A DNA stretch of 64,000 nt from Bacteroides pyogenes DSM 20611 = JCM 6294 (GTDB lineage: Bacteria > Bacteroidota > Bacteroidia > Bacteroidales > Bacteroidaceae), in NCBI RefSeq assembly GCF_000428105.1, contig NZ_ATZH01000009.1, forward strand, positions 1-64,000, read 5' to 3'. A program made the position numbers and the translations under genes. Positions 1 through 64,000 of this stretch are shown one piece after another. Position 1 is the stretch's first letter; each line of letters starts with the position of its first letter. The notes below the pieces were generated by a model. That model was given only the letters and a program-made list of their open reading frames with translations. It ran no database searches and was not told where the DNA came from.

Positions 1-205
1 TGTCAATATGGAACGCTTCGGCTGTTATGCTCAAAGCGATGACCTCAAGGTCGGAAAACTTGGGAACTACACCACAACGGGGTATATTTCCGAGCTCATT
101 AACACGATTTCCGGCGAAATCCTTGCAGATTCCGAGAATTCTGACGAAATTTGCTATGAAGTTGCGCATATGCAGATAAATAGTATTCAACGGTTTAGCT
201 ACCAT
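1..205 (-). CDS. IS982-family transposase, N-terminal fragment (runs off the window)
   Basis: The minus strand is open from an ATG at 205 to the window edge. An in-frame ATG at 169 starts the segment that looks like known transposases, reading MRNFIANFVRILGICKDF, followed by a stretch with the residues VVPKFSDLEVIAL. I recall this N-terminal pattern from Bacteroides IS982-family transposases; the DDE catalytic core would lie outside the window. The downstream start at 169 fits the family better than 205. The reading frame is intact as far as can be seen, so this could be a complete element cut only by the window boundary. Family assignment rests on memory of the N-terminus alone. Confidence 0.72.
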   Translation of the reverse strand, partial: MVAKPLNTIYLHMRNFIANFVRILGICKDFAGNRVNELGNIPRCGVVPKFSDLEVIALSITAEAFHID

Positions 206-306
206 TAAATTACTAAAAATCAGTGATATGTGCAACTTTTTCATTTGTAAATATTTAGATTTTTAATTCAACCAACGGGTATATCCAGATTTACTTTATT
301 GCGGGT
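1..306 (-). mobile_element. End of an IS982-type insertion sequence
   Basis: This is the transposase start plus about 100 bp of AT-rich upstream DNA. The likely outer end is at 306, where the minus strand begins ACCCGCAATAAAG, a plausible terminal inverted repeat. The other end and any target duplication are outside the window, so the boundary is a guess. Confidence 0.5.
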
Positions 307-594
307 CATTTACACACGGCCATTTGTTTGTCATTCAAGTTTCTTTTTCATCCGGACTTGGTTCGAGATTAAAGGCGATACATTCCGAATGCTCTTATTA
401 TTCAAATTTACCGGATTCCGACAAGGCTGGAAGTCCACAGGGCTTTCTATTCGTGATTATTATTAGATTCCGACCTCTGAAGAAATGGCCTCAACCTTCT
501 ACAAGAAAGCATAACCGATGGTTTTCTTACTTACCTTTTGTTTCAAGACACGTTATATACAAGTATTCTTCAAAAAGCGGATTGCATCTTTTTC
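307..594. other. Gene-free stretch between IS end and DUF389 gene
   Basis: No convincing gene, promoter or terminator was seen on either strand. The open frames here overlap the DUF389 gene antisense and lack a ribosome binding site or recognisable product. The IS may have inserted in this spacer. Confidence 0.5.
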
Positions 595-1956
595 TTATTC
601 GGCAATCAGCCTCAACTTCTTCGCTCCCAACCGTGCTTTCAGCCAAGCGCCAATCTTTTCTTTCTCGGTATCCGACGGGCGTTTGTTGAATTTCAGTACA
701 GCCAAAGTCAGCGTGTCTGCCTTCATCGAATCTACCCGTGTTTCGACCGAATGCGAAATGGAAAGAGAAGCGATGGACGGATATAGGACTTTCAGTTCGG
801 GAACCAGATCACGCCCGATCGTTTCATACGATTTATATTGTTCGAGGCTGGTTTCGAGTCCTTCTATCTTCCTCTGTTGCTCCAACAGGCGCAACTCACT
901 GTTCTTATAAAAATCTTCCATCACCAATGCGCGTATAGACGAAACATCCACCATCCCGCTGTTCATCCCCTGCAATACAGTCAGTTTGGTATCTTTCAAC
1001 TTATAGTTATCCAGTTTGCTCCGGGCAATGGTAATAGAAGCTTCGGGCACTTCGGGACCTACCAGCACTACCCGTATCTCTTTCTTCTCGTAACTTATTT
1101 TCCTGTCGAGCACCTGAGTGTTCTCAAAGCTCAGTTCCTCATTGACAAAGCGGTTGGCAGAAGCTTCGTAGAAAGTGCTTTTGACGATATCATAAGTAAG
1201 GTACACTGCCGGACACATGGTCAGGACGACTATCCAAATAATATATCTTCGAACTGTTTTCTCCCGCGCCTTGTCTACAAACTCTTTCCGATGGAAATGC
1301 ATCACCCTCACTCCGATAAAAGTAGCCAAGCTGATAAAAACCGAGTTTATGAAATAAAGATAGAAAGCGCCGAAGAAATAAATCAGATTGCCCGAAGCCA
1401 GACCGTATCCCGCCGTACAAAGCGGAGGCATCAGTGCTGTGGCGATGGCTACACCGGGAATCACGTTGCCTTTTTCCTTGGTAGAAAGGGCTACTACACC
1501 TGCCATACCGCCAAACAAACCGATAAACACGTCGTAGATGGTGGGCGAGGTGCGGGCCAGCAGCTCCGAACGGGCTTCCACCAACGGAGTGATGAGGAAG
1601 AAGATGGTAGCAGTGGCTACACTGAAAGCTGTTGTTATCAAGAAACTCTTCAGCGAACGCTTCATCAGTTCGAAGTCGTTCAGACCCACCGAAAGCCCTA
1701 CTCCCATGATAGGCCCCATCAACGGAGAGATAAGCATGGCACCGATAATGACTGCCGTAGAGTTGACATTCAACCCCAGAGAAGCCATGAAAATGGCAAA
1801 GATAAGAATCCACAGGTTAGCGCCTTTAAACTCCACTCCTTTCCGGATGGAATCGACCGTTGCCAACTCATTCTCTCTGTCTTTTCTCAAATCCAAGTAT
1901 TCCTTCAGGAACGACTTGATCGCAAATATTTTCTTATTTTTACTCTCTGCTTCCAT
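595..1956 (-). CDS. DUF389 family integral membrane protein
   Basis: This 453-residue protein has the DUF389 hydrophobic core. After a charged N-terminus (about residues 1-45) come membrane segments containing GANLWILIFAIFMASLGLN and the conserved run NSTAVIIGAMLISPLMGPI. Further helices follow to about residue 250. The C-terminal third is soluble and largely helical, with a coiled-coil-like section around LLEQQRKIEGLETSLEQ. The function of DUF389 proteins is not established; they are widespread inner-membrane proteins. The gene starts 2 bp after the stop of the flippase gene and shares its direction, so the two are probably co-transcribed. The family call is secure; the role is unknown. Confidence 0.88.
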   Translation of the reverse strand: MEAESKNKKIFAIKSFLKEYLDLRKDRENELATVDSIRKGVEFKGANLWILIFAIFMASLGLNVNSTAVIIGAMLISPLMGPIMGVGLSVGLNDFELMKRSLKSFLITTAFSVATATIFFLITPLVEARSELLARTSPTIYDVFIGLFGGMAGVVALSTKEKGNVIPGVAIATALMPPLCTAGYGLASGNLIYFFGAFYLYFINSVFISLATFIGVRVMHFHRKEFVDKAREKTVRRYIIWIVVLTMCPAVYLTYDIVKSTFYEASANRFVNEELSFENTQVLDRKISYEKKEIRVVLVGPEVPEASITIARSKLDNYKLKDTKLTVLQGMNSGMVDVSSIRALVMEDFYKNSELRLLEQQRKIEGLETSLEQYKSYETIGRDLVPELKVLYPSIASLSISHSVETRVDSMKADTLTLAVLKFNKRPSDTEKEKIGAWLKARLGAKKLRLIAE

Positions 1957-1958
1957 AA

Positions 1959-3407
1959 TTATTTTCTTTTTACAAATCGATTGATAAACGGTATTTCACT
2001 CACAGGCATATCCCGCTTGAGGATATAGGCCGCAAACAGCAACAAAAGCAATGTGCGGAAAACCATCCGCAAAAAGAAGTTATCTATGGGCATCCACATG
2101 CCCGCTACATATAAGAGCGCTGTCAGAACGACGTAACAACCTATCCCACGCAAGTCGTATGATATGGGATACTTCTTCTGCCCCACCGCATACGAAAGAA
2201 TCATGGCAACGGCATATCCCGTGAAGCCCGCCCATGCGCAGGCCATATATCCGTACAGGGGAATCAGGAAGATATTCATCAGAATCACTACCGCGCAGGC
2301 AGTGAGCGAGAAGTATGCGCCCCACTTCGTTTCGTCGGTAAGTTTGTACCAGAAAGAAAGGTTGAAGTAAACTCCCATGAAGATTTCGGCAATCATAACG
2401 ATGGGAATCACACGAAGCCCTTCCCAATAGTCGCGCCCGATGAGGTAGCGAAGAATGTCCAGATAGAACATCACCGCCAGAAAAGCGAGCAGGGTGAAGA
2501 TAATGAAGAACTTCATCGCCTGCGCATACATCCGCTTATTGTCTTTCTCCCGGCTTTTGCCGAATACAAAAGGCTCGTACGCAAAACGGAAAGCCTGCGT
2601 AAACATGGCCATAATCATGGCTATCTTGCTGGTGGCTCCATAGATGCCGAGCTGGACGGATGCTTCGGTTTCATCGGGATAGACGAAAGGAAAGATAATC
2701 TTGTCCGCCACCTGATTGAGGATACCTGCAATGCCCAATATGAGTATCGGGAACGAATAACGCAACATCCGCTTCATCAACGGACGATCTATGCAATAAC
2801 GGAAGTCGCGGAATTCGGGAATCAGCCCCAGCATGACGATGAAGGAGCAGATGAGGTTGATAAGGAACGCAGCTCCTACGTCCGTACCTTTCAGTATCAC
2901 AAAATAGATGATATTGAGTGTGATGCTGAGGAAGATAAACAGCAACTTCAGTCCGGCAAACTTAAGCGGACGCTGCTTGTATCGGAGATAAGCGAACGGA
3001 ACCGCCTGTATGGCGTCCATGGAAATCACAATCAGCATCATCCCCAGATACCACGGGTGGTCGGCGTAACGCAGCAATCCGGCTATGGGGCGGAGGAAAA
3101 CCATGCAAAGCAACAGAAAGCCGATGGAGACCGTGCTTACCATAAGCAGCGACACGGAATATACGCGGTTCGGATCGTCTTCTCCTTTGTTGGCATAACG
3201 GAAGAAGGTCGTTTCCATGCCGAAGGTAAGCATCACGAGCAGCAGAGCCACAATGGCGTACATATTGGTGATGATTCCGTATCCTCCGCCGGAAGCGGGC
3301 AATGAAAGAGCATAAATGGGAACCAGAAGGTAGTTCAGAAACTTTCCGATAATACTGCTGGCCCCGTATATGGCGGTATCTTTAGCTAACGATTTTAAAT
3401 TCCCCAT
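1959..3407 (-). CDS. Polysaccharide/O-antigen flippase-like protein (Wzx/MATE-like)
   Basis: This 482-residue, very hydrophobic protein has about 12-14 predicted membrane spans. The N-terminus (KDTAIYGASSIIGKFLNYLL, then a P-Y motif) is typical of the polysaccharide-biosynthesis branch of the MVF/MATE superfamily, as is METTFFRYANK near residue 65. Members flip lipid-linked glycan units across the inner membrane. No glycosyltransferase cluster surrounds it, so it is an isolated flippase gene. It ends 2 bp before DUF389 and lies 300 bp downstream of ruvB on the same strand. Substrate cannot be read from sequence. Confidence 0.85.
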   Translation of the reverse strand: MGNLKSLAKDTAIYGASSIIGKFLNYLLVPIYALSLPASGGGYGIITNMYAIVALLLVMLTFGMETTFFRYANKGEDDPNRVYSVSLLMVSTVSIGFLLLCMVFLRPIAGLLRYADHPWYLGMMLIVISMDAIQAVPFAYLRYKQRPLKFAGLKLLFIFLSITLNIIYFVILKGTDVGAAFLINLICSFIVMLGLIPEFRDFRYCIDRPLMKRMLRYSFPILILGIAGILNQVADKIIFPFVYPDETEASVQLGIYGATSKIAMIMAMFTQAFRFAYEPFVFGKSREKDNKRMYAQAMKFFIIFTLLAFLAVMFYLDILRYLIGRDYWEGLRVIPIVMIAEIFMGVYFNLSFWYKLTDETKWGAYFSLTACAVVILMNIFLIPLYGYMACAWAGFTGYAVAMILSYAVGQKKYPISYDLRGIGCYVVLTALLYVAGMWMPIDNFFLRMVFRTLLLLLFAAYILKRDMPVSEIPFINRFVKRK

Positions 3408-3707
3408 ATTGTACTTTACACGTTATATGCAGCCTTGAGCTGCCGGTCATCAGGCGATGCTTGCGGTGGGACTTGCAAAAGCAAGGCTGCCGAAGGCATT
3501 GCCCTTTCTATCTAAAAACCTGCTGCCTCTTTCAGGCCGGAAGAAGCGGTACTTTTCCCGGTTCCGGGATTTCCGGATGCAGCATTGTCGTAAGTTGCCT
3601 GAAGAGAGAGCGTTGTTTGCTCAAACCCGGTATCCTCAGACGCACTGTTATCACGAATGTCTGAAAAGCAAGTGTTGCTTCTCTCCGCTTCTGTCCTGTA
3701 GACAAAA
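3408..3707. other. Spacer between ruvB and the flippase gene
   Basis: This 300-bp stretch has no convincing gene. Short overlapping frames exist on both strands, but none has a recognisable product. I did not find a clear TAnnTTTG promoter on the minus strand for the flippase gene, so it may be read through from ruvB. Confidence 0.4.
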
Positions 3708-4736
3708 TCAATCGGCAAAAAGCGTTTGCTGACTGCTGTACAGGCTGCGTCCCAAATGCTTATAGGCAAGCTCCGTCACCTCCCTGCCGCGCGGTGTACG
3801 CTTCATAAAACCCTCTTTGATGAGGAAAGGCTCATAGACCTCCTCGATGGTTCCGGCGTCTTCGCCCAGCGCGGTAGCGATGGTAGTCAGCCCCACAGGA
3901 CCTCCTTTAAACTTGTCGATAATGGTGCACAGAATCTTGTTGTCTATCTCGTCGAGCCCGTAGCGGTCGATGTTCAGCGCTTCGAGCGAGAACCGGGCAA
4001 TGTCCGTATCGATGGAGCCCGTCCCTTTCACTTGCGCAAAGTCCCGCACACGGCGAAGCAGGGCATTGGCTATACGCGGAGTGCCGCGGCTGCGCGACGC
4101 TATTTCCGACGCTGCAGGAATGGAGCAAGGCACATCGAGGATGGAAGCGGAACGGCGGATGATCGTACTCAGCACATCGTCGTCGTAATACTCCAAGTGC
4201 AGATTGATGCCGAAACGCGCGCGAAGCGGAGCCGTAAGCAACCCGCTGCGTGTGGTTGCGCCCACAAGCGTGAAAGGACTCAGGTCGATCTGGATGCTGC
4301 GCGCCGAAGGACCTTTGTCTATCATGATGTCGATGCGGTAATCTTCCATAGCGGAATACAGATACTCCTCCACCACGGGCGACAGCCGGTGAATCTCGTC
4401 GATGAAGAGCACATCGTTCGGTTCGAGGCTGGTGAGGACTCCTGCCAAATCGCCCGGTTTGTCGAGCACAGGCCCCGAAGTGATTTTAAAACCCACACCC
4501 AGTTCGTTGGCAATGATGTTCGAAAGCGTCGTTTTACCCAATCCGGGAGGTCCGTGAAGCAGCACGTGGTCGAGCGCTTCTCCGCGCAAACGGGCCGCCT
4601 TCACAAAGATGCGAAGGTTGTCCACCACCTTGTCCTGTCCGCTGAAGTCTTCAAAACTCAACGGGCGAAGAGCGTTCTCAAAGTCGCGCTCTTTCGGACT
4701 GAGCTGATGGTTGCGTATATCGAAATCTTCTTCCAT
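3708..4736 (-). CDS. ruvB: Holliday junction branch migration helicase RuvB
   Basis: RuvB is the AAA+ motor that works with RuvA to drive branch migration in recombinational repair. From the ATG at 4736 the protein is 342 residues, the normal family length. It has [11 protein letters not shown] near the N-terminus, Walker [10 protein letters not shown] at 62-70, Walker [10 protein letters not shown], the sensor segment GATTRSG, the arginine-finger region [17 protein letters not shown], and a C-terminal winged-helix domain ending near [16 protein letters not shown]. The frame stays open upstream to 4916, but that extension runs into the TATATA repeat array and past the promoter-like element, so it is rejected. 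No ruvA or ruvC is in the window. Confidence 0.97.
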
Positions 4737-4764
4737 GTCTTTTCTATCCAAGTATCTAACCGGA

Positions 4765-4772
4765 CAAAGATA
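4765..4772 (-). promoter_or_regulatory. Bacteroides-type -7 element for ruvB
   Basis: The minus strand reads TATCTTTG, an exact match to TAnnTTTG, about 29 bp upstream of the chosen ruvB start. No clear -33 TTTG was seen at the expected spacing. It supports the start at 4736. Confidence 0.6.
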
Positions 4773-4857
4773 AGGAATTTCGCACGAAACGGATAATATG
4801 TATCGCAATTTATTGCAGAAGGCGGGAGCGAGCATTGCAGAAGCAGTCATCGTACAG

Positions 4858-5026
4858 GGTATATACCCCCCTCGTGGTGAACATATATATCCACCGTGGT
4901 GAGTATATATACTCATCCCCCATGACTATATATGGCTACCACGCTGAGTATATATGGCTACCACCCATGACTATATATGCTCATCACCCATGACCATATA
5001 TGTATCCGACACACGCCCATATATAC
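4858..5026. repeat. 22-23 bp TATATA palindromic repeat array (locus A)
   Basis: Eight degenerate units have TATATA cores beginning near 4860, 4884, 4904, 4927, 4949, 4972, 4996 and 5019, spaced 20-24 bp. A typical unit is TATATATGGCTACCACCCA (4949-4967). The minus strand of 4956-4979 matches 35568-35591 of locus C exactly over 24 bp. The array fills the space between the divergent ruvB and nucleoside-gate promoters. There is no unique spacer sequence between units, so this is not CRISPR. I do not recognise the family. Confidence 0.85.
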
Positions 5027-5102
5027 GTGCCTCGAAAGCAAAACATACCCTCCGGAGAGGTTTCAATCACCGCCTCTTATACCATATTTCAAAACTTATC
5101 GC

Positions 5103-5110
5103 TACATTTG
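5103..5110 (+). promoter_or_regulatory. Bacteroides-type -7 element for the nucleoside-gate gene
   Basis: The sequence TACATTTG matches TAnnTTTG and ends 28 bp before the ATG at 5139. A weak -33 (TTTC) may lie upstream. This places the promoter just after repeat array A. Confidence 0.55.
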
Positions 5111-5138
5111 TCGCAGTATATTTATCGACACACCGCTT

Positions 5139-6371
5139 ATGGTATTAAATTACATCTGGATCGGCTTCTTCGTCATAGCCTTCATCATCGCCTGTTGCCG
5201 GGTAGTGTTCATGGGAGATACGGAGATATTCACCGCCATCATGAACTCCACGTTCGACTCGTCGAAGACGGCGTTCGAAATCTCGCTCGGACTGACGGGA
5301 GTGCTGGCTCTATGGATGGGAGTGATGAAGATCGGCGAACGGAGCGGACTTATCGAATCGCTGTCACGCTTCCTGAGCCCGGTGCTTTGCAGGCTTTTCC
5401 CCGACATCCCGAAAGGACATCCCGTGCTGGGTTCCATCTTCATGAACATGTCCGCCAATATGCTGGGGCTCGACAATGCCGCCACACCGATGGGGCTGAA
5501 GGCGATGAAAGAGCTTCAGGAGCTGAATCCGCAGAAAGATACGGCTTCGAATCCGATGATCATGTTTCTGGTGATCAACACTTCGGGACTGATACTCATT
5601 CCCGTCAGCATCATGGTGTATCGGGCGCAGATGGGTGCGGCACAGCCGACAGACGTCTTTATCCCGGTTCTGATAAGCACGTTCGTCTCCACGCTGATGG
5701 GGGTTGTTGCGGTGAGCATCGCCCAGAGAATCAACCTCATCAATAAACCGATACTCATCCTGATGGGAGCGGTCAGCCTGTTTTTTGCCGCACTCATCTG
5801 GGTGTTCCTGCATATCTCACGCCAAGCAATGGGTACTTACTCCACGCTGACAGCCAACGTGATTCTGTTCGGTGTCATCGTACTGTTCATCCTGACGGGA
5901 GTACGCAAAAAGATCAACGTATACGACGCTTTTGTCGACGGGGCGAAAGACGGATTCACCACCGCCGTACGCATCATTCCCTATCTGGTGGCTTTTCTGG
6001 TTGCCATCGCCGTCTTCCGCACATCGGGAGCAATGGATTATATGGTCGGCGGCATCGCATCTGTTGCCGGATGGTTCGGACTCGATACGCAGTTTGCGGG
6101 CGCTCTGCCCACGGGGTTGATGAAATCGCTCAGCGGCAGCGGAGCCAACGGGCTGATGATAGACACCATGAAGGAGCTGGGAGCCGACTCTTTCGTGGGG
6201 CGCATGAGTTGTGTGGTACGGGGAGCCTCGGACACCACGTTCTACATCCTTGCCGTTTATTTCGGCAGCGTGGGCATCACACGCACACGAAACGCAGTGA
6301 CCTGCGGACTCATTGCCGACATTTCGGGAGTAATCGCCGCCATCCTTATCAGTTATTTATTTTTCTATTAA
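5139..6371 (+). CDS. Nucleoside recognition (Gate) domain membrane protein, SpmA/SpmB-like fusion
   Basis: From the ATG at 5139 this is a 410-residue polytopic membrane protein. The N-terminal half resembles SpmA (FDSSKTAFEISLGLTGVLAL, then NMLGLDNAATPMGLKAMKEL). The C-terminal half resembles SpmB (DGAKDGFTTAVRIIPYLVA, then GALPTGLMKSLSGSGANGLM, and RGASDTTFYILAVYFGSVG). Each half carries a Gate domain, as in nucleoside transporters. Despite the 'spore maturation' label, Bacteroides do not sporulate, and the substrate is unknown. The frame extends upstream to 4977 through the repeat array and the promoter-like element; that extension is rejected. ybeY follows after 18 bp, so the two are probably one operon. 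Confidence 0.85.
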   Translation: MVLNYIWIGFFVIAFIIACCRVVFMGDTEIFTAIMNSTFDSSKTAFEISLGLTGVLALWMGVMKIGERSGLIESLSRFLSPVLCRLFPDIPKGHPVLGSIFMNMSANMLGLDNAATPMGLKAMKELQELNPQKDTASNPMIMFLVINTSGLILIPVSIMVYRAQMGAAQPTDVFIPVLISTFVSTLMGVVAVSIAQRINLINKPILILMGAVSLFFAALIWVFLHISRQAMGTYSTLTANVILFGVIVLFILTGVRKKINVYDAFVDGAKDGFTTAVRIIPYLVAFLVAIAVFRTSGAMDYMVGGIASVAGWFGLDTQFAGALPTGLMKSLSGSGANGLMIDTMKELGADSFVGRMSCVVRGASDTTFYILAVYFGSVGITRTRNAVTCGLIADISGVIAAILISYLFFY

Positions 6372-6389
6372 CCATTTATACGCTTTATC

Positions 6390-6836
6390 ATGGCTGTAAC
6401 TTATCAAACGGAAGGCACAAAGATGCCCGATATCAGAAAACGAGAAACTACCGAATGGATCCGGCAAGTGGCCGCTTCGTACGGGAAACGGTTGGGAGAG
6501 ATTGCTTACATCTTTTGCTCGGACGAGAAGATTCTGGAGGTGAACCGCCGGTATCTCGAACACGATTACTATACGGACATCATTACATTCGACTATTGCG
6601 AGGGCAACCGTCTTTCGGGCGATTTGTTCATCAGCCTGGACACCATACGCACCAATGCCGAACAGTTCGGCACATCGTACGAAGACGAGCTGCACCGCGT
6701 CATCATCCACGGCATCCTGCACCTTTGCGGCATCAACGACAAGGGACCGGGCGAACGGGAGCTGATGGAAGCCGCCGAGAACAAAGCGCTCGCCATGCGA
6801 GATAAAGGAGACAGCAATCCGACGCACTTGCCATGA
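6390..6836 (+). CDS. ybeY: Endoribonuclease/rRNA maturation factor YbeY
   Basis: YbeY is a metal-dependent single-strand endoribonuclease needed for 16S rRNA 3'-end maturation and ribosome quality control. The 148-residue protein has the family core: EVNRRYLEHDYYTDIITFDY, then GDLFISLDTI, then the zinc-binding motif HGILHLCGINDKGPGER with three metal-ligand histidines/aspartate. Length is normal. It starts 18 bp after the nucleoside-gate gene. Confidence 0.95.
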   Translation: MAVTYQTEGTKMPDIRKRETTEWIRQVAASYGKRLGEIAYIFCSDEKILEVNRRYLEHDYYTDIITFDYCEGNRLSGDLFISLDTIRTNAEQFGTSYEDELHRVIIHGILHLCGINDKGPGERELMEAAENKALAMRDKGDSNPTHLP

Positions 6837-6864
6837 ACGAAAAAGAAGGGCCGTCGAAACGAAC

Positions 6865-7000
6865 ATAAGACAAGCCCCTACTATTATAAAGCGAAACAGT
6901 GAAAACGACATAAAAGAGCGCCAGAATCTTTATCGACAAACCTTTACTATTATAAAACGGAACGCTGCCAAAGGATATAAAGTTCTTTCCCCTTCAGACT
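6865..7000. repeat. Degenerate tandem duplication, 66-bp period
   Basis: The word ACTATTATAAA begins at 6880 and again at 6946, exactly 66 bp apart. The match extends, with substitutions, from GACAA upstream to ATAAA downstream in both copies. It lies just after ybeY and is non-coding. Confidence 0.6.
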
Positions 7001-7111
7001 TTCCACGATTTATGCGTATCCCTGCTGATATTCCGCTGAGCTGTAATAATTACTCCTCGAAGAGATCTAACGCAAAGGCACAAAAAAAGAGCGAACAACT
7101 CCGCCCCTCAG

Positions 7112-7146
7112 AAAAGAATCCCCCATGAATGGGATTCTTTTTTTTC
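7112..7146 (+). terminator. Intrinsic terminator
   Basis: The stem AAGAATCCC (7114-7122) pairs with GGGATTCTT (7131-7139) round an 8-nt loop and is followed by a long T-run. It would end the nucleoside-gate/ybeY transcript. Confidence 0.85.
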
Positions 7147-7322
7147 ATCTTAATTGTTACCTGAAAAACGATCTTCTACTAATACCTAATACTCAAAACA
7201 ATCTTCACTCAAATCAAATCTGAAGCTCAATACTTCAACGGTTAAACTAATACCATTATCGTTTTTACTTTTCCTAATACCTGATACTTATATTTATCTA
7301 ATACCTAAAAATCGAAGCGGTT

Positions 7323-7568
7323 TCACAACCACGATGTAAAATTATGATTGTTTCGGAGAAACGCCAAACTTAAAGCCCCCAAAATGATTCTCGGCATCGT
7401 TTTATTGACATAAATCAACTTTCGGCGTCTATTACGGTAGAAAAACGAATCGAGAGAAAAACGACATAAAGAAATTAGTACGCCCAAAATAAGAGCAAAA
7501 AGAAAACAATAAAAGAATCCGATAGACAAAAGCACTACAAACAGAGTATCCGACAGGCAATCAATCAT
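7323..7568 (-). CDS. Small hypothetical membrane protein (doubtful)
   Basis: An 81-residue frame starts at an ATG at 7568, with one strong hydrophobic segment (LFVVLLSIGFFYCFLFALIL) followed by a basic stretch (FFYRNRRRKLIY). I do not recognise it. A TAATTTTG element (exact TAnnTTTG) lies on the minus strand about 10 bp upstream of the ATG, which would give an almost leaderless message. It is divergent from mnmG. The open frame continues upstream into mnmG, but that part is an antisense shadow. The region could equally be non-coding. Confidence 0.3.
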   Translation of the reverse strand: MIDCLSDTLFVVLLSIGFFYCFLFALILGVLISLCRFSLDSFFYRNRRRKLIYVNKTMPRIILGALSLAFLRNNHNFTSWL

Positions 7569-7670
7569 TTTAAAATGCAAAATTACGGCGTTTTTTGCTC
7601 TCCCCTTACTTCCCGTCCGAAATTTCGGCAGCAAAACCGAGCGAAAGATGAAACTCTCACAACTTTTCCG

Positions 7671-7678
7671 TAACTTTG
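7671..7678 (+). promoter_or_regulatory. Bacteroides-type -7 element for mnmG
   Basis: The sequence TAACTTTG matches TAnnTTTG and lies 56 bp before the mnmG ATG. No matching -33 TTTG was found. Confidence 0.55.
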
Positions 7679-7734
7679 CAGCGTTGTGATAATAATAAAC
7701 AATAAATAAAGGTAATAAGGAAAAATCATACAAC

Positions 7735-9621
7735 ATGAATTTCAAATACGATGTTATTGTGATTGGAGCAGGACATGCCGGATGCGAAGCCGCCGTTGCG
7801 GCAGCCAAGCTAGGTTCAAAAACCTGTATCATCACAATGGATATGAACAAGATTGCGCAAATGAGTTGCAACCCTGCCGTGGGAGGTATCGCCAAAGGAC
7901 AGATCGTTCGAGAAATAGATGCATTGGGTGGTCAAATGGGATTGGTGACAGACGAAACAGCCATCCAGTTCCGCATCCTGAATCGCTCCAAAGGGCCTGC
8001 CATGTGGAGTCCCCGTGCGCAATGCGACCGTGCGAAATTCATCAACGCATGGCGCGACAGGTTAGAAAATACTCCTAACCTTCATATCTGGCAAGACACC
8101 GTACGCGAACTTCTTGTGGAAAACGGAGAAGTAATCGGGCTTGTCACCTTATGGGGGGTTACATTTCATGCTAAATGCATCGTATTGACTGCCGGAACTT
8201 TCCTTAACGGATTGATGCACGTAGGTAGCCATCAACTCCCGGGTGGACGAATGGCTGATCCGGCTTCGTACCATTTAACCGAATCCATCGCCCGTCACGG
8301 CATCGCATACGACCGGATGAAGACCGGTACTCCTGTACGTATAGACGCTCGCAGCGTTCATTTCGAATTTATGGAGACACAGGATGGGGAATCAGACTTT
8401 CATAAATTCTCATTCATGGACACAAGCGTACGCCATTTAAAACAACTTCGGTGCTGGACGTGCTACACCAATGCAGAATCGCATCGCATCCTGCGCGAGG
8501 GATTGGCGGATTCTCCCCTATTCAACGGACAAATTCAAAGCATCGGTCCGCGCTATTGCCCCAGCATCGAAACGAAAATAGTTACCTTCCCCGACAAGGA
8601 ACAACACCAGTTATTCCTCGAGCCTGAAGGTGAAACGACTCAAGAGCTTTACTTGAACGGATTCTCTTCATCGCTGCCTATGGACATACAGATTGCCGCT
8701 CTCAAAAAGATTCCCGCATTCAAAGATGTGGTCATCTATCGCCCGGGATATGCCATCGAATACGATTTCTTTGCCCCTACTCAGTTGAAGCATTCATTGG
8801 AATCAAAGATTATTCGCAATCTCTTTTTTGCCGGACAGGTAAACGGAACAACCGGATATGAAGAAGCGGGAGGACAGGGCATCATCGCAGGTATAAACGC
8901 TCATATCAACTGTCACGGCGGAAAACCTTTCACATTGGGAAGAGACGAAGCTTATATAGGCGTATTGATTGATGATTTGGTAACAAAAGGAGTCGACGAA
9001 CCCTACCGTATGTTTACCTCGCGTGCGGAATACCGCATTCTTCTTCGAATGGATGACGCCGACATGCGACTGACCGAACGGTCTTATCATTTGGGATTAG
9101 CCAAAGAAGACCGATATCAGCTGTTGAAGACGAAGCGGGAAGCGGTAGAGCATATCGTATCTTTTGCGCAAAACTACTCGATGAAGCCGGCGCTCATCAA
9201 CGATGCGCTCGAAAAGATGGGAACTACCCCTCTGCGCCAAGGATGTAAATTGATCGAAATATTAAACCGTCCGCAGGTGACCATTCACAACATAGCGCCA
9301 CATATTCCGGCATTCCGGAAAGAATTGGAGAAAGCAACGGAAACAGACCCCAACCGCAAGGAAGAGATACTGGAAGCTGCCGAAATCTTAATAAAGTATC
9401 AAGGCTATATCGACAGAGAAAGAATGATCGCACAAAAGCTGTCTCGTCTGGAGAGCATTAAAATAAAAGGGAAATTCGACTACTCTTCCATACAATCTCT
9501 ATCGACCGAAGCCCGGCAGAAACTGACAAAAATAGACCCGGAGACGATTGCGCAAGCAAGCCGCATACCCGGTGTATCCCCGAGCGACATCAATGTATTA
9601 CTCGTTCTTTCGGGACGATAA
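7735..9621 (+). CDS. mnmG: tRNA uridine-5-carboxymethylaminomethyl modification enzyme MnmG (GidA)
   Basis: MnmG, with MnmE, adds the carboxymethylaminomethyl group at wobble U34 of certain tRNAs using FAD, NADH and folate. The 628-residue length is normal. The FAD-binding Rossmann motif IGAGHAGCEAA is at residues 10-20. Other family landmarks are SCNPAVGGIAKG, the cysteine-containing PRYCPSIETKI, and FAGQVNGTTGYEEAGGQG in the second nucleotide-binding segment. The C-terminal helical domain that binds MnmE is present. A parS-like palindrome and apt follow. MnmE is not in the window. Confidence 0.97.
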   Translation: MNFKYDVIVIGAGHAGCEAAVAAAKLGSKTCIITMDMNKIAQMSCNPAVGGIAKGQIVREIDALGGQMGLVTDETAIQFRILNRSKGPAMWSPRAQCDRAKFINAWRDRLENTPNLHIWQDTVRELLVENGEVIGLVTLWGVTFHAKCIVLTAGTFLNGLMHVGSHQLPGGRMADPASYHLTESIARHGIAYDRMKTGTPVRIDARSVHFEFMETQDGESDFHKFSFMDTSVRHLKQLRCWTCYTNAESHRILREGLADSPLFNGQIQSIGPRYCPSIETKIVTFPDKEQHQLFLEPEGETTQELYLNGFSSSLPMDIQIAALKKIPAFKDVVIYRPGYAIEYDFFAPTQLKHSLESKIIRNLFFAGQVNGTTGYEEAGGQGIIAGINAHINCHGGKPFTLGRDEAYIGVLIDDLVTKGVDEPYRMFTSRAEYRILLRMDDADMRLTERSYHLGLAKEDRYQLLKTKREAVEHIVSFAQNYSMKPALINDALEKMGTTPLRQGCKLIEILNRPQVTIHNIAPHIPAFRKELEKATETDPNRKEEILEAAEILIKYQGYIDRERMIAQKLSRLESIKIKGKFDYSSIQSLSTEARQKLTKIDPETIAQASRIPGVSPSDINVLLVLSGR

Positions 9622-9628
9622 AAGGGTA

Positions 9629-9644
9629 CGTTTCACGTGAAACA
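9629..9644. promoter_or_regulatory. parS: parS-like centromere site (ParB-binding)
   Basis: The site reads CGTTTCACGTGAAACA. Its 14-bp core GTTTCACGTGAAAC is a perfect palindrome, and the 16-mer matches the parS form TGTTTCACGTGAAACA at 15 of 16 positions. It sits between the mnmG stop and apt. In many bacteria mnmG lies near the origin and the parAB genes, where parS sites cluster. No parA or parB is seen here. Confidence 0.75.
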
Positions 9645-9671
9645 AGAAATTTAAAGAATTAAGATAAACAA

Positions 9672-10202
9672 ATGATTATGAGTAAAGAAACGCTGATTAA
9701 AAGTATCCGGGAAATACCCGATTTCCCCAAACCGGGAATCTTATTCTACGATGTTACTACTTTGTTTAAAGACCCATGGTGTCTGCAAGAACTTTCAGAT
9801 ATAATGTACGAAATGTACAAAGAAAGAGGCATTACCAAAGTAGTAGGCATCGAATCAAGAGGTTTTATTATGGGACCTATTCTGGCTACACGCCTGAATG
9901 CCGGTTTTATCCCCATACGCAAACCGGGCAAGCTACCGGCAGAAACAATCGAAGAAAACTATGAAAAAGAATACGGAGAAGACACCGTAGAGATTCATAA
10001 AGACGCATTAGACTCAAACGACATAGTGTTACTACACGACGACTTATTGGCTACAGGCGGCACAATGAAAGCAGCCTGCGATCTGGTGAAGAAACTGAAA
10101 CCAAAGAAGGTGTATGTGAACTTCATTATCGAGTTGAAAGGGTTGAACGGCAAAGTAAAGTTCGACGATGACATAGAGGTGGAGTCCGTTTTAAACCTGT
10201 GA
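9672..10202 (+). CDS. apt: Adenine phosphoribosyltransferase
   Basis: Apt salvages adenine to AMP using PRPP. The 176-residue protein has the family N-terminus IREIPDFPKPGILFYDVTTL, the segment GIESRGFIMGPILATRL, and the PRPP-binding motif VLLHDDLLATGGTMKAA. A second ATG two codons in (9678) could be the true start. The gene follows mnmG by 50 bp, with the parS-like site in the gap, and may be co-transcribed with it. A 66-bp repeat block follows. Confidence 0.95.
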   Translation: MIMSKETLIKSIREIPDFPKPGILFYDVTTLFKDPWCLQELSDIMYEMYKERGITKVVGIESRGFIMGPILATRLNAGFIPIRKPGKLPAETIEENYEKEYGEDTVEIHKDALDSNDIVLLHDDLLATGGTMKAACDLVKKLKPKKVYVNFIIELKGLNGKVKFDDDIEVESVLNL

Positions 10203-10343
10203 CCGAAAGAAAGGAAGCGCCCGCCGGGGAGAAAGAATCGTCACACAAAGACAATCCGGCGGGTACGAGATGCGCATCGGACCGAATATCCGGACAGAAA
10301 GAACGCCCACAAACCATCTTTCCGTTCACTCCCTTCTCTCCTC
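10203..10343. other. Spacer between apt and the 66-bp repeats
   Basis: This is the first part of a 460-bp gene-free gap between apt and uvrC. No feature was identified before the repeat block begins. Confidence 0.4.
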
Positions 10344-10628
10344 TTTGCTTTCATCTATGCAACAAGAGCAACCTAACGGTAAGTTCATGACAAACGCACT
10401 TATCCCAACTTTGCCTTCATCTATGCAACAAGAACAACTATGTAAACAAAGACCTGACGGTAAAAGTAAACGCCCTTTGCTTCCATTTATGCAACAAGAG
10501 CAACCTAACGGTAAGTTCATGACAAACGCACTTATCCCAACTTTGCTTTCATCTATGCAACAAGAGCGACGAGCCGGCTTTGGCAATGAGGCGTACTGTT
10601 TCTTTTCTTTTATCCATACGACAAGAGC
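10344..10628. repeat. 66-bp tandem repeat between apt and uvrC
   Basis: Units begin at 10344, 10410, 10476 and 10542, exactly 66 bp apart, each opening with a variant of TTTGCTTTCATCTATGC then AACAAGAGCAACC. Copies 1 and 3 differ at about two positions. Copy 2 is diverged in its second half. Copy 4 is partial, and a fifth degenerate start lies at about 10602. Because 66 is a multiple of 3, a cysteine-rich frame stays open across it, but no gene is supported. Confidence 0.9.
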
Positions 10629-10662
10629 TTCCGTAAACCCGTAAAGCGAATAGACCATAAGC

Positions 10663-12528
10663 ATGAAAACGAAATCCGAAACCGACCAATATCTGAAAGG
10701 AATCGTGGAGAACCTCCCCGAGAAGCCGGGCATTTATCAATACCTGAATGCGGAAGGCACGATCATATACGTTGGAAAAGCTAAAAACCTGAAGAAAAGA
10801 GTATATTCTTATTTCAGCAAAGAACACGAACCGGGGAAAACACGCGTGTTGGTCAGCAAGATTGCAGACATACGCTATATCGTCGTGCATACGGAAGAAG
10901 ACGCCCTTTTGCTCGAAAACAATCTGATAAAGAAGTACAAACCTCGATACAATGTATTGCTGAAAGACGACAAAACCTATCCTTCGATCTGCGTACAGAA
11001 CGAATACTTCCCGAGAGTGTTCAAGACACGGAAAATAATCAGGAACGGTTCTTCCTATTACGGGCCTTACAGCCATTTGCCGTCTATGTATGCGGTATTA
11101 GACCTTATCAGACGCTTGTATCCGCTGCGCACCTGCAACCTCAACCTCAGTCCGGAGAACATCCGTGCAGGCAAGTTCAAAGTCTGTCTGGAGTATCATA
11201 TAAAAAACTGTGCAGGCCCCTGTGTCGGCCTGCAATCGCACGAAGAATACCTGAAAAACATCGAAGAAATCAAGCAAATACTCAAAGGCAATACATACGA
11301 AATCAGCCGCCTGCTGCTGGAAAGAATGGAAGAGCTGGCAGGAGAGATGAGGTTTGAAGAGGCGCAGAAAATAAAAGAAAAGTACCAGCTTGTGGAAAAC
11401 TACCGCTCCAAATCGGAAGTGGTAAGCTCCGTACTTCACAACATCGACGTATTCTCTATCGAAGAAGACGAGTCGAACTCCGCATTCATCAACTACCTGC
11501 ACATCACCAACGGCGCCATCAATCAGGCTTTCACATTCGAATACAAGAAGAAACTCAACGAATCGAAAGAGGAATTGCTGACACTGGGAATCATCGAAAT
11601 GAGGGAGCGATACAAGAGCCTTTCGCGCGAAATCATCGTCCCTTTCGAAGTGGAAATGGAGTTGAGCAACGTCGTATTCACCGTCCCTCAGCGGGGAGAC
11701 AAGAAAAAGCTGCTGGAACTCTCGCTTCTAAACGTAAAGCAATACAAAGCCGACCGTTTGAAACAAGCGGAGAAGCTCAATCCGGAGCAGCGAAGCATGC
11801 GTCTGATGAAAGAGATACAACAGGAGCTGCGCTTGGAACGCCTGCCCATGCAAATCGAATGTTTCGACAACTCGAACATACAGGGAGCCGACGCAGTAGC
11901 CGCCTGCGTGGTGTTCAAAAAGGCAAAGCCGTCGAAAAAAGATTACCGGAAGTACAACATCAGAACGGTAGAGGGGCCCGATGACTACGCTTCGATGAAA
12001 GAAGTGGTAAGAAGGCGCTACCGGCGAGCCATAGAAGAGAACGCTCCCCTGCCCGACCTCATCATCACCGATGGAGGAAAAGGACAGATGGAGGCGGTGA
12101 GAGAAGTTGTGGAAGACGAACTGCACCTGAACATAGCCATCGCCGGACTTGCCAAAGACAACCGCCACCGCACGTCGGAACTCCTATTCGGTTTTCCACC
12201 GCAAACCATCGGTATCAAACAGCAAAGCCGGCTCTTCCGGCTGCTTACCCAGATACAAGACGAAGTGCACCGCTTTGCCATTACCTTCCATCGCGATAAG
12301 CGAAGCAAGCGGCAGGTAGCATCGGCTTTAGACAACATCAAAGGGATTGGAGAAAAGACTAAAACCGCCCTTCTGAAAGAGTTCAAAAGCGTGAAACGCA
12401 TCAAGGAAGCACCTTTCGAAAGCATTGCCGGAGTTATTGGAGAGGCGAAAGCCAAAATTGTGAAGCAGGCAATGGAGGCGGACAAAACGGGCACAGAGAG
12501 GGAAAACAAGACATTCGCCCCCAAATAA
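10663..12528 (+). CDS. uvrC: Excinuclease ABC subunit C (UvrC)
   Basis: UvrC makes both incisions during nucleotide excision repair in complex with UvrB and damaged DNA. The 621-residue protein shows the N-terminal GIY-YIG nuclease (GIYQYLNAEGTIIYVGKAKN, residues about 23-42), the cysteine-rich zinc-like segment ending CAGPC, the UVR domain (MRFEEAQKIKEKYQLVENY), the RNase H-like second nuclease (IECFDNSNIQGADAVAACVV and LIITDGGKGQMEAVREV), and C-terminal helix-hairpin-helix motifs (ALDNIKGIGEKTKTALLKEF). Length is normal. It is followed by a 1.3-kb repeat-filled gap. Confidence 0.97.
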   Translation: MKTKSETDQYLKGIVENLPEKPGIYQYLNAEGTIIYVGKAKNLKKRVYSYFSKEHEPGKTRVLVSKIADIRYIVVHTEEDALLLENNLIKKYKPRYNVLLKDDKTYPSICVQNEYFPRVFKTRKIIRNGSSYYGPYSHLPSMYAVLDLIRRLYPLRTCNLNLSPENIRAGKFKVCLEYHIKNCAGPCVGLQSHEEYLKNIEEIKQILKGNTYEISRLLLERMEELAGEMRFEEAQKIKEKYQLVENYRSKSEVVSSVLHNIDVFSIEEDESNSAFINYLHITNGAINQAFTFEYKKKLNESKEELLTLGIIEMRERYKSLSREIIVPFEVEMELSNVVFTVPQRGDKKKLLELSLLNVKQYKADRLKQAEKLNPEQRSMRLMKEIQQELRLERLPMQIECFDNSNIQGADAVAACVVFKKAKPSKKDYRKYNIRTVEGPDDYASMKEVVRRRYRRAIEENAPLPDLIITDGGKGQMEAVREVVEDELHLNIAIAGLAKDNRHRTSELLFGFPPQTIGIKQQSRLFRLLTQIQDEVHRFAITFHRDKRSKRQVASALDNIKGIGEKTKTALLKEFKSVKRIKEAPFESIAGVIGEAKAKIVKQAMEADKTGTERENKTFAPK

Positions 12529-12633
12529 GAAGAGTATCGGCCGGAGTCAGTCATGCTCAGAAATAAGCCGAAAAAGTCGTGCCAGAAACCTTAAACCGTA
12601 CAGCCGAGACATTAAACCACAGGTTTTCATTCA

Positions 12634-12721
12634 GTTTCCCACTATTGAAACAAAAGTTTCCCACTGGGGAAACTTTATTTTCCCTTCGGGGAAACTTTTG
12701 TTTCCCCAGTGGGAAACAAAG
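12634..12721. repeat. Four-copy 22-bp palindromic array after uvrC
   Basis: Four units of exactly 22 bp begin at 12634, 12656, 12678 and 12700. Each is a GTTTCCC-loop-GGGAAAC palindrome (first and third imperfect) plus a 4-nt A/T spacer. Unit 2 (GTTTCCCACTGGGGAAAC, 12656-12673) is the exact reverse complement of unit 4 (12700-12717). Unit 3 contains TTTCCC-TTCG-GGGAAA, a stem with a UUCG tetraloop. As RNA it could fold as nested hairpins and might terminate uvrC transcription. Confidence 0.9.
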
Positions 12722-12727
12722 CGAAAT

Positions 12728-12930
12728 CTATATGCCTGCGACGCTACGCCTATATGCCTACGCCCTATACCGCCCGGCGTATGTGCTATATGTTCCGGCG
12801 TAGTATGCCCCATATATACCCGCCGTATATCCATATATTCCGGCGTATATCTTGTACGTCCCGGTGATGTCTTGTATGTCCCGGCGTATGCGCGCTATAC
12901 CCCCTCCGTATCGCTATACGCCCCGTCAGA
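12728..12930. repeat. Degenerate ~21-bp array, CTATATG-CCGGCGTAT type
   Basis: About ten units begin near 12728, 12750, 12765, 12786, 12811, 12832, 12851, 12871, 12895 and 12913. A consensus is close to CTATATGTCCCGGCGTATG, itself partly palindromic. Spacing is 15-25 bp and mostly 20-22. It follows the GTTTCCC array directly. The layout recalls the TATATA arrays at loci A, C and D, but the monomer differs. Confidence 0.7.
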
Positions 12931-13102
12931 TACTCCCTGTGCTTACGGCCCATTTCCCTCGTTATGGCGGGTGCCCTGCGTCTGCTTTCAACGCATCCCA
13001 CCCATACAGGCGTTTTTTTCGGAAGCCATGCCCCTTTCGGAGAGCGTGGCTTTTCACCGGAAGGAAAGCGATGAGACACCACGCCCGAATCAACAAACCG
13101 CC

Positions 13103-13197
13103 CTTGCATCCACCATTTATACCCGCGTACTCCAAAACCGAGAGGGACGTCCGCCGCGCGCTAGGCCTTGCATCGGTCATTTATACCCGCGTACCCA
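13103..13197. repeat. Direct repeat with 64-bp period
   Basis: A 30-bp segment beginning CTTGCATC and containing CATTTATACCCGCGTAC occurs at 13103 and again at 13167, with about four mismatches. The offset is 64 bp, close to the other 64-71 bp repeats in this window. Confidence 0.75.
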
Positions 13198-13271
13198 TCG
13201 CTTCCCGCAACATTTCGGACAGGTTTTGAGCTTTTTCGGGCCAAAACCTTTTCATATCATTCTCAATTATT

Positions 13272-13279
13272 TATCTTTG
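13272..13279 (+). promoter_or_regulatory. Possible promoter -7 for the two-component operon
   Basis: The sequence TATCTTTG is an exact TAnnTTTG. If used, the response regulator mRNA would carry a leader of over 500 nt containing the 44-bp repeats. No clear -33 TTTG was found, and a nearer promoter cannot be excluded. Confidence 0.45.
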
Positions 13280-13426
13280 CGAAAGAAGAAAAGAGCGGCA
13301 CGCGGAAACAACAGCCGCCACCGCATCTTTTCAACCGCCGGAACGAAACAGTTTTCCGGCAAAACACGGGCAAGGCTCACCGGCCGACAAGCCCGAAGTG
13401 GCATGACGCCGACATTGTGAAAGCTC

Positions 13427-13731
13427 AAAGCCCCGGCGAACAAGCGAAAGCTGCAAGGTCGAACAGAAGAAAGCCCCGGCGAACAAGCCAAAGTTGCAAG
13501 GTCGAACGGAAGAAAGCCCAAGTTGAACGAGCCAAAGCTGCAAAGCCGAATGGAACAAAGCTCAAGCCGAACAAGCCAAAGCAGCAAGACCGAACGGAAG
13601 AAAGCCCAAGCCAAATGAGCCAAAGCTGCAAGACCGAACAGAACAAAGCTCAAGCGAACGAGCCAAAGCTGCAAGACCGAACGGAACAAAACCCAAGCCG
13701 AACAAGCCAAAGCTGCAAGGCCGAACGGGAC
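13427..13731. repeat. Seven-copy 43-44 bp repeat, built of ~22-bp half-units
   Basis: Copies begin at 13427, 13470, 13513, 13557, 13601, 13645 and 13688. Each copy is two related half-units, AAAGCCCAAGCCGAACAAGCC and AAAGCTGCAAGACCGAAC plus five bases, so the basic period is about 22 bp. The 44-bp unit is not a multiple of 3 and copies vary by 1 bp, so frames crossing it are not conserved coding sequence. It lies immediately upstream of the response regulator gene. Confidence 0.85.
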
Positions 13732-13813
13732 AAAACATTGAGAACCAACGGATTTAAAGCTGCTGAAGGGAGTTAGAGCATAACAGATATTACAGAAACT
13801 TAAACCCGAAGAA

Positions 13814-14491
13814 ATGAAAATTCTAATCATCGAAGATGAAGCATCGTTGCTGGAAGTAATGACCTCCTTCCTTGAAAAAGAACAGTATGTGGTAGAGAGC
13901 GCAAACACCTATCAAGGCGCTCTCTCGAAAGTAGCAGACTACGATTACGACTGTATTTTACTGGATATCATGTTGCCCGACGGAGATGGGATAGACCTGC
14001 TGAAAGAGTTGCAGAAAATAAAGAAAAACCAGAACGTCATCATCATTTCCGCCAAAGATTCGGTGGAGGATAAAGTAGCCGGACTGGAGATCGGAGCGGA
14101 CGACTACCTGTCGAAACCCTTCCATCTGGCCGAACTCAACGCCCGCATACGAAGCGTATTCAGACGGAAAGATCTGCAGGGAGATACGCTCGTCAGGTTA
14201 GAAAACGTAACGGTGAACCCCACCACGCACGAAGCTTATGTAGACGGAAACAGGCTCGAGCTGAACAGGAAAGAGTACAATATCCTGTTATACTTTATGA
14301 CAAGGCCCAACCACCTGATAGACAAAGCAGTGCTTGCCGAAGCCGTTTGGGGAGACCACATCGACCAGGCAGACAACTTCGACTTCATATATACCCAAGT
14401 GAAAAATCTCCGGAAGAAGATGAACGAAGCCGGAGCCGGAATCGAAATCAAGGCCGTCTACGGACTTGGCTACAAACTCGCACTACGATGA
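13814..14491 (+). CDS. OmpR/PhoB-family response regulator
   Basis: A 225-residue two-component regulator. The receiver domain (about 1-120) has the acidic pair in IIEDEASL, the phospho-acceptor Asp51 in CILLDIMLPDGDG, the conserved Thr/Ser position in VIIISAKDS, and the Lys in DDYLSKPFHL. The C-terminal half is a winged-helix DNA-binding domain (LELNRKEYNILLYF, then VYGLGYKL at the end). The stop overlaps the kinase start by 4 bp (ATGA), so the pair is translationally coupled. The 44-bp repeats lie just upstream. Likely targets are the two PepSY-like genes downstream, by position only. Confidence 0.93.
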   Translation: MKILIIEDEASLLEVMTSFLEKEQYVVESANTYQGALSKVADYDYDCILLDIMLPDGDGIDLLKELQKIKKNQNVIIISAKDSVEDKVAGLEIGADDYLSKPFHLAELNARIRSVFRRKDLQGDTLVRLENVTVNPTTHEAYVDGNRLELNRKEYNILLYFMTRPNHLIDKAVLAEAVWGDHIDQADNFDFIYTQVKNLRKKMNEAGAGIEIKAVYGLGYKLALR

Positions 14492-15780
14492 GACTGCTCC
14501 ACCGCATCACCCTGCACATATCCATCGCCCTGCTGCTGCTCTTTGCCGTATGGGCTACGTTGTTCTACTACATCATCGTGGACGAAATCAACGACGAAAC
14601 CGACGACTCGCTCGAAGAATACTCCGAATACATCATCAGGCGCGCCCTCACCGGAGAAAAGCTGCCGGAAAACGACAACGGCACAAACAACAGCTATCAC
14701 ATCAGCAAAGTGACTCGCGAATATGCCTTACAGACACCTTCCACAGAATTTCTCGACCAAACGGTTTATATCCGGTCGAAGAATGAAACGGAGCCGGCAC
14801 GCATCTACAAAACCATCTTCAGAGACAAGGAAGACAACTACTATCAGCTTACCGTGACATTCCCCACATTCGAGAAAAAAGACCTGAAAGAAACGATCTT
14901 ATACTGGCTAATCCTGCTGTATGTGTTGCTACTGGTCTCTATAATCATCCTTAATGTTTTCGTGCACCGCCGCAGCCTGAAACCTTTATACACGATGCTC
15001 AAATGGCTCGACAGCGTGCAGCTTTCCAACACTCCTCCCCTGCTCGAGGTGGACACCGACATCACCGAATTCCGCAAACTTTCGGAAGCCTTGACCCGGA
15101 ACGCCTGCCGGAATGCGGAGATATACGAGCAGCAAAGCTTATTCATCGCACACGCCTCGCACGAGCTGCAAACGCCTATCGCCATTGCACAGAACCGCCT
15201 CGAAATGCTATCGAACGATTCCGCCCTGACCGAAGCGCAACTGTCGCAGATACTCAAGACGAAGCAGGCCGTAGAAAGCCTGTCGAAGCTGAACAAAACA
15301 CTGCTGTTACTCGCCAGGATAGAGAACCAGCAATTCCCGGAAAGCGAACAGATCGACGTGCAAAAGTTCCTTGCCCCCATATTGGAGAACTTCGCCGATG
15401 CGTACCGGCATCTCGGCATCCGGTGCACGGTGGAGGAAAAAGAGAAAACAAACATCCGCATGAACGAGATGCTCGCAACCATATTGTTCAACAACCTGAT
15501 AAAGAACGCATACGTCCACAACCGCCCAAACGGCAGCATACATGTGTTGCTGACCGCCCGCGCCATACGCTTCTCGAACACCGCTGCGGGCGAACCGCTC
15601 GACGCCGGACTTATCTTCCGCAGGTTCTACCGGAAAACCTCAAGCGGTCCGGGTACTGGATTGGGATTGGCGCTTGTACACGCCATCTGCAAAACCTATA
15701 ACATCGAGATCGACTACTTCTTCGAAGAAGGATATCATCATTTCGAGCTGAGAAAAGCGAAATGCAATAAAAATAGTTAA
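14488..15780 (+). CDS. Sensor histidine kinase
   Basis: From the ATG overlapping the regulator stop, the kinase is 430 residues. It has an N-terminal membrane segment (ISIALLLLFAVWATLFYYII), a periplasmic sensor region of about 130 residues, and a second membrane segment (ILYWLILLYVLLLVSIIILN). A short linker leads to the dimerisation helix with HASHELQTPIAIAQNRLEML (phospho-acceptor His225). The ATPase domain has NNLIKNAYVHN (N box) and GPGTGLGLALVHAI (G2). The G1 box is degenerate (FSNTAAGEPL). The frame extends upstream inside the regulator gene, but the coupled ATGA start gives the expected topology. The stimulus is unknown. Confidence 0.92.
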   Translation: MRLLHRITLHISIALLLLFAVWATLFYYIIVDEINDETDDSLEEYSEYIIRRALTGEKLPENDNGTNNSYHISKVTREYALQTPSTEFLDQTVYIRSKNETEPARIYKTIFRDKEDNYYQLTVTFPTFEKKDLKETILYWLILLYVLLLVSIIILNVFVHRRSLKPLYTMLKWLDSVQLSNTPPLLEVDTDITEFRKLSEALTRNACRNAEIYEQQSLFIAHASHELQTPIAIAQNRLEMLSNDSALTEAQLSQILKTKQAVESLSKLNKTLLLLARIENQQFPESEQIDVQKFLAPILENFADAYRHLGIRCTVEEKEKTNIRMNEMLATILFNNLIKNAYVHNRPNGSIHVLLTARAIRFSNTAAGEPLDAGLIFRRFYRKTSSGPGTGLGLALVHAICKTYNIEIDYFFEEGYHHFELRKAKCNKNS

Positions 15781-15875
15781 AAACATCATATTTGAAGCAA
15801 AAGGGACCGAAATTCCAAAATCTTTTCAGTTTTGCCTCACAACTTTGCATCATAAACAATTAAACAGAACAAAGT

Positions 15876-16322
15876 ATGAAAAGAATTATTCTATTGGCCA
15901 TTACCGCTTTAACTATGACATTTACTTTCACAGCCAAAGCCGACAACTCAAAACCCGTACGCTTTGAAAACCTGCCCGAAAATTCGCAGAAATTCGTCCA
16001 TACCCACTTTAAAGGGACCGAGATATCGTACATAAAACAGGAAAGCGACTTCTTCTTATGGAAGTCATACGATCTCTTCTTCGTCAACGGAAGCAAAATA
16101 GAGTTCGACCGGAAAGGAAATTGGGAAGAAGTAGACTGTATGAGAGACGAGGTTCCCGCCGCTATCGTACCCGCCGCCATCACGACCTACATAAACCGGA
16201 ACCATGCCGGAATGAAAATCGTGAAAATCAGCCGGAACAGCAAAGAGTATGAGGTGAAACTGAACAATGGCATAGAAATCAAGTTCGACAAGAAGTTTAA
16301 TGTGATAGAATATGATAATTAA
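15876..16322 (+). CDS. Secreted PepSY-like domain protein
   Basis: This 148-residue protein has a cleavable signal peptide (RIILLAITALTMTFTFTAKA) and then a PepSY-like region (the DUF2874/PF11396 type). Repeated short motifs include PENSQKFVHTHFKG, a segment ending GSKIEFDRKGNWEEVDC, and NNGIEIKFDKKFNVIEYDN at the C-terminus. The motif 'G x x I x F D x x x x x x E' occurs twice, once per PepSY-like half. Such proteins are periplasmic in Bacteroides, and their ligands are unknown. It lies 95 bp after the kinase, and its 3' end is partly duplicated 65 bp downstream. Confidence 0.8.
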   Translation: MKRIILLAITALTMTFTFTAKADNSKPVRFENLPENSQKFVHTHFKGTEISYIKQESDFFLWKSYDLFFVNGSKIEFDRKGNWEEVDCMRDEVPAAIVPAAITTYINRNHAGMKIVKISRNSKEYEVKLNNGIEIKFDKKFNVIEYDN

Positions 16323-16389
16323 CCAACCGGCACACAGCCGAATCGGTTACCACGTCATCGCTTAACGTGATAGAATATGATAATTAACC
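16302..16389. repeat. 23-bp direct repeat with 65-bp offset
   Basis: The 3' end of the PepSY-like gene plus its stop (16302-16324, GTGATAGAATATGATAAT and 5 more bases) recurs exactly at 16367-16389 in the gap before the next gene. The offset is 65 bp, and the second copy is outside any gene. Confidence 0.9.
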
Positions 16390-16406
16390 CTAAAAACCAT
16401 TGAATT

Positions 16407-17252
16407 ATGAAAGCTAAAATTCTTTTATTAGCAGTAATGTTGGGCGGTTTTGCGCTCTACGGATGCGACAGTGACGACAACAAGAAGACAGAAGCCTCTG
16501 CAAAGTATCAGGAGGCGCTTAAAGCCAAACACCCGAATGCACAGCAGATAAGCTGGGAGAAGAAAGGCGATTATTTCGTGGCGGAATTCCGCCGTAACGA
16601 CCCGCAAGGCGAAGCCGAATCATGGTTCGACTTACTTGCCGAATGGAAGATGACGGTGACGGAAATCAACTATCAATCCTTGCCGCAGGCAGTCATCAAC
16701 GCGCTCAAAGCAAGCCCGTATGCCCAATGGCGTATCGACGACATCAAAATGGTGGAACGAAACAATATGGAAGTGATCTACGTGATAGAGGTAGAACAGA
16801 AGGCGGAAGAATACGACCTCTATTTCACGGCAGCAGGCGTATTAGTGAAAGCTGTTCCCGATAAGGATGAGAACGATGGAGACAAGTTTATCTCCGGACA
16901 AGCCACCGCAAAGATACACGTGGCAATCAACAAGCGATATCCGCAGGCAAGAATCCTCGACATCGAATACGAAGACAAGATGATCGAAGTGGAAATCATC
17001 GACGGAATCGCCCGCCGCGAAGTATTTCTGAGCCTCGACGGCGCATGGCTGCGTACAAAGACAGAAATAAAGGTTAAGGATGTTCCGCACAAAATTTTCC
17101 ACCTATTGAAGGAATCGGAATTCGGGATCTACCCGATTGACGATGTCGACTTCTTTGAAACTCCGGATGAAGAGTACTATCTCTTCGAGCTTGAAGCTGA
17201 GCCTGAAGATATTCTTGTAAAGATACTAACAGACGGAACAATCGTTGTATAA
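16407..17252 (+). CDS. PepSY-like domain lipoprotein
   Basis: A 281-residue lipoprotein: the signal peptide ends in FALYGCDSDDN, with Cys20 as the likely lipidated residue. The mature part holds about four PepSY-like repeats (PF11396 type), for example KYQEALKAKHPNAQQISWEK, then LPQAVINALKASPYAQWRI, then AKIHVAINKRYPQARILDIE, and VPHKIFHLLKESEFGIYPID. It is the larger partner of the preceding secreted protein. Together with the upstream kinase and regulator this forms a four-gene unit: sensor, regulator and two periplasmic-side PepSY-like proteins. A role in sensing or restraining an envelope activity is an inference. Confidence 0.8.
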   Translation: MKAKILLLAVMLGGFALYGCDSDDNKKTEASAKYQEALKAKHPNAQQISWEKKGDYFVAEFRRNDPQGEAESWFDLLAEWKMTVTEINYQSLPQAVINALKASPYAQWRIDDIKMVERNNMEVIYVIEVEQKAEEYDLYFTAAGVLVKAVPDKDENDGDKFISGQATAKIHVAINKRYPQARILDIEYEDKMIEVEIIDGIARREVFLSLDGAWLRTKTEIKVKDVPHKIFHLLKESEFGIYPIDDVDFFETPDEEYYLFELEAEPEDILVKILTDGTIVV

Positions 17253-17370
17253 AAGCCATGAACGGCTGGTTAATACACCACTTCATGCAGTAGAGAACCT
17301 GCGTGTATAAAGAAATATGGGAAGTACCGTTTCAACCCGCCGCAAGCCGGGGGGGGCAGAGCGGTACTTT

Positions 17371-17578
17371 CTTTTCATTTAAAGCCAATCACCGGAAGCA
17401 ATGCGTTGTTTGCGGTGCAGTAAAAGCAGTATTCTCTTTCCATTTAAAGCCAATCACCGGAAGCAATGCGTTGTTTGGTTGCAGTAAAAGCAGTATTCTC
17501 TTTCCATCTAAAGCCAATCACCGGAAGCAATGCGCTGTTTGGTTGCAGTAAAAGCAGCATTCTCTTTCCACTTAAAGA
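17371..17578. repeat. 64-65 bp tandem repeat upstream of dtd
   Basis: The word AAAGCCAATCACCGGAAGC begins at 17381, 17446 and 17510, and a truncated copy (AAAG) at 17574, giving offsets of 65, 64 and 64 bp. Units continue with AATGCGTTGTTTGG and CAGTAAAAGCAGTATTCTC. Eight consecutive G residues (17349-17356) lie just before. The block is non-coding and sits between the PepSY lipoprotein and the dtd promoter. Confidence 0.9.
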
Positions 17579-17640
17579 TAAATAGACGGCTGCGGCAAAG
17601 AAAAAGCGGATCAATCTTCCGTTTTCTCTCCCGGATTTTG

Positions 17641-17648
17641 TATTTTTG
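17641..17648 (+). promoter_or_regulatory. Bacteroides-type -7 element for dtd
   Basis: The sequence TATTTTTG matches TAnnTTTG, 35 bp before the dtd ATG. It would drive dtd, the MazG-like gene and deoC. Confidence 0.55.
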
Positions 17649-17683
17649 TCTTTCATAACGTAAATATACGAAGGAAAGAGTCA

Positions 17684-18136
17684 ATGAGAATCGTAATTCA
17701 ACGGGTAAGCCGTGCATCGGTCACCATCAATGGGGAATGTAAATCGGCTATCGAACAGGGAATGTTGATATTAGTGGGTATCGAAGAAGCCGACGGGACG
17801 GAGGATATCGACTGGCTCTGCCGGAAGACCGTCAACCTCCGCATATTCGACGATGAAAACGGAGTGATGAACAAGTCGATACTGGAAACGGGAGGAGACA
17901 TACTCGTCATCAGTCAGTTCACACTGCACGCCTCTACCCGCAAAGGAAACCGCCCTTCGTACATCAAAGCCGCCAAACCGGAGGTATCCGTCCCTCTCTA
18001 CGAAGCGTTTTGCCGGAAACTGAGTGCTGCGCTGGGAAAAGAAGTGGGCACAGGCTCTTTCGGAGCCGATATGAAGGTGGAGCTTCTGAACGACGGACCG
18101 GTAACGATTTGCATAGACAGTAAAAACAAAGAATAG
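17684..18136 (+). CDS. dtd: D-aminoacyl-tRNA deacylase
   Basis: Dtd hydrolyses D-amino acids mis-attached to tRNA. The 150-residue protein begins MRIVIQRVSRASVTI, carries the conserved catalytic segment SQFTLHASTRKGNRPS and the GPVT motif near the C-terminus (NDGPVTICIDS). Length is normal. It is the first gene of a compact unit: the MazG-like gene begins 2 bp after its stop. Confidence 0.96.
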   Translation: MRIVIQRVSRASVTINGECKSAIEQGMLILVGIEEADGTEDIDWLCRKTVNLRIFDDENGVMNKSILETGGDILVISQFTLHASTRKGNRPSYIKAAKPEVSVPLYEAFCRKLSAALGKEVGTGSFGADMKVELLNDGPVTICIDSKNKE

Positions 18137-18138
18137 AG

Positions 18139-18477
18139 ATGACGATAAAAGAAGCTCAACAACAAGTAGACGCATGGGTGAAGCAATACGGAGTGCGCTA
18201 TTTCAGCGAACTGACCAACATGGCGGTATTGACCGAGGAAGTCGGCGAACTGGCACGTGTCATGGCGCGCAAATACGGCGACCAGTCGTTCAAACCGGGC
18301 GAAAAGGAGAATCTGGACGAGGAAATGGCCGATGTGCTCTGGGTACTCATCTGCCTTGCCAATCAGACGGGAGTAGACCTTACCGACGCTTTAAGAAAAA
18401 GCATGGAAAAGAAAACGAATCGAGATAATCAAAGACATATTAATAATCCAAAACTGAAAGATCATGGAGGAAAATAA
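18139..18477 (+). CDS. MazG-like nucleotide pyrophosphohydrolase
   Basis: A 112-residue protein of the all-alpha NTP pyrophosphohydrolase superfamily. It has the first acidic motif (VLTEEVGELARVMAR, the ExxE pair) and the second (LDEEMADVLWVLICLANQTG, the ExxD pair), which together bind magnesium in the family. Members hydrolyse non-canonical NTPs. The last residues overlap the deoC start by 14 bp, so translation of the two is probably coupled. Preferred substrate is unknown. Confidence 0.88.
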   Translation: MTIKEAQQQVDAWVKQYGVRYFSELTNMAVLTEEVGELARVMARKYGDQSFKPGEKENLDEEMADVLWVLICLANQTGVDLTDALRKSMEKKTNRDNQRHINNPKLKDHGGK

Positions 18478-19366
18478 CTTAAAAGACAACAAATATCTGG
18501 CTACTTTAGCCAAGTATAACACCGATCTGAAAGACGCGGATATAGCAACCCGCGTAGCCGAACTGACAGAACAGAATGTCACGGAAAACAATACCGAAGA
18601 AGTGAAAAAATTCCTGTTCAACTGCATCGATCTTACTACACTGAACAGCACGGACAGCGATGAAAGCGTAATGCGATTCACCGAGAAAGTGAACGAATTT
18701 GACAATGCATTCCCCGATCTGAAAAACGTGGCAACCATCTGCGTGTATCCCAACTTTGCCGCCATCGTAAAGAACACACTCCAAGTGAACGGAGTAAACA
18801 TCGCTTGCGTATCAGCGGGATTCCCCTCTTCGCAGACCTTTATCGAGGTGAAAATAGCCGAGACATCGCTCGCCGTTGCCGACGGAGCGGACGAAATAGA
18901 TATCGTTCTCTCGGTTGGCAAGTTTCTGAGCGGCGACTACGAAACAATGTGCGACGAAATTGAGGAACTAAAGGAAGCTTGCAAAGAAAGCCATTTGAAA
19001 GTGATACTCGAAACGGGTGCGCTGAAGAGTGCGGCCAACATCAAAAAGGCCTCTCTCCTATCCATGTATGCAGGAGCCGACTTCATCAAGACTTCCACAG
19101 GCAAACAACAGCCGGCAGCCACTCCGGAAGCGGCTTACGCGATGTGCGAAGCCATCAGAGACTATTACGAGAAAACAGGGCGTAAAGTGGGATTCAAGCC
19201 CGCAGGAGGAATCAATACGGTGCACGACGCCATTGTCTACTACACCATCGTAAAAGAATTGCTGGGAGAAGAATGGCTGACGAACAAGCTGTTCCGCCTG
19301 GGCACAAGCCGCTTGGCAAACCTGTTGCTCTCGGACATCAAAGGAGAGGAAATCAAATTCTTCTAA
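18464..19366 (+). CDS. deoC: Deoxyribose-phosphate aldolase
   Basis: DeoC cleaves 2-deoxyribose-5-phosphate to acetaldehyde and glyceraldehyde-3-phosphate in deoxynucleoside breakdown. The 300-residue protein has the class I aldolase barrel with the Schiff-base lysine in GADFIKTSTGK and the second active-site lysine in VGFKPAGGI. Earlier strands include VATICVYPNF and DEIDIVLSVG. At 300 residues it matches the longer E. coli-like branch. It overlaps the MazG-like gene and ends at a long inverted repeat facing the prenyl synthase gene. Confidence 0.95.
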   Translation: MEENNLKDNKYLATLAKYNTDLKDADIATRVAELTEQNVTENNTEEVKKFLFNCIDLTTLNSTDSDESVMRFTEKVNEFDNAFPDLKNVATICVYPNFAAIVKNTLQVNGVNIACVSAGFPSSQTFIEVKIAETSLAVADGADEIDIVLSVGKFLSGDYETMCDEIEELKEACKESHLKVILETGALKSAANIKKASLLSMYAGADFIKTSTGKQQPAATPEAAYAMCEAIRDYYEKTGRKVGFKPAGGINTVHDAIVYYTIVKELLGEEWLTNKLFRLGTSRLANLLLSDIKGEEIKFF

Positions 19367-19371
19367 ACAAT

Positions 19372-19418
19372 GCGAGCCTGTTTCAGCCGTTTACCTATAC
19401 CGGCTCAAACAGGCTTGC
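19372..19418. terminator. Bidirectional terminator-like hairpin
   Basis: The arms 19372-19389 (GCGAGCCTGTTTCAGCCG) and 19401-19418 (CGGCTCAAACAGGCTTGC) pair at about 17 of 18 positions, counting one G-U, round an 11-nt loop. It lies just after the deoC stop and upstream of the oppositely oriented prenyl synthase stop. There is no long T-run. Confidence 0.65.
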
Positions 19419-19561
19419 ACAATTTATACGCGACACACCCGAACATGCCGCACGGGCTTTCCAATCACATCCGCCTCATCGGCAAAGAAAATCTTATCGC
19501 TTTTCTGCAAAGAAAGTCTTATGACTTCTACAACGAAAGTCTTATCGCTTCCGCAACAACG

Positions 19562-20539
19562 CTATTTTTCGCGCTCGACCACATAATCCAAGAAGCTGTT
19601 CAAAGCCTCCGACACATCGGGCAATGAGGGCATGGAAGCAAGAATGTCCGCAGCCTTTCGCCTATATCCCTCCATCGTCCTGAAAGCATATTCGATACCT
19701 CCTTTTTCTTTGGTAAAAGATACCAGAAACTCTATCTCCTCGGGAGTAGCCACACCGTCTTTCACCCGGATAGCCGTTTCCACTGCTTTCGGATCTTCGG
19801 TGGTATTCAATACATAGAGCACCGGAAGCGTCAGCTTCCCCTCCTCCATATCGTTTCCTGTCGGTTTACCGATTTCCTTGCTATCGGAATAGTCGAAAAT
19901 ATCGTCTTTGATCTGAAAACAGATTCCGATATACTCGCCCAGCAAACGCGCTTTTTCAACCTCCTTCTCTCCCGCCCCCATCGACAAAGCAGCGGCTTTG
20001 GTACAAGCGGCAAACAACGCAGCTGTCTTCTTGCGAATTACATCGAAATAAACGGTCTCGGAGAAGGTATGTGTGCTTACATTCGACAGTTGAAGTAGTT
20101 CACCGTCGGCAAGCTCCTGCCCCAATGAAGAAATCACCTGAATGATATCGTGGTTCATCGTAAGCCCTGCGTGCACCAAACTGGTAGCCAACAGATAATC
20201 GCCGGTAAGTACCGCCACTTTATTGTTAAAGCTGGCGTTTACCGAAAGCTGCCCCCTGCGTTCGGAACTTTCGTCCACCACATCGTCGTGCACAAGGCTT
20301 GCAGTATGAAGAAGTTCGAGCGAAACGGCGGCATGAAGCGTGGAAAGGCGTATAGGACCATAAAGGCGTGCCACCAGTAAAGAAAGTATAGGGCGCATCA
20401 TCTTGCCATTCCTCTGACGTATGTGAGCAATCACATTATCGAGCAATGTGTTCGAGCTGGAAAGAGAACTGTCAAAAAGCTTTTTGAAGTCGGCCAGTTC
20501 ATGAATAATCGGTTTCTTGATGAGAGAGACACTGTCCAT
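19562..20539 (-). CDS. Polyprenyl (octaprenyl-type) diphosphate synthase
   Basis: A trans-prenyltransferase of 325 residues that would extend isoprenoid chains for menaquinone side chains. The first aspartate-rich motif is LLHTASLVHDDVVDESSERR and the second is GICFQIKDDIFDYSD. The GQELADGELLQL segment is also typical. I chose the ATG at 20539 because the upstream in-frame ATG at 20560 overlaps the -7 promoter element. It is divergent from polA and convergent with deoC. Chain length (octa- versus hepta-) cannot be read with confidence. Confidence 0.9.
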   Translation of the reverse strand: MDSVSLIKKPIIHELADFKKLFDSSLSSSNTLLDNVIAHIRQRNGKMMRPILSLLVARLYGPIRLSTLHAAVSLELLHTASLVHDDVVDESSERRGQLSVNASFNNKVAVLTGDYLLATSLVHAGLTMNHDIIQVISSLGQELADGELLQLSNVSTHTFSETVYFDVIRKKTAALFAACTKAAALSMGAGEKEVEKARLLGEYIGICFQIKDDIFDYSDSKEIGKPTGNDMEEGKLTLPVLYVLNTTEDPKAVETAIRVKDGVATPEEIEFLVSFTKEKGGIEYAFRTMEGYRRKAADILASMPSLPDVSEALNSFLDYVVEREK

Positions 20540-20557
20540 CCATACACTATTTGGACA

Positions 20558-20565
20558 CAAAAGTA
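20558..20565 (-). promoter_or_regulatory. Bacteroides-type -7 element for the prenyl synthase gene
   Basis: The minus strand reads TACTTTTG, matching TAnnTTTG, 18 bp upstream of the ATG at 20539. Confidence 0.5.
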
Positions 20566-20627
20566 ATAATAAAACGGTTAATACCGTATTTTTTTTGTAC
20601 TTTTACCATGAAAAATTAAGTTATTCT

Positions 20628-23600
20628 ATGGAATCAGACAACAAATTATTCCTTTTAGACGCCTACGCGCTCATATACCGGGCTTATTACGCCTTTATCA
20701 GAAACCCGAGAATCAACTCCAAAGGACTAAATACATCGGCTATCCTCGGCTTCGTAAACACGCTTGAAGAAGTGTTGAAAAAAGAAAACCCCACTCATAT
20801 AGGAGTGGCTTTCGACCCTGCCGGCCCAACGTTTCGCCATGAGGCTTTCGAGCAGTACAAAGCTCAACGTGAGGAAACGCCCGAAGATATCCGTCTGTCG
20901 GTACCTCTCATCAAAGAGATTATCCGTGCCTACCGCATTCCTATCCTCGAAGTGCCGGGATACGAGGCGGACGATGTGATAGGCACGCTCGCCACCGAAG
21001 CGGGACGACGCGGAATCGCCACCTATATGATGACTCCCGACAAAGACTACGGGCAGTTGGTGGGCGAAAACGTCTTTATGTATCGACCCAGACATACGGG
21101 AGGGTTTGAAGTGATGGGCATCGAAGAGGTAAAAGCCAAGTTCGCCATCGAATCGCCCGCACAGGTCATAGACATATTGGGGCTGATGGGCGACTCGTCG
21201 GACAATATCCCCGGCTGTCCCGGTGTGGGAGAGAAAACCGCTCAAAAGCTGGTGGCGGAGTTCGGAAGCATCGAGAACCTGCTCGATCATACCGACCGGC
21301 TCAAAGGTGCGCTGAAAACAAAAGTAGAGGCCAACCGCAAACAGATTGAATTCTCCAAATTCCTCGCCACCATCAAAACGGACGTCCCCATTGCGCTGGA
21401 GATGGACAAACTGGTACGGGAAGAAGCGGATGAGGATTCGCTCCGCCGGATTTTCGAAGAGTTGGAGTTCCGAACGCTTATCAACCGGGTACTGAAAAAA
21501 AACGGTGCGGGAAGCGGGATATTATCATCTGCGGGAAGAAACGAGTATGCAGGAAGAAACATCGGAACAGACTCAAACCGAAAAAACGGTTTTGCAGAAG
21601 GAAATATTTTTTCCGAAACAGGCAACAGTGAATTTGCACAACAGGGAAACAATCTTTCCGGAAGAGGAGGCAATGAGTCTCAACAACAGGGGAGCAACTT
21701 TTTTGCAAGAGGCAATAGTGAATTTGCACAACAAGAGAGTAACCTTTCCGCAAGAGGAGGCAATGAGTCCGCACAAGAAGGAAATAATCTTTCGCTCAAA
21801 GGGAAAAATGATCCGACAAAAGGAAGAAGTGACCGCTTGGCAAAAGGAAGCGGTGGTTCGGCAAAAGGCAAAGACGGAGAATTGTCGCTCTCTCTTTTTC
21901 CTGAAGAAGAGGAAGCCGTACAAGGCGATTTGTTTGCGAATTTTGCAGGCAACGGAGCAGGTGTGCCGAAAAAAACGAGCCTAAGCACGTTAAAAACCAT
22001 TAATACAGACTATCAACTTGTTGATACAGAAGAAAAAAGAAAGAGAATTATTCAAAAGTTACTTACATCGAAAATTCTCTCGTTAGACACTGAGACCACA
22101 GGAACCGAACCTATGGAGGCGGAATTGGTGGGAATGAGCTTTTCCATCGCCGAAAACGAAGCGTTTTATGTTCCGGTGCCCCCCGACCGGAAAGAAGCGG
22201 CAAAAATAGTCGCGCAATTCCGCCCGGTGTTTGAAAACGAAGATTCGTTAAAAATCGGACAGAACATCAAGTACGACATGATCGTGCTCCAAAATTACGG
22301 AGCGGAGTTAAAAGGTCGGCTCTTCGATACCATGATAGCGCATTATGTGTTGCAACCCGAACTTCGGCACGGCATGGACTATTTGGCGGAAATCTATCTG
22401 CACTACAAAACCATTTCTATCGAAGAACTTATCGGACCGAAAGGAAAACACCAGAGGAGCATGCGTGACCTCGACCCGCAAGATGTTTACCTTTATGCCT
22501 GCGAAGATGCCGATGTGACTCTCAAGCTGAAAAACGTGTTGGAGAAAGAGTTGAAAGCAAACGATGCCGAAACCTTGTTCTACGATATCGAGATGCCGCT
22601 CGTACCCGTACTGGTTCATATCGAACGAAACGGAGTGCTGCTCGACACGGAAGCCTTGAAGCAATCGTCCGCACATTTCACCGCTGAGATGCAACGTATC
22701 GAGCAAGAGATATACGAAATGGCGGGTGAATCTTTCAACATCGCCTCGCCGAAACAAGTGGGCGAAGTGCTGTTCGACAAACTGCAAATCGTGGAAAAAG
22801 CGAAAAAGACAAAGACGGGGCAATACGTCACTTCGGAAGAGGTGCTCGAAAGCCTGAGGCATAAACATCCGGTGGTGGAGAAAATATTGGAACACCGCGG
22901 ATTGAAAAAACTCTTGGGCACATACATAGACGCCCTGCCGCAGCTTATCAACCCGCGCACGGGACGGGTGCATACATCGTTCAACCAAACGGTCACGGCT
23001 ACGGGACGCCTCAGTTCGAGCAACCCGAACCTGCAAAACATCCCCATCCGCGACGAGAACGGCAAGGAGATACGCAAAGCATTCATCCCCGACGAGGGTT
23101 GCCTGTTCTTCTCTGCCGACTACTCGCAGATAGAGCTCCGCATCATGGCGCACCTGAGCAAAGACAAGGAGATGATCGATGCTTTCCTGAGCAATCACGA
23201 CATCCATGCTGCTACCGCCGCAAAGATTTACAAGACTGATTTGAAAGAGGTAGATGCCGACATGCGGCGCAAGGCCAAGACTGCCAACTTCGGTATCATA
23301 TATGGCATATCCGTATTCGGGCTTGCCGATCGGCTGGGTATCGAAAGGAAAGAGGCCAAAACGCTGATCGACGGTTACTTCGAAACCTATCCCGAAGTAA
23401 AGGCATACATGGACGAAAGCATTCAGGTAGCACGCGAACAGGGTTATGTAGAGACTATCTTCCACCGCAAACGCTTCTTGCCCGACATCAACTCCCGCAA
23501 CGCCATTGTACGCGGATATGCCGAACGTAACGCCATCAACGCGCCTATTCAGGGCAGCGCCGCAGACATCATAAAGGTAGCCATGACGCGCATCTACAAT

Positions 23601-23792
23601 CGCTTCCTTGCCGAAGGGCTTCAGGCCAAAATGATTCTGCAAGTGCACGACGAATTGAATTTCAGTGTGCCCGTAAGCGAAAAAGAACGGGTGGAAGAGA
23701 TCGTTATCGAGGAAATGGAGCGTGCTTGCCGAATGCACGTACCCTTAAAAGCCGATTGCGGATGGGGAAAAAACTGGCTCGAGGCGCATTAA
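20628..23792 (+). CDS. polA: DNA polymerase I with an expanded repetitive linker
   Basis: PolA fills gaps and removes primers in replication and repair. From the ATG at 20628 the protein is 1054 residues; the family is usually 850-950. Domains in order: 5'-3' exonuclease (MESDNKLFLLDAYALIYRAY to about 290, with GYEADDVIGTLA and GDSSDNIPGCPGVGEKTAQK); a low-complexity linker (about 293-440); 3'-5' exonuclease with DTETTG, the KIGQNIKYDM segment and ACEDADVTLK, all key acids present; polymerase domain with motif A (FSADYSQIELRIMAHLS), motif B (RRKAKTANFGIIYGIS) and motif C (ILQVHDELNF). The open frame upstream to 20517 is rejected. A strong terminator follows. Confidence 0.97.
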   Translation: MESDNKLFLLDAYALIYRAYYAFIRNPRINSKGLNTSAILGFVNTLEEVLKKENPTHIGVAFDPAGPTFRHEAFEQYKAQREETPEDIRLSVPLIKEIIRAYRIPILEVPGYEADDVIGTLATEAGRRGIATYMMTPDKDYGQLVGENVFMYRPRHTGGFEVMGIEEVKAKFAIESPAQVIDILGLMGDSSDNIPGCPGVGEKTAQKLVAEFGSIENLLDHTDRLKGALKTKVEANRKQIEFSKFLATIKTDVPIALEMDKLVREEADEDSLRRIFEELEFRTLINRVLKKNGAGSGILSSAGRNEYAGRNIGTDSNRKNGFAEGNIFSETGNSEFAQQGNNLSGRGGNESQQQGSNFFARGNSEFAQQESNLSARGGNESAQEGNNLSLKGKNDPTKGRSDRLAKGSGGSAKGKDGELSLSLFPEEEEAVQGDLFANFAGNGAGVPKKTSLSTLKTINTDYQLVDTEEKRKRIIQKLLTSKILSLDTETTGTEPMEAELVGMSFSIAENEAFYVPVPPDRKEAAKIVAQFRPVFENEDSLKIGQNIKYDMIVLQNYGAELKGRLFDTMIAHYVLQPELRHGMDYLAEIYLHYKTISIEELIGPKGKHQRSMRDLDPQDVYLYACEDADVTLKLKNVLEKELKANDAETLFYDIEMPLVPVLVHIERNGVLLDTEALKQSSAHFTAEMQRIEQEIYEMAGESFNIASPKQVGEVLFDKLQIVEKAKKTKTGQYVTSEEVLESLRHKHPVVEKILEHRGLKKLLGTYIDALPQLINPRTGRVHTSFNQTVTATGRLSSSNPNLQNIPIRDENGKEIRKAFIPDEGCLFFSADYSQIELRIMAHLSKDKEMIDAFLSNHDIHAATAAKIYKTDLKEVDADMRRKAKTANFGIIYGISVFGLADRLGIERKEAKTLIDGYFETYPEVKAYMDESIQVAREQGYVETIFHRKRFLPDINSRNAIVRGYAERNAINAPIQGSAADIIKVAMTRIYNRFLAEGLQAKMILQVHDELNFSVPVSEKERVEEIVIEEMERACRMHVPLKADCGWGKNWLEAH
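21621..21875 (+). repeat. In-frame repeats in the PolA linker
   Basis: DNA of 90-bp period (starts 21621 and 21711) encodes units GNSEFAQQGNNLSGRG (residue 332), GNESQQQGSNFFAR (348), GNSEFAQQESNLSARG (362) and GNESAQEGNNLSLKG (378). A lysine/glycine-rich run follows. The product is Gln/Asn/Gly/Ser-rich and probably disordered. It separates the 5'-3' exonuclease from the 3'-5' exonuclease/polymerase part. Confidence 0.9.
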
Positions 23793-23936
23793 AAGAGAGA
23801 AAAACAGATGAAAATGAGCCCGAATGCAAGCAAAGAAAAGTAGCAAACAGACTCTAAATCAAAGTATAACAATCTTTAACCATAGAAACAGAAAGCAAGA
23901 AGAAAGTTCGCTTTAGCAAACTTATTGCTCCATTCC

Positions 23937-23969
23937 ATATCCGGCAAGCCTACTGCCGGATATTTTTTT
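23937..23969 (+). terminator. Intrinsic terminator of polA
   Basis: A 10-bp perfect stem ATATCCGGCA (23937-23946) / TGCCGGATAT (23954-23963) with a 7-nt loop, followed by a T-run. It is about 145 bp after the polA stop. Confidence 0.9.
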
Positions 23970-24021
23970 GTCTTCTCCTTTGACAAAAAGGAAGCAATAG
24001 AAAAGAGCAAAACTGACATAT

Positions 24022-24052
24022 TGACACTATTTTACACATAAATAGGGTGTCA
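24022..24052. promoter_or_regulatory. Inverted repeat upstream of the DUF3836 promoter
   Basis: The arms TGACAC-TATTT and AAATA-GG-GTGTCA are inverted, with a 2-nt difference in the right arm. It ends about 15 bp before the -7 element at 24068, so it spans the -33 region and could be an operator. No regulator is identified. Confidence 0.4.
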
Positions 24053-24067
24053 TAAAGAAATAATGCC

Positions 24068-24075
24068 TAAATTTG
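24068..24075 (+). promoter_or_regulatory. Bacteroides-type -7 element for the DUF3836 gene
   Basis: The sequence TAAATTTG matches TAnnTTTG, about 60 bp before the ATG at 24135. Confidence 0.55.
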
Positions 24076-24134
24076 CAGCGTGATTCAAGAGAATCAATAG
24101 ACAAATGAAAGTTTAATATAAAAATAAAATAGTC

Positions 24135-24527
24135 ATGAAAACAAATTTCTCTTTTAAATTAGTAATCTTATCCGCAGTTCTTTTCGTTGTATCTATAGCA
24201 GCTTCTGCCCGCGTTTTCGACGGTCAGCTCATCTACAATCCGATAGAAGAAAACGGTATGATGGTAGGCCAAACCGTTTACAAAAAAGACGGAAACACAC
24301 TTGCCAACTATATGAAGTACAACTACAAGTACGACGACCAAAAGCGCATGGTTGAAAGCGAGACACTGAAATGGAACGTTGTAAAGGAGCAGTGGGAAAA
24401 CGAATTACGCATCGAATACGCTTATAGCGGAAAAACTGTAACCACTACTTACTATAAGTGGAACAACAAAAAAAATGCATACGTTTTGGTTCCCGAAATG
24501 ACGGTAACCATGGACACAGATCTGTAA
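24135..24527 (+). CDS. DUF3836 domain secreted protein
   Basis: A 130-residue protein with a signal peptide (KLVILSAVLFVVSIAASARV), then a short beta-rich region with repeated Tyr/Lys motifs such as MKYNYKYDDQKRMVE, then ELRIEYAYSGKTVTTTYYKW. This is the pattern I recall for DUF3836 (PF12930), a family of exported Bacteroides proteins of unknown function. It is monocistronic, with its own promoter, a possible operator and a terminator. Strong promoter elements and small size suggest an abundant regulated product, but that is inference. Confidence 0.7.
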   Translation: MKTNFSFKLVILSAVLFVVSIAASARVFDGQLIYNPIEENGMMVGQTVYKKDGNTLANYMKYNYKYDDQKRMVESETLKWNVVKEQWENELRIEYAYSGKTVTTTYYKWNNKKNAYVLVPEMTVTMDTDL

Positions 24528-24567
24528 ATAAATCCTCTCATTCTAAATTCTAACAACAAACGAGGCA

Positions 24568-24595
24568 GGCGCTGTTTCTCATCGGAAGCAGCGCT
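24568..24595 (+). terminator. Terminator after the DUF3836 gene
   Basis: GGCGCTGTTTC pairs with GGAAGCAGCGCT (one G-U pair) round a short loop, followed by TTCCATTTTTC. Moderate strength. The remaining 295 bp before cysE hold no gene. Confidence 0.6.
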
Positions 24596-24854
24596 TTCCA
24601 TTTTTCTTCTGCCAGAAAAGAGAACCTGACCGGTTCGAAAAACACCTTGCTTGAAAAGTTATTTACCTAAAAAGAAGTTTGCGCCTGACTGAAAAGTTTT
24701 CGGGTCTACCTAAAAGATTCTCGTGTTTAGGAGGATACATTTTTTCTTAGCAAAAGAAGGCTTCCGCACAGGCGAAATTTCTCCGGCCTGTGAAGCTTAT
24801 GAAGAATAAACCATTATTTAGCTATGTACAGCAACACTTCTCACTTTTTTTTAA

Positions 24855-24862
24855 TATCTTTG
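24855..24862 (+). promoter_or_regulatory. Bacteroides-type -7 element for cysE
   Basis: The sequence TATCTTTG matches TAnnTTTG, 28 bp before the ATG at 24891. Confidence 0.55.
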
Positions 24863-24890
24863 TCCCCGTATCAAAAAGAGCAATGACTTA

Positions 24891-25793
24891 ATGAGTCCAC
24901 TGAACTTCACCCACATTCTGACACAGGCAGTCGATGAGCTATCGGAAAGCGAATCTTACAAAGAACTGTTTCATCAACACAAAGATGGTGAACCGCTTCC
25001 CTCTGCCAAAGTACTGTATGACATTATCGAGCTCTCTCGTTCCATCCTCTTTCCCGGATATTACGGCAATTCAACCATCAACAGCCGGACTATCAACTAT
25101 CACATCGGAGTAAATATCGAAAAGCTGTTCGATTTACTTTCGGAGCAAATACTTGCCGGACTTTGTTTCGTCAGTGGCGGTGAAAAATGTTCTTCCTGTT
25201 CCGATTCGAAGAGAGAGGAAGCTTCGCGTCTGGCAGCTACATTCATCAGCAAGATGCCTGCCATGAGAAGAATTCTCGCAACCGATGTGGAGGCTGCCTA
25301 CAATGGAGATCCCGCCGCCGAAAGTTACGGTGAAGTGATCTGCTGTTATCCGGCCATCAAAGCTATCAGCAACTATCGCATCGCGCACGAACTTTTGGAG
25401 TTGGGAGTACCGCTGATTCCGCGCATCATTACCGAAATGGCGCACAGTGAAACAGGAATAGACATCCATCCGGGAGCAAAAATAGGCAGCCATTTCACCA
25501 TCGACCACGGAACGGGTGTCGTTATCGGGGCAACCAGCGTCATCGGCAATCATGTCAAGCTCTATCAAGGCGTTACGCTCGGAGCCAAAAGTTTTCCGCT
25601 CGATGCCGACGGGAAGCCTATCAAAGGTATCCCACGCCATCCCATTCTGGAGGACAATGTCATTATATACTCCAACGCCACCATCTTAGGAAGAATTACC
25701 ATCGGACGCGACGCGACCGTAGGAGGTAATATCTGGGTGACGGAAGACGTTCCGTCAGGTGCCAGACTTGTGCAGACAAAAGCAAAAAAATAG
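24891..25793 (+). CDS. cysE: Serine O-acetyltransferase
   Basis: CysE acetylates L-serine from acetyl-CoA, the first step of cysteine synthesis. The 300-residue protein has an N-terminal helical region with a cysteine cluster (GGEKCSSCSDSKRE) and then the left-handed beta-helix of hexapeptide repeats. The core has GIDIHPGAKIGSHFTIDHG with the catalytic DHG histidine, then VVIGATSVIG, KLYQGVTLGAKSF and PILEDNVIIYSNATILG. It is of the longer EpsC-like type. It lies 70 bp before the RNA methyltransferase gene. The next cysteine enzyme (CysK) is not in the window. Confidence 0.93.
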   Translation: MSPLNFTHILTQAVDELSESESYKELFHQHKDGEPLPSAKVLYDIIELSRSILFPGYYGNSTINSRTINYHIGVNIEKLFDLLSEQILAGLCFVSGGEKCSSCSDSKREEASRLAATFISKMPAMRRILATDVEAAYNGDPAAESYGEVICCYPAIKAISNYRIAHELLELGVPLIPRIITEMAHSETGIDIHPGAKIGSHFTIDHGTGVVIGATSVIGNHVKLYQGVTLGAKSFPLDADGKPIKGIPRHPILEDNVIIYSNATILGRITIGRDATVGGNIWVTEDVPSGARLVQTKAKK

Positions 25794-25863
25794 GAAACGG
25801 AAATACATGGTTTGCGATAACGGGCATCTCAACAATACAAAGAATAGAAACAGATAAATATAT

Positions 25864-27516
25864 ATGAGCGAACAATTCGAAATGATAGCCAAGACTTTCC
25901 AGGGATTGGAAGAGACTCTTGCCGAAGAACTAACCGCATTAGGAGCCGACAACATCGAAATAGGCCGACGGATGGTTTCATTCACCGGAGACAAAAAGAT
26001 GATGTACAAGGCCAATTTTTGCCTGCGAACCGCCATCCGCATCCTGAAACCCATCAAGCACTTCACAGCCAAGGATGCCGATGAGGTATATGAGCAGATA
26101 CAAGCCATCCCATGGGAAGAATATCTTGATGAAAATAAGACATTTGCCATAGATGCGGTGGTGTACAGCGAAGAGTTCCGGCATTCGAAGTTCGTTTCAT
26201 ATAAGGTAAAAGACGCGATCGCGGATTATTTTCGCGAGAAGAGCGGTAAACGTCCGTCTGTGCGCATCAACAAACCCGACGTTTTGCTGAATATTCACAT
26301 TGCGCAGACTACCTGTACGCTGTCGCTCGACTCTTCGGGAGAATCTCTCCACCGTCGCGGCTACCGTCAGGAAGCAGTGGAAGCGCCATTGAACGAAGTA
26401 CTTGCCGCAGGGATGATATTGATGACGGGCTGGCGCGGAGAGTGCGATCTGATCGATCCGATGTGCGGCTCCGGAACCATACCCATCGAGGCAGTATTGA
26501 TTGCCCGTAACATTGCTCCGGGAGTATTCCGGAAAGGATTCGCTTTCGAGAAATGGACGGATTTCGACTCCGACCTTTTCGACGAGATATACAATGACGA
26601 TACGCAGGAGCGTGACTTCGAGCATAAGATTTACGGATACGACAACAATCCTAAAGCGCATGAAATAGCCGCTTACAACATCAAAGCGGCGGGAGTCTCC
26701 AAAGACGTGACACTGAAGCTGCAACCTTTTCAGCAGTTCGAACAACCGGGAAACAAGTCGATCATCATCACCAACCCGCCGTACGGAGAGCGGATTTCTA
26801 CAAACGACCTGCTTGGGTTGTATCAAACCATCGGCGAACGATTGAAACATGCTTTCGTGGGAAATGAAGCATGGGTTCTCTCCTATCGCGATGAATGCTT
26901 CGACCAGATAGGACTCAAAGCCAGCCAAAAGATTCCTCTTTTCAATGGAGCGCTGGAATGCCAGTTCCGTAAATACGAAATATTCGACGGAAAATACAGA
27001 GAATTTAAGACGCAGGAAGCCGAGAAAGAAGAAGGAAGAGATGAGTCCGCCCCTTACAGAGATGAAATACGCAAGCCTCATCGGGACAGCGAACACAAGT
27101 TTCGGAAAGAGGGAGAAAGGACTTATCGCCGGGAAAGTGAGTACAAGTCTCGCAAAGAAGAAGACAACAGATATGATTCCCGTTCGGAAGAAAATAGAAC
27201 ATTCCGCCGGGAAAGAGAATACAAACCCCGCCGAGAAGGAGAAAGACCATTCCGCAGAGAAAGAGGCGGGGGATACAATGCAAGGCGGGAAGAAGAGCGG
27301 ACGTTCCGACGCGAAGGAGCAGAAAAGCCCCGCAGAGAAGGAGGAAAATCTTTTCGGAGAGAAGAAGGAAGTTTCAGACGAGACGAGAGGGACTCCAGGG
27401 GGGATGATAGAGAAAGAAAACCGCGCGGAGAGTTTCGTGAGAAGAGAGATCCCAAAGTTCTGAGAGAATATAAGGGACATCGCGAACCGAGAATACCGGA
27501 ACCGGAAAAGGAATAG
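25864..27516 (+). CDS. THUMP-domain RNA methyltransferase (RlmL-like) with repetitive charged tail
   Basis: A 550-residue class I SAM-dependent RNA methyltransferase. Residues about 1-160 form an N-terminal and THUMP RNA-binding region. Residues 165-375 carry the catalytic domain: DLIDPMCGSGTIPIEAVLIA (SAM motif I), YGYDNNPKAHEIAAYNI, and the target-binding motif IITNPPYGER. These match the RlmL N-terminal/UPF0020 family that makes m2G in 23S rRNA. From about residue 380 a 170-residue tail is almost pure Arg/Glu/Lys with repeated FRRE and RREGE motifs, which I do not expect in the core enzyme. The tail resembles RNA-binding basic tails, an inference. Confidence 0.88.
   Translation: MSEQFEMIAKTFQGLEETLAEELTALGADNIEIGRRMVSFTGDKKMMYKANFCLRTAIRILKPIKHFTAKDADEVYEQIQAIPWEEYLDENKTFAIDAVVYSEEFRHSKFVSYKVKDAIADYFREKSGKRPSVRINKPDVLLNIHIAQTTCTLSLDSSGESLHRRGYRQEAVEAPLNEVLAAGMILMTGWRGECDLIDPMCGSGTIPIEAVLIARNIAPGVFRKGFAFEKWTDFDSDLFDEIYNDDTQERDFEHKIYGYDNNPKAHEIAAYNIKAAGVSKDVTLKLQPFQQFEQPGNKSIIITNPPYGERISTNDLLGLYQTIGERLKHAFVGNEAWVLSYRDECFDQIGLKASQKIPLFNGALECQFRKYEIFDGKYREFKTQEAEKEEGRDESAPYRDEIRKPHRDSEHKFRKEGERTYRRESEYKSRKEEDNRYDSRSEENRTFRREREYKPRREGERPFRRERGGGYNARREEERTFRREGAEKPRREGGKSFRREEGSFRRDERDSRGDDRERKPRGEFREKRDPKVLREYKGHREPRIPEPEKE
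27003..27490 (+). repeat. In-frame Arg/Glu repeats in the methyltransferase tail
   Basis: The segment around ATTCCGCCGGGAAAGAG recurs at 27121 (as CTTATCGCCGGGAAAG), 27199 and 27246, offsets 78 and 48 bp, both multiples of 3. The encoded motif is (T/P/S)(Y/F)RRE followed by K-rich runs. It is degenerate, not an exact tandem. Confidence 0.65.
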
Positions 27517-27774
27517 GCTATCATGCCCGGAGATGTAGGTGAATCAACATTGTCCACCCCAAAAAGAGAAGAGGTTACCGTATTTCGGGCATTGACAAGC
27601 CAAGATTTCTTACCGTGAAAAAGGGAGTAGGACAGCATGAATCCGGAATACGACACAAGCAGAAGTCGTATGTGAACTCTTCAATGGTAAATAAGGGAAG
27701 TACAAACCCTAAACACTGACGAATGAACGTTGCTGCACTGCGAAAAGAATGTGATGAATATCATTCGACGATGA
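27517..27774. other. Gene-free spacer after the methyltransferase gene
   Basis: This is the first part of a 470-bp gap before dipeptidyl peptidase. No promoter, terminator or gene was identified with confidence. Confidence 0.35.
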
Positions 27775-27910
27775 CTTTCTTTTGAAAATGGTTGTCTTTT
27801 GAACATAGTTGTTTTTTGAAGATTGTTTTTGTTAAGATTGGCTTTCTTTTGGAGGTAATTATTGTTTGAAGGTGAACGTTTTCTGAAAAGAAAAAGTTTT
27901 TTGAAGAAGA
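27775..27910. repeat. Degenerate T-rich repeat, ~67-bp period
   Basis: CTTTCTTTTGAAAATGG begins at 27775 and CTTTCTTTTGGAGG at 27842, 67 bp apart. Smaller TTTTGAA words recur every 13-21 bp within. A short lysine/asparagine-rich minus-strand frame crosses it, but no gene is supported. Confidence 0.5.
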
Positions 27911-27986
27911 GAGTCATCTGAATCTAAAAACTTCCGCTAAAACAAGGTGGATAAGACTGGAAAACATTATAAATAAGGAATAAGCA

Positions 27987-30179
27987 ATGAGTAAAATTGG
28001 AACAAGAGCCATGATGCTATTATCGGCGCTACCAATCGCAATCAATGTTATGACACAAGAAGTTAAGACACTCACACTGGAAGACTTGATCCCCGGCGGT
28101 GAGACCTATCGTTACGCAGAAAACCTGTACGGGCTGCAATGGTGGGGGGACGAGTGTATCAAACCGGGCATGGATACGATCTATGCTGTTGAGCCGAAAA
28201 CGGGAAAAGAAACGGTGCTCGTAACGAGGGAACGGATAAACGAAGCGCTTGAAAAAAACCGGTCGGGGAAGCTTCCAAGTCTTTACCATGTTCAGTTTCC
28301 GTGGGCGAACAAGACTCAGGTGTTGCTGAATACAGGAAACAAATACATCGCATACGACTTCAAGACGAATCAAGTGGTTCATACACTCGAGATACAGGCA
28401 AAGGCAGCCAATAAGGATTATTGCGCAGCCGGTAGAAGAGTGGCATACACCGTAGGAAACAATCTATATGTCGACAACCGTGCGGTGACGAACGAGCCTG
28501 CGGGGATCGTCTGCGGACAATCTGTACACCGCAATGAGTTCGGTATATCGAAAGGAACGTTCTGGAGCCCGAAAGGAAACTTGCTGGCTTTCTACCGGAT
28601 GGATGAAAGTATGGTGACTCAATATCCATTGGTAGATGTAACCGCCCGTATTGCCGAAACGAACAATATCCGCTACCCGATGGCGGGAATGACGAGTCAT
28701 CAGGTGAAAGTCGGCATATACCGCCCGTCCACCGGAGAAACCATCTATCTGGAAATGGGCGATCCCACCGACCGCTACTTCACCAATATCAGCTGGTCGC
28801 CCGATGAGAGAAGTCTCTTCCTCATCGAGGTCAACCGCGACCAGAATCACGCCAAGCTTTGCCAGTATGATGCAGAAAACGGAAGACTCGTCAGAGTGCT
28901 CTACGAAGAGATGCACGAGAAGTACGTAGAGCCTCAGCATCCCATCCTCTTTCTTCCGTGGGACGACACTAAGTTTATTTACCAAAGCCAGCGCGACGGT
29001 TTCAACCATCTTTATCTGATGGATTTGAAAACGCCCCTCTACGGAGACACACAACAGGGGAAAAGCGGAGCCAAGTATCGTGAATACCTGAAGACCCGAC
29101 AGTTGACCAAAGGCGAATGGCTGGTCAGCGATGTTTTGGGCTTCAACGCCAAACGGAAAGAGGTGGTTTTCACCGCAGTAAACGGACTGAGCAGCGGGCA
29201 TTACACCGTGAATGTATCGAATGGAAAGATGAACCGTCCGTTCGATAAAACCGTGGAGAGCAGTCATTACGGCACATTGAGCAGCTCCGGCACATATCTC
29301 ATCGACTATTCTTCCACCCGGACGGAAGCCCGCAATATCGATCTCACAGACACGCGCAGCTTCAAAAGCGTTCGTCTGCTTGCTGCCCGCAATCCTTACG
29401 AAGGTTACCGAATGCCCTCTATCGAAACGGGAACAATTAAATCCGCCGACGGAACGACCGACCTGCATTATAGGCTCGTGAAGCCATCAGACTTCGATCC
29501 GGGCAGGAAGTATCCGGTTATCGTCTATGTATACGGCGGACCGCATGCGCAGTTAATCAACGGAGGATGGCAGAACGGTACACGGGGATGGGACATCTAC
29601 ATGGCAAACAAAGGCTATCTGATGTTTACGCTCGACAACCGGGGCAGTTCCAATCGCGGGCTGGAGTTCGAAAACTGTACGTTCCGCCAATTGGGCATTG
29701 AGGAAGGAAAAGATCAGGTAAAGGGAGTAGAATTCCTCAAGTCGCTGCCTTATGTAGACGGAAACCGTATCGGTGTGCACGGATGGAGCTTCGGCGGACA
29801 CATGAGTACGGCTCTTCTTTTACGTTACCCTGAAATATTCAAGGTAGGAGTAGCGGGCGGGCCGGTAATCGATTGGGCCTATTACGAGATAATGTACGGT
29901 GAACGCTATATGGATACTCCGCAAACCAATCCGGAGGGATACAAGGCATGTAATTTGAAGAATATTGCCGGACAGCTGAAAGGGCATTTGCTCATCATTC
30001 ATGACGATCACGACGACACGTGTGTGCCACAACACACCTTGTCGTTCATGAAAGCCTGCGTAGACGCGCGCACTTATCCCGATCTCTTTATCTATCCGTG
30101 TCACAAGCACAACGTATCGGGGCGCGACCGGGTGCATCTGTACGAGAAAATCACCCGCTATTTCGAAGAGCATTTGTAA
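27987..30179 (+). CDS. Dipeptidyl peptidase IV-like serine peptidase (S9)
   Basis: An S9-family prolyl peptidase of 730 residues that removes N-terminal X-Pro/X-Ala dipeptides. The N-terminus (AMMLLSALPIAINVMTQE) can serve as a signal peptide. Residues about 60-450 form the beta-propeller domain (DPPIV N-terminal family: SWSPDERSLFLIEVNRDQNH, FIYQSQRDGFNHLYLMD). The C-terminal alpha/beta hydrolase has the nucleophile Ser601 in GVHGWSFGGHMST, the triad Asp near 676 in HDDHDDTCVP, and the triad His at 706 or 708 in PCHKHNVSG. Length and order match the family. purD follows 66 bp later. Confidence 0.9.
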   Translation: MSKIGTRAMMLLSALPIAINVMTQEVKTLTLEDLIPGGETYRYAENLYGLQWWGDECIKPGMDTIYAVEPKTGKETVLVTRERINEALEKNRSGKLPSLYHVQFPWANKTQVLLNTGNKYIAYDFKTNQVVHTLEIQAKAANKDYCAAGRRVAYTVGNNLYVDNRAVTNEPAGIVCGQSVHRNEFGISKGTFWSPKGNLLAFYRMDESMVTQYPLVDVTARIAETNNIRYPMAGMTSHQVKVGIYRPSTGETIYLEMGDPTDRYFTNISWSPDERSLFLIEVNRDQNHAKLCQYDAENGRLVRVLYEEMHEKYVEPQHPILFLPWDDTKFIYQSQRDGFNHLYLMDLKTPLYGDTQQGKSGAKYREYLKTRQLTKGEWLVSDVLGFNAKRKEVVFTAVNGLSSGHYTVNVSNGKMNRPFDKTVESSHYGTLSSSGTYLIDYSSTRTEARNIDLTDTRSFKSVRLLAARNPYEGYRMPSIETGTIKSADGTTDLHYRLVKPSDFDPGRKYPVIVYVYGGPHAQLINGGWQNGTRGWDIYMANKGYLMFTLDNRGSSNRGLEFENCTFRQLGIEEGKDQVKGVEFLKSLPYVDGNRIGVHGWSFGGHMSTALLLRYPEIFKVGVAGGPVIDWAYYEIMYGERYMDTPQTNPEGYKACNLKNIAGQLKGHLLIIHDDHDDTCVPQHTLSFMKACVDARTYPDLFIYPCHKHNVSGRDRVHLYEKITRYFEEHL

Positions 30180-30245
30180 CGGAAACTGCCGTGCATCCCT
30201 CGAACGTAAAAAGGAAAGAACTAAAAATCTCAAAAGATACAACTC

Positions 30246-31523
30246 ATGAAAATACTATTGCTTGGCTCAGGAGGCCGTGAACATGCGCTGGCATGGAAAA
30301 TTGCCCAAAGTCCGAAAGTAAAGAAGCTCTATATCGCGCCGGGAAATGCCGGCACGACAGTAACAGGCGAGAACGTCGACATCAAGCCGACAGACTTCCC
30401 CGCCATAGCCGCCTTCGCCTTGAAAGAATCGGTGGATATGATTGTGGTAGGTCCTGAAGATCCGCTCGTAAAAGGAATCTATGATTATTTCCATGACCGG
30501 CCTGAACTTAAACACATTGCAGTGATCGGTCCTTCGGCACAAGGAGCACAGCTGGAAGGAAGCAAAGAGTTTGCCAAAGAATTCATGATGCGTCACGGCA
30601 TACCCACAGCCCGCTATAAGAGCATCACATCCGACAACATCGAAGAGGGGCTGGCCTTCCTCGAAACGCTCGAAGCTCCCTACGTGCTGAAAGCCGATGG
30701 TTTGTGCGCCGGCAAGGGTGTTCTGATACTCCCTACGCTGGATGAAGCCCAAAAGGAACTGAAAGAGATGTTGGGCGGCATGTTCGGCGCTGCATCGGCA
30801 ACAGTAGTTATCGAAGAGTTTTTGAGCGGTATCGAATGTTCTGTGTTTGTACTCACCGACGGCGAACACTACAAGGTGCTTCCGGTGGCAAAAGACTACA
30901 AACGCATCGGCGAAGGCGACCGCGGGCTGAACACCGGCGGAATGGGAAGCGTTACTCCCGTACCATTTGCGGACGAAGCATTCATGGAGAAAGTACGCAC
31001 CCGCATCATAGAGCCTACCATCAACGGTCTGAAAGAAGAGGGGATCACCTACAAAGGCTTCATTTTCCTCGGACTGATCCGTGTGAAAGGCGAACCGATG
31101 GTGATTGAATACAATGTCCGTATGGGCGACCCGGAAACAGAAAGCGTAATGCTCCGCATTCAAAGCGACCTTGTGGAGCTGATGGAAGGCGTAGCTGAAG
31201 GACGTCTGAACGAAAAGGAACTGAAAGAAGACCCACGGGTAGCCGCCTGTGTCATCCTTGTCAGCGGAGGCTATCCGGAGGCTTATGAAAAAGGGTTCCC
31301 TATCAGCGGACTGGAAGAAGCTTCGGCAACAGACAGCATCATCTTCCATGCGGGAACCGCGATGAAAGACGGGCAGATTGTCACAAACGGAGGACGTGTC
31401 ATTGCCGTATGCTCTTACGGGGCAACGAGAGAAGAAGCGCTGGCTCAAAGCTACAAAACGGCCGATAGGATCCGGTACGACAAGAAGTATTTCCGCCGCG
31501 ACATCGGGTTCGATTTGAAATAA
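30246..31523 (+). CDS. purD: Phosphoribosylamine-glycine ligase
   Basis: PurD (GARS) makes glycinamide ribonucleotide, the second step of purine synthesis. The 425-residue protein begins with [19 protein letters not shown], followed by the ATP-grasp core ([77 protein letters not shown]). Length is normal. It begins a compact run with the two membrane-protein genes and mnmD, each separated by few bases or overlapping. Confidence 0.97.
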
Positions 31524-31530
31524 AGGAAGA

Positions 31531-32541
31531 ATGAGGAATAAACGATTACAAGGGCAAATAACGGCATGGCGATGGACATTGCCCACTGTTATATTCGTCT
31601 GTACTCTTTGCTGGGTACTGACCTCTCTCCTACTACCCGACCTTATCCGTTCGGAAGAATTGAGCCGGGGAAATTCTCTCTGGCCGTCTTTCCATACACT
31701 ATTGACATCTTATTGGAGCGAACGCCTTGCGAGCTTTCTGGTCTATGCGGTCATCGGCTATTCACTGATAGAACTGAACAACCGATTCACCATCATCCGC
31801 ATGCGCGCCTCCGTACAGACCTCCATCTATTTTTTGCTGGTCACCGTCTGTCCGGAAATGCATCTGCTCCATTCCGGAGATTTGGCAGCCATAGCTTCAC
31901 TGATCTCTATATTTTTCCTTTTTAATAGTTATCAGAAGTCACACGCGGCAAGTGATTTGTACTACTCTTTTCTTTTTATCGGAGCAGGTAGCCTATTGTT
32001 TCCTCAACTCACCTTCTTCAGCGTACTCTGGCTATTGGAAGCTCAACGTTTCCAATCGCTCAATCTACGCAGCTTCTGTGCTGCCATACTGGGATGGATG
32101 ACTCCCTATTGGCTACTCTTCGGGCATGCTTTCTTCTACGACCGGATGGAGCTGTTCTATCGCCCTTTCATCGAACTGGCAACTTTCGAACAAGCTTTTC
32201 AGTTTCAGCAGTTGCATTCTTGGGAGCTGGGCATGCTCGGATATCTGTTTCTGCTGTTCATCGTGAGCACAGGACACTACTTCGCATCCAGCCATCAAGA
32301 CAAGATACGGACACAGGCTTATTTGCAATTTCTCATCGACTGGGCATTCTGTTGCTTTATCTTTATTGCGCTGCAACCCCGACATACGCTCAGCCTGCTG
32401 CCGTCGCTCATCATCAGCAACAGTATACTCACAGGACATCTTTTTGTTTTAACCGACAGTAAAGCATCAAACTTATTCTTTATAGCTTCCATGCTTTTCC
32501 TTTTCTTTTTATTCGGCTTTAATATATGGACGCTTTTATAG
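31531..32541 (+). CDS. Uncharacterised multi-span membrane protein
   Basis: I do not recognise a characterised homologue; it resembles the Bacteroidota DUF6427-type proteins. The 336 residues contain roughly eight membrane spans (for example PTVIFVCTLCWVLTSLLL, then LASFLVYAVIGYSLIEL, then SFCAAILGWMTPYWLLF, and FIASMLFLFFLFGFNIWTLL at the very end). The gene begins 7 bp after purD and overlaps the YqaA-like gene by 16 bp, so all are probably co-transcribed. There is no enzyme motif. Confidence 0.7.
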   Translation: MRNKRLQGQITAWRWTLPTVIFVCTLCWVLTSLLLPDLIRSEELSRGNSLWPSFHTLLTSYWSERLASFLVYAVIGYSLIELNNRFTIIRMRASVQTSIYFLLVTVCPEMHLLHSGDLAAIASLISIFFLFNSYQKSHAASDLYYSFLFIGAGSLLFPQLTFFSVLWLLEAQRFQSLNLRSFCAAILGWMTPYWLLFGHAFFYDRMELFYRPFIELATFEQAFQFQQLHSWELGMLGYLFLLFIVSTGHYFASSHQDKIRTQAYLQFLIDWAFCCFIFIALQPRHTLSLLPSLIISNSILTGHLFVLTDSKASNLFFIASMLFLFFLFGFNIWTLL

Positions 32542-33005
32542 AATCTACTATCCAACTGCTCATCGAGTGGGGCATACCGGGATTATTCATTTCCGCTTTG
32601 CTTGCCGGAAGCATTGTGCCTTTCAGTTCGGAGCTCGTTCTCATCACGCTTGTAAAACTGGGACTGAACCCCACCGCCTGCCTGCTTTCCGCTACGTTGG
32701 GCAATACCGCCGGCAGCCTGACCTGCTATTACGTAGGTCGTTTGGGAAAGACCAGTTGGATAGAAAAATATTTCAAGGTAAAGAAAGAAAAGATTGATAA
32801 AATGATGGTTTTCCTACAAGGAAAAGGAGCTTTGATGGCTTTTTTCTCTTTCCTTCCTGCCGTAGGAGAAGTGATTTCCATTGCACTGGGGTTTATGAGA
32901 AGCAATATCTGGATTACCACAGGAGCCATGTTCGTGGGAAAACTGGTGCGCTACATATTCATACTCTACGTATTGGAGAGCGCCTGGGAAGTTGTTGTCG
33001 GTTAG
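32526..33005 (+). CDS. YqaA/DedA-family (VTT domain) membrane protein
   Basis: A 159-residue inner-membrane protein with the SNARE-associated/VTT domain. Landmarks are GIPGLFISALLAGSIVPFSS with the conserved E after it, NPTACLLSATLGNTAGSLTC, and FFSFLPAVGEVISIALGF. The family includes YqaA and DedA proteins linked to lipid scrambling and membrane potential homeostasis; the role of this member is unknown. The start overlaps the preceding membrane-protein gene by 16 bp, a sign of translational coupling. Confidence 0.85.
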   Translation: MDAFIESTIQLLIEWGIPGLFISALLAGSIVPFSSELVLITLVKLGLNPTACLLSATLGNTAGSLTCYYVGRLGKTSWIEKYFKVKKEKIDKMMVFLQGKGALMAFFSFLPAVGEVISIALGFMRSNIWITTGAMFVGKLVRYIFILYVLESAWEVVVG

Positions 33006-33032
33006 CGAAAACATTATAACAAGTCATTAAAA

Positions 33033-33728
33033 ATGAAAAATAAAGAGTTTTCAAGACTGATAGAAAAAACAGATGACGGAAGCGCCACCTTGTTTGTGCC
33101 GCAATTGGACGAGCACTACCACTCCACAAAGGGTGCGCGCACGGAGTCGCAACACATCTTTGTGGATACGGGATTGAAAGCCTGTACGGCGGTCTCTCCT
33201 CAGATTCTGGAAGTCGGATTCGGCACAGGGCTTAACGCATGGCTCACGCTCGAAGAGGCCGAAAGGAGCCGAAGAGAAGTGTGCTACACCGGGGTGGAGC
33301 TGTACCCGCTGGCGTGGGAAGCAGTAGAGCAATTGCGCTATGTAGACGAAAGGTGGGAACTCTTTAAGCGCATGCACACCTCTCCTTGGGAAAAAGAAGT
33401 GGAACTGACGCCTTACTTCACGCTACGAAAAATGCAGGGAGACATCAACCGGTTACTGAAAGCAGACAGCCTCCTTGCAGAAGGGGATAATACATGGAAA
33501 GCCGACTTGATTTATTTCGACGCTTTCGCTCCCGATAAGCAACCTGAGATGTGGTCTCAAGAACTATTTCACGGTTTATACGTTTTATTAAACGATGGAG
33601 GCGTACTGACGACTTACTGTGCCAAAGGAGCGGTACGCCGGATGCTGCAAACCGCCGGATTCGTTGTGGAACGCCTTCCGGGACCTCCGGGCGGAAAACG
33701 AGAGATACTGCGAGGCAGAAAGCTTTGA
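33033..33728 (+). CDS. mnmD: tRNA (mnm5s2U34) methyltransferase, stand-alone MnmD
   Basis: MnmD methylates the aminomethyl group on wobble uridine 34, the last step in making mnm5s2U. The 231-residue protein has the SAM-binding motif ILEVGFGTGLNAWLTL, VCYTGVELYPLAWEAVE, the catalytic-domain segment LIYFDAFAPDKQPEMWS, and TTYCAKGAVRRMLQTAGFVV with PGPPGGKREILRG at the C-terminus. In E. coli this domain is fused to the FAD-dependent MnmC1 oxidase; here it stands alone, as in several phyla. The pathway partner MnmG is also in this window. Confidence 0.92.
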   Translation: MKNKEFSRLIEKTDDGSATLFVPQLDEHYHSTKGARTESQHIFVDTGLKACTAVSPQILEVGFGTGLNAWLTLEEAERSRREVCYTGVELYPLAWEAVEQLRYVDERWELFKRMHTSPWEKEVELTPYFTLRKMQGDINRLLKADSLLAEGDNTWKADLIYFDAFAPDKQPEMWSQELFHGLYVLLNDGGVLTTYCAKGAVRRMLQTAGFVVERLPGPPGGKREILRGRKL

Positions 33729-33808
33729 CCTCTTACTGCCTGTCTGCCTAATTTCTTGTAAATCCGACTCTTTAGATAACAAAGAGCATACAACTAAAAG
33801 AACAAAAA

Positions 33809-34750
33809 ATGAATATATTGACTCCAAAGAGAAATCATCTTTTCCTCATAGCATGTATCTTGTGTTTGACCGCATGTACAAGCCGTTCCTCACATATCCG
33901 GAAAAAAGAGGAAAAGAAAAAACCTGTCATCACCGTCACTATAGAAGCGCAGCGATACTTTACCGAAGCCATCGCGGGCGATAAGTTTACGGTGGTAAGC
34001 ATGGTTCCGCAGGGATCCAGTCCGGAAACATACGATCCCATCCCCCAGCAACTCGTATCGTTGGGAGAGAGCAAGGCGTATCTTCGCATCGGGTACATCG
34101 GATTCGAACAAACTTGGATGAGCCGCTTGATAGACAATACTCCGCATATACTGGTATTCGACACATCAAAAGGAATCGACCTGATTGAAACCGACGAAAG
34201 AAGCTCACATGCGAGCGAATCGTGCGACGAGCATGGAAACCACTCGCACGCCGTAGAACCTCATGTCTGGAATTCTGCCGCCAACGCACTTATTCTTGCG
34301 GAAAACACCTGCAAAGCGTTGTGTGCATTGGATCAGGCAAACGAAGTATATTACAAAACCCGTTTCGACTCTCTCTCCCACCGCATACAACACACCGACA
34401 GCCTCATCCGCCACCGGCTCGCCGTACCCGGAGCAGCACGGGCATTCATGATATACCACCCTGCCCTCTCCTACTTTGCGCGCGACTATGGCTTGCAGCA
34501 GATAGCCATCGAAGAGAATGGCAAAGAGCCTTCGCCCGCCTACCTGAAACACCTTATAGACGAGGCGAGGGCGAAGAAAGTAAACGTCATATTCATACAG
34601 CCTGAGTTCGACAAACGGAATGCGGAGACCATTGCGGCGCAAACCGAAGCGAAAATCATTCCCATCAATCCGCTGAACTATCATTGGGAAGAAGAAATGC
34701 TTCGAATCGCGCAAGCTCTCTCGCCTACCGCAGATACCACAAAGCCATGA
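33809..34750 (+). CDS. Zinc/metal ABC transporter substrate-binding lipoprotein (ZnuA-like)
   Basis: A 313-residue cluster A-I metal-binding protein. The lipobox is in CLTACTS (Cys23), so it is lipid-anchored. The metal site includes a histidine-rich flexible loop (DERSSHASESCDEHGNHSH) leading to AVEPHVWNSAANAL, the second histidine in MIYHPALSYFARDYG, and acidic residues in FIQPEFDKRNAETIA. Such loops are typical of zinc-binding members. The start is preceded by AAAGAGCATACAACT. The stop overlaps the ATPase start by 4 bp (ATGA). No permease gene is nearby. Confidence 0.88.
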   Translation: MNILTPKRNHLFLIACILCLTACTSRSSHIRKKEEKKKPVITVTIEAQRYFTEAIAGDKFTVVSMVPQGSSPETYDPIPQQLVSLGESKAYLRIGYIGFEQTWMSRLIDNTPHILVFDTSKGIDLIETDERSSHASESCDEHGNHSHAVEPHVWNSAANALILAENTCKALCALDQANEVYYKTRFDSLSHRIQHTDSLIRHRLAVPGAARAFMIYHPALSYFARDYGLQQIAIEENGKEPSPAYLKHLIDEARAKKVNVIFIQPEFDKRNAETIAAQTEAKIIPINPLNYHWEEEMLRIAQALSPTADTTKP

Positions 34751-35499
34751 AGCCCATCATCGAAATAAAGAACCTTTCTGCCGGATACGACGGACGCACC
34801 GTGCTTCACGATGTGAATCTTACCGTATACGAGCGTGACTTTCTGGGCATCATCGGTCCTAACGGAGGCGGAAAGACCACACTGATAAAGTGCATACTTG
34901 GTCTGCTCAAGCCTACCAAGGGAGAAATCGTTTTTGCCTCGCGCCCTTCGCTCGGCTATCTGCCGCAGTACAACAGCATCGACCGCAAATTCCCCATCTC
35001 GGTGGAAGAGGTGATTCTTTCGGGGCTGAGCATACAGAAACCCCTCGCCTCCCGCTTTACTTCCGAAGAGCGGGAAAAAGGACGGCAGACCATTGCCCGC
35101 ATGGGGCTCGAAGGACTGGAACACCGATCCATAGGGGCGCTGAGCGGCGGGCAACTGCAACGCGCCTTGCTGGGAAGAGCCGTCATCTCCTCTCCCACTG
35201 CGTTGATTCTCGACGAACCGAGCACGTACATCGACAAACGCTTCGAAGCGCGCCTTTACGAGCTGTTGGCGGAAATCAACAAAGAGTGCGCCATCATCCT
35301 TGTGAGCCACGACATCGGCACCGTGCTCCAGCAGGTGAAGTCTATCGCCTGCGTGAACGAAACGTTGGATTACCACCCCGACACGGGTATCACCACCGAA
35401 TGGCTGGAGCGGAATTTCCATTGCCCCATCGAGCTGTTGGGGCACGGCACGCTGCCCCACCGCATTCTCGGAGAGCACCATCACTGCACGCACAAGTAA
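34747..35499 (+). CDS. Metal ABC transporter ATP-binding protein (ZnuC-like)
   Basis: A 250-residue ABC ATPase: Walker A GIIGPNGGGKTTLIKC, signature SGGQLQRALLGRA, Walker B TALILDEPSTYIDK and switch histidine ILVSHDIG. The C-terminus ends HHHCTHK, histidine- and cysteine-rich, which fits metal transport. From the ATG overlapping the binding-protein stop it has normal length; the in-frame start at 34684 inside the preceding gene is rejected. The expected third component, the ZnuB-type permease, does not follow; a TATATA repeat array and non-coding DNA come next. Confidence 0.9.
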   Translation: MKPIIEIKNLSAGYDGRTVLHDVNLTVYERDFLGIIGPNGGGKTTLIKCILGLLKPTKGEIVFASRPSLGYLPQYNSIDRKFPISVEEVILSGLSIQKPLASRFTSEEREKGRQTIARMGLEGLEHRSIGALSGGQLQRALLGRAVISSPTALILDEPSTYIDKRFEARLYELLAEINKECAIILVSHDIGTVLQQVKSIACVNETLDYHPDTGITTEWLERNFHCPIELLGHGTLPHRILGEHHHCTHK

Positions 35500-35522
35500 C
35501 GTTTAATATCCCTCGCGCTGAG

Positions 35523-35650
35523 CATATATAGTCATGGGTGGTAGACATATATAGTCACCGTGGTAGGCATATATAGTCATGGGTGGTAGCCATATATGGC
35601 TACCGAGGTAGCTATATATACTCACCACGCTGGGCATATATACTCATCTC
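35523..35650. repeat. 22-23 bp TATATA palindromic repeat array (locus C)
   Basis: Six units with CATATATA-type starts at 35523, 35546, 35568, 35591, 35612 and 35635 (offsets 23, 22, 23, 21, 23). A unit reads CATATATAGTCATGGGTGG followed by TAGC. Bases 35585-35604 (GGTAGCCATATATGGCTACC) form a perfect 20-bp palindrome. Bases 35568-35591 match locus A (4956-4979, opposite strand) exactly. It lies 24 bp after the ATPase gene stop. Confidence 0.9.
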
Positions 35651-35917
35651 ATTGCAATAAAAAGTACCCTTCGGAATAAGATTTTGCCGACATAGACACC
35701 ATAATCAAACGGGCTCTTTTCTCTCTTCTTATAAAAAATGAAAGGATGATAACAAGAAAGCCATTCCGAAAGGGAACAACTTTCGGATAGGGAACTCAAT
35801 TTTCATTTCTACAACTTATGTAGAACTATGCTCTTTTATATAATTTCCTGCTACTATGTCATCGGGCAACTTAAAAATCACACCGATCAACATTTCTGTC
35901 AAAAAGAAAAAGATACT
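35651..35917. other. Gene-free spacer after array C
   Basis: AT-rich DNA between the array and the lipoprotein promoter. No gene, terminator or other structure was identified. Confidence 0.4.
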
Positions 35918-35949
35918 TTTGCTTTTTACAAAAGAAGTGTCTAATTTTG
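35918..35949 (+). promoter_or_regulatory. Complete Bacteroides promoter (-33 and -7)
   Basis: TTTG at 35918-35921, a 20-bp spacer, then TAATTTTG at 35942-35949. Both elements match the Bacteroides consensus at the right spacing. It drives the lipoprotein gene whose ATG is at 35998. Confidence 0.8.
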
Positions 35950-35997
35950 GCACATTAAAAAAACTATTCACTATCGTTGGGCTATAATCAACAACTT

Positions 35998-36381
35998 ATG
36001 AAAAAATATACATTTTTGATATTGCTTACTCTCCTTTTCATCGGTTGCGATAAAAAAGAAGAAGAATTGGGAGAACTATCGCTCGTACAAACTGTTTGGA
36101 ATGGGGAGCGTATCTCCTATGAGGACGGGGAAGAAGTAAGGGTCGATAATTTATGGCTGTTTTTTAAAACGGAAAGCGAAGTAGACATAAAATTCGGGGA
36201 AGCGGGGAGATATAACAATCTTGACTACTCATTCAAAAACAAAGTCGTACATTTCGGTTTAAATACAAAATATCTGGTGGGCGATTGGGTAATAACAAAC
36301 AGAACCCAAAACACACTGCAACTGACTTATGGCATAGGACTGCCGAAATATTCGGTACTTACCCTCACAAAGGTGTATTGA
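35998..36381 (+). CDS. Small hypothetical lipoprotein
   Basis: A 127-residue predicted lipoprotein: MKKYTFLILLTLLFIGCDKK, with the lipobox cysteine at residue 18. The mature part is beta-rich and small (LWLFFKTESEVDIKFGEAGR, then TQNTLQLTYGIGLPKYSVLT). I do not recognise a named family; it resembles lipocalin-like exported Bacteroides proteins only in general shape. It has its own complete promoter and is monocistronic. The upstream ATG at 35977 is rejected because the signal peptide begins at 35998. Confidence 0.75.
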   Translation: MKKYTFLILLTLLFIGCDKKEEELGELSLVQTVWNGERISYEDGEEVRVDNLWLFFKTESEVDIKFGEAGRYNNLDYSFKNKVVHFGLNTKYLVGDWVITNRTQNTLQLTYGIGLPKYSVLTLTKVY

Positions 36382-36607
36382 AAACATAGGGGCAAAAATA
36401 TTCACACACTCAACAAAATTCCCACCCTAAAAAGGTAGAAAAACCAAGTTTATATCGTACATTCGCATCGAGTAAAAAACGCATATAGCACCAGTTCAGT
36501 CCGAATGCTTGTCGAACGATAGGCACACATCAACTCCTGAAGTGCTCCATCCGATACAAATTCAGACCCCGATAATACAGTTTGATTAAGAAACTTTAGA
36601 TACTGAA

Positions 36608-38635
36608 ATGACACGAAAAATCTTTTCTTTTCTGGCTGTCGGCATTTGCATCTGTAGCCTCTGCTCATGCAGCAAGCCCTCACAAGTCGAAATTCTGTCA
36701 CCCGACGGACAAATCAAACTGAACTTGAGTCTGAACGAAAACGGACAACCGTTTTACGAAGTTACCGTGAAAGATTCATTGTTCATTACCCGTTCGGCTC
36801 TGGGGCTTACCGCAAAACAAGAAATCAACCTGTCCGAAGGCTTCGAAATAGAGAAAACTGTCTCCGACAGCAAGGATGAAATTTGGGAACAACCGTGGGG
36901 AGAGAACAAAACCAACAGAAACCACTACAATGAGATGGCAATCCACCTGAAGAATCGGGAGAAAGTGCGGCTTACGCTCCGCTTTCGCCTATTCGACGAT
37001 GGGATAGGATTTCGGTACGAATATGACATTCCCTCAACAGACTCACTGCTTATTACCGATGAACTAACCGCTTTCAACTTCCGTCAGGAGGGTATATCCT
37101 GGTCGATTCCCGCCAGTGCCGAGACTTACGAATTGCTATACCGGAAGCTTCCACTCTCGGAAGTGGAAACAGCGAATACTCCTTTCACTTTGAAAATGGC
37201 AAACGGCATGTATGCCAGCATCCACGAAGCTGCTCTTTACGATTTTCCCGAAATGACGCTTCGCCAACAGGGCAACGGAGTGTTCAAAGCAGAGCTGACA
37301 CCCTATCCCGACGGCATCAAAGCACGTAAAGCAAACCGCTTCACCACTCCGTGGCGTACCCTCCAGATAGCCCCCGAAGCGGTCGGGCTAATCAATTCCG
37401 CCCTCATATTAAATCTGAACGAACCATCCGCGCTTGCTTCCACCGAGTGGATTCGTCCCCTGAAATATGTAGGAGTGTGGTGGGGGATGCATTTGGGAGT
37501 AGAGACGTGGAAAATGGATGAAAGACATGGAGCTACCACTGCCAATGCGAAGAAGTACATCGATTTTGCAGCCGCCAATCAAATTCAGGGCGTTTTGTTC
37601 GAAGGATGGAATGCCGGTTGGGAAAGTTGGGGTAGTTCGCAGAATTTTGATTTCACCAAACCGTGTGCCGATTTTGACATTGATGAAGTTGTGCGCTACG
37701 CCAAGGAGAAAGGAGTTGTCATTATCGGGCATCACGAAACGGGCGGAAACATCCCGAACTACGAACGCCAGCTCGACAAAGCGATGCAGTGGTATGCCGA
37801 TCGTAACATCCGCTATGTAAAGACCGGCTATGCCGGAAGCTTTCCTTACGGGTTGTCGCACCACGGACAGTATGGAGTCAATCATTATCAGCGTGTAGTA
37901 GAAACAGCTGCCCGCTACCGGATGATGGTGGACGCCCATGAACCCATCAAAGATACCGGCATCCGCCGTACATGGCCCAACATGATGACCCGCGAAGGAG
38001 CCAGAGGTATGGAGTGGAACGCATGGAGCGAAGGAAATCCGCCCGCTCACCACGTCACGCTACCCTTTACCCGCTTATTGGCAGGTCCCATGGACTACAC
38101 ACCGGGCGTATTCGACATTTTGTTTCTGAAAACACGCCACTCTCCCCGGCGGAAGAAATGGAACGAATTGGACCAAGGGAATAGCCGGGTAAATACTACT
38201 TTGGCCAAACAGCTTGCCAATTGGGTAATTCTTTACTCCCCCATGCAGATGGCTTCCGATCTGATAGAGAACTATCAAGGACATCCCGCCTTCCAGTTCT
38301 TCCGAGACTTCGACCCCGACTGTGACCGCTCGGAAGCCTTGGCGGGAGAGCCCGGCGAATTCATCGCCATCGTACGCAAAGCGGGAGAAAAATACTTCCT
38401 GGGAGCTTCTACCAATGAAGAGGCACGCAAAATATCTATCAAACTCGATTTTCTGAAATCTGGAAAACAATACAAAGCCGTGATATATGCCGACGGAGAG
38501 AACGCCGATTGGAAATCCAATCCGACGGATTATACGATTACGGAACAGACAGTGACCGCCGAAGATACATTAACCGTTCGAATGGCGGCAGGAGGAGGAC
38601 AAGCAATCAGTTTTACGCCTCTCACACCGCTTTGA
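36608..38635 (+). CDS. Glycoside hydrolase family 97 (SusB-like alpha-glycosidase)
   Basis: A 675-residue lipoprotein-type enzyme (lipobox near SLCSCSKP). The N-terminal beta-sandwich (about 30-280) begins VEILSPDGQIKLNLSLNENG, typical of GH97. The catalytic barrel has VGVWWGMHLG, then FEGWNAGWESW, then HHETGG. Glutamates 377 (HHE), 445 (DAHEP) and 469 (GMEWN) are spaced 68 and 24 apart, close to the spacing I recall for the catalytic Glu439, 508 and 532 of inverting SusB. The retaining GH97 branch lacks the first of these, so an inverting alpha-glucosidase type is likelier. It faces the GH27 gene. Confidence 0.88.
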   Translation: MTRKIFSFLAVGICICSLCSCSKPSQVEILSPDGQIKLNLSLNENGQPFYEVTVKDSLFITRSALGLTAKQEINLSEGFEIEKTVSDSKDEIWEQPWGENKTNRNHYNEMAIHLKNREKVRLTLRFRLFDDGIGFRYEYDIPSTDSLLITDELTAFNFRQEGISWSIPASAETYELLYRKLPLSEVETANTPFTLKMANGMYASIHEAALYDFPEMTLRQQGNGVFKAELTPYPDGIKARKANRFTTPWRTLQIAPEAVGLINSALILNLNEPSALASTEWIRPLKYVGVWWGMHLGVETWKMDERHGATTANAKKYIDFAAANQIQGVLFEGWNAGWESWGSSQNFDFTKPCADFDIDEVVRYAKEKGVVIIGHHETGGNIPNYERQLDKAMQWYADRNIRYVKTGYAGSFPYGLSHHGQYGVNHYQRVVETAARYRMMVDAHEPIKDTGIRRTWPNMMTREGARGMEWNAWSEGNPPAHHVTLPFTRLLAGPMDYTPGVFDILFLKTRHSPRRKKWNELDQGNSRVNTTLAKQLANWVILYSPMQMASDLIENYQGHPAFQFFRDFDPDCDRSEALAGEPGEFIAIVRKAGEKYFLGASTNEEARKISIKLDFLKSGKQYKAVIYADGENADWKSNPTDYTITEQTVTAEDTLTVRMAAGGGQAISFTPLTPL

Positions 38636-38651
38636 ACAGCAAGCGGTGTGA
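38622..38651. terminator. Perfect inverted repeat at the GH97 3' end
   Basis: The 11-bp arms TCACACCGCTT (38622-38632) and AAGCGGTGTGA (38641-38651) flank an 8-nt loop and overlap the last codons of GH97. No T-run follows. It may act as a terminator or mRNA 3' stabiliser between convergent genes. Confidence 0.5.
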
Positions 38652-38709
38652 ATAGTTCTACGCAAAACACACAGGACTAAACGTTTATTCTTTGGTCAGC
38701 GTAAAGCAA

Positions 38710-40368
38710 TCAATCAATATCGGGTGCCCAAGAGTAAGCATTCCCCATACGAATATCATTGTATCCGGCTTTCAGCTCTATCGGCAGTACGATGGAAGCT
38801 ACACGGTCTTTACCGCCGGAACTCTTCACGCTAACAACACGCTTCTTACCATTGACAGTGACCTCCAACCTGCAATCCCTTTCGGCGCAATAGGCTACAG
38901 TCATTTTATATTCCCCGCCTTTATCGCTGTATACATCTTTCCATTGGGCATAGTTCTCCGGACGACCGCCCAAGTATGCTACTTTTATACCTCCGGAACA
39001 ATTGGAAGATACGGCATAGCGCACCTGTTTCGGATTCACTCCCAAGTCGTTATAACAGGGCAAATAGGCTTGTTCAGCCTCGTAAAGAGAAATTTCCACC
39101 CTTCTGTCCGCTTTAAGAGTCCAGATAGCCACACTGTGAGGCTCCACGGTATACTCAATCCTCTCTTCTAATATCCCCAGATCTTTACAGTTCACCACAT
39201 CGCGAACAGCCGCTTTACCCCCCAAGCCCAAAGTCTCGAAGGATATGACAAACGTGTGTGCCGTATCGGAAGGATTATAAAGCGCTACAGCCCTTTCCCG
39301 CCCGCGCCTCCGCTTGATATCTTTTACCAGCACGTAACTCTCTCCGTCGTGCTGTACCACGTGCGCCTGCAATCCCAATACATCCTGATTTAGAGCAATA
39401 AGCTCCCGATTCTTCAGTAGTCGGAGAGAAGGCTCGGGAATAGTAGCCAAATCGCAACCTATGAGCAGAGGCGAGCTCATAATACACCACATACCAAAGT
39501 GTACGATTTCCTCATTAAACTTTAGTCCACGCCCTATCTCCAACATATCCATATCATTATAATGACCTTCTCCCGCATACGCAGAGAGATACAAGTTCTT
39601 ATGGATAATGTTTTTCACAGAATTCCAATGAGGTGTAATGTCTGGGCTGATACGCCAAGAACGCGCCAGACGCGCTGCCCAAGTACCGGGAAACGCCCAT
39701 CTGCAAATGTTGATAGAAACATCCGTACGCCCGGTCTGCCGAATGGCATCGCAAATGGTCTGGTATCGCTGCTCCTCTTCAAGCCCCAGTTCAAGCGCTC
39801 CGCAATAATCTATCTTAATGAAATCGTAGTTCCAATCTTTTAAAAAGAGATTCATATCCGCTTGTTCGTGACCATACAGGCCCGAGCCGATTCCCTTTTT
39901 GTCGTCATCATAAATAGAACCGCAAGTGTTGTCTCCCGCTTCGGCATAGATTCCGGCTTTCAATCCGAGAGAATGAATATAATCCGATACAACTTTCATC
40001 CCGTTGGGAAAACGCTCCCTGTGATATGTCATCTGTCCCTGCTCGTCTCGTCCGCCGAAAAATCCGTCGTCGATATTGACATAAATATATCCGACATCTT
40101 TCAATCCTTGCCTAACCAAAGCATCCGCCTGATTCTTAATAAGTTCTTCACTGATATTTACACGATAAGTATTCCATGAACTCCAGCCCATAAGTGGAGG
40201 GAGAAATGAACGCCCTGTTTCTTGCTCAAAGACTCCGGAGGATGGGCTAGGCATAGGCTGGGTTAGCGATTCAGTCGGAGAAGTTTGGGGGAATAGCGCC
40301 AAAGCACTTGCGAGCAACATCCATGCTCCATGGTCAATCAGTTTGTTTATCATATTTTTATGGTTCAT
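38710..40368 (-). CDS. Alpha-galactosidase, glycoside hydrolase family 27
   Basis: A 552-residue exported GH27 enzyme. After a signal-like N-terminus (hydrophobic WMLLASALALFP), the barrel begins PPLMGWSSWNTYRVNISE. The nucleophile is Asp187 in FIKIDYCG and the acid/base is Asp243 in SWRISPDITPHW. YNDMDMLEIG is the conserved segment after it. The antiparallel C-terminal domain follows (YNPSDTAHTFVISF), then about 130 residues (from VEISLYEAEQAYLPCYNDLG) resembling a carbohydrate-binding module of the CBM6/35 kind. It is convergent with GH97. A second ATG at 40353 could be the start. Substrate is probably an alpha-galactoside. Confidence 0.9.
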   Translation of the reverse strand: MNHKNMINKLIDHGAWMLLASALALFPQTSPTESLTQPMPSPSSGVFEQETGRSFLPPLMGWSSWNTYRVNISEELIKNQADALVRQGLKDVGYIYVNIDDGFFGGRDEQGQMTYHRERFPNGMKVVSDYIHSLGLKAGIYAEAGDNTCGSIYDDDKKGIGSGLYGHEQADMNLFLKDWNYDFIKIDYCGALELGLEEEQRYQTICDAIRQTGRTDVSINICRWAFPGTWAARLARSWRISPDITPHWNSVKNIIHKNLYLSAYAGEGHYNDMDMLEIGRGLKFNEEIVHFGMWCIMSSPLLIGCDLATIPEPSLRLLKNRELIALNQDVLGLQAHVVQHDGESYVLVKDIKRRRGRERAVALYNPSDTAHTFVISFETLGLGGKAAVRDVVNCKDLGILEERIEYTVEPHSVAIWTLKADRRVEISLYEAEQAYLPCYNDLGVNPKQVRYAVSSNCSGGIKVAYLGGRPENYAQWKDVYSDKGGEYKMTVAYCAERDCRLEVTVNGKKRVVSVKSSGGKDRVASIVLPIELKAGYNDIRMGNAYSWAPDID

Positions 40369-40425
40369 TGGCGCGAAAGGTGCTTTACGCGCAGTTCAAC
40401 TTTTCGGTTATCAGATTATCAATCA

Positions 40426-40433
40426 CAAATGTA
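40426..40433 (-). promoter_or_regulatory. Bacteroides-type -7 element for the GH27 gene
   Basis: The minus strand reads TACATTTG, matching TAnnTTTG, about 58 bp upstream of the GH27 ATG. Confidence 0.5.
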
Positions 40434-40580
40434 TGGAATTTCTTAACTATCCCAATGATTTCGGTGCAAAAAGGATAAATCGGCGAGTAGTCATCGGCAC
40501 TGAAAGTCTCTCCCAAGTAAAAGAACGCTAAAACTTTTTACTTTCTTGGGCTTTTATACCCGCTTTATACCCCAAATCGC

Positions 40581-40588
40581 TATCTTTG
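40581..40588 (+). promoter_or_regulatory. Bacteroides-type -7 element for the DUF2723 gene
   Basis: The sequence TATCTTTG matches TAnnTTTG, about 50 bp before the ATG at 40638. Confidence 0.55.
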
Positions 40589-40637
40589 CCTCGCATAATC
40601 TGTTTTTAACGAATAAACTACGATAATCATACTGACA

Positions 40638-43600
40638 ATGAAACAGTACAGAACCGTAAACAACCTGATGGGTTGGCTTACTTTCATCATTGCGGCAACC
40701 GTCTATTGCCTGACCATAGAGCCTACTGCCAGTTTCTGGGATTGCCCGGAGTTTATTACTACCGGATACAAGCTGGAAGTCGGTCATCCGCCCGGAGCAC
40801 CGTTCTTCATGCTGGTGGCGAATCTGTTCTCTCAGTTCGCTTCGGATGTGACGACTGTGGCGAAGATGGTGAACTATATGAGCGCACTGATGAGTGCCGC
40901 CTGTATCCTTTTTCTTTTCTGGAGCATCACGCACCTTGTCCGCAAGCTGGTGATTACAGACGAAAATCATATCACTTCCGGACAGCTTATCACCATTATG
41001 GGTAGCGGACTGGTGGGCGCATTGGTCTATACATTCAGCGATACATTTTGGTTCTCTGCTGTGGAGGCTGAGGTTTACGCCTTTTCTTCACTCTTCACGG
41101 CCATCGTGTTCTGGCTCATTCTGAAATGGGAAGATGTAGCTGACGAACCGCACAGCGACCGCTGGATTATCCTGATTGCTTACCTTACGGGTTTGAGTAT
41201 CGGCGTACACCTGCTGAACCTGCTCTGCCTGCCTGCCATCGTATTGGTGTATTACTATAAAAGAACTCCGAACGCCACAGCGAAAGGTTCGCTTATCGCC
41301 CTGCTGGGCTCAGGCGTACTGGTGGCTGCGGTGCTCTACGGTATCGTTCCCGGCATCGTGAAAGTAGGCGGATGGTTCGAACTGCTGTTTGTCAACGGAC
41401 TGGGCATGCCTTTCAATACCGGTGTGGTAGTCTACATCATAGTGCTTGCAGCCGCCCTCATCTGGGGAGTGTACGAAAGCTATACGGAAAAGAACAAAAC
41501 GCGCATGGCGGTTTCTTTCGTCCTTACTATCGCCCTGCTGGGTATTCCGTTCTACGGACACGGCACAAGCAGTGTCCTCATAGGCATACTGGTCATCGCC
41601 GCGCTCGGTTTCTATCTGGCTCCGAAGATGCAGCAGAAGATGAAAGAAAAAGCCCGCATATCTGCGCGCACGCTCAACACGGCGCTGCTCTGTACGATGA
41701 TGATTGTGATCGGCTATTCTTCATACGCGCTTATTGTGATCCGCTCCACAGCAAATACGCCGATGGACCAGAACTCTCCGGAAGATATCTTCACGCTGGG
41801 AGAATACCTCGGACGCGAACAGTACGGAACCCGCCCGCTATTTTATGGCCCTGCCTTTTCTTCGAAAGTGGCGCTCGACGTAAAAGACGGATATTGCGTA
41901 CCCCGCCAAACCGAGAAAGCATCGAAATACATCCGCAAAGAGAAAACTTCGCCCGACGAGAAGGACTCGTACATGGAACTCACCGGACGGGTAGAGTACC
42001 AATACGCGCAGAATATGCTCTTCCCACGTATGTACAGTTCCTCGCATGCCGCACTCTACAAGCAATGGGTGGACATCAAAGGAAAAGACGTCGCCTACGA
42101 CGAATGCGGACGGAACATTATGGTGAACATACCCACGCAATGGGAAAACATCAAGTTCTTCTTCACCTACCAGCTGAATTTCATGTATTGGCGCTATTTC
42201 ATGTGGAATTTTGCCGGAAGGCAGAACGACATTCAGGGTAGCGGAGAGATAGAGCATGGCAATTGGATCACCGGCATTTCGTTCATCGACAAGATGTTGG
42301 TAGGTGATCAGGAGCTGCTGCCGAAAGAGCTGAAAGAGAACAAGGGGCGTAACGTATTCTATTGCCTCCCGTTATTGCTCGGACTCATCGGGCTGTTCTG
42401 GCAGGCTTACCGCAGCCAGCGAGGTATCCAACAGTTCTGGGTAGTATTCTTCCTGTTCTTCATGACGGGTATCGCCATCGTGCTCTACCTCAACCAGACT
42501 CCGGCACAGCCGCGTGAACGCGACTATGCGTATGCCGGCTCGTTCTATGCCTTCTCCATTTGGATAGGTATGGGAGTGGCGGGACTGATACAGTGGTGCT
42601 CGCGGATGAAGCCTCAGAAAAGGTTGATCGACGGTGCAACGGAAGAAGAAGCCGAAAAGATAAGAAAGACGCTGGAGGCGAAAAGGGCGACATTCATCAC
42701 CAAAGAGGAAGAAGAGGAATTGGAGGACAAACTTGCCTCATTGTACGAGACTTACATCCCGTTCAACCCCACTCCGACGGTGGCGGGTCTCGTTTCGTTG
42801 CTTTGCTTGCTGGTTCCCATACAGATGGCCGGACAGACATGGGACGACCACGACCGTAGCGGACGTTATGTAGCACGCGATTTCGGACAGAACTATCTGA
42901 TGACGCTTCAGGAAAAGGGCAATCCGATTATCTATACCAATGGCGATAACGATACTTTCCCGTTGTGGTACAATCAAGAGGTGGAAGGTTTCCGTACCGA
43001 CGCCCGTACTTGCAATCTGAGCTATTTGCAAACAGACTGGTACATCGACCAAATGAAGCGTCCGGCCTACGACTCTCCTTCGCTCCCCATCACTTGGGAA
43101 CGGGCCGAATACGTAGAGGGACAGAACGAATACATCCCGATTCGTCCGGAAGTAAGAAAACATATCGACGAAATGTATGCGCAAGCCGAGAATGCCCTCA
43201 AAGGAGGAAATCCGGAAGCGATGAACGAACTGAAGAATCAGTTTGGAGAAAATCCTTACGAACTGAAGAATATCCTCAAATACTGGGTACGTTCTGACAA
43301 AGAAGGACTTCGGGTGATTCCGACAGACAGCATCGTAGTAAAGATAGACAAAGAAGCTGTTCGCCGTTCGGGTATGAAGATACCGGCCGCATTGGGCGAT
43401 TCTATCCCCGACTATATGACGATCAGCCTGAAGGATTCGAACGGGAAACCTAAGCGCGCGCTCTACAAAAGCGAGCTGATGATGCTCGAAATGCTTGCCA
43501 ATGCGAATTGGGAACGCCCCATCTACATGGCTATCACGGTGGGAGTCGACAATCAGCTGGGCATGAACAAACACTTCATTCAGGAGGGGCTGGCCTATCG

Positions 43601-44159
43601 TTTTACTCCGTTCGATACGGATAAACTGGGGGTAAAGATAGACAGCGAAAAGATGTACGACAACCTGATGAACAAGTTCAAGTTCGGAGGTATCGACAAG
43701 CCCGGAATATATATCGACGAAAATCTGATGCGCATGTGTTACACGCATCGCCGTATCTTCTCCCAATTAGTCAGCCAATTGGTGAAAGAAGGAGAAAAAG
43801 AGAAAGCTCTTAAGGCCCTCGACTATGCGGAGAAAAAGATTCCGGCATACAACGTTCCGTACGATTGGGCGAACGGCGCTTTCCAAATGGCGGAAGCTTA
43901 CTATCAGCTGGGACAGAAAGAAAAAGCCGACAAGATAATGGATGAACTGGCTAACAAGTCTTTGGAATACATGATATGGTATTTGAGCATGAGTGACGCT
44001 CAGCTTGCTATTGCGGGTGAGAACTTCGTATATAACGCGAGTCTTCTCGACGCTTACATCCGTCTGTTGCAGAAATACGACTCGCAGGAATTGGCTAAGC
44101 ATTATTCGGTGCAATTCGATACGTTGTACAAAGAATACGTAAAAAGAATGGGGAACTAA
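40638..44159 (+). CDS. DUF2723 membrane protein (GT-C/protein O-mannosyltransferase-like)
   Basis: An 1173-residue membrane protein. The DUF2723 region (about 10-180) includes TASFWDCPEFITTGYKLEVG followed by HPPGAPFFMLVANLFSQFA, a signature shared with GT-C glycosyltransferases that use lipid-linked sugars. Membrane spans continue to about residue 660. The C-terminal 500 residues are soluble and include ARDFGQNYLMTLQEKGNPII and a helical repeat-like end (EKALKALDYAEKKIPAYNV). The family is common in Bacteroidota and is suspected in protein O-glycosylation; the donor and acceptor are unknown. The NodB deacetylase gene follows. Confidence 0.85.
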   Translation: MKQYRTVNNLMGWLTFIIAATVYCLTIEPTASFWDCPEFITTGYKLEVGHPPGAPFFMLVANLFSQFASDVTTVAKMVNYMSALMSAACILFLFWSITHLVRKLVITDENHITSGQLITIMGSGLVGALVYTFSDTFWFSAVEAEVYAFSSLFTAIVFWLILKWEDVADEPHSDRWIILIAYLTGLSIGVHLLNLLCLPAIVLVYYYKRTPNATAKGSLIALLGSGVLVAAVLYGIVPGIVKVGGWFELLFVNGLGMPFNTGVVVYIIVLAAALIWGVYESYTEKNKTRMAVSFVLTIALLGIPFYGHGTSSVLIGILVIAALGFYLAPKMQQKMKEKARISARTLNTALLCTMMIVIGYSSYALIVIRSTANTPMDQNSPEDIFTLGEYLGREQYGTRPLFYGPAFSSKVALDVKDGYCVPRQTEKASKYIRKEKTSPDEKDSYMELTGRVEYQYAQNMLFPRMYSSSHAALYKQWVDIKGKDVAYDECGRNIMVNIPTQWENIKFFFTYQLNFMYWRYFMWNFAGRQNDIQGSGEIEHGNWITGISFIDKMLVGDQELLPKELKENKGRNVFYCLPLLLGLIGLFWQAYRSQRGIQQFWVVFFLFFMTGIAIVLYLNQTPAQPRERDYAYAGSFYAFSIWIGMGVAGLIQWCSRMKPQKRLIDGATEEEAEKIRKTLEAKRATFITKEEEEELEDKLASLYETYIPFNPTPTVAGLVSLLCLLVPIQMAGQTWDDHDRSGRYVARDFGQNYLMTLQEKGNPIIYTNGDNDTFPLWYNQEVEGFRTDARTCNLSYLQTDWYIDQMKRPAYDSPSLPITWERAEYVEGQNEYIPIRPEVRKHIDEMYAQAENALKGGNPEAMNELKNQFGENPYELKNILKYWVRSDKEGLRVIPTDSIVVKIDKEAVRRSGMKIPAALGDSIPDYMTISLKDSNGKPKRALYKSELMMLEMLANANWERPIYMAITVGVDNQLGMNKHFIQEGLAYRFTPFDTDKLGVKIDSEKMYDNLMNKFKFGGIDKPGIYIDENLMRMCYTHRRIFSQLVSQLVKEGEKEKALKALDYAEKKIPAYNVPYDWANGAFQMAEAYYQLGQKEKADKIMDELANKSLEYMIWYLSMSDAQLAIAGENFVYNASLLDAYIRLLQKYDSQELAKHYSVQFDTLYKEYVKRMGN

Positions 44160-44208
44160 CGGTTAGCTTCTCGACCCTGAAGAAAAAAACATTCAACGCT
44201 GAGATTAA

Positions 44209-44826
44209 ATGTTTATAGAACAACCCCCTTGTCTTTTCCGGGCTTTATATCCACAGGCCATTTTCCGGATGGATCCGAACGAACGGGCCGTCTACCTGAC
44301 TTTTGACGACGGTCCGATTCCGGAAGTGACTCCTTGGGTAGTAGACTTACTGGAAAAGCACGGCATAAAAGCCACCTTCTTCATGGTGGGCGACAATATC
44401 CGTAAGCATCCGGAGGAATATCGGATGGTAGTGGAGCATGGGCACCGTATCGGTAACCACACGTACAATCATATCCGCGGATTCAATTACTCAAACCCCG
44501 ACTATCTGGCCAACGCCAAGCAAGTGGACAAGGTGATTCACTCCGACCTGTTCCGCCCGCCACACGGACACATGGGGTTCCGGCAGTATTATACTTTGCG
44601 GCATCACTACCGGATTATCATGTGGGACCTGGTGACGCGCGACTATAGTAAACGGGTGCGCCCCGAACAAGTCTTGGAGAATGTGAAACGCTATGCGCGG
44701 AACGGCTCCATCATTACCTTTCACGACTCCCTAAAGTCATGGAACAACGGAAACCTGAAATACGCCCTTCCCCGTTCTATTGATTTTCTGAAAGAAGAAG
44801 GGTACGCATTTAAAGTGTTCGATTAG
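44209..44826 (+). CDS. NodB-family polysaccharide deacetylase
   Basis: A 205-residue carbohydrate esterase family 4-like protein. Motifs in order: VYLTFDDGPIPEVTPW (catalytic Asp and metal Asp), HRIGNHTYNHIRGF (metal histidines), LFRPPHGHMGFRQ, then IIMWDLVTRDYS and GSIITFHDSLKS (catalytic histidine). The family removes N- or O-acetyl groups from glycans. No signal peptide is seen, so it may be cytoplasmic or anchored through a partner. It follows the DUF2723 gene by 49 bp, and co-transcription is likely. Confidence 0.92.
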   Translation: MFIEQPPCLFRALYPQAIFRMDPNERAVYLTFDDGPIPEVTPWVVDLLEKHGIKATFFMVGDNIRKHPEEYRMVVEHGHRIGNHTYNHIRGFNYSNPDYLANAKQVDKVIHSDLFRPPHGHMGFRQYYTLRHHYRIIMWDLVTRDYSKRVRPEQVLENVKRYARNGSIITFHDSLKSWNNGNLKYALPRSIDFLKEEGYAFKVFD

Positions 44827-44829
44827 CAA

Positions 44830-46071
44830 TCAATAGCTTACAACAAGCGGCGAACGCAGCTTCTGTACATACTCCGCCATATATCGGTTCCACGCATCGA
44901 CACTCTTTATGGCAGCTTTGTCCCATGCGGATCCCCAGTAATACACGTATTCACTGCCCGGCTGATAGTCGCTGATTGCCAACACATGTCCATCAGCGCC
45001 GCCGCGCAATTCTTTCTTTTCCTGTTCGGGGAAGAGAACTGTTTTCGCCTCTTTTACTTCTACGGGGAACGCAGCTCCCATGAACATCTTACCGTTATCA
45101 CCGCCGGGGTTGGTAGTAGGATCTACATAGGTGATATAACCGCCTGCCGCATCGGTCTTCACCACACCGTCAGGCTCGTGTAGAACGATTCCCGTGGCCA
45201 CAGGCATGGTTTCTTTCAGATTGGTATATGTGATCACGGTTCTGTTGAGGTAAGAGCCTGCGTCGAGCGAAATGAGGCGTGTCTCTATCACGTTCGAATC
45301 GCCGCGCACCACAAGCGGAGTAAACTCGAGCTTCACCGTGAAGCGCAACGGCCCGTTATCCAAAATCTCATGTGTACGGTAGCAGTAGGGATAGATAATT
45401 GTATCCCCTTCCATCAACGCCGAAGCGCCGCCGCCCAACGTAGGACCTACGGCGTAGCAGTCCATCCCGTTGCCATGGTCTACATGATACGAAATAGCCC
45501 GTTGCATTTCGGCAGCCGCTTCGGGGTCGGTCTTCTTCAGTTCTGCAATCTTCGCACGCTTTTCCGCATTCAGCTCCTCCGCATAGCGGGCCTCTACCAC
45601 AGGCTGCGTGGTGTTGTATTTGGTGAACACATCGTAGCCGAATGCCCGTTCGCCCTTTTCCTGCAGGGCAGGCCCATAAGCGCGGAAAGCCACCAGATCG
45701 TTCTCCCACGCCACATCGTCCATTCGCTCGGGATACTGGCGCCCGCATGCAAGAACGTCAAACGGAGCCGGTTCACCCGCTTGGATGGTATACGAAGCCG
45801 TACCGCCCGCTTCTACGGCAGCGGCGAAAATCAGCTTTTGGTCGTAGGTCAGCTGATAGGGCACTTGTTGTCTGTTAGCATCGAGCACTACGATCTGTGC
45901 CGTATCGGGCAATTGCAACTTTGCCGTCACATCATTCATGGAGATTTCCACCATTTCGCCGGCACGTTCTATCGACAAAGGGTTCGTAACGGTGACAGTC
46001 ATCGTACGGTTACCGCCGGCGCAAGAATAACATATCCAAGCGACGGCAAACAATAAAAGAGTCTTTTTCAT
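44830..46071 (-). CDS. DUF4861 family lipoprotein
   Basis: A 413-residue exported protein with lipobox cysteine at about residue 17 (WICYSCAGGNR). The sequence fits DUF4861 (PF16153): TVTVTNPLSIERAGEMVEIS at the start, then GGRQYPERMDDVAWENDLVA-like core (here CGRQYPERMDDVAWENDL), AFRAYGPALQEKGERAFGYD, then SYHVDHGNGMDCYAVGPTLG. Members occur in glycan-use loci with uronate enzymes and are suspected to act on glycans; activity is not established. It is followed downstream on the other strand by NodB, 3 bp away. It shares strand with the dehydrogenase gene 576 bp upstream. Confidence 0.82.
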   Translation of the reverse strand: MKKTLLLFAVAWICYSCAGGNRTMTVTVTNPLSIERAGEMVEISMNDVTAKLQLPDTAQIVVLDANRQQVPYQLTYDQKLIFAAAVEAGGTASYTIQAGEPAPFDVLACGRQYPERMDDVAWENDLVAFRAYGPALQEKGERAFGYDVFTKYNTTQPVVEARYAEELNAEKRAKIAELKKTDPEAAAEMQRAISYHVDHGNGMDCYAVGPTLGGGASALMEGDTIIYPYCYRTHEILDNGPLRFTVKLEFTPLVVRGDSNVIETRLISLDAGSYLNRTVITYTNLKETMPVATGIVLHEPDGVVKTDAAGGYITYVDPTTNPGGDNGKMFMGAAFPVEVKEAKTVLFPEQEKKELRGGADGHVLAISDYQPGSEYVYYWGSAWDKAAIKSVDAWNRYMAEYVQKLRSPLVVSY

Positions 46072-46647
46072 TATTCATCAGGTGTTACATCGGACAAAAA
46101 TTCAGAGCTTTGAGAATCGATGGCGCTGTTTCTTGTTCCGAAGAATTTTATTATTCATATTCCATCTCCCGCAAACGGTTTACCTGCACTCATGAATACT
46201 GCGGGCATCATAACGATGCGGTTTCGGCAAAACAATATCCGGCATCGTATGCAAACATAATAAAAAGGGTGATAAGCAGCAAGAACAATCCGCCACAATA
46301 TCACCCTGTATATTCAGCTATATCTCCGGGCAAGGCCTGTAGAGCAACAATAAAAACTCCGATACGACCCGTATATTGCGTTTTCGTCCCGCCCGGCTTC
46401 TATCAAGGGCGGCACAACATACCAATTGAACGGCTCCGTATAGTCATTTTCATCCCGGTACTTTCTGAAACGTCCGAGTTGTCATGTACTCACTACAGAA
46501 TCTCTCCTTTGTTCATGCCGGCGATGAGAATAAACACGAGGCCATCCGGGAAAGAGCTTCCGCCCTGCTGCAAATAGATGATGCGGGAGCGGGCAGGAGA
46601 GGGGCCGAGAGCCTCAGCCCTTCTCTTCATTTGCCGGAAGATGGCGT
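46072..46647. other. Gene-free spacer between SDR and DUF4861 genes
   Basis: No gene is convincing here: a plus-strand frame exists but has no recognisable family or ribosome binding site. An inverted repeat GGGCCGAG-AGC-CTCAGCCC at 46602-46620 lies just after the dehydrogenase stop and could be a weak terminator for it; no T-run follows. Confidence 0.4.
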
Positions 46648-47442
46648 TTATTTCGGCTGTTTGCCGATGTAGGCCAGAATTCCGCCGTCCACGTAAAGCA
46701 CATGTCCGTTTACGAAGTCAGAGGCTTCGGAAGCGAGGAATACCGCAGGACCTGCCAGATCTTCCGGAGTTCCCCAACGGGCAGCCGGAGTTTTGGCAAT
46801 GATGAACTGGTCGAACGGATGGCGCGAACCGTCGGGCTGGATCTCGCGCAACGGCGCAGTTTGCGGAGTAGCGATGTAGCCCGGGCCGATGCCGTTGCAT
46901 TGGATGTTGTATTCGCCGTACTCCGAAGCAATGTTGCGGGTCAGCATCTTCAATCCGCCTTTGGCTGCTGCGTAAGCAGAAACCGTCTCGCGTCCCAGCT
47001 CGCTCATCATCGAGCAGATATTGATGATTTTGCCGTGTCCTTTCTTCATCATCGAAGGAATGACCGCTTTGGCAACGATAAACGGTGCGTTCAGATCGAC
47101 GTCGATCACCTGACGGAACTCTGCCGCACTCATTTCGTGCATCGGAACACGTTTGATGATGCCCGCATTGTTTACCAAAATATCGATTACTCCAACTTCT
47201 TTCTCAATGCGGGCTACCATAGCGTTCACCTGCTCTTCGTTCGTCACGTCGCACACATATCCTTTCGCGTCGATTCCTTCGGCTTTGTAGGCAGCCATAC
47301 CTTTATCTACCAACTCTTGTTTGATATCGTTGAACACGATTTTAGCGCCGGCTTTCGCGTAAGCACTCGCAATAGCAAAACCGATTCCGTAAGAAGCGCC
47401 TGTCACCAGCGCTACTTTGCCTTCCAATGAAAAGTTTACCAT
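46648..47442 (-). CDS. Short-chain dehydrogenase (gluconate 5-dehydrogenase/KduD-like)
   Basis: A 264-residue classical SDR. It has the cofactor motif VALVTGASYGIGFAIA, VNNAGIIKR (NNAG), the catalytic Ser in INICSMMSELG, and YAAAKGG (Tyr-x-x-x-Lys). Close relatives in Bacteroides are annotated as gluconate 5-dehydrogenase or 2-deoxy-gluconate 3-dehydrogenase, acting on keto-sugar acids from uronate breakdown. The DUF4861 gene on the same strand fits such a locus, but KduI and a lyase are missing here. Exact substrate is unresolved. Confidence 0.88.
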   Translation of the reverse strand: MVNFSLEGKVALVTGASYGIGFAIASAYAKAGAKIVFNDIKQELVDKGMAAYKAEGIDAKGYVCDVTNEEQVNAMVARIEKEVGVIDILVNNAGIIKRVPMHEMSAAEFRQVIDVDLNAPFIVAKAVIPSMMKKGHGKIINICSMMSELGRETVSAYAAAKGGLKMLTRNIASEYGEYNIQCNGIGPGYIATPQTAPLREIQPDGSRHPFDQFIIAKTPAARWGTPEDLAGPAVFLASEASDFVNGHVLYVDGGILAYIGKQPK

Positions 47443-48044
47443 AAGATTGAATTTTTTTAATGTGCCGATGTGCCGGGCATCGGTAGCAGACGATGCAAGA
47501 TGGCACGGCAGGCACGGTTGAGTTTATAAATTGTTATTTTAAATCCGTGATAGGGGAGAACTCCTGTCGTTTGCAATCGAAGTTCACCGCCTATTCCACT
47601 AATAAAGGTGCTTCTATCTTCTCTGAACAAATTCTTTGTAAGAAGCTGTTCGTTTACGCACACGATGCAAAAATAGCAAAAGAAAACGGGGAAACCTTGC
47701 GTTTTTGTTCCAATTACTGCCAAAAACGTACAGAATTAACTCTATGCAGCTTTTTAACTCAAGTATTTTTAAAGCAATCTACTAAGAATAGATCAAAAGT
47801 TCCGAAATCCGTTACATGTCGAAAAAGCAAGAGAGTAATTTATGAAAAGCCCGCTTTTTCGGCAAGACGGAAACTATTAGCAACTTCCCGCTTTCTTTAG
47901 CTACCGGATGCAAAATGGTATAATAATGCAGAATAGCTTTTAGAGAACACTGATAAAAAGAGCATGTTTTCAAGTTTCGAATGCACGGGTGAAAATGCCG
48001 TTTACCGCATGAAACGTTCTTAGACAAGAGGTATCGGATTTCCC
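47443..48044. other. Spacer upstream of the SDR gene
   Basis: This 600-bp gap holds a minus-strand promoter-like element (47666-47673). If that is used, the dehydrogenase mRNA has a leader of about 215 nt, which contains a small hairpin CCGATG-CCCGGCA-CATCGG near 47463-47481. Frames here are not recognisable. No terminator was found for the porin gene end at 48045. Confidence 0.45.
47666..47673 (-). promoter_or_regulatory. Bacteroides-type -7 element for the SDR gene
   Basis: The minus strand reads TATTTTTG, matching TAnnTTTG. It implies a long leader before the ATG at 47442. Confidence 0.45.
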
Positions 48045-49283
48045 TTAGAAAAGATACTGTACCCGACACTGGAACACATCTACTTTTTGCTTCTCTTTCT
48101 GATACCTGTTCACAGTAATATGGTGATAACCGGCGCGGAACGTCACGTTCTTATTCCAGAACAGAGAAAGTCCCACCGTAATGTCCTGCATCTTCCCCGC
48201 CTTTTCAAATCCGTCGATGTACGAACCTGCCAAGGCATCGTTGTCTCTCAGGTCGAGATAGCCGTATCCGAGAGCAAGCTCCAGATTCTTCCGGTCGGGG
48301 TTGTCCACTCCCGAACCTGCGTAATTGTATTTATAATCCGCAGGATTCACCACGATGCCGCGCGCCGATACATAGAATCCCCCAGTGTTATACTCTTTCC
48401 CTTCATCACGCGAAATGTGTGACCAATAGTACTGACTGCTCAACTGGAAGTTATGGTAGATGGCCTGCAACTCCGCCGTAAACTTGTTCTCCCAACGGGC
48501 ATCGGTGACGTCTATCTCTACCGCCTTCCGCTTATCTACCGAAGTCAGAAAACCTTTTCCATAAAGCACACGGGCATGCTCTCCATTGTTCGATTCGGCT
48601 TTTACGTGCATCGCCGAGAAACCGACATGGAATCCGTATCGCTCTTTCATAACGGGGCGCCACACAAACCGACCGGCGGCAGTATATCCCTGAGGTCCTG
48701 ACTTGTCGGTACTCTTGCTAAGCGCGGAGTTATCGGCAAAAAGACCGTACTGAAACCAGAGAGGATTGTTATAAATCGTGTGCATGACGCCGATACGGCG
48801 TCCCGGCTGATAGATGTTCGCTTCCGGTTCGTCCATGTATTCTTTCTTTGCCGAGCTGTAAGCCGAAGACAGGCCGAAAGGTACGGTATAATGTCCCGCA
48901 CGCACAAAGTTGTTCTTCTCAAAACTATATTGCAGATAAGTATCTTTCAACGATACCACATTGTTCGCAAGGCTGACATCACCCCGTATCGACCACTTCC
49001 CGTAAAAAGCCTTGAATCCGATACGCATGTCGCGCACGGAAACACCTTCGTTCATTTTCCCTATTTGCTGCTCGGAAGCATCATTTTGGGCATACGTAGC
49101 TGCATCGAACAGAGCGCGTCCGGTTAATTTCACCGAAAACTTATCTTGCATGGACTCCACAACACCCGTTGAAGTCTCTTTCCCTGCGCCCGGTTTCATG
49201 GAGAAGTTCCCTTGTACACCTTCTTGTGCGCTTGCCTGTATCGTCCACAAAGCAGCAATACCCCAAACTATAATTTTTTTCAT
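48045..49283 (-). CDS. Phosphate-selective porin O/P-type outer membrane protein
   Basis: A 412-residue beta-barrel with a signal peptide (IIVWGIAALWTIQASAQE). It fits the porin O/P family: SVKLTGRALFDAATYAQND near the start, SVRDMRIGFKAFYGKWSIRG, FVRAGHYTVPFGLSSAYSSA, PGRRIGVMHTIYNNPLWFQY, and a C-terminal strand ending QCRVQYLF with the terminal phenylalanine typical of outer membrane proteins. The family includes pores for phosphate and related anions. It lies downstream of an Agp-type phosphatase on the same strand, suggesting the pair serve phosphate acquisition. Anion specificity is inferred from family only. Confidence 0.87.
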   Translation of the reverse strand: MKKIIVWGIAALWTIQASAQEGVQGNFSMKPGAGKETSTGVVESMQDKFSVKLTGRALFDAATYAQNDASEQQIGKMNEGVSVRDMRIGFKAFYGKWSIRGDVSLANNVVSLKDTYLQYSFEKNNFVRAGHYTVPFGLSSAYSSAKKEYMDEPEANIYQPGRRIGVMHTIYNNPLWFQYGLFADNSALSKSTDKSGPQGYTAAGRFVWRPVMKERYGFHVGFSAMHVKAESNNGEHARVLYGKGFLTSVDKRKAVEIDVTDARWENKFTAELQAIYHNFQLSSQYYWSHISRDEGKEYNTGGFYVSARGIVVNPADYKYNYAGSGVDNPDRKNLELALGYGYLDLRDNDALAGSYIDGFEKAGKMQDITVGLSLFWNKNVTFRAGYHHITVNRYQKEKQKVDVFQCRVQYLF

Positions 49284-49349
49284 ATTCTTCTATTTATATA
49301 TTGTTTTATCAATCTTTATCTCGTAGCAGCAATGTTTCAGCAAACCGGC

Positions 49350-49582
49350 TATTGTCCGTCACCGGCGTCTTCGTAATACGGAGAAGACAGCATCGGGCGG
49401 CATCGCATATGGCAAACGGGCCTCGTTCGTTTCCGATTTCTTCGTAGCACGGAGAAAACCGATAAATGATTCGAAGCATATTCACTACTGTTCGTCCTCG
49501 ATGCTTTCGTAGGGGCTACAGCCTCAGGCGCGATAACTTCGCGCACCTCACTACTGTTCGTCCTCAATACTCTCGTAGGCGC
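49350..49582. repeat. 66-71 bp degenerate repeats extending from the agp 3' end
   Basis: The last 35 bp of the acid phosphatase gene (49548-49582, starting TCACTACTGTTCGTCC) recur at 49482-49516, 66 bp away. That copy still encodes YESIEDEQ-stop on the minus strand. Two more degenerate copies lie near 49421 and 49350, keeping the core TCGTA about 66-71 bp apart (49371, 49442, 49508, 49573). Confidence 0.8.
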
Positions 49583-50894
49583 GGATGGCTTCCATGAACC
49601 GTCCGTTCACGGCATCCAGCGTATAAAGTCCGTCGGTATTTACAGAAAGCCCTTTCAGCGATACCTGAAAAATCATCGGCGGATTATCCGGGGTGAGCAA
49701 TTCGATGTTTCTCAACTGCGCCGTCGACTGATAAACAAGGTTGATGGTCACATACAGCTTCCCTTCTTTGTCTGCCCATTTTTCTATCACCATCTTACTG
49801 CCGATAGGCGTTTTCTTCTCGATAGAGTGGGGGAGTTCATAATCTTCCACTCCCAAAGCCGCCGCAACCGATGCCAGATTGGAATCGTGCCCGCAGAGGA
49901 AAGTAAATTTACGGTTGTCGGCATTCAGCTCGTCGTACATATAAACCAACAAAGGATGGGCTACGTTGACTGCCACAATCGGCGCCGAAAACAGTACATC
50001 GCCATAAACGTCCTTAATCTTGGCTATCTTTTCCCAGTCTGTAATTGTCAAATCGTGTCCGAAAGCCGCTTTCTTCACATCCGGTTCCTCGTAATATTGA
50101 AGGATGAAAGCATCGGACGCCGTGTTCGCCACTTTCAGCGAGCCTTTCATCTTAGGCTCATCGCCTTTCTTCAGAATAATGCGGGTATTATAGTCGTCGA
50201 ACGCACAAATCTGTCCCGATTTACATGCCGGAGAATCTTTCAGGTTGAGCACCCTCGCCGTTATGTCGTACGACTCTTTCAGCCCTTCGTTGATGCCGAC
50301 AATCCCTCTTGGCCCGCCGAAAGCGGCAATTTGCTTCAAAGCCTCCGCCTCAAAACGAGGACCGGCTTTCGTCAACCGCGGAAAGAACACCGGATCCATC
50401 TTACTCGGTGTAAAGCGATGATTCACCCTCACATTGGCAACCGGCAGAAACGCCGCCGTGAAATAATGCGCCGTAGCGATACATCGCTGCATGCTGTTGG
50501 CGTATATGTTCACCTCATCTTGCGTGGGAACGGCATTCTCCGGAAAGAGTCCCGCACCGACCAGCCACTTGCGGAAGAAAAGTCCGTTCATGGTCTCCAA
50601 CGCGCCTCCCCGGCAAGTGAGCTCACTGGCTGCCGCACTCCAATCGTGCCAAGGATGCGATGTGATCTCCTCCAGCACACTGCCTTTGGTGGAAAGCGGA
50701 GCACGAATATTGTGCCGGCTCAATACGACAACCTCTTTCAGTTGATAACGGTTTTTGAAGTCATCGGTGCGCTTCGTCTGCGCAAACAATAACGAAGGAT
50801 ACAACGCAAGTATTGCGATTACCCAAAGAATTTTAAAGAAGCGTTTGCCATCCGAATCCGGCAAACCAAGTCTGAAAAAACAATTTGTATCCAT
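49551..50894 (-). CDS. agp: Histidine acid phosphatase, glucose-1-phosphatase (Agp)-like
   Basis: A 447-residue branch-2 histidine acid phosphatase. The signal segment is FFKILWVIAILALYPSLLFA. The catalytic motif is SRHNIRAPLSTKGSVLEE (His61), with N in place of the G of phytases, exactly as in E. coli Agp. Other shared landmarks: YANSMQRCIATAHYF, KDSPACKSGQICAFDD, VANTASDAFILQYYE, the proton-donor region CGHDSNLASVAAALGV, and VYQSTAQLRN. Agp releases phosphate from glucose-1-phosphate and has some phytase activity. It would act in the periplasm, and the porin gene lies downstream. Its 3' end is duplicated in the gap. Confidence 0.92.
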   Translation of the reverse strand: MDTNCFFRLGLPDSDGKRFFKILWVIAILALYPSLLFAQTKRTDDFKNRYQLKEVVVLSRHNIRAPLSTKGSVLEEITSHPWHDWSAAASELTCRGGALETMNGLFFRKWLVGAGLFPENAVPTQDEVNIYANSMQRCIATAHYFTAAFLPVANVRVNHRFTPSKMDPVFFPRLTKAGPRFEAEALKQIAAFGGPRGIVGINEGLKESYDITARVLNLKDSPACKSGQICAFDDYNTRIILKKGDEPKMKGSLKVANTASDAFILQYYEEPDVKKAAFGHDLTITDWEKIAKIKDVYGDVLFSAPIVAVNVAHPLLVYMYDELNADNRKFTFLCGHDSNLASVAAALGVEDYELPHSIEKKTPIGSKMVIEKWADKEGKLYVTINLVYQSTAQLRNIELLTPDNPPMIFQVSLKGLSVNTDGLYTLDAVNGRFMEAIRAYESIEDEQ

Positions 50895-51139
50895 AATAGA
50901 AAAGTTTTAGAGAGTTCTTAACTGAATTTACGGCAAAAAGAGAAAGAACTCAAATCCCTGCATTGTCGCACGTCTATTCCTATTTTAAGTAACAAATAAA
51001 AACAAAAAAAGATTGTCCACAGCAATGCCGCCGGATTGCCGGAAAAATCATTCCTGATTTAAAGATTTACTGATAAGATCACAAAAACATCCGGAAAAGG
51101 CATAGGGGAGTATGTGCGAAGCATGAAAGAGTATGCAGC

Positions 51140-53782
51140 CTACCTCCCCCTGACTATCTTCTTAATATCGTTCAGCTTGTTCAAAGCCTCGATGGGAGTA
51201 AGGTTGTTTACGTCGAGATTCAGTATCTCGTCGCGTATCTGGCAAAGAATGGGGTCTTCCAGTTGGAAGAAACTAAGCTGCATGCCCCCGCGATTCTCGC
51301 TTACTTCCGCCAGCGGTTTACCCGAAATGCCTTGCTGGCGACTGTCCGATTCAAGTTGCTTCAATATTTCGTCGGCACGCTTCACGATGCTTTTCGGCAT
51401 ACCCGCCATCTTTGCCACATGGATACCGAAGGAGTGCTCGCTTCCGCCCCGTTCGAGCTTGCGAAGGAAAATCACCCTGTTATCCACTTCTTTCACCGAC
51501 ACATTGTAGTTCTTAATCCGCTTGAACGACTTTTCCATTTCGTTCAGCTCGTGGTAGTGCGTGGCAAACAACGTACGCGCTTTGGCTTTGGGATGCTCGT
51601 GAATATATTCCACAATAGCCCACGCTATGGAGATTCCGTCGTAAGTGGAAGTTCCGCGTCCAAGCTCGTCGAACAGCACCAAGCTACGTGTAGAAATATT
51701 GTTCAGTATATCCGCCGCTTCGTTCATCTCCACCATAAATGTAGATTCTCCCACCGAAATGTTATCGCTCGCACCCACACGGGTAAATATCTTATCCACC
51801 AATCCGATACGCGCGCTCTCTGCCGGAACGAACGAACCTATCTGAGCAAGCAACGTGATTAAGGCGGTCTGTCGCAGAAGCGCCGACTTACCTGCCATGT
51901 TCGGACCGGTGATGATAATGATCTGTTGCGTACTGCTATCAAGCATCACATCATTGGCTATATACTTTTCTCCTATCGGCAGCTGCTTTTCAATCACCGG
52001 ATGGCGTCCCTGACGAATATCGAGCACATCACTGTCTTCAATCACCGGACGAATGTAATGGTTCTCACGCGCCACATTGGCGAACGAAAGCAAGCAGTCG
52101 ATACGCGCTATTTGATTGGCATTAATCTGTATCTGTGGAATAAATTCCGCCAAAGCCTGTACCAGATCGGCATACAACCGCGTTTCCAACGCCATGATTT
52201 TGTCTTCCGCCCCGAGAATCTTTTCTTCATACTCCTTCAGCTCCTGCGTAATATAGCGTTCGGCATTCACCAACGTCTGCTTGCGTATCCATTCCTGCGG
52301 CACCTTATCCTTATGCCCGTTGCGCACTTCGATGTAATAACCGAATACATTGTTGTAAGCCACCTTCAGGCTCGGTATTCCCGTCTGTTCGCTTTCTCTC
52401 TGTTGAATCTGAAGCAAGTAATCCTTTCCCGAATACGAAATCCGACGCAGTTCGTCGAGCTCGGCATTCACGCCGTCCTTTATCACTCCGCCTTTATTTA
52501 TCAATAGGGGAGGGTCGTTCTGAACCTCCTTGTCTATCCGGTCGCGAATGGAAACGCAAAGGTTCAGTTGCTCGCCGATGCGGTTTAGGCTCGCATTATC
52601 GGCTTCGAGACAAGCCTGCTTGATGGGTTGGATGGCCTGCAAAGCCACCTTCAACTGCACGACTTCGCGAGGAGAAACCCTGCCTACGGCAACCTTCGAA
52701 ACGATGCGCTCCAAATCGCCGATGAGATGCAACTGCTCTTCAATAAGCTCCTTGAAGTCGGGCTGCCTGAAGAAGTATTCCACCACATTCAGGCGGTCGT
52801 TGATGGGACGCTCGTCTTTCAGCGGAAACACCATCCAACGCTTGAGCAGGCGGGCTCCCATCGGACTGATTGTACGGTCGACCACATCTATCAGACTGCT
52901 TCCCCCGTCGTTCATGCTGCCTATGAGTTCGAGGCTGCGAACGGTAAACTTATCCAACCGAACGTACTTTTCCTCTTCGATGCGTGCCAGCGAAGTGATG
53001 TGCCCTATTTGCGTATGTTGCGTCATGGTGAGGTATTGCAGAATAGCACCCGATGCGATAATACCGTTTTTGAGATGCTCCACGCCAAACCCTTTCAGAT
53101 TCTTGGTTTCGAAATGCTTCAGCAATTTCTCACGCGCCGAACTGTCGGTAAACACCCAATCGTCGAGTTCGAAAGTAAAGAATTTGCTGCCGAAGTTTCC
53201 CTCGAACATCCCTCTTCTTCCGCGTTCGAAAAGCACCTCTTTGGGCGCGAAGTTATTAAGCAGCTTGTCTACATAATCAAACGGTCCCTCAGCCGTGAGA
53301 AACTCGCCGGTAGATATATCGAGAAAAGCTACTCCGCAACTCCCTTTGCCGAAGTGAACCGCAGCAAGAAAGTTGTTCTCCTTGTAATTCAGCACATTGT
53401 CATTGATAGATACCCCGGGCGTAACCAGCTCCGTGATGCCCCGCTTCACGAGCTTCTTGGTAAGTTTAGGGTCTTCCAACTGATCGCAAATGGCAACGCG
53501 CTTACCGGCGCGAACCAATTTAGGCAAATAAGTATCGAGCGCATGATGAGGAAATCCCGCCATCTCGATGGTTTTCTCTTTTCCATTGGCGCGCTTGGTC
53601 AGGGTAATTCCTAGTATTTCGGATGAAATGATGGCATCTGTAGAATAAGTTTCGTAAAAATCGCCGCAACGAAACAGCATCACTGCATCCGGATGTTTGG
53701 CTTTCAAATCCAGAAATTGCTTCATCATGGGCGTGAGGACAATATCTTTATCATTCACTGTAATTTCTTTCTCTTTTCTCAT
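51140..53782 (-). CDS. mutS: DNA mismatch repair protein MutS
   Basis: MutS recognises mismatches and small loops and starts repair with MutL. From the ATG at 53782 it is 880 residues, a normal length. It has the mismatch-wedge motif [15 protein letters not shown], the connector and lever domains, and the ATPase with Walker [34 protein letters not shown], Walker [21 protein letters not shown] and LFATHYHEL. The upstream frame to 53839 is rejected because the -7 element lies inside it. Repeat-rich regions in this window would be direct substrates for MutS, but no link is shown. miaB lies upstream on the same strand, separated by a small RNA candidate. Confidence 0.97.
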
Positions 53783-53809
53783 TTTAAAATACCCATCTTT
53801 TTTAAAAAA

Positions 53810-53817
53810 CAAAGATA
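53810..53817 (-). promoter_or_regulatory. Bacteroides promoter for mutS
   Basis: The minus strand reads TATCTTTG (TAnnTTTG), with GTTG (3 of 4 to TTTG) 19 bp further upstream at 53837-53840. It lies 27 bp before the ATG at 53782. Confidence 0.65.
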
Positions 53818-53964
53818 CGATTTTCTGACAGAGATTCAACCGGATGCGGCTTCCTATTTTTCCAAATAAGTGTTACAAAGCTTCAAAGAAAAGCGGTCAT
53901 TTTCTTAACAAAGCAGTCGAAAATACTAAAACATGTTATCAAACACATTTTTTCGATTGGATAA

Positions 53965-53995
53965 TTTGCAGTTTTCGCAAAAGTGCCTACCTTTG
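53965..53995 (+). promoter_or_regulatory. Complete Bacteroides promoter for a small RNA
   Basis: TTTG at 53965-53968, a 19-bp spacer, then TACCTTTG at 53988-53995. Both elements match consensus. No protein gene follows on this strand for 2 kb; a terminator does at 54039-54063. Confidence 0.75.
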
Positions 53996-54001
53996 CAATG
54001 T

Positions 54002-54063
54002 GTTTTTCATAGTATTAGATTTAAGGTTAACAAAGGTTGGAGTACAGCGGTACTCCTTTTTTT
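54002..54063 (+). ncRNA. Candidate small RNA between mutS and miaB
   Basis: A transcript of about 60 nt is bounded by the complete promoter upstream and by a terminator: GGAGTAC (54039-54045), loop AGCG, GTACTCC (54050-54056), then a T-run. The 5' part contains TTTTTCATAGTATTAG then ATTTAAGGTTAACAAAGG. A very similar segment occurs at 55976-56008 before another terminator, so the motif is probably functional. No start codon with a useful frame is present. I cannot name a known RNA family for it. Confidence 0.6.
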
Positions 54064-54288
54064 ATGCCCGTACGCTTCCTCCTTACGCTATTTTTTTGAG
54101 TCAATCCAACAACCTTGTGGACGGTATATACCTATTTCTTAAAGAGGCTTATCTATACCAGATAAACGGTAAGCGACTCTCAACCCCATACAAAGGAATT
54201 ATCAGTGACTTCGGTTCATAATTGAAAGATTCACTTTGATTACATTTACGACCTCGATAAACCTTCTTTCGAAAAGTATTAACGCGCA

Positions 54289-55656
54289 TCAGACAAGCAC
54301 ACCTTTTAATGTGGCAGAGCTGGATTCAGTGATACAGACATTTACGAAATCACCCACGTGGTGACTGCCACGGTCGAATACTACGACACGATTCTGTTCC
54401 GTGCGTCCGAAAAGTTGCTCACGCGAACGTTTGGAAACACCCTCCACCAAGACTTCGTACGTTTTTCCAATGCAGCGGGCATTCGATTCTGCGGAAAGAC
54501 GATTCTGCAGAGCGATAATCTCATTAAGTCGGCGCACCTTCACTTCTTCGGGAACATTATCTTCGAGATGTTTCGACGCATACGTACCGGGACGTTCGGA
54601 ATACTTGAACATAAAAGCTGCGTCGTATCCGCACTCTTCCATGAGCGAGAGAGACATCCGATGGTCTTCCTCCGTCTCTGAGTGAAAACCAGAGAATATA
54701 TCGGTGCTCAGACCGCAATCGGGGACGATGCGCTTAATAGCCGCTACCCGTTCCAGATACCATTCGCGGGTGTATTTGCGGTTCATTAGTTTCAGGATGC
54801 GCGAACTTCCGCTCTGCACAGGCAGGTGGATATGTTTGCACACATTTGGCACTTGAGCGATGACTTCCAGCGTTTCGTCGCTCATATCTTTAGGATGCGA
54901 AGTGGTAAAACGAACCCGAACGCCCGGAGCGGCTTCCGCCACTGTGCGCAGCAATACCGGAAAAGTAATCACTTCACCCGAAGACTTCTCGAAGCGGTAG
55001 GAGTTGACGTTCTGGCCCAACAGCGTAATCTCTTTGTAGCCTTTGCTTACCAGATCAGATACCTCGTTCAGGATGCTTTCCACATCGCGGCTCCGTTCGC
55101 GTCCACGGGTATAGGGCACGATACAGTAAGTACAAAAATTGTTGCAGCCGCGCATGATGGAAACAAAACCCGAGATGTGGTTTCCACAGATACGCGAGGG
55201 AATCACATCGCGATAAGTTTCGGTAGTGGAAAGCTCCACGTTGATGGCTTTCTCTCCTGCCTCTACCGAAGCGATAAGTTCGGGCAAGGTGAGATAAGCA
55301 TCGGGGCCTACTACCAAATCGACGTGATGGTTGGTGATGAGGTCATCTTTCACCCGTTCGGCCATACAGCCCAATACGCCCACAATGAAATTCTTCTTCT
55401 TTTTCTTCAGCGAGTGGAAAAACTCAAGGCGGTTCAGAATCTTCTGCTCGGCATTGTCGCGGATGGAGCAGGTATTCATAAATACCGCATCGGCTTCTTC
55501 AAGCGATTCGGCCGGAGAATACCCAGCCATTTGCATTACAGAGGCTATCACCTCACTGTCGGCCACGTTCATCTGACAGCCGTAGGTTTCGATAAACAAC
55601 TTTTTGTTGTTATCGGCAGTTGCGGATTTAAAGTCCGCTCCCGTCAATTCATTCAT
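54289..55656 (-). CDS. miaB: tRNA-2-methylthio-N6-dimethylallyladenosine synthase MiaB
   Basis: MiaB is a radical SAM enzyme that adds a methylthio group to i6A37 of tRNAs. The 455-residue protein has the N-terminal methylthiotransferase domain with cysteines in ETYGCQMNVADSEV, FMNTCSIRDNAEQ and VGVLGCMAERVK; the radical SAM motif MRGCNNFCTYCIVPYTRGRE; and a C-terminal TRAM domain (EVLVEGVSKRSREQLFGRTE). The HLPVQSGSSRILKLMNRKYT segment is also typical. Length and motifs are complete. Its promoter is on the minus strand at 55683. Confidence 0.97.
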   Translation of the reverse strand: MNELTGADFKSATADNNKKLFIETYGCQMNVADSEVIASVMQMAGYSPAESLEEADAVFMNTCSIRDNAEQKILNRLEFFHSLKKKKKNFIVGVLGCMAERVKDDLITNHHVDLVVGPDAYLTLPELIASVEAGEKAINVELSTTETYRDVIPSRICGNHISGFVSIMRGCNNFCTYCIVPYTRGRERSRDVESILNEVSDLVSKGYKEITLLGQNVNSYRFEKSSGEVITFPVLLRTVAEAAPGVRVRFTTSHPKDMSDETLEVIAQVPNVCKHIHLPVQSGSSRILKLMNRKYTREWYLERVAAIKRIVPDCGLSTDIFSGFHSETEEDHRMSLSLMEECGYDAAFMFKYSERPGTYASKHLEDNVPEEVKVRRLNEIIALQNRLSAESNARCIGKTYEVLVEGVSKRSREQLFGRTEQNRVVVFDRGSHHVGDFVNVCITESSSATLKGVLV

Positions 55657-55682
55657 ATTCAGTTTCTTTTAAAATTAGGCTG

Positions 55683-55690
55683 CAAAGATA
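55683..55690 (-). promoter_or_regulatory. Bacteroides-type -7 element for miaB
   Basis: The minus strand reads TATCTTTG, matching TAnnTTTG, 26 bp upstream of the miaB ATG at 55656. Confidence 0.6.
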
Positions 55691-55962
55691 TAACAGAAAA
55701 TCGGGAAATGCGAGTGATTGGAAGAAGTTTAAATGTGAATAAAAGGTATAAATACAGCGCTTTTTTCTGACATAGAGTCAGAAGGCAGGCAAAGGGTGAA
55801 TTCAAACGATTGCTTTCTTCTTGCGAATGACGGAGATGGAATGATAAAAAACACAGAAAAAAGTTGCAGTAAAATGCCAATACTTATAATAATTGTTAAC
55901 GATAGACATATTTACTCTTCATTTCTTGGTAAATCTGAGTTTAATTTACAATTTTGCATGGT

Positions 55963-56039
55963 GAAAGAAACATTAGATTTTTTCATAGTTAAGGTTTAGG
56001 TTAAAAAAATTAAGGGGAGCTGTGAAGCTGCCCTTTTTT
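55963..56039 (+). ncRNA. Second candidate small RNA, related to the one at 54 kb
   Basis: A -7-like CAATTTTG (55949-55956, one mismatch) is followed by TTTTTTCATAGTTAAGG and TTTAGGTTAAAAAAATTAAG, similar to the 54-kb RNA. A terminator follows: GGG-AGCT (56015-56021), loop GTGA, AGCT-G-CCC, then six Ts to 56039. The gene at 56116 has its own promoter after the terminator, so this is a separate short transcript or a leader attenuator. Confidence 0.5.
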
Positions 56040-56074
56040 CGTGCCAAAAAGTTGGGTAAAATAAGATTAAATCA

Positions 56075-56082
56075 TACCTTTG
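56075..56082 (+). promoter_or_regulatory. Bacteroides-type -7 element for the 56.1-kb gene
   Basis: The sequence TACCTTTG matches TAnnTTTG, 33 bp before the ATG at 56116. It contains the TTG codon that would otherwise serve as an upstream start. Confidence 0.6.
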
Positions 56083-56115
56083 GCGAACAACTTTATCAGA
56101 AATGAAAACATTGTT

Positions 56116-56757
56116 ATGAATGTCGTAACTTTTCTTCTTTTTGTTGGCGGAATCGCTTATTGGGTAATTCGGCAAGCTCAAAAGAACAGCGAGGCGGACA
56201 GCCGTCGCAACCTTTCCGTTCCTCCGGAACCGGAGATATCTCCCGATGCCTCTCCTGTGTCCGAACCATGGGGACAAACTTCTTCTTTAGATGATCTTCT
56301 AAATCCTATTCCTTATGAAACCGAAGTGAAAAAAGAATCTGTGCGAGAACAAAGGGATTTGGCGGAACGCGAAGCGGATAGAAGCGGAAGAGGTTATCGT
56401 CCGGCAGGTCCCTCCCCCTTTGAAACAGAGAGAAGCCAGGCAAAGAGGCATGCGGGAAAAGGCAGGGACCTTTACAATCCGAAAAGAGACAAGAGATTTC
56501 CTCAAGTGCAAAGAGAGACTTCAAGGCGAACGACTGATAGAAAAATATTAGAAAGCCAGAAGAGTTCTCGTTGGGAAGAAGAAAGCCGTTTCAGGCAAGA
56601 GGGCGAACGCGTAAGCAAGGATACACATGAATTGTACGACCGCAACCACCCGTTTGCCGATGCAAAGACCGAAGACGAGAACTTTGTCATTCGCACTGTG
56701 GAAGAAGTACGGAAAGCGATTGTCTGGGGAGAAATTCTGCAAAGGAAACATTTTTAA
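56116..56757 (+). CDS. Hypothetical membrane-anchored charged protein
   Basis: Unrecognised. The 213-residue protein has one N-terminal membrane helix (VVTFLLFVGGIAYWVI), then a long, highly charged low-complexity middle rich in Arg, Glu and Ser (about 30-185), then a compact C-terminal helix, FVIRTVEEVRKAIVWGEILQ. I recall C-terminal segments of the 'DxRKAIIxSEIL' kind in other Bacteroides hypothetical proteins, so that end may be the conserved functional part. The start at 56116 is chosen over TTG at 56080 because the latter is inside the promoter. A strong terminator follows, so it is monocistronic. Confidence 0.7.
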   Translation: MNVVTFLLFVGGIAYWVIRQAQKNSEADSRRNLSVPPEPEISPDASPVSEPWGQTSSLDDLLNPIPYETEVKKESVREQRDLAEREADRSGRGYRPAGPSPFETERSQAKRHAGKGRDLYNPKRDKRFPQVQRETSRRTTDRKILESQKSSRWEEESRFRQEGERVSKDTHELYDRNHPFADAKTEDENFVIRTVEEVRKAIVWGEILQRKHF

Positions 56758-56866
56758 TCTTTAAAAGCTATTATATGAACATGCTTCATACAGCTGCTTC
56801 TATAAATCCGGAAACACATTCCATTTACAGGCAAAGCGGTTACCCGAACCTCCGTTTTGCTTTCAT

Positions 56867-56897
56867 CCGCATTCTTTTGACAGAATGCGGAAAGTTT
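56867..56897 (+). terminator. Intrinsic terminator
   Basis: CCGCATTCT (56867-56875) pairs perfectly with AGAATGCGG (56882-56890) round a 6-nt loop, followed by AAAGTTTTTC. It lies about 110 bp after the 56.1-kb gene. Confidence 0.8.
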
Positions 56898-56991
56898 TTC
56901 TTGAGAGTAGCAACTTCCGTATCCAAATAAAAAAGAAAGCTTAAGAAATAAACAACCTCAAAAAACTAATAACTTCAAAAACTAACAAACT

Positions 56992-58494
56992 ATGTCATTC
57001 AATCGTATCTCGGCAGCAGAAGCTGCAAGCCTCATTAAACATGGCTATAACATCGGTCTGAGCGGATTTACTCCTGCAGGGACAGCTAAGGCTGTTACAG
57101 CCGAACTTGCAAAAATAGCGGTAGCAGAACATGCCAAAGGAAATCCTTTTCAAGTGGGAATATTCACGGGAGCTTCTACGGGCGACTCATGCGACGGTAT
57201 TTTGGCACGTGCCAAAGCCATCCGATACCGCGCCCCTTATACTACCAACCCCGACTTCCGCAAAGCGGTGAATAATGGAGAAATAGCTTATAACGATATC
57301 CATTTGTCGCAGATGGCGCAGGAGGTGAGATATGGATTCATGGGAAAAGTAGACGTAGCTATTATTGAGGCTTGCGAACTGACTCCCGACGGAAAGATTT
57401 ATCTGACTGCCGCCGGAGGTATCTCTCCTACCATTTGCCGTTTGGCCGATCGGATTATCGTAGAACTCAACAGCGCGCATAGCAAAGCAGGCATGGGGCT
57501 TCACGATGTATACGAACCTCTCGACCCGCCTTATCGCCGGGAAATTCCTATTTATAAGCCGAGCGACCGTATCGGTTTGCCTTATATACAAGTAGATCCA
57601 AAAAAAATAGTGGCGGTAGTGGAAACCGATTGGCCCGATGAGGCGCGTTCTTTTGCTGATTCCGATCCGTTGACGGATAAAATCGGACAAAACGTTGCAG
57701 ACTTCCTCGTTGCCGACATGAAACGCGGAATCATTCCGTCTACTTTCCTGCCTCTGCAATCAGGAGTGGGCAACATTGCCAACGCCGTGCTGGGAGCATT
57801 GGGACGCGATAAAACCATTCCGGCATTTGAAATGTACACGGAAGTGATTCAGAATTCGGTCATCGGACTTATCCGCGACGGACGTATCAAGTTCGGCAGT
57901 GCTTGTTCGCTCACGGTGACCAACGACTGCCTGGAAGGTATCTACAACGATATGGATTTCTTCCGCGACAAACTAGTGCTGCGTCCTTCGGAAATATCCA
58001 ACAATCCCGAGTTAGTCCGCCGCTTGGGTGTGATTTCTATCAACACCGCCATCGAAGTGGATCTGTATGGCAATGTAAATTCGACCCATATTGGTGGAAC
58101 TAAGATGATGAACGGCATCGGAGGATCGGGAGATTTCACTCGAAACGCTTACATCTCCATTTTCACTTGCCCGTCGGTAGCCAAAGAAGGAAAGATCAGC
58201 GCCATTGTGCCGATGGTATCGCACCACGACCATAGCGAACACTCCGTGAACATCGTAGTAACGGAACAGGGTGTGGCTGACTTGCGTGGCAAAAGTCCGA
58301 AAGAGCGCGCGCAAGCTATCATTGAGAATTGCGCCCATCCCGATTACAAACAACTTCTGTGGGATTACCTCAAGCTATCCGGCAACAAGGCGCAAACGCC
58401 TCATGCCGTACAAGCAGCTCTCGGTATGCATGCCGAACTGAACCGCAGCGGCGATATGAGGAATACCGACTGGACGAACTACACGCTGAAGTGA
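56992..58494 (+). CDS. Succinyl-CoA:acetate CoA-transferase / acetyl-CoA hydrolase family
   Basis: A 500-residue class I CoA-transferase. It begins RISAAEAASLIKHGYNIGLS and has IFTGASTGDSCDGILARA, the VIIEACEL-type segment (here VAIIEACELTPDGKIYLTAA), LQSGVGNIANAVLGAL, and the catalytic glutamate Glu284 in EMYTEVIQNSVIGL. The C-terminal half has NSTHIGGTKMMNGIGGSGDF and IVPMVSHHDHSEHSVNIVVT. Members swap CoA between succinyl-CoA and acetate. In Bacteroides this fits acetate and succinate fermentation. It is monocistronic; a TATATA array follows. Confidence 0.92.
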   Translation: MSFNRISAAEAASLIKHGYNIGLSGFTPAGTAKAVTAELAKIAVAEHAKGNPFQVGIFTGASTGDSCDGILARAKAIRYRAPYTTNPDFRKAVNNGEIAYNDIHLSQMAQEVRYGFMGKVDVAIIEACELTPDGKIYLTAAGGISPTICRLADRIIVELNSAHSKAGMGLHDVYEPLDPPYRREIPIYKPSDRIGLPYIQVDPKKIVAVVETDWPDEARSFADSDPLTDKIGQNVADFLVADMKRGIIPSTFLPLQSGVGNIANAVLGALGRDKTIPAFEMYTEVIQNSVIGLIRDGRIKFGSACSLTVTNDCLEGIYNDMDFFRDKLVLRPSEISNNPELVRRLGVISINTAIEVDLYGNVNSTHIGGTKMMNGIGGSGDFTRNAYISIFTCPSVAKEGKISAIVPMVSHHDHSEHSVNIVVTEQGVADLRGKSPKERAQAIIENCAHPDYKQLLWDYLKLSGNKAQTPHAVQAALGMHAELNRSGDMRNTDWTNYTLK

Positions 58495-58740
58495 TGCGGG
58501 ATGCGGCGTACTAGGAAGCTGTGATTCGTAGTACTGTTGCATGTTTCGCTTCTGCATGAAATCTATTCGGAGATGCATCATAAATCGATCATGGAACCTT
58601 TGCGGGTATTTTATTCGTACGTCTCTTTGTCAAAGAGCGATTCCGAATCAAAAATCCCAGAGAGTTTCTCCGGTTTTTGATGCATCCTTTTTTTACCCTT
58701 TTTCTCCCAATTTTGTTCAATAGCAATTCATCACACAATT

Positions 58741-58850
58741 CATATATACTCACCGTGGTAACTATATAGAGCTACCGCGGTGGCTATATAGAGCTACCAC
58801 ACTGGGCATATATATCCACCGTGCTGAATATATATGTCTACCACCCACAT
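58741..58850. repeat. 22-bp TATATA palindromic repeat array (locus D)
   Basis: Five units begin near 58741, 58762, 58784, 58807 and 58829 (offsets 21-23). Bases 58829-58847 (TATATATGTCTACCACCCA) match locus A 4949-4967 at 18 of 19 positions. Bases 58741-58760 match locus C 35546-35565 at 19 of 20. It lies between the CoA-transferase gene and the susC promoter. Confidence 0.85.
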
Positions 58851-59012
58851 AATGCATATTTATAAAGCTGACAATACAATTCTATTAAAAACAGTTGGCA
58901 TCGACTTGAACTCTGTTGCTTTGAATCTTCTTTCAGCAGGCATAAAGGCTATTTATCACAATTTGTGTAACTAATTTGGAGAATATTGCACATCCGTCTC
59001 TCCCTTGCTTCC

Positions 59013-59020
59013 TATTTTTG
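59013..59020 (+). promoter_or_regulatory. Bacteroides-type -7 element for susCD
   Basis: The sequence TATTTTTG matches TAnnTTTG, about 115 bp before the susC ATG, giving a leader of roughly 110 nt. Confidence 0.5.
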
Positions 59021-59134
59021 TGCGAATGATAAAGAGGCTTGGACGATAGTTCGTATATAATCTAAGGCTCGAAATAATTGTAGCCGACTCCGAAAATCGG
59101 TTGCCGGTAAGTATTAACCAACAAATTCAACAGT

Positions 59135-62100
59135 ATGAGAAACACGCTTAATTTAAGATTCAGCTTTCTTATCGCGTTTCTTTTGTTCATGCCCATGATG
59201 ATTCATGCCTTTCCTCCGGAAGGCATAACAATCAGAGGCAGGGTGACAGACGAAGCGTTGAAAGAAGCCGTTCCCGGAGCTAACGTAACTGTGAAGGGTA
59301 CCACCATCGGAACAATCACCGGTTTCGACGGAACTTACAGCATTGTGGTTCCGAGTAAAAAATCGGTATTGGTCTTTTCGTTCATGGGCTATGTCACTCA
59401 GGAAATTACAGTGGGAGACAAAAGAACAATCGATGTCAGTTTGAAGGAAGACGCGAATGTGCTCGGAGAGGTGGAAGTCGTTGCTATCGCATACGGTAAT
59501 CAGGATAAAAACCTGCTTACAAGCGCCGTATCTTCCATCAGTAACAAAGAGCTGATAAAATCGCCGGTGGCAAGTGTCACCAATGTGCTGGCGGGAGCCA
59601 TGCCCGGTGTTTCGTCGGTGCAGACCAGCGGACAGCCCGGAAAGGATGCCGCAGCTATCTATGTACGCGGTTCGGGCTCGCTGAATGATTCGCAATCCAA
59701 ACCGTTGATACTGGTAGATGGTGTAGAACGCGAGTTTTCTCAAATCGACCCGAATGAGATTGAAAGCATCTCTATCTTGAAAGATGCCTCTTCTACAGCC
59801 GTATTTGGTGTGCGGGGAGCCAACGGCGTGGTTCTGGTGACCACCCGGCGGGGAAAGAGCGGCAAACCGCAAATCAATGTAAGCACGTCGCTGGGCTTGC
59901 AACAGCCTATCTCGCTCGTAGAGCAGACCGGAAGCTATGAGTTTGCCCGTTTCTGGAACATCAAGCAGCAACTCGACGGAGTGGCAGACAAGAAGCGTTA
60001 TTTTACTCCCGAGCAGGTAGAGGCTTATCGCACCGGTTCGGATCCCATTATGTACCCCAGCATGGACTGGAAGAAGTATATCTTCCACGATGTGTATCTA
60101 CAGAGCAAGAACAACATCAACATATCGGGCGGAAGTGAGGATGTAAAGTATTTCATCTCTATCGGTTACCTCTACCAGAATGGACTTTTAAAAGATCTTC
60201 CCGGACAGAAGTACAACAACAACTATCGTTACGACCGTTATAATTATCGTGCCAATATCGACGCCAAGCTGACAAAAACTACGACCATGAAGTTGGGTAT
60301 CGGCGGTAATCTGGGTAAAACGCAAGAGCCTCGCAGCGTGGTATCCGACACAGGACAAGACCAGAACCCGTGGGTTATCGCACAGATATGGTCGCATCCG
60401 TTTGCCGGACCGGGATTTATAGACGGGGTGCGCACGCTGGTTCCGAAAGATCTTGTTCCGCTTGGCGAGGTTCTTCGCGACGGTATGTTCGTCTTCTACG
60501 GAAAGGGCTATACGCAAAATTATCGTACCAATTTGAATTTGGATTTGGACATTACTCAAAAAATGGACTTCCTGACGAAGGGCCTGAGCGTTTCCGTAAA
60601 AGGAGCGTACGACAATGCCTTCAAACTGTTTAAAAAGCGTCCGGGCGGTGATGTGGAGAGCCAAACCGTTTATTATAAGTCGTATTTCGACTCCAACGGC
60701 AATATGCCTGCCACCGATCCGGACTATGATAAGTCGTTGATTTATCTGCCTTCCGGCAGCGACACACCGCTGGGCTACGCCGAAGAGCGGGGACGCGACC
60801 AGAACTGGTATATAGAAGGGCGTGTGAACTACGAACGCGCTTTCGGGAACCACAAAGTTTCCGGGCTTTTGCTGTATAATCAGTCACGCGATTACTACCC
60901 CGACGCATATACCTATATTCCCAGAAGCTATATCGGTTTTGTCGGCCGGGCTACTTACAGCTACTTGAGTAAATACCTGTTCGATGTAAACGTGGGTTAC
61001 AACGGATCTGAAAACTTCGCTCCCGGAAAGAACCGTTTCGGGATTTTTCCCGCATTCTCCGCCGGATGGGTGGCAAGCGCGGAGAAGTTCATGGCCAACC
61101 AGCATGTGGTGGATTATCTGAAACTAAGACTCTCGTGGGGACGCGTGGGCAGCGATAAAGGCATCGACTCCCGCTTCATGTATATGCCTGCCGTTTGGCA
61201 ACAGTCGGGCGGATACAGCTTCGGAGTGAATACACCCGAAAATGCTCCCGCTTTTGGAATCACTAAAATAGGTAATCCGCATGTGACTTGGGAAACCGCC
61301 GACAAGCAGAATTACGGTATAGACGTTAAGTTTCTCGACAATCGCTTGTCGCTCAATTTCGACTATTTCATGGAGCGCCGTACGGGGATTCTCATCACTC
61401 CCGAATCCACTCCTGCCATCATCGCCACTTCCTTACCCAACTCAAATATAGGTAAAGTGAATAATCACGGTTACGAAGTGGCTCTCGGATGGAACGACGC
61501 GATAGGAAAGGATTTCAATTATTACATGAACGCCAATGTGTCTTTTGCGCGCAATAAAATCATTTACCGCGACGAAGTACCCAAGCAGTTCGACTATATG
61601 AATGTGACGGGAGGATCCACCGGACGCCAGACCAATGTATATAAATATATCCGCCTTTACCAGCAGGACGACTTTATAAAGGATGCAGAAGGCGGGCTGA
61701 CCTTGAAACCCGAACTTCCACAGCCGTACCAGAAGGTATATCCGGGTGACGCGATGTATGCCGACCTCAACGGAGACAACATTGTGGATGGGAAAGACAG
61801 GTGTGTGGCAGGATACGCTACCCGCCCCGAATATACATTCGGTTTGAACATGGGATGCAACTGGAAGGGATTCAGTTTCTCCATGCAATGGGCGGGCGCC
61901 ACCAACGTCAGCCGGATGTACGATATCGAATATCGTATTCCGTTCACTAACGCCGGCAAGCGCGGTTTGCTGACTTACTTCTACAATGATTGCTGGACTC
62001 CCGAAAACCAATTGGGAGCTGTTTATCCGCGTCCGGCAGAAGAATCGGAAAGCTGGAACTCCGAGCCTTCTACCTTATGGTTACAGGATGCTTCTTATCT

Positions 62101-62311
62101 CAGGCTGAAAAGTTTGAACGTAGGATATACCATTAGCGGCAACCGCCTACTGAAGAAGGTGGGAGTCAAATCTCTCGGAATCACCTTTAGCGGTTATAAC
62201 CTGTTAACGTTCTCTCCGCTCAAGTATATCGATCCGGAAAGCAACCCCGACCGGTTGGGAGATTATCCGTTAATCAAACTGTATAGTTTCGGTTTAAATC
62301 TTAACTTCTAA
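59135..62311 (+). CDS. SusC/RagA-family TonB-dependent outer membrane transporter
   Basis: A 1058-residue TonB-dependent receptor that would form the barrel of a SusCD glycan-import pair. After a signal peptide (residues about 9-25), a carboxypeptidase-regulatory-like domain (about 30-110) begins TIRGRVTDEALKEAVPGANV. Next come the plug with SVQTSGQPGKDAAAIYVRGS and PLILVDGVEREFSQIDPNEI, the SILKDASSTAVFGVRGANG motif, and the barrel ending FGLNLNF. There is no N-terminal STN domain and no nearby sigma/anti-sigma pair, so this transporter is probably not a transducer. susD follows after 12 bp. Confidence 0.95.
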   Translation: MRNTLNLRFSFLIAFLLFMPMMIHAFPPEGITIRGRVTDEALKEAVPGANVTVKGTTIGTITGFDGTYSIVVPSKKSVLVFSFMGYVTQEITVGDKRTIDVSLKEDANVLGEVEVVAIAYGNQDKNLLTSAVSSISNKELIKSPVASVTNVLAGAMPGVSSVQTSGQPGKDAAAIYVRGSGSLNDSQSKPLILVDGVEREFSQIDPNEIESISILKDASSTAVFGVRGANGVVLVTTRRGKSGKPQINVSTSLGLQQPISLVEQTGSYEFARFWNIKQQLDGVADKKRYFTPEQVEAYRTGSDPIMYPSMDWKKYIFHDVYLQSKNNINISGGSEDVKYFISIGYLYQNGLLKDLPGQKYNNNYRYDRYNYRANIDAKLTKTTTMKLGIGGNLGKTQEPRSVVSDTGQDQNPWVIAQIWSHPFAGPGFIDGVRTLVPKDLVPLGEVLRDGMFVFYGKGYTQNYRTNLNLDLDITQKMDFLTKGLSVSVKGAYDNAFKLFKKRPGGDVESQTVYYKSYFDSNGNMPATDPDYDKSLIYLPSGSDTPLGYAEERGRDQNWYIEGRVNYERAFGNHKVSGLLLYNQSRDYYPDAYTYIPRSYIGFVGRATYSYLSKYLFDVNVGYNGSENFAPGKNRFGIFPAFSAGWVASAEKFMANQHVVDYLKLRLSWGRVGSDKGIDSRFMYMPAVWQQSGGYSFGVNTPENAPAFGITKIGNPHVTWETADKQNYGIDVKFLDNRLSLNFDYFMERRTGILITPESTPAIIATSLPNSNIGKVNNHGYEVALGWNDAIGKDFNYYMNANVSFARNKIIYRDEVPKQFDYMNVTGGSTGRQTNVYKYIRLYQQDDFIKDAEGGLTLKPELPQPYQKVYPGDAMYADLNGDNIVDGKDRCVAGYATRPEYTFGLNMGCNWKGFSFSMQWAGATNVSRMYDIEYRIPFTNAGKRGLLTYFYNDCWTPENQLGAVYPRPAEESESWNSEPSTLWLQDASYLRLKSLNVGYTISGNRLLKKVGVKSLGITFSGYNLLTFSPLKYIDPESNPDRLGDYPLIKLYSFGLNLNF

Positions 62312-62323
62312 AAAAGACGACTT

Positions 62324-64000
62324 ATGAATAGCATATTAAAAGGTTTTGGAGTTGCGTTGGGCTGCGCGCTGATGGCGTCTTGCTCCGAGATAAGTTTCGG
62401 AGATAGCTTTCTGGGCAAACAGCCGGAAAGCTCCGGTGCCACTACCGAAGAGATGTTCTCTTCGAAAGAGAATGCGGAGAAGGTGCTGACAAAGGCTTAT
62501 ACCGGATTGAGTTACGGATTGCCTACCGCTTCGGATTATAAGCTGGGAGGAAATATACTCGAATCTATTACCGACTTGTGTTACAGCTTCCGTGATAATA
62601 TAAGCGACGGTCCGGTGAAGCTCTATTATAACGGGGCTTTAGGAGCCAACAACGTACCAAGGAATTCGGCTTACAGATTTGGAGCCAAATCGGATTGGAC
62701 TACGATACGCTATGCCTGGCTGTATATTGAAAACATAGGAAAGGTTCCCAACATCTCCGATGCTGAAAAAAACGAAGGAGTGGCAGAAGCCAAAACACTG
62801 ATCGCGCTCTCTTATTTCGAAATGTTGAGGTATGTAGGAGGCGTGACTTGGTTGGACCATTATGTGGATGTGAATGAAGCCTTGAATTTCCCGCGGATTG
62901 GGTTTGCGGAAACAGTGGAGAAGATAGTGGCATTGCTCGATGAAGCCATCCCTGCTTTGAAATGGAAGCAGGACGATATTAATGACGGGCGGATGAGCAA
63001 AGCCGGAGCGATGGCATTGAAATTCAAAGTACTTCACTGGGCTGCCAGTCCCGCTTTCAACTCCGATAAGAAATGGCATCCGGAAGCCGATGAATACACG
63101 TGTTACGGAAATTATAACGCGCAACGCTGGAAAGATGCCGAAACGGCAGGCAGGGAGTTCTTCGAGGAAATGGAGAAACAAAACGGCTATAAATTGATTC
63201 TCCCTTCGGCAAATACTCATCAGGCAAGACGTGCGGCTTATCGCAAAGCTTATTATGACCGTGGTGGAACGGAAGTGCTGATCTCGGTACGAAAAGGCTA
63301 CCTTCCCGCTACACATGCCGATTTTATCGACCAGCGATACTATACCGGGCCTACACTGAATTATGTTGACATGTTTCCTTGGGAAGACGGTTCGGACTTT
63401 CCGGAAGATTTCAATTGGAAGTCGCCTTCCCGCCAACCGTTCTTTAAATATTCCGAAAGCGAAGGCATGGTGCCTACCCGCGATCCGCGACTGTATGAAA
63501 ACGTAGCCTGTCCCGGTGATACGTATTGTGACGGAACTACCGCGCCTGTATACGTGAACCATGCTTCCTACAAACCGGGTAGCGGATTCCTGATTATGAA
63601 ATATATCTTGCAGGAAAACGGAGACCGCGCCAACCGCCCCGTACAATGGCCGCACACCCGGCTGGCAGAAATCATGCTGGGGTATGCGGAGGCCATCAAC
63701 GAGGTCAATGGACGCCCGAACGACCGGGCTTATCAATTGGTGAATGACGTACGTGAGAGAGTGGGGCTTTCGAAACTCCGTCCGGGAATGAACCGCGAGC
63801 AGTTTTTGGAGGCGGTGCTCAGGGAAAGAGCTTTGGAATTGGGATTCGAAGAGGTGCGTTGGTTCGATTTGGTGCGCAGAAACCGCCAAAGCGATTTCAA
63901 GAAGAAGTTGTACGGGTTGAAAAGCAGGGGGAATGATCTGAATCATCCTACGGCATTCACTTTTGAAAAGGTGGCACTCCCCGACCGCTATTGGGTGGCC
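62324..64000 (+). CDS. SusD/RagB-family glycan-binding lipoprotein (3' end outside window)
   Basis: The frame from ATG at 62324 is open to the window edge (559 codons). A lipoprotein signal ends in LMASCSEIS (Cys20). SusD features: AEAKTLIALSYFEMLRYVGG (TPR-like helices), then DDINDGRMSKAGAMALKFKV, then TRLAEIMLGYAEAINEVNGR and LRERALELGFEEVRWFDLVR, which are hallmark C-terminal SusD motifs. The protein partners SusC to bind glycan at the surface. Nearly all of the expected length is present, so only a few residues are missing. The glycan is unknown; no glycosidase follows inside the window. Confidence 0.93.
   Translation, partial: MNSILKGFGVALGCALMASCSEISFGDSFLGKQPESSGATTEEMFSSKENAEKVLTKAYTGLSYGLPTASDYKLGGNILESITDLCYSFRDNISDGPVKLYYNGALGANNVPRNSAYRFGAKSDWTTIRYAWLYIENIGKVPNISDAEKNEGVAEAKTLIALSYFEMLRYVGGVTWLDHYVDVNEALNFPRIGFAETVEKIVALLDEAIPALKWKQDDINDGRMSKAGAMALKFKVLHWAASPAFNSDKKWHPEADEYTCYGNYNAQRWKDAETAGREFFEEMEKQNGYKLILPSANTHQARRAAYRKAYYDRGGTEVLISVRKGYLPATHADFIDQRYYTGPTLNYVDMFPWEDGSDFPEDFNWKSPSRQPFFKYSESEGMVPTRDPRLYENVACPGDTYCDGTTAPVYVNHASYKPGSGFLIMKYILQENGDRANRPVQWPHTRLAEIMLGYAEAINEVNGRPNDRAYQLVNDVRERVGLSKLRPGMNREQFLEAVLRERALELGFEEVRWFDLVRRNRQSDFKKKLYGLKSRGNDLNHPTAFTFEKVALPDRYWVA

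Follow-up and report, generated by a model that had tools for sequence, protein, structure and literature searches.

Repeat-spacer-repeat loci with a 65-bp period in a Bacteroides genome, a probable footprint of off-target CRISPR spacer integration

Repeat loci of the window

The window analysed here is 64 kb long and forms the start of contig C5 in a Bacteroides draft genome of 3.43 Mb (hereafter G000). Between apt and uvrC lies a small array in which a 30-bp repeat (R) alternates with 36-bp spacers (S), and repeat-spacer-repeat (R-S-R) units of similar size occur elsewhere in the window. An earlier note on this DNA had listed seven loci with a nearly constant repeat offset, and six of them indeed hold direct repeats at 64-66 bp. 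These are the pairs 6869/6935 (66 bp), 13102/13166 (64 bp), 16297/16362 (65 bp), and 49482/49548 (66 bp), and the arrays 10343/10409/10475/10541 (66, 66, and 66 bp) and 17351-17577 (65, 64, and 64 bp). The seventh, 27775/27842, proved to be of a different kind, namely a low-complexity 17-bp repeat. The entry at 49371 needed correction: the two copies there, about 71 bp apart, are merely a diverged pair, and the well-formed pair is the one at 49482/49548. The features of the window are as follows.

6869..6963, + strand: older R-S-R; R 6869-6897, S 6898-6934 (37 bp), R 6935-6963; repeats 83% identical
10343..10570, + strand: neo-CRISPR-like array between apt and uvrC; four 30-bp R (10343-10372, 10409-10438, 10475-10504, 10541-10570) and three 36-bp S (S2 10373-10408, S1 10439-10474, S2 10505-10540)
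13102..13194, + strand: R-S-R; R 13102-13130, S 13131-13165 (35 bp), R 13166-13194
16297..16389, + strand: R-S-R directly upstream of a PepSY-like gene; R 16297-16324, S 16325-16361, R 16362-16389
17360..17577, + strand: tandem array of 64-65 bp units, about 3.3 copies
49482..49579, + strand: R-S-R; R 49482-49513, S 49514-49547 (34 bp), R 49548-49579
53196..53235, - strand: chromosomal match inside mutS, 40/40 to a spacer of the native type I-B array
59229..59267, + strand: donor, a 39-bp segment of a TonB-dependent receptor gene with a 100% copy in the R-S-R at G000:C1:199883

Each 65-bp locus consists of a local sequence doubled around a foreign segment. The repeats differ from locus to locus, as the earlier note had held, and no common repeat is available for crRNA processing. 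The membership of the 17360 array is uncertain; it is possibly an expanded derivative of an R-S-R. No spacer source was detected for it, and the sister species has more copies at this site, with an assembly gap there.

The 63-68 bp peak and the 22-bp minisatellites

We scanned 2.06 Mb of G000, read in stretches (about 60% of the sequence), for isolated pairs, defined as repeats of 22-40 bp after the exclusion of short-period arrays (any period of 12-48 bp removed). At offsets of 63-68 bp there were 41 noncoding isolated pairs. All other 6-bp bins between 51 and 296 bp held 0-2 pairs each, except for 7 pairs at 129-134 bp, which corresponds to two units. A Markov-shuffled control of 863 kb yielded 2 repeats over all offsets, versus 256 in the real sequence. 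The near-constant period of about 65 bp is thus real and genome-wide. It is also found in G034, the genome of a sister species that is about 95% identical to G000 in nucleotide sequence, with 15 isolated pairs in the 0.30 Mb scanned. In an identical scan of 80 loci from other Bacteroidales (1.54 Mb), there were 2 such pairs.

The earlier note had proposed a comparison of period sizes with shuffled sequence, expecting peaks at both 64-67 and 22 bp. The former is sharp; the latter is also present but represents a separate phenomenon. Raw offset spectra peak at 22, 44, 65-66, 88, and 132 bp, and the peaks at 22, 44, and 88 bp derive from minisatellite arrays, many of them in interspersed families. 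Other Bacteroidales, in the 1.54 Mb scanned, show these peaks about as strongly. As a minisatellite feature, the 22-bp period belongs to Bacteroidales as a whole. It sits at other loci, and in relatives without 65-bp pairs, so the reading of 65 bp as three times 22 does not hold, and the agreement with 66 is a coincidence. No 22-bp sub-periods were visible by eye within the 64-66 bp units.

One could nevertheless regard the pairs as higher-order repeats of decayed 22-bp minisatellites, as the raw peaks at 22, 44, 66, 88, and 132 bp would invite. We consider this extremely improbable: R-S-R loci chosen without any 12-48 bp period still peak at 63-68 bp, and the relatives show the 22- and 44-bp peaks but only the two isolated pairs mentioned above. 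Some of the 44- and 88-bp arrays may have such a higher-order origin.

The minisatellites are themselves prominent in the window. An interspersed family of 22-23 bp units (ATATATACTCACCGCGGTAGC-like) occurs at 4852-5002, 12728-12764, 35522-35664, and 58733-58844, and at many other intergenic sites. A 44-bp tandem array at 13426-13736 differs in copy number from the sister species. Directly after uvrC, at 12625-12726, lie tandem palindromic 22-bp TTTCCC...GGGAAA units, a family also present at loci L012, L024, L025, and L043. The BrickBuilt MITE minisatellite of Porphyromonas gingivalis (PMC4596501) is a short-unit element like these 22-bp arrays, and is unrelated to the 65-bp pairs.

Spacer donors and empty sites

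The spacers of several window loci can be traced to distant coding DNA. In the 10343 array, spacer S1 reproduces 36 bp of a TonB-dependent receptor ORF 107 kb away (G000:C5:117717-117682) with 1 mismatch; S2, when up to 3 mismatches were allowed, matched nothing else in either G000 or G034. The donor of the 13102 spacer is G000:C53:1685-1716(-), and it is also present at G034:C33:1503-1534, inside an ORF. The 16297 spacer matches coding DNA at G000:C9:19185-19220 (36 bp, 94%) and G034:C8:87346-87384. The spacer region of the older 6869 locus is found in G034 too (98%), and no source in G000 was detected for the 49482 spacer.

This pattern extends to the whole genome. Among 127 raw candidate pairs, 30 had a 25-45 bp coding match elsewhere, versus 8 of 600 noncoding and 2 of 600 coding controls (P ~1e-17). 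These 30 include a few neighbouring repeats or copies of the same locus in the sister species, leaving about 21 spacers with a clean donor elsewhere in the chromosome, 20 of them inside ORFs. Since the 13102 donor lies on contig C53, outside the sampled stretches, this count is a lower bound. The ends of the donor alignments mostly coincide with the borders between R and S.

Comparison of empty and filled sites in the two genomes reveals the doubling of the local target around a spacer-length insert. At 13102, G034 carries a single uninterrupted R without spacer and G000 a clean 64-bp insertion, the donor being present in both. The reverse is seen at G034:C2:283758 and 332700, which are filled in G034 and exist as a single R in G000. 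Meanwhile, the 16297 and 49482 loci are filled in both genomes. The coexistence of shared and genome-specific filled sites indicates that the process ran both before and after the species split. The 10343 locus reads R-S1-R in G034 versus R-S2-R-S1-R-S2-R in G000, which shows that one site can be reused. Two different spacers are likewise found at each of C6:4269 and C14:37120.

These observations bear on the earlier proposal of a shared copying mechanism with slippage of fixed length. A shared mechanism remains the natural explanation; fixed-length slippage does not, since the middle segment of about 35 bp derives from distant genes. Replication slippage of about 65 bp, or of three 22-bp units, would account for a sharp period with unrelated sequences, and some loci are indeed tandem arrays of full units. 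Slippage, however, copies adjacent DNA, and the local duplication here is limited to about 29 bp. Moreover, the insert is absent from the sister's empty site, and relatives carry 22-bp arrays without 65-bp pairs. We therefore give slippage almost no credence; for both it and the threefold 22-bp unit, spacer donors and empty sites are decisive.

The pairs could also be short orphan CRISPR arrays left by several acquired CRISPR systems. They share the R-S-R layout and differing spacers with such arrays, and Bacteroides is known to carry orphan arrays (PMC5704556). However, every repeat is a different local sequence, present as a single copy at the same place in the sister. This reading can hardly be correct, and it is ruled out for the loci with empty sites.

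Resident CRISPR systems and the origin of the loci

Genes for Cas1 are present in G000. Contig C25 encodes a type I-B operon (Cas1b, Cas2b, Cas4b, Cas7b, Cas8b, Cas3b, Cas5b, and Cas6b) adjoining an array in which a 29-bp repeat occurs 35 times, with spacers of 33-40 bp and a period of 62-69 bp (mean 64.6, n=34). Contig C11 (L043) encodes Cas9, Cas1, and Cas2; where the type II-C array belongs (L043, 1890-2950), the G000 assembly shows a run of N. In the sister species (L263), the repeats of the type II-C array measure 47 bp and its spacers 29-30 bp. A search of a phage collection with both native arrays gave no convincing match. The native I-B array also includes a self-targeting 40-bp spacer (G000:C25:2218-2257), which perfectly matches the genome's own mutS, a mismatch-repair gene, and the mutS of the sister as well.

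Young loci outside the arrays have R mostly of 28-32 bp, S of 34-39 bp, and a mean period of 65.7 bp (n=47). The geometry of this main class, 29/36, is that of the resident I-B array. A minority class, with R of about 36 bp and S of about 30 bp (C1:40802, C14:37120, C8:98493, and G034:C1:517), fits neither resident array (29/36 for I-B, 47/30 for type II-C). We rejected type II-C as its source: the spacer length fits, the repeat length of 47 bp does not.

The ends of the main-class targets carry a weak signature. When both ends of 39 targets are pooled, G occupies position +1 in 45% (z 5.4), and T occupies positions +2 to +4 in 38-49% (z 3.1, 4.1, and 2.1). An orientation-free EM score for the target ends exceeded that of all 100 random sets. 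CRISPR repeats frequently begin with GTTT, and the native I-B repeat ends are ATTT and CTTT. The G-TTT target ends thus resemble the ends of native CRISPR repeats, a weak likeness limited to the ends. Off-target integration by type II Cas1-Cas2 in vitro likewise prefers G, at sites resembling the leader-repeat junction (PMC6895254).

Based on these findings, we propose that the 64-67 bp spacing is very probably the footprint of ectopic (off-target) spacer integration by Cas1-Cas2, producing "neo-CRISPR" loci, and that the resident type I-B system is its most likely source. The agent would be Cas1-Cas2, chiefly the I-B enzyme. Cas1-Cas2 would capture pieces of about 36 bp of the cell's own chromosome, and the integrase would attack sites outside the array through staggered cuts separated by about 29-30 bp. 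Repair of the gaps would duplicate the target, resulting in R-S-R. Reuse of some sites would have created the small multi-spacer arrays (10343, C6:4269, and C14:37120), and unequal exchange perhaps expanded some arrays. As the duplicated target is no CRISPR repeat, processing into crRNA would not be expected; self-derived spacers could then persist without autoimmune cost. The arrays presumably have no immune function.

The distribution of I-B systems adds a qualification. In G034, no I-B Cas1 was found and no cas3 scored above the cut-off. Despite the absent I-B Cas1, G034 has young 29/36 pairs with identical repeats. A remnant I-B mini-array, with one perfect repeat between degenerate ones, remains on G034:C17 (L264, 1313-1461), and given this retention the loss of the I-B system in G034 is likely recent. 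The relative G026 has an intact I-B array, and the 200 kb that make up this small comparison with other I-B genomes showed no clear R-S-R, only three weak candidates, of which two share a single degenerate tandem. It follows that a I-B system alone is insufficient. A further factor is needed in this lineage, such as a less specific integrase or an altered host factor.

A mechanism unconnected with CRISPR would be another way to obtain such loci. A polymerase might switch template to a distant gene and then return to a position about 29-36 bp upstream, its step set by a ruler of nearly 65 nt; single-strand binding protein, which has a 65-nt wrapping mode, could be such a ruler. Alternatively, an integrase not yet described might be at work. 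Among loci with sources, the inserted total (64-67 bp) is less variable than spacer length (26-39 bp), as this mechanism would have it. The 36/30 class also fits it, as does the lack of a clear case in another I-B genome. So do the donors, at which no PAM was detected (EM over both flanks, P=0.5), unlike in normal Cas4-assisted adaptation. We nevertheless find it improbable: the dimensions equal those of the native I-B array, the target ends are CRISPR-like (GTTT), and the same R is reused to form multi-spacer arrays. Similarly doubtful is an undescribed PAM-less capture-and-insert process, possibly not Cas1-Cas2, that adds a fixed total of about 65 bp (gene-fragment copy plus landing-site copy) and seeds CRISPR-like arrays throughout the lineage.

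CRISPR integrases are usually regarded as strictly confined to their own array. Nivala, Shipman and Church (2018, Nat Microbiol) reportedly worked mainly with E. coli overexpressing Cas1-Cas2, with few putative natural cases. Two later papers attribute to Nivala and colleagues (2018) the non-canonical integration that creates neo-CRISPR loci (PMC11788318, PMC9456107). Those loci resemble the ones under study in their Cas1-Cas2-type insertion outside arrays, in a target duplicated around the spacer, and in sites resembling the native repeat. In contrast, the present loci number in the dozens, are natural, belong to a wild Bacteroides lineage, and have I-B dimensions and self-derived spacers; they also come with empty-site evidence from a sister species and with arrays that grew. 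What we describe is thus a known kind of locus, but its scale and host group are new, its spacers derive from the cell's own DNA, and empty sites attest it directly. No report of a natural genome with dozens of neo-CRISPR loci was found in the literature searched, most subscription papers lying outside it.

In Bacteroides, the type I-B array of B. fragilis has repeats of 29 bp and spacers of 37 bp (PMC5704556). Bacteroides I-B arrays share these repeat and spacer lengths with the ectopic loci, which differ in their locus-specific repeats, in having one to three spacers taken from own genes, and in lacking cas genes and a common leader. B. fragilis also has an orphan CRISPR of three repeats upstream of hipAB, with repeats of 24 bp and spacers of 39 bp (PMC5704556). 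Like the ectopic loci, it is tiny, intergenic, without cas genes, and has a period of about 63 bp; unlike them, it is one conserved locus in B. fragilis. An origin of this array from ectopic integration is only a suggestion.

If our proposal is true, the roughly 44 ectopic loci in 60% of the genome, with largely self-derived contents, would make the integrase a genome-wide source of 65-bp insertions. CRISPR-like arrays would be in the course of being born in nature, and orphan arrays may start in this way. The loci would also offer a natural data set for target choice by Cas1-Cas2, free of selection for immunity. CRISPR finders will flag such loci as questionable arrays.

Some insertions fall within reading frames. 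Their length is a multiple of three in 15 of 19 coding versus 24 of 61 noncoding cases (P=0.0035), an in-frame bias that is only suggestive, as several of those ORFs look spurious. A good single case is G000:C8:110777, where an in-frame 66-bp R-S-R within an ORF of 1050 aa results in a 22-aa insertion, with LLQMPTANLD duplicated.

Follow-up and report, generated by a model that had tools for sequence, protein, structure and literature searches.

FopS and a predicted miaB-linked relative in two intergenic regions of Bacteroides pyogenes

To our knowledge, few small RNAs (sRNAs) of Bacteroidota have a known function. Two gaps between protein-coding genes, at about 54 and 56 kb of a 64,000-nt stretch of the genome of Bacteroides pyogenes DSM 20611 = JCM 6294 (contig NZ_ATZH01000009.1, positions 1 to 64,000; referred to as the window), share a short motif and raise the question whether both encode members of one sRNA family and, if so, what these RNAs would act on. 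The published frame for this question comes from FopS, which has 14 paralogs in B. thetaiotaomicron, is bound by the protein RbpB and represses translation of SusC (Rüttiger et al. 2025, PMC11697453; all statements on this work refer to the accessible part of the text). Published features of fopS genes include the canonical Bacteroides sigma-factor promoter and a seed in a single-stranded 5′ region; by base pairing around the start codon of SusC-type importer mRNAs, FopS prevents their translation, an effect that the RRM protein RbpB antagonises (PMC11697453). The same text describes Bacteroidota as being without classical RNA chaperones and reports conservation of FopS within the Bacteroidaceae (PMC11697453).

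Here, we propose, with a probability of roughly three in four, that the two gaps encode separate base-pairing sRNAs of one superfamily, the 54-kb element being FopS and the 56-kb element a distinct, single-copy relative linked to miaB. The features on which this reading is based are collected in Table 1.

Table 1. Features of the two sRNA loci and their surroundings in the window
Feature	Position	Strand	Basis
FopS-copy promoter, TTTG-N19-TACCTTTG	53965..53995	+	Read in sequence; matches the published canonical promoter of fopS genes (PMC11697453, accessible part)
FopS small RNA (Rfam RF04319)	54000..54066	+	78.2 bits, gathering score 56, model positions 1-71 of 71
FopS 5′ region, unpaired in the Rfam model, holding the published R1/R1′ seed	54003..54030	+	Model alignment; exact limits inferred
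FopS terminator hairpin and T run	54039..54063	+	Model alignment, terminator scan
mutS, divergent neighbour of the FopS copy	51140..53782	-	TIGR01070, 920.8 bits; ATG start picked by eye
miaB, divergent neighbour of the miaB-linked RNA	54289..55656	-	TIGR01574, 506.7 bits
Promoter-like TTG, N20, CAATTTTG (one departure from TANNTTTG)	55926..55956	+	Read in sequence
Predicted miaB-linked small RNA, about 80 nt	55961..56041	+	5′ end inferred from promoter; model R1 match 55955-56039, 101.8 bits
Near-invariant 26-nt core TTTTTCATAGTTAAGGTTTAGGTTAA	55979..56004	+	Alignment of 21 loci
Terminator hairpin and T run of the miaB-linked RNA	56012..56039	+	Covariation
TACCTTTG of the downstream gene's separate promoter	56075..56082	+	Read in gap; TANNTTTG in the same gap in 30/35 loci of the gene family
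Downstream gene, small putative membrane protein (by eye), conserved neighbour	56116..56757	+	No Pfam/NCBIfam match
Site of predicted FopS pairing, covering the start codon of the SusC gene at 59135-62311	59113..59146	+	-22.1 kcal/mol

The shared motif and the FopS copy in the 54-kb gap

The initial annotation had described the two gaps as sharing a motif and a purine-rich stretch ahead of different hairpins. The 11-mer TTTTTCATAGT is indeed exact at 54003-54013 (+) and 55979-55989 (+), and on the 3′ side of both copies a AAGGTTAA/AGGTTAA stretch is followed by a hairpin with a T run. Taken alone, the 11-mer is modest evidence of relationship: with at most one mismatch it has six matches vs 1.87 expected, a number reached by none of 100 shuffles. 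A chance repeat is ruled out by the match to the FopS family model together with the conservation described below. The sole other exact copy lies at 9958-9968 (-) and was rejected as a further family member, a FopS-like body or terminator being absent around it by eye.

Scanning of the whole window with Rfam models gave one match at curated cut-offs, FopS, with boundaries slightly wider than the limits 54002-54063 first assigned to the element. Judged by this match, the 54-kb element is FopS RF04319, an already known RNA, and this part of the finding counts as known because FopS has been published as a repressor of SusC translation. The canonical Bacteroides promoter is present directly 5′ of the element, exactly as first read (TTTG at 53965-53968, N19, TACCTTTG at 53988-53995), and it is also correct that no gene follows downstream, since the 3′ end of miaB on the opposite strand comes next. 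The statement that both elements flank a mutS-miaB region holds in part: the 56-kb element (+) lies beyond the miaB start, and the 54-kb element lies between mutS and miaB (-). The neighbourhood of the FopS copy is not conserved, because mutS was found near miaB in just two of 110 miaB loci searched, including the window's own.

The 3.43-Mb draft genome contains six FopS copies over the cut-off plus a seventh, weak relative. The 5′ body is nearly identical in the six copies, four of which (including the window's) carry one hairpin and two another. The idea of an sRNA family with a common 5′ body and a variable 3′ hairpin was supported by covariance models, with the 54-kb element belonging to a curated family. 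A relative in the same genome, L007 (C9:85716-85788, -), has the core TTTTTCATAGAGATTTAGATTTAAGG and its own hairpin and scores 37.9 bits as FopS and 28 bits as BTnc231, under both cut-offs.

Of 199 genomes from the window's GTDB family, 186 have a FopS match (E <= 0.001), which exceeds the cut-off in 169; all 12 sampled genomes of genus g15 are among the 13 that lack one. In a sample of 295 Bacteroidales genomes, FopS was detected in 64 at E <= 1e-4 (58 over the cut-off), and the matches listed cover no fewer than 15 GTDB families other than that of the window. Named partial matches outside the Bacteroidaceae, covering 52-65% of the query, comprise five Parabacteroides distasonis records. FopS is now also placed outside the Bacteroidaceae, the family of its original description. 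In viral contigs, the exact FopS core was observed in 24 stretches vs two for the core of the miaB-linked RNA, and the Bacteroides xylanisolvens phage BX-TP2 matches the 5′ part of FopS.

A conserved element upstream of miaB

The 56-kb element matches no Rfam family at its cut-off; the best scores are 33.6 bits for BTnc231 (cut-off 80.4) and 30.7 bits for FopS (cut-off 56), and the ortholog L154 likewise scores 29.7 bits as FopS, under the cut-off. The two elements are nevertheless related as supposed, and the 56-kb element forms a conserved group of its own. This group was captured in alignment A1 and covariance model R1, built from 21 loci upstream of miaB; the window's 101.8 bits are high by construction because its copy is one of the 21 sequences. 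Across these loci the core varies only at one A/T position, by an inserted T in L078 and in the last base or so of L092. The terminator hairpin covaries, with six of nine pairs changed on both sides and 96.7% of cells paired, and none of 500 shuffles matches either the paired fraction or the covariation score; of five covariation measures, further pair types were reached by 11 of 500 shuffles and the other four by none. A simple terminator scan missed this hairpin, probably through its internal mismatch.

In a search without any tie to miaB, TTTTTCATAG was exact in 29 of 30 strong loci, L165 being one T shorter. A set of 36 representatives was obtained from 68 distinct rows by removing rows at least 85% identical to a kept one; core conservation in this set is partly by construction because its members were chosen by a near-exact core pattern, and the 29 of 30 strong loci give the less biased value. 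A TTG-N18-24-NANNTTTG promoter is located upstream in 28 of these 36 orthologs (shuffles: mean 1.3, at most 5). A scan for sigma-70 promoters was uninformative (two sites vs 3.6 expected). By its sequence features, the 56-kb element is a separate, single-copy FopS relative: the core is unpaired, the terminator hairpin covaries and a Bacteroides-type promoter of its own precedes it. It represents a variant distinct from the known FopS.

Model R1 has one match in the window genome, the next best place scoring 22.4 bits. Within the window's genus, 25 of 29 genomes contain a match of at least 80 bits, three have none, and one has a weak match only, which overlaps a FopS place. Matches were found in 70 of 198 genomes of the window's GTDB family (E <= 0.001) and in 101 of the 295 order genomes (E <= 0.01), 33 of which have a match of at least 70 bits, at one place each and distributed over 13 GTDB families. 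A phylum sample of 296 genomes gave matches at E <= 1e-4 in three only, all of the window's genus. The large genome searches with R1 used strict filters, by which weak matches can be lost.

The core lies upstream of miaB in Bacteroides, Barnesiella, Tannerellaceae, Paludibacter and others. It is inside the fetched stretch in 28 of 30 miaB loci of the genus, L110 and L111 differing in sequence there, and the RNA was detected in 21 of 80 named miaB loci at E <= 1e-4, 14 of these 21 having been used in the model. Among the 80, Prevotella, Parabacteroides An897 and Dysgonomonas are without the RNA within the at most 4 kb past miaB covered by the stretches, which does not mean absence from these genomes. 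The linkage also appears in the search that was not tied to miaB, with miaB present within 28 of 30 strong loci and, in a 29th (G024), about 2 kb off and divergent. In a set of 49 loci, partly fetched via miaB, the gene is present in 48 and divergent in 48/48, at a median distance of 132 nt. The identity of the MiaB protein falls to about 66-74% outside Bacteroides, and the core is almost unchanged. No report of the miaB-linked RNA was found in the literature covered; supplementary sRNA lists, which lie outside this coverage, may hold it under a BTnc number. The accessible parts of PMC10994844, PMC10861873, PMC13370916, PMC12119571 and PMC7366714 do not name miaB.

The gene downstream is unexpectedly conserved, and for this reason the 56-kb element has to be considered as a cis-acting leader (attenuator) of this putative membrane-protein gene, whose hairpin would stop or allow transcription into the gene. 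A next gene was called in 48 of the 49 loci; in 35 of 48 it belongs to one sequence cluster, always co-directional, and 29 of these 35 genes begin at a similar short distance past the hairpin. Five of the 35 loci are without TANNTTTG in the gap, as a leader would have it. The other 30, however, carry a separate TANNTTTG between terminator and gene, or 32 of 37 if L077 and L086 are added (shuffles of 37: mean 3.2, maximum 8). Furthermore, clustering puts a different gene first in 13 of the 48 loci, although by eye four of these (L077, L086, L141, L146) seem to encode a protein of the same kind, and the core resembles the trans-acting seed of FopS. We consider a leader unlikely. On account of the TANNTTTG in 30/35 loci, sRNA and gene look like tandem, separately started units in most loci, and, on the same sequence grounds, the shared motif seems to be more than part of the promoter of the next gene, the alternative that would have spoken against an sRNA. 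The product of 56116-56757 has a hydrophobic N-terminus followed by a lysine-rich part (by eye), with conserved orthologs, and a CoA-transferase gene comes next in the window.

That the 56-kb element encodes a peptide of 12-14 codons (MVKETLDFFIVKV in the window) is highly improbable. In the window and in Bacteroides loci the frame has no interruption, but only eight of the 36 representatives (L092, L163 and six rows from Bacteroides) have an ATG in frame at no more than 21 nt from the core, 18 of the 36 are without an in-frame start codon of any kind, and the core bases are identical at third codon positions too. By these start counts the peptide reading fails outside Bacteroides and is disfavoured.

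Predicted pairing with translation start regions

As base-pairing sRNAs, both RNAs would be transcribed from their own Bacteroides-type promoters, as predicted from the sequence of these copies, and each would consist of a mostly unpaired 5′ body followed by an intrinsic terminator. FopS would act by its published mechanism at the start codons of SusC-type importer mRNAs, with RbpB presumably binding and antagonising this copy as well. Two RRM_1 proteins are encoded in this genome, in keeping with that mechanism. The 26-nt core of the miaB-linked RNA would most likely also serve as an antisense seed for translation start regions. Two points make such pairing the likeliest function here: the complementarity of UUUUUCAU to AUGAAAAA, and the known mode of action of FopS.

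Pairing was predicted with FopS nucleotides 1-38 on 554 genes of at least 150 codons, taken from roughly one quarter of the genome; intramolecular folding does not enter the energies, and start codons were assigned mechanically. Compared with the rest of the 554 genes, the prediction favours the starts of SusC genes (12 genes, AUC 0.707, p 0.007) and of SusD genes (8 genes, AUC 0.830, p 0.0007), and none of 40 shuffled RNAs reaches either AUC. The window's own SusC gene (59135; domains PF13715, PF07715 and PF00593) ranks first of 291 genes in a smaller sample and second of 554, with a predicted duplex of 12 contiguous pairs, wobble included, spanning the start codon. All five Sus-type genes among the top 15 predicted FopS targets have SusC-type or SusD domains in Pfam. 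Of 82 ortholog pairs, five reach -14 kcal/mol or better with FopS in both genomes, a number equalled by one of 40 shuffles (permutation p 0.035). That FopS pairs with the starts of Sus genes in this genome is supported at the level of prediction. The mean pairing energy at starts was no better than at internal ATGs, for FopS and the miaB-linked RNA alike.

For the miaB-linked RNA, the 554 sampled genes yielded no target class that stands out: neither SusC starts (AUC 0.579, p 0.18, 1/40 shuffles as high) nor SusD starts (AUC 0.592, p 0.19, 4/40 shuffles as high) are favoured. This RNA is stickier than its own shuffles everywhere. Ten of the 82 ortholog pairs reach -14 kcal/mol or better in both genomes, with shuffles giving at most six; with permuted ortholog pairings as the reference, only a weak excess remains (p 0.043 at -14, 0.386 at -16 and 0.162 at -18 kcal/mol), so that robust conservation of targets was not found among these pairs. 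UAACC as a leader-side partner of AGGUU occurs in 26 of 553 genes of the own genome (shuffle mean 17.1, maximum 30) and in 47 of 790 genes of G188 (shuffle mean 25.7, maximum 35), which is suggestive only. Long complementary targets were rejected: an 18-nt complement with at most three mismatches has ten places in the genome, one of which is the gene itself, vs 12 for a backward control.

The near-invariance of the core and the missing target class would also fit a conserved body that is mainly a protein-binding site, with the miaB-linked RNA titrating RbpB or its relatives and pairing with no mRNA. In line with this, a 41-nt motif in FopS-type RNAs was derived from RbpB CLIP, and RbpB binds single-stranded regions (PMC11697453, accessible part). 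Pairing of FopS with mRNA, however, is published with compensatory mutations, and the published affinity of RbpB is low micromolar only (PMC11697453, accessible part). With this affinity and two RRM_1 proteins encoded by the window genome, titration by one gene seems less likely, and we consider this explanation quite improbable. Pairing with translation start regions, like FopS, is the most likely function of the miaB-linked RNA.

Relation to known families and significance

The miaB-linked RNA shares with FopS (RF04319) the sequence UUUUUCAUAGU, the AGGUUAA stretch, the unpaired body and the 3′ terminator. It differs by its score below the FopS cut-off, a rearranged middle and about 15 extra 5′ nucleotides, counted from its inferred start, and by having one strong copy per genome, beside miaB, in contrast to the several paralogs of FopS. 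GibS (RF04182) has the same 5′ R1-type sequence but is about 145 nt long and has a second seed (PMC7366714, accessible part). The window's FopS scores 40.1 bits as GibS vs a cut-off of 115, the 56-kb element is unlisted at E <= 5, and the best GibS score anywhere in the window genome is 46.6 bits, below the cut-off. BTnc231 (RF04180), the top-scoring Rfam family on the 56-kb RNA, has a UUUUUUUCAUAG start and a hairpin as in this RNA; the match stays far below the cut-off and extends beyond the terminator into the next promoter, and no place in the window genome exceeds the BTnc231 cut-off.

Seven stretches in other Bacteroidales families (L278 in G392; L279 and L280 in G480; L281 and L282 in G345; L283 in G490; L284 in G435) contain two to five units each that resemble FopS or the miaB-linked RNA. 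These clustered units, found via weaker R1 matches, contain variant cores (TTTTCATAGGTTAAG and TTCATAGAATAAGGGTTAAGG, for example); by eye, they have their own terminators, and a TTTG element lies upstream in several; FopS, GibS and BTnc231 are all below cut-off there, with 38.6 bits as FopS at best.

FopS, GibS, BTnc231, the miaB-linked RNA and these clusters might form one ancient superfamily of start-codon antisense RNAs with a body of the type UUUUCAUAG ... AGGUU and a variable terminator, in which the miaB-linked RNA would be the oldest fixed single-copy member and a core regulator of many Bacteroidales families; this is a tentative proposal, to which we give somewhat less than even odds. 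Maintained at one locus beside miaB in no fewer than 13 families, and with hardly any change in its 26-nt core, such an sRNA would represent a rare case of a shared regulator, and laboratory strains would allow its deletion and testing.
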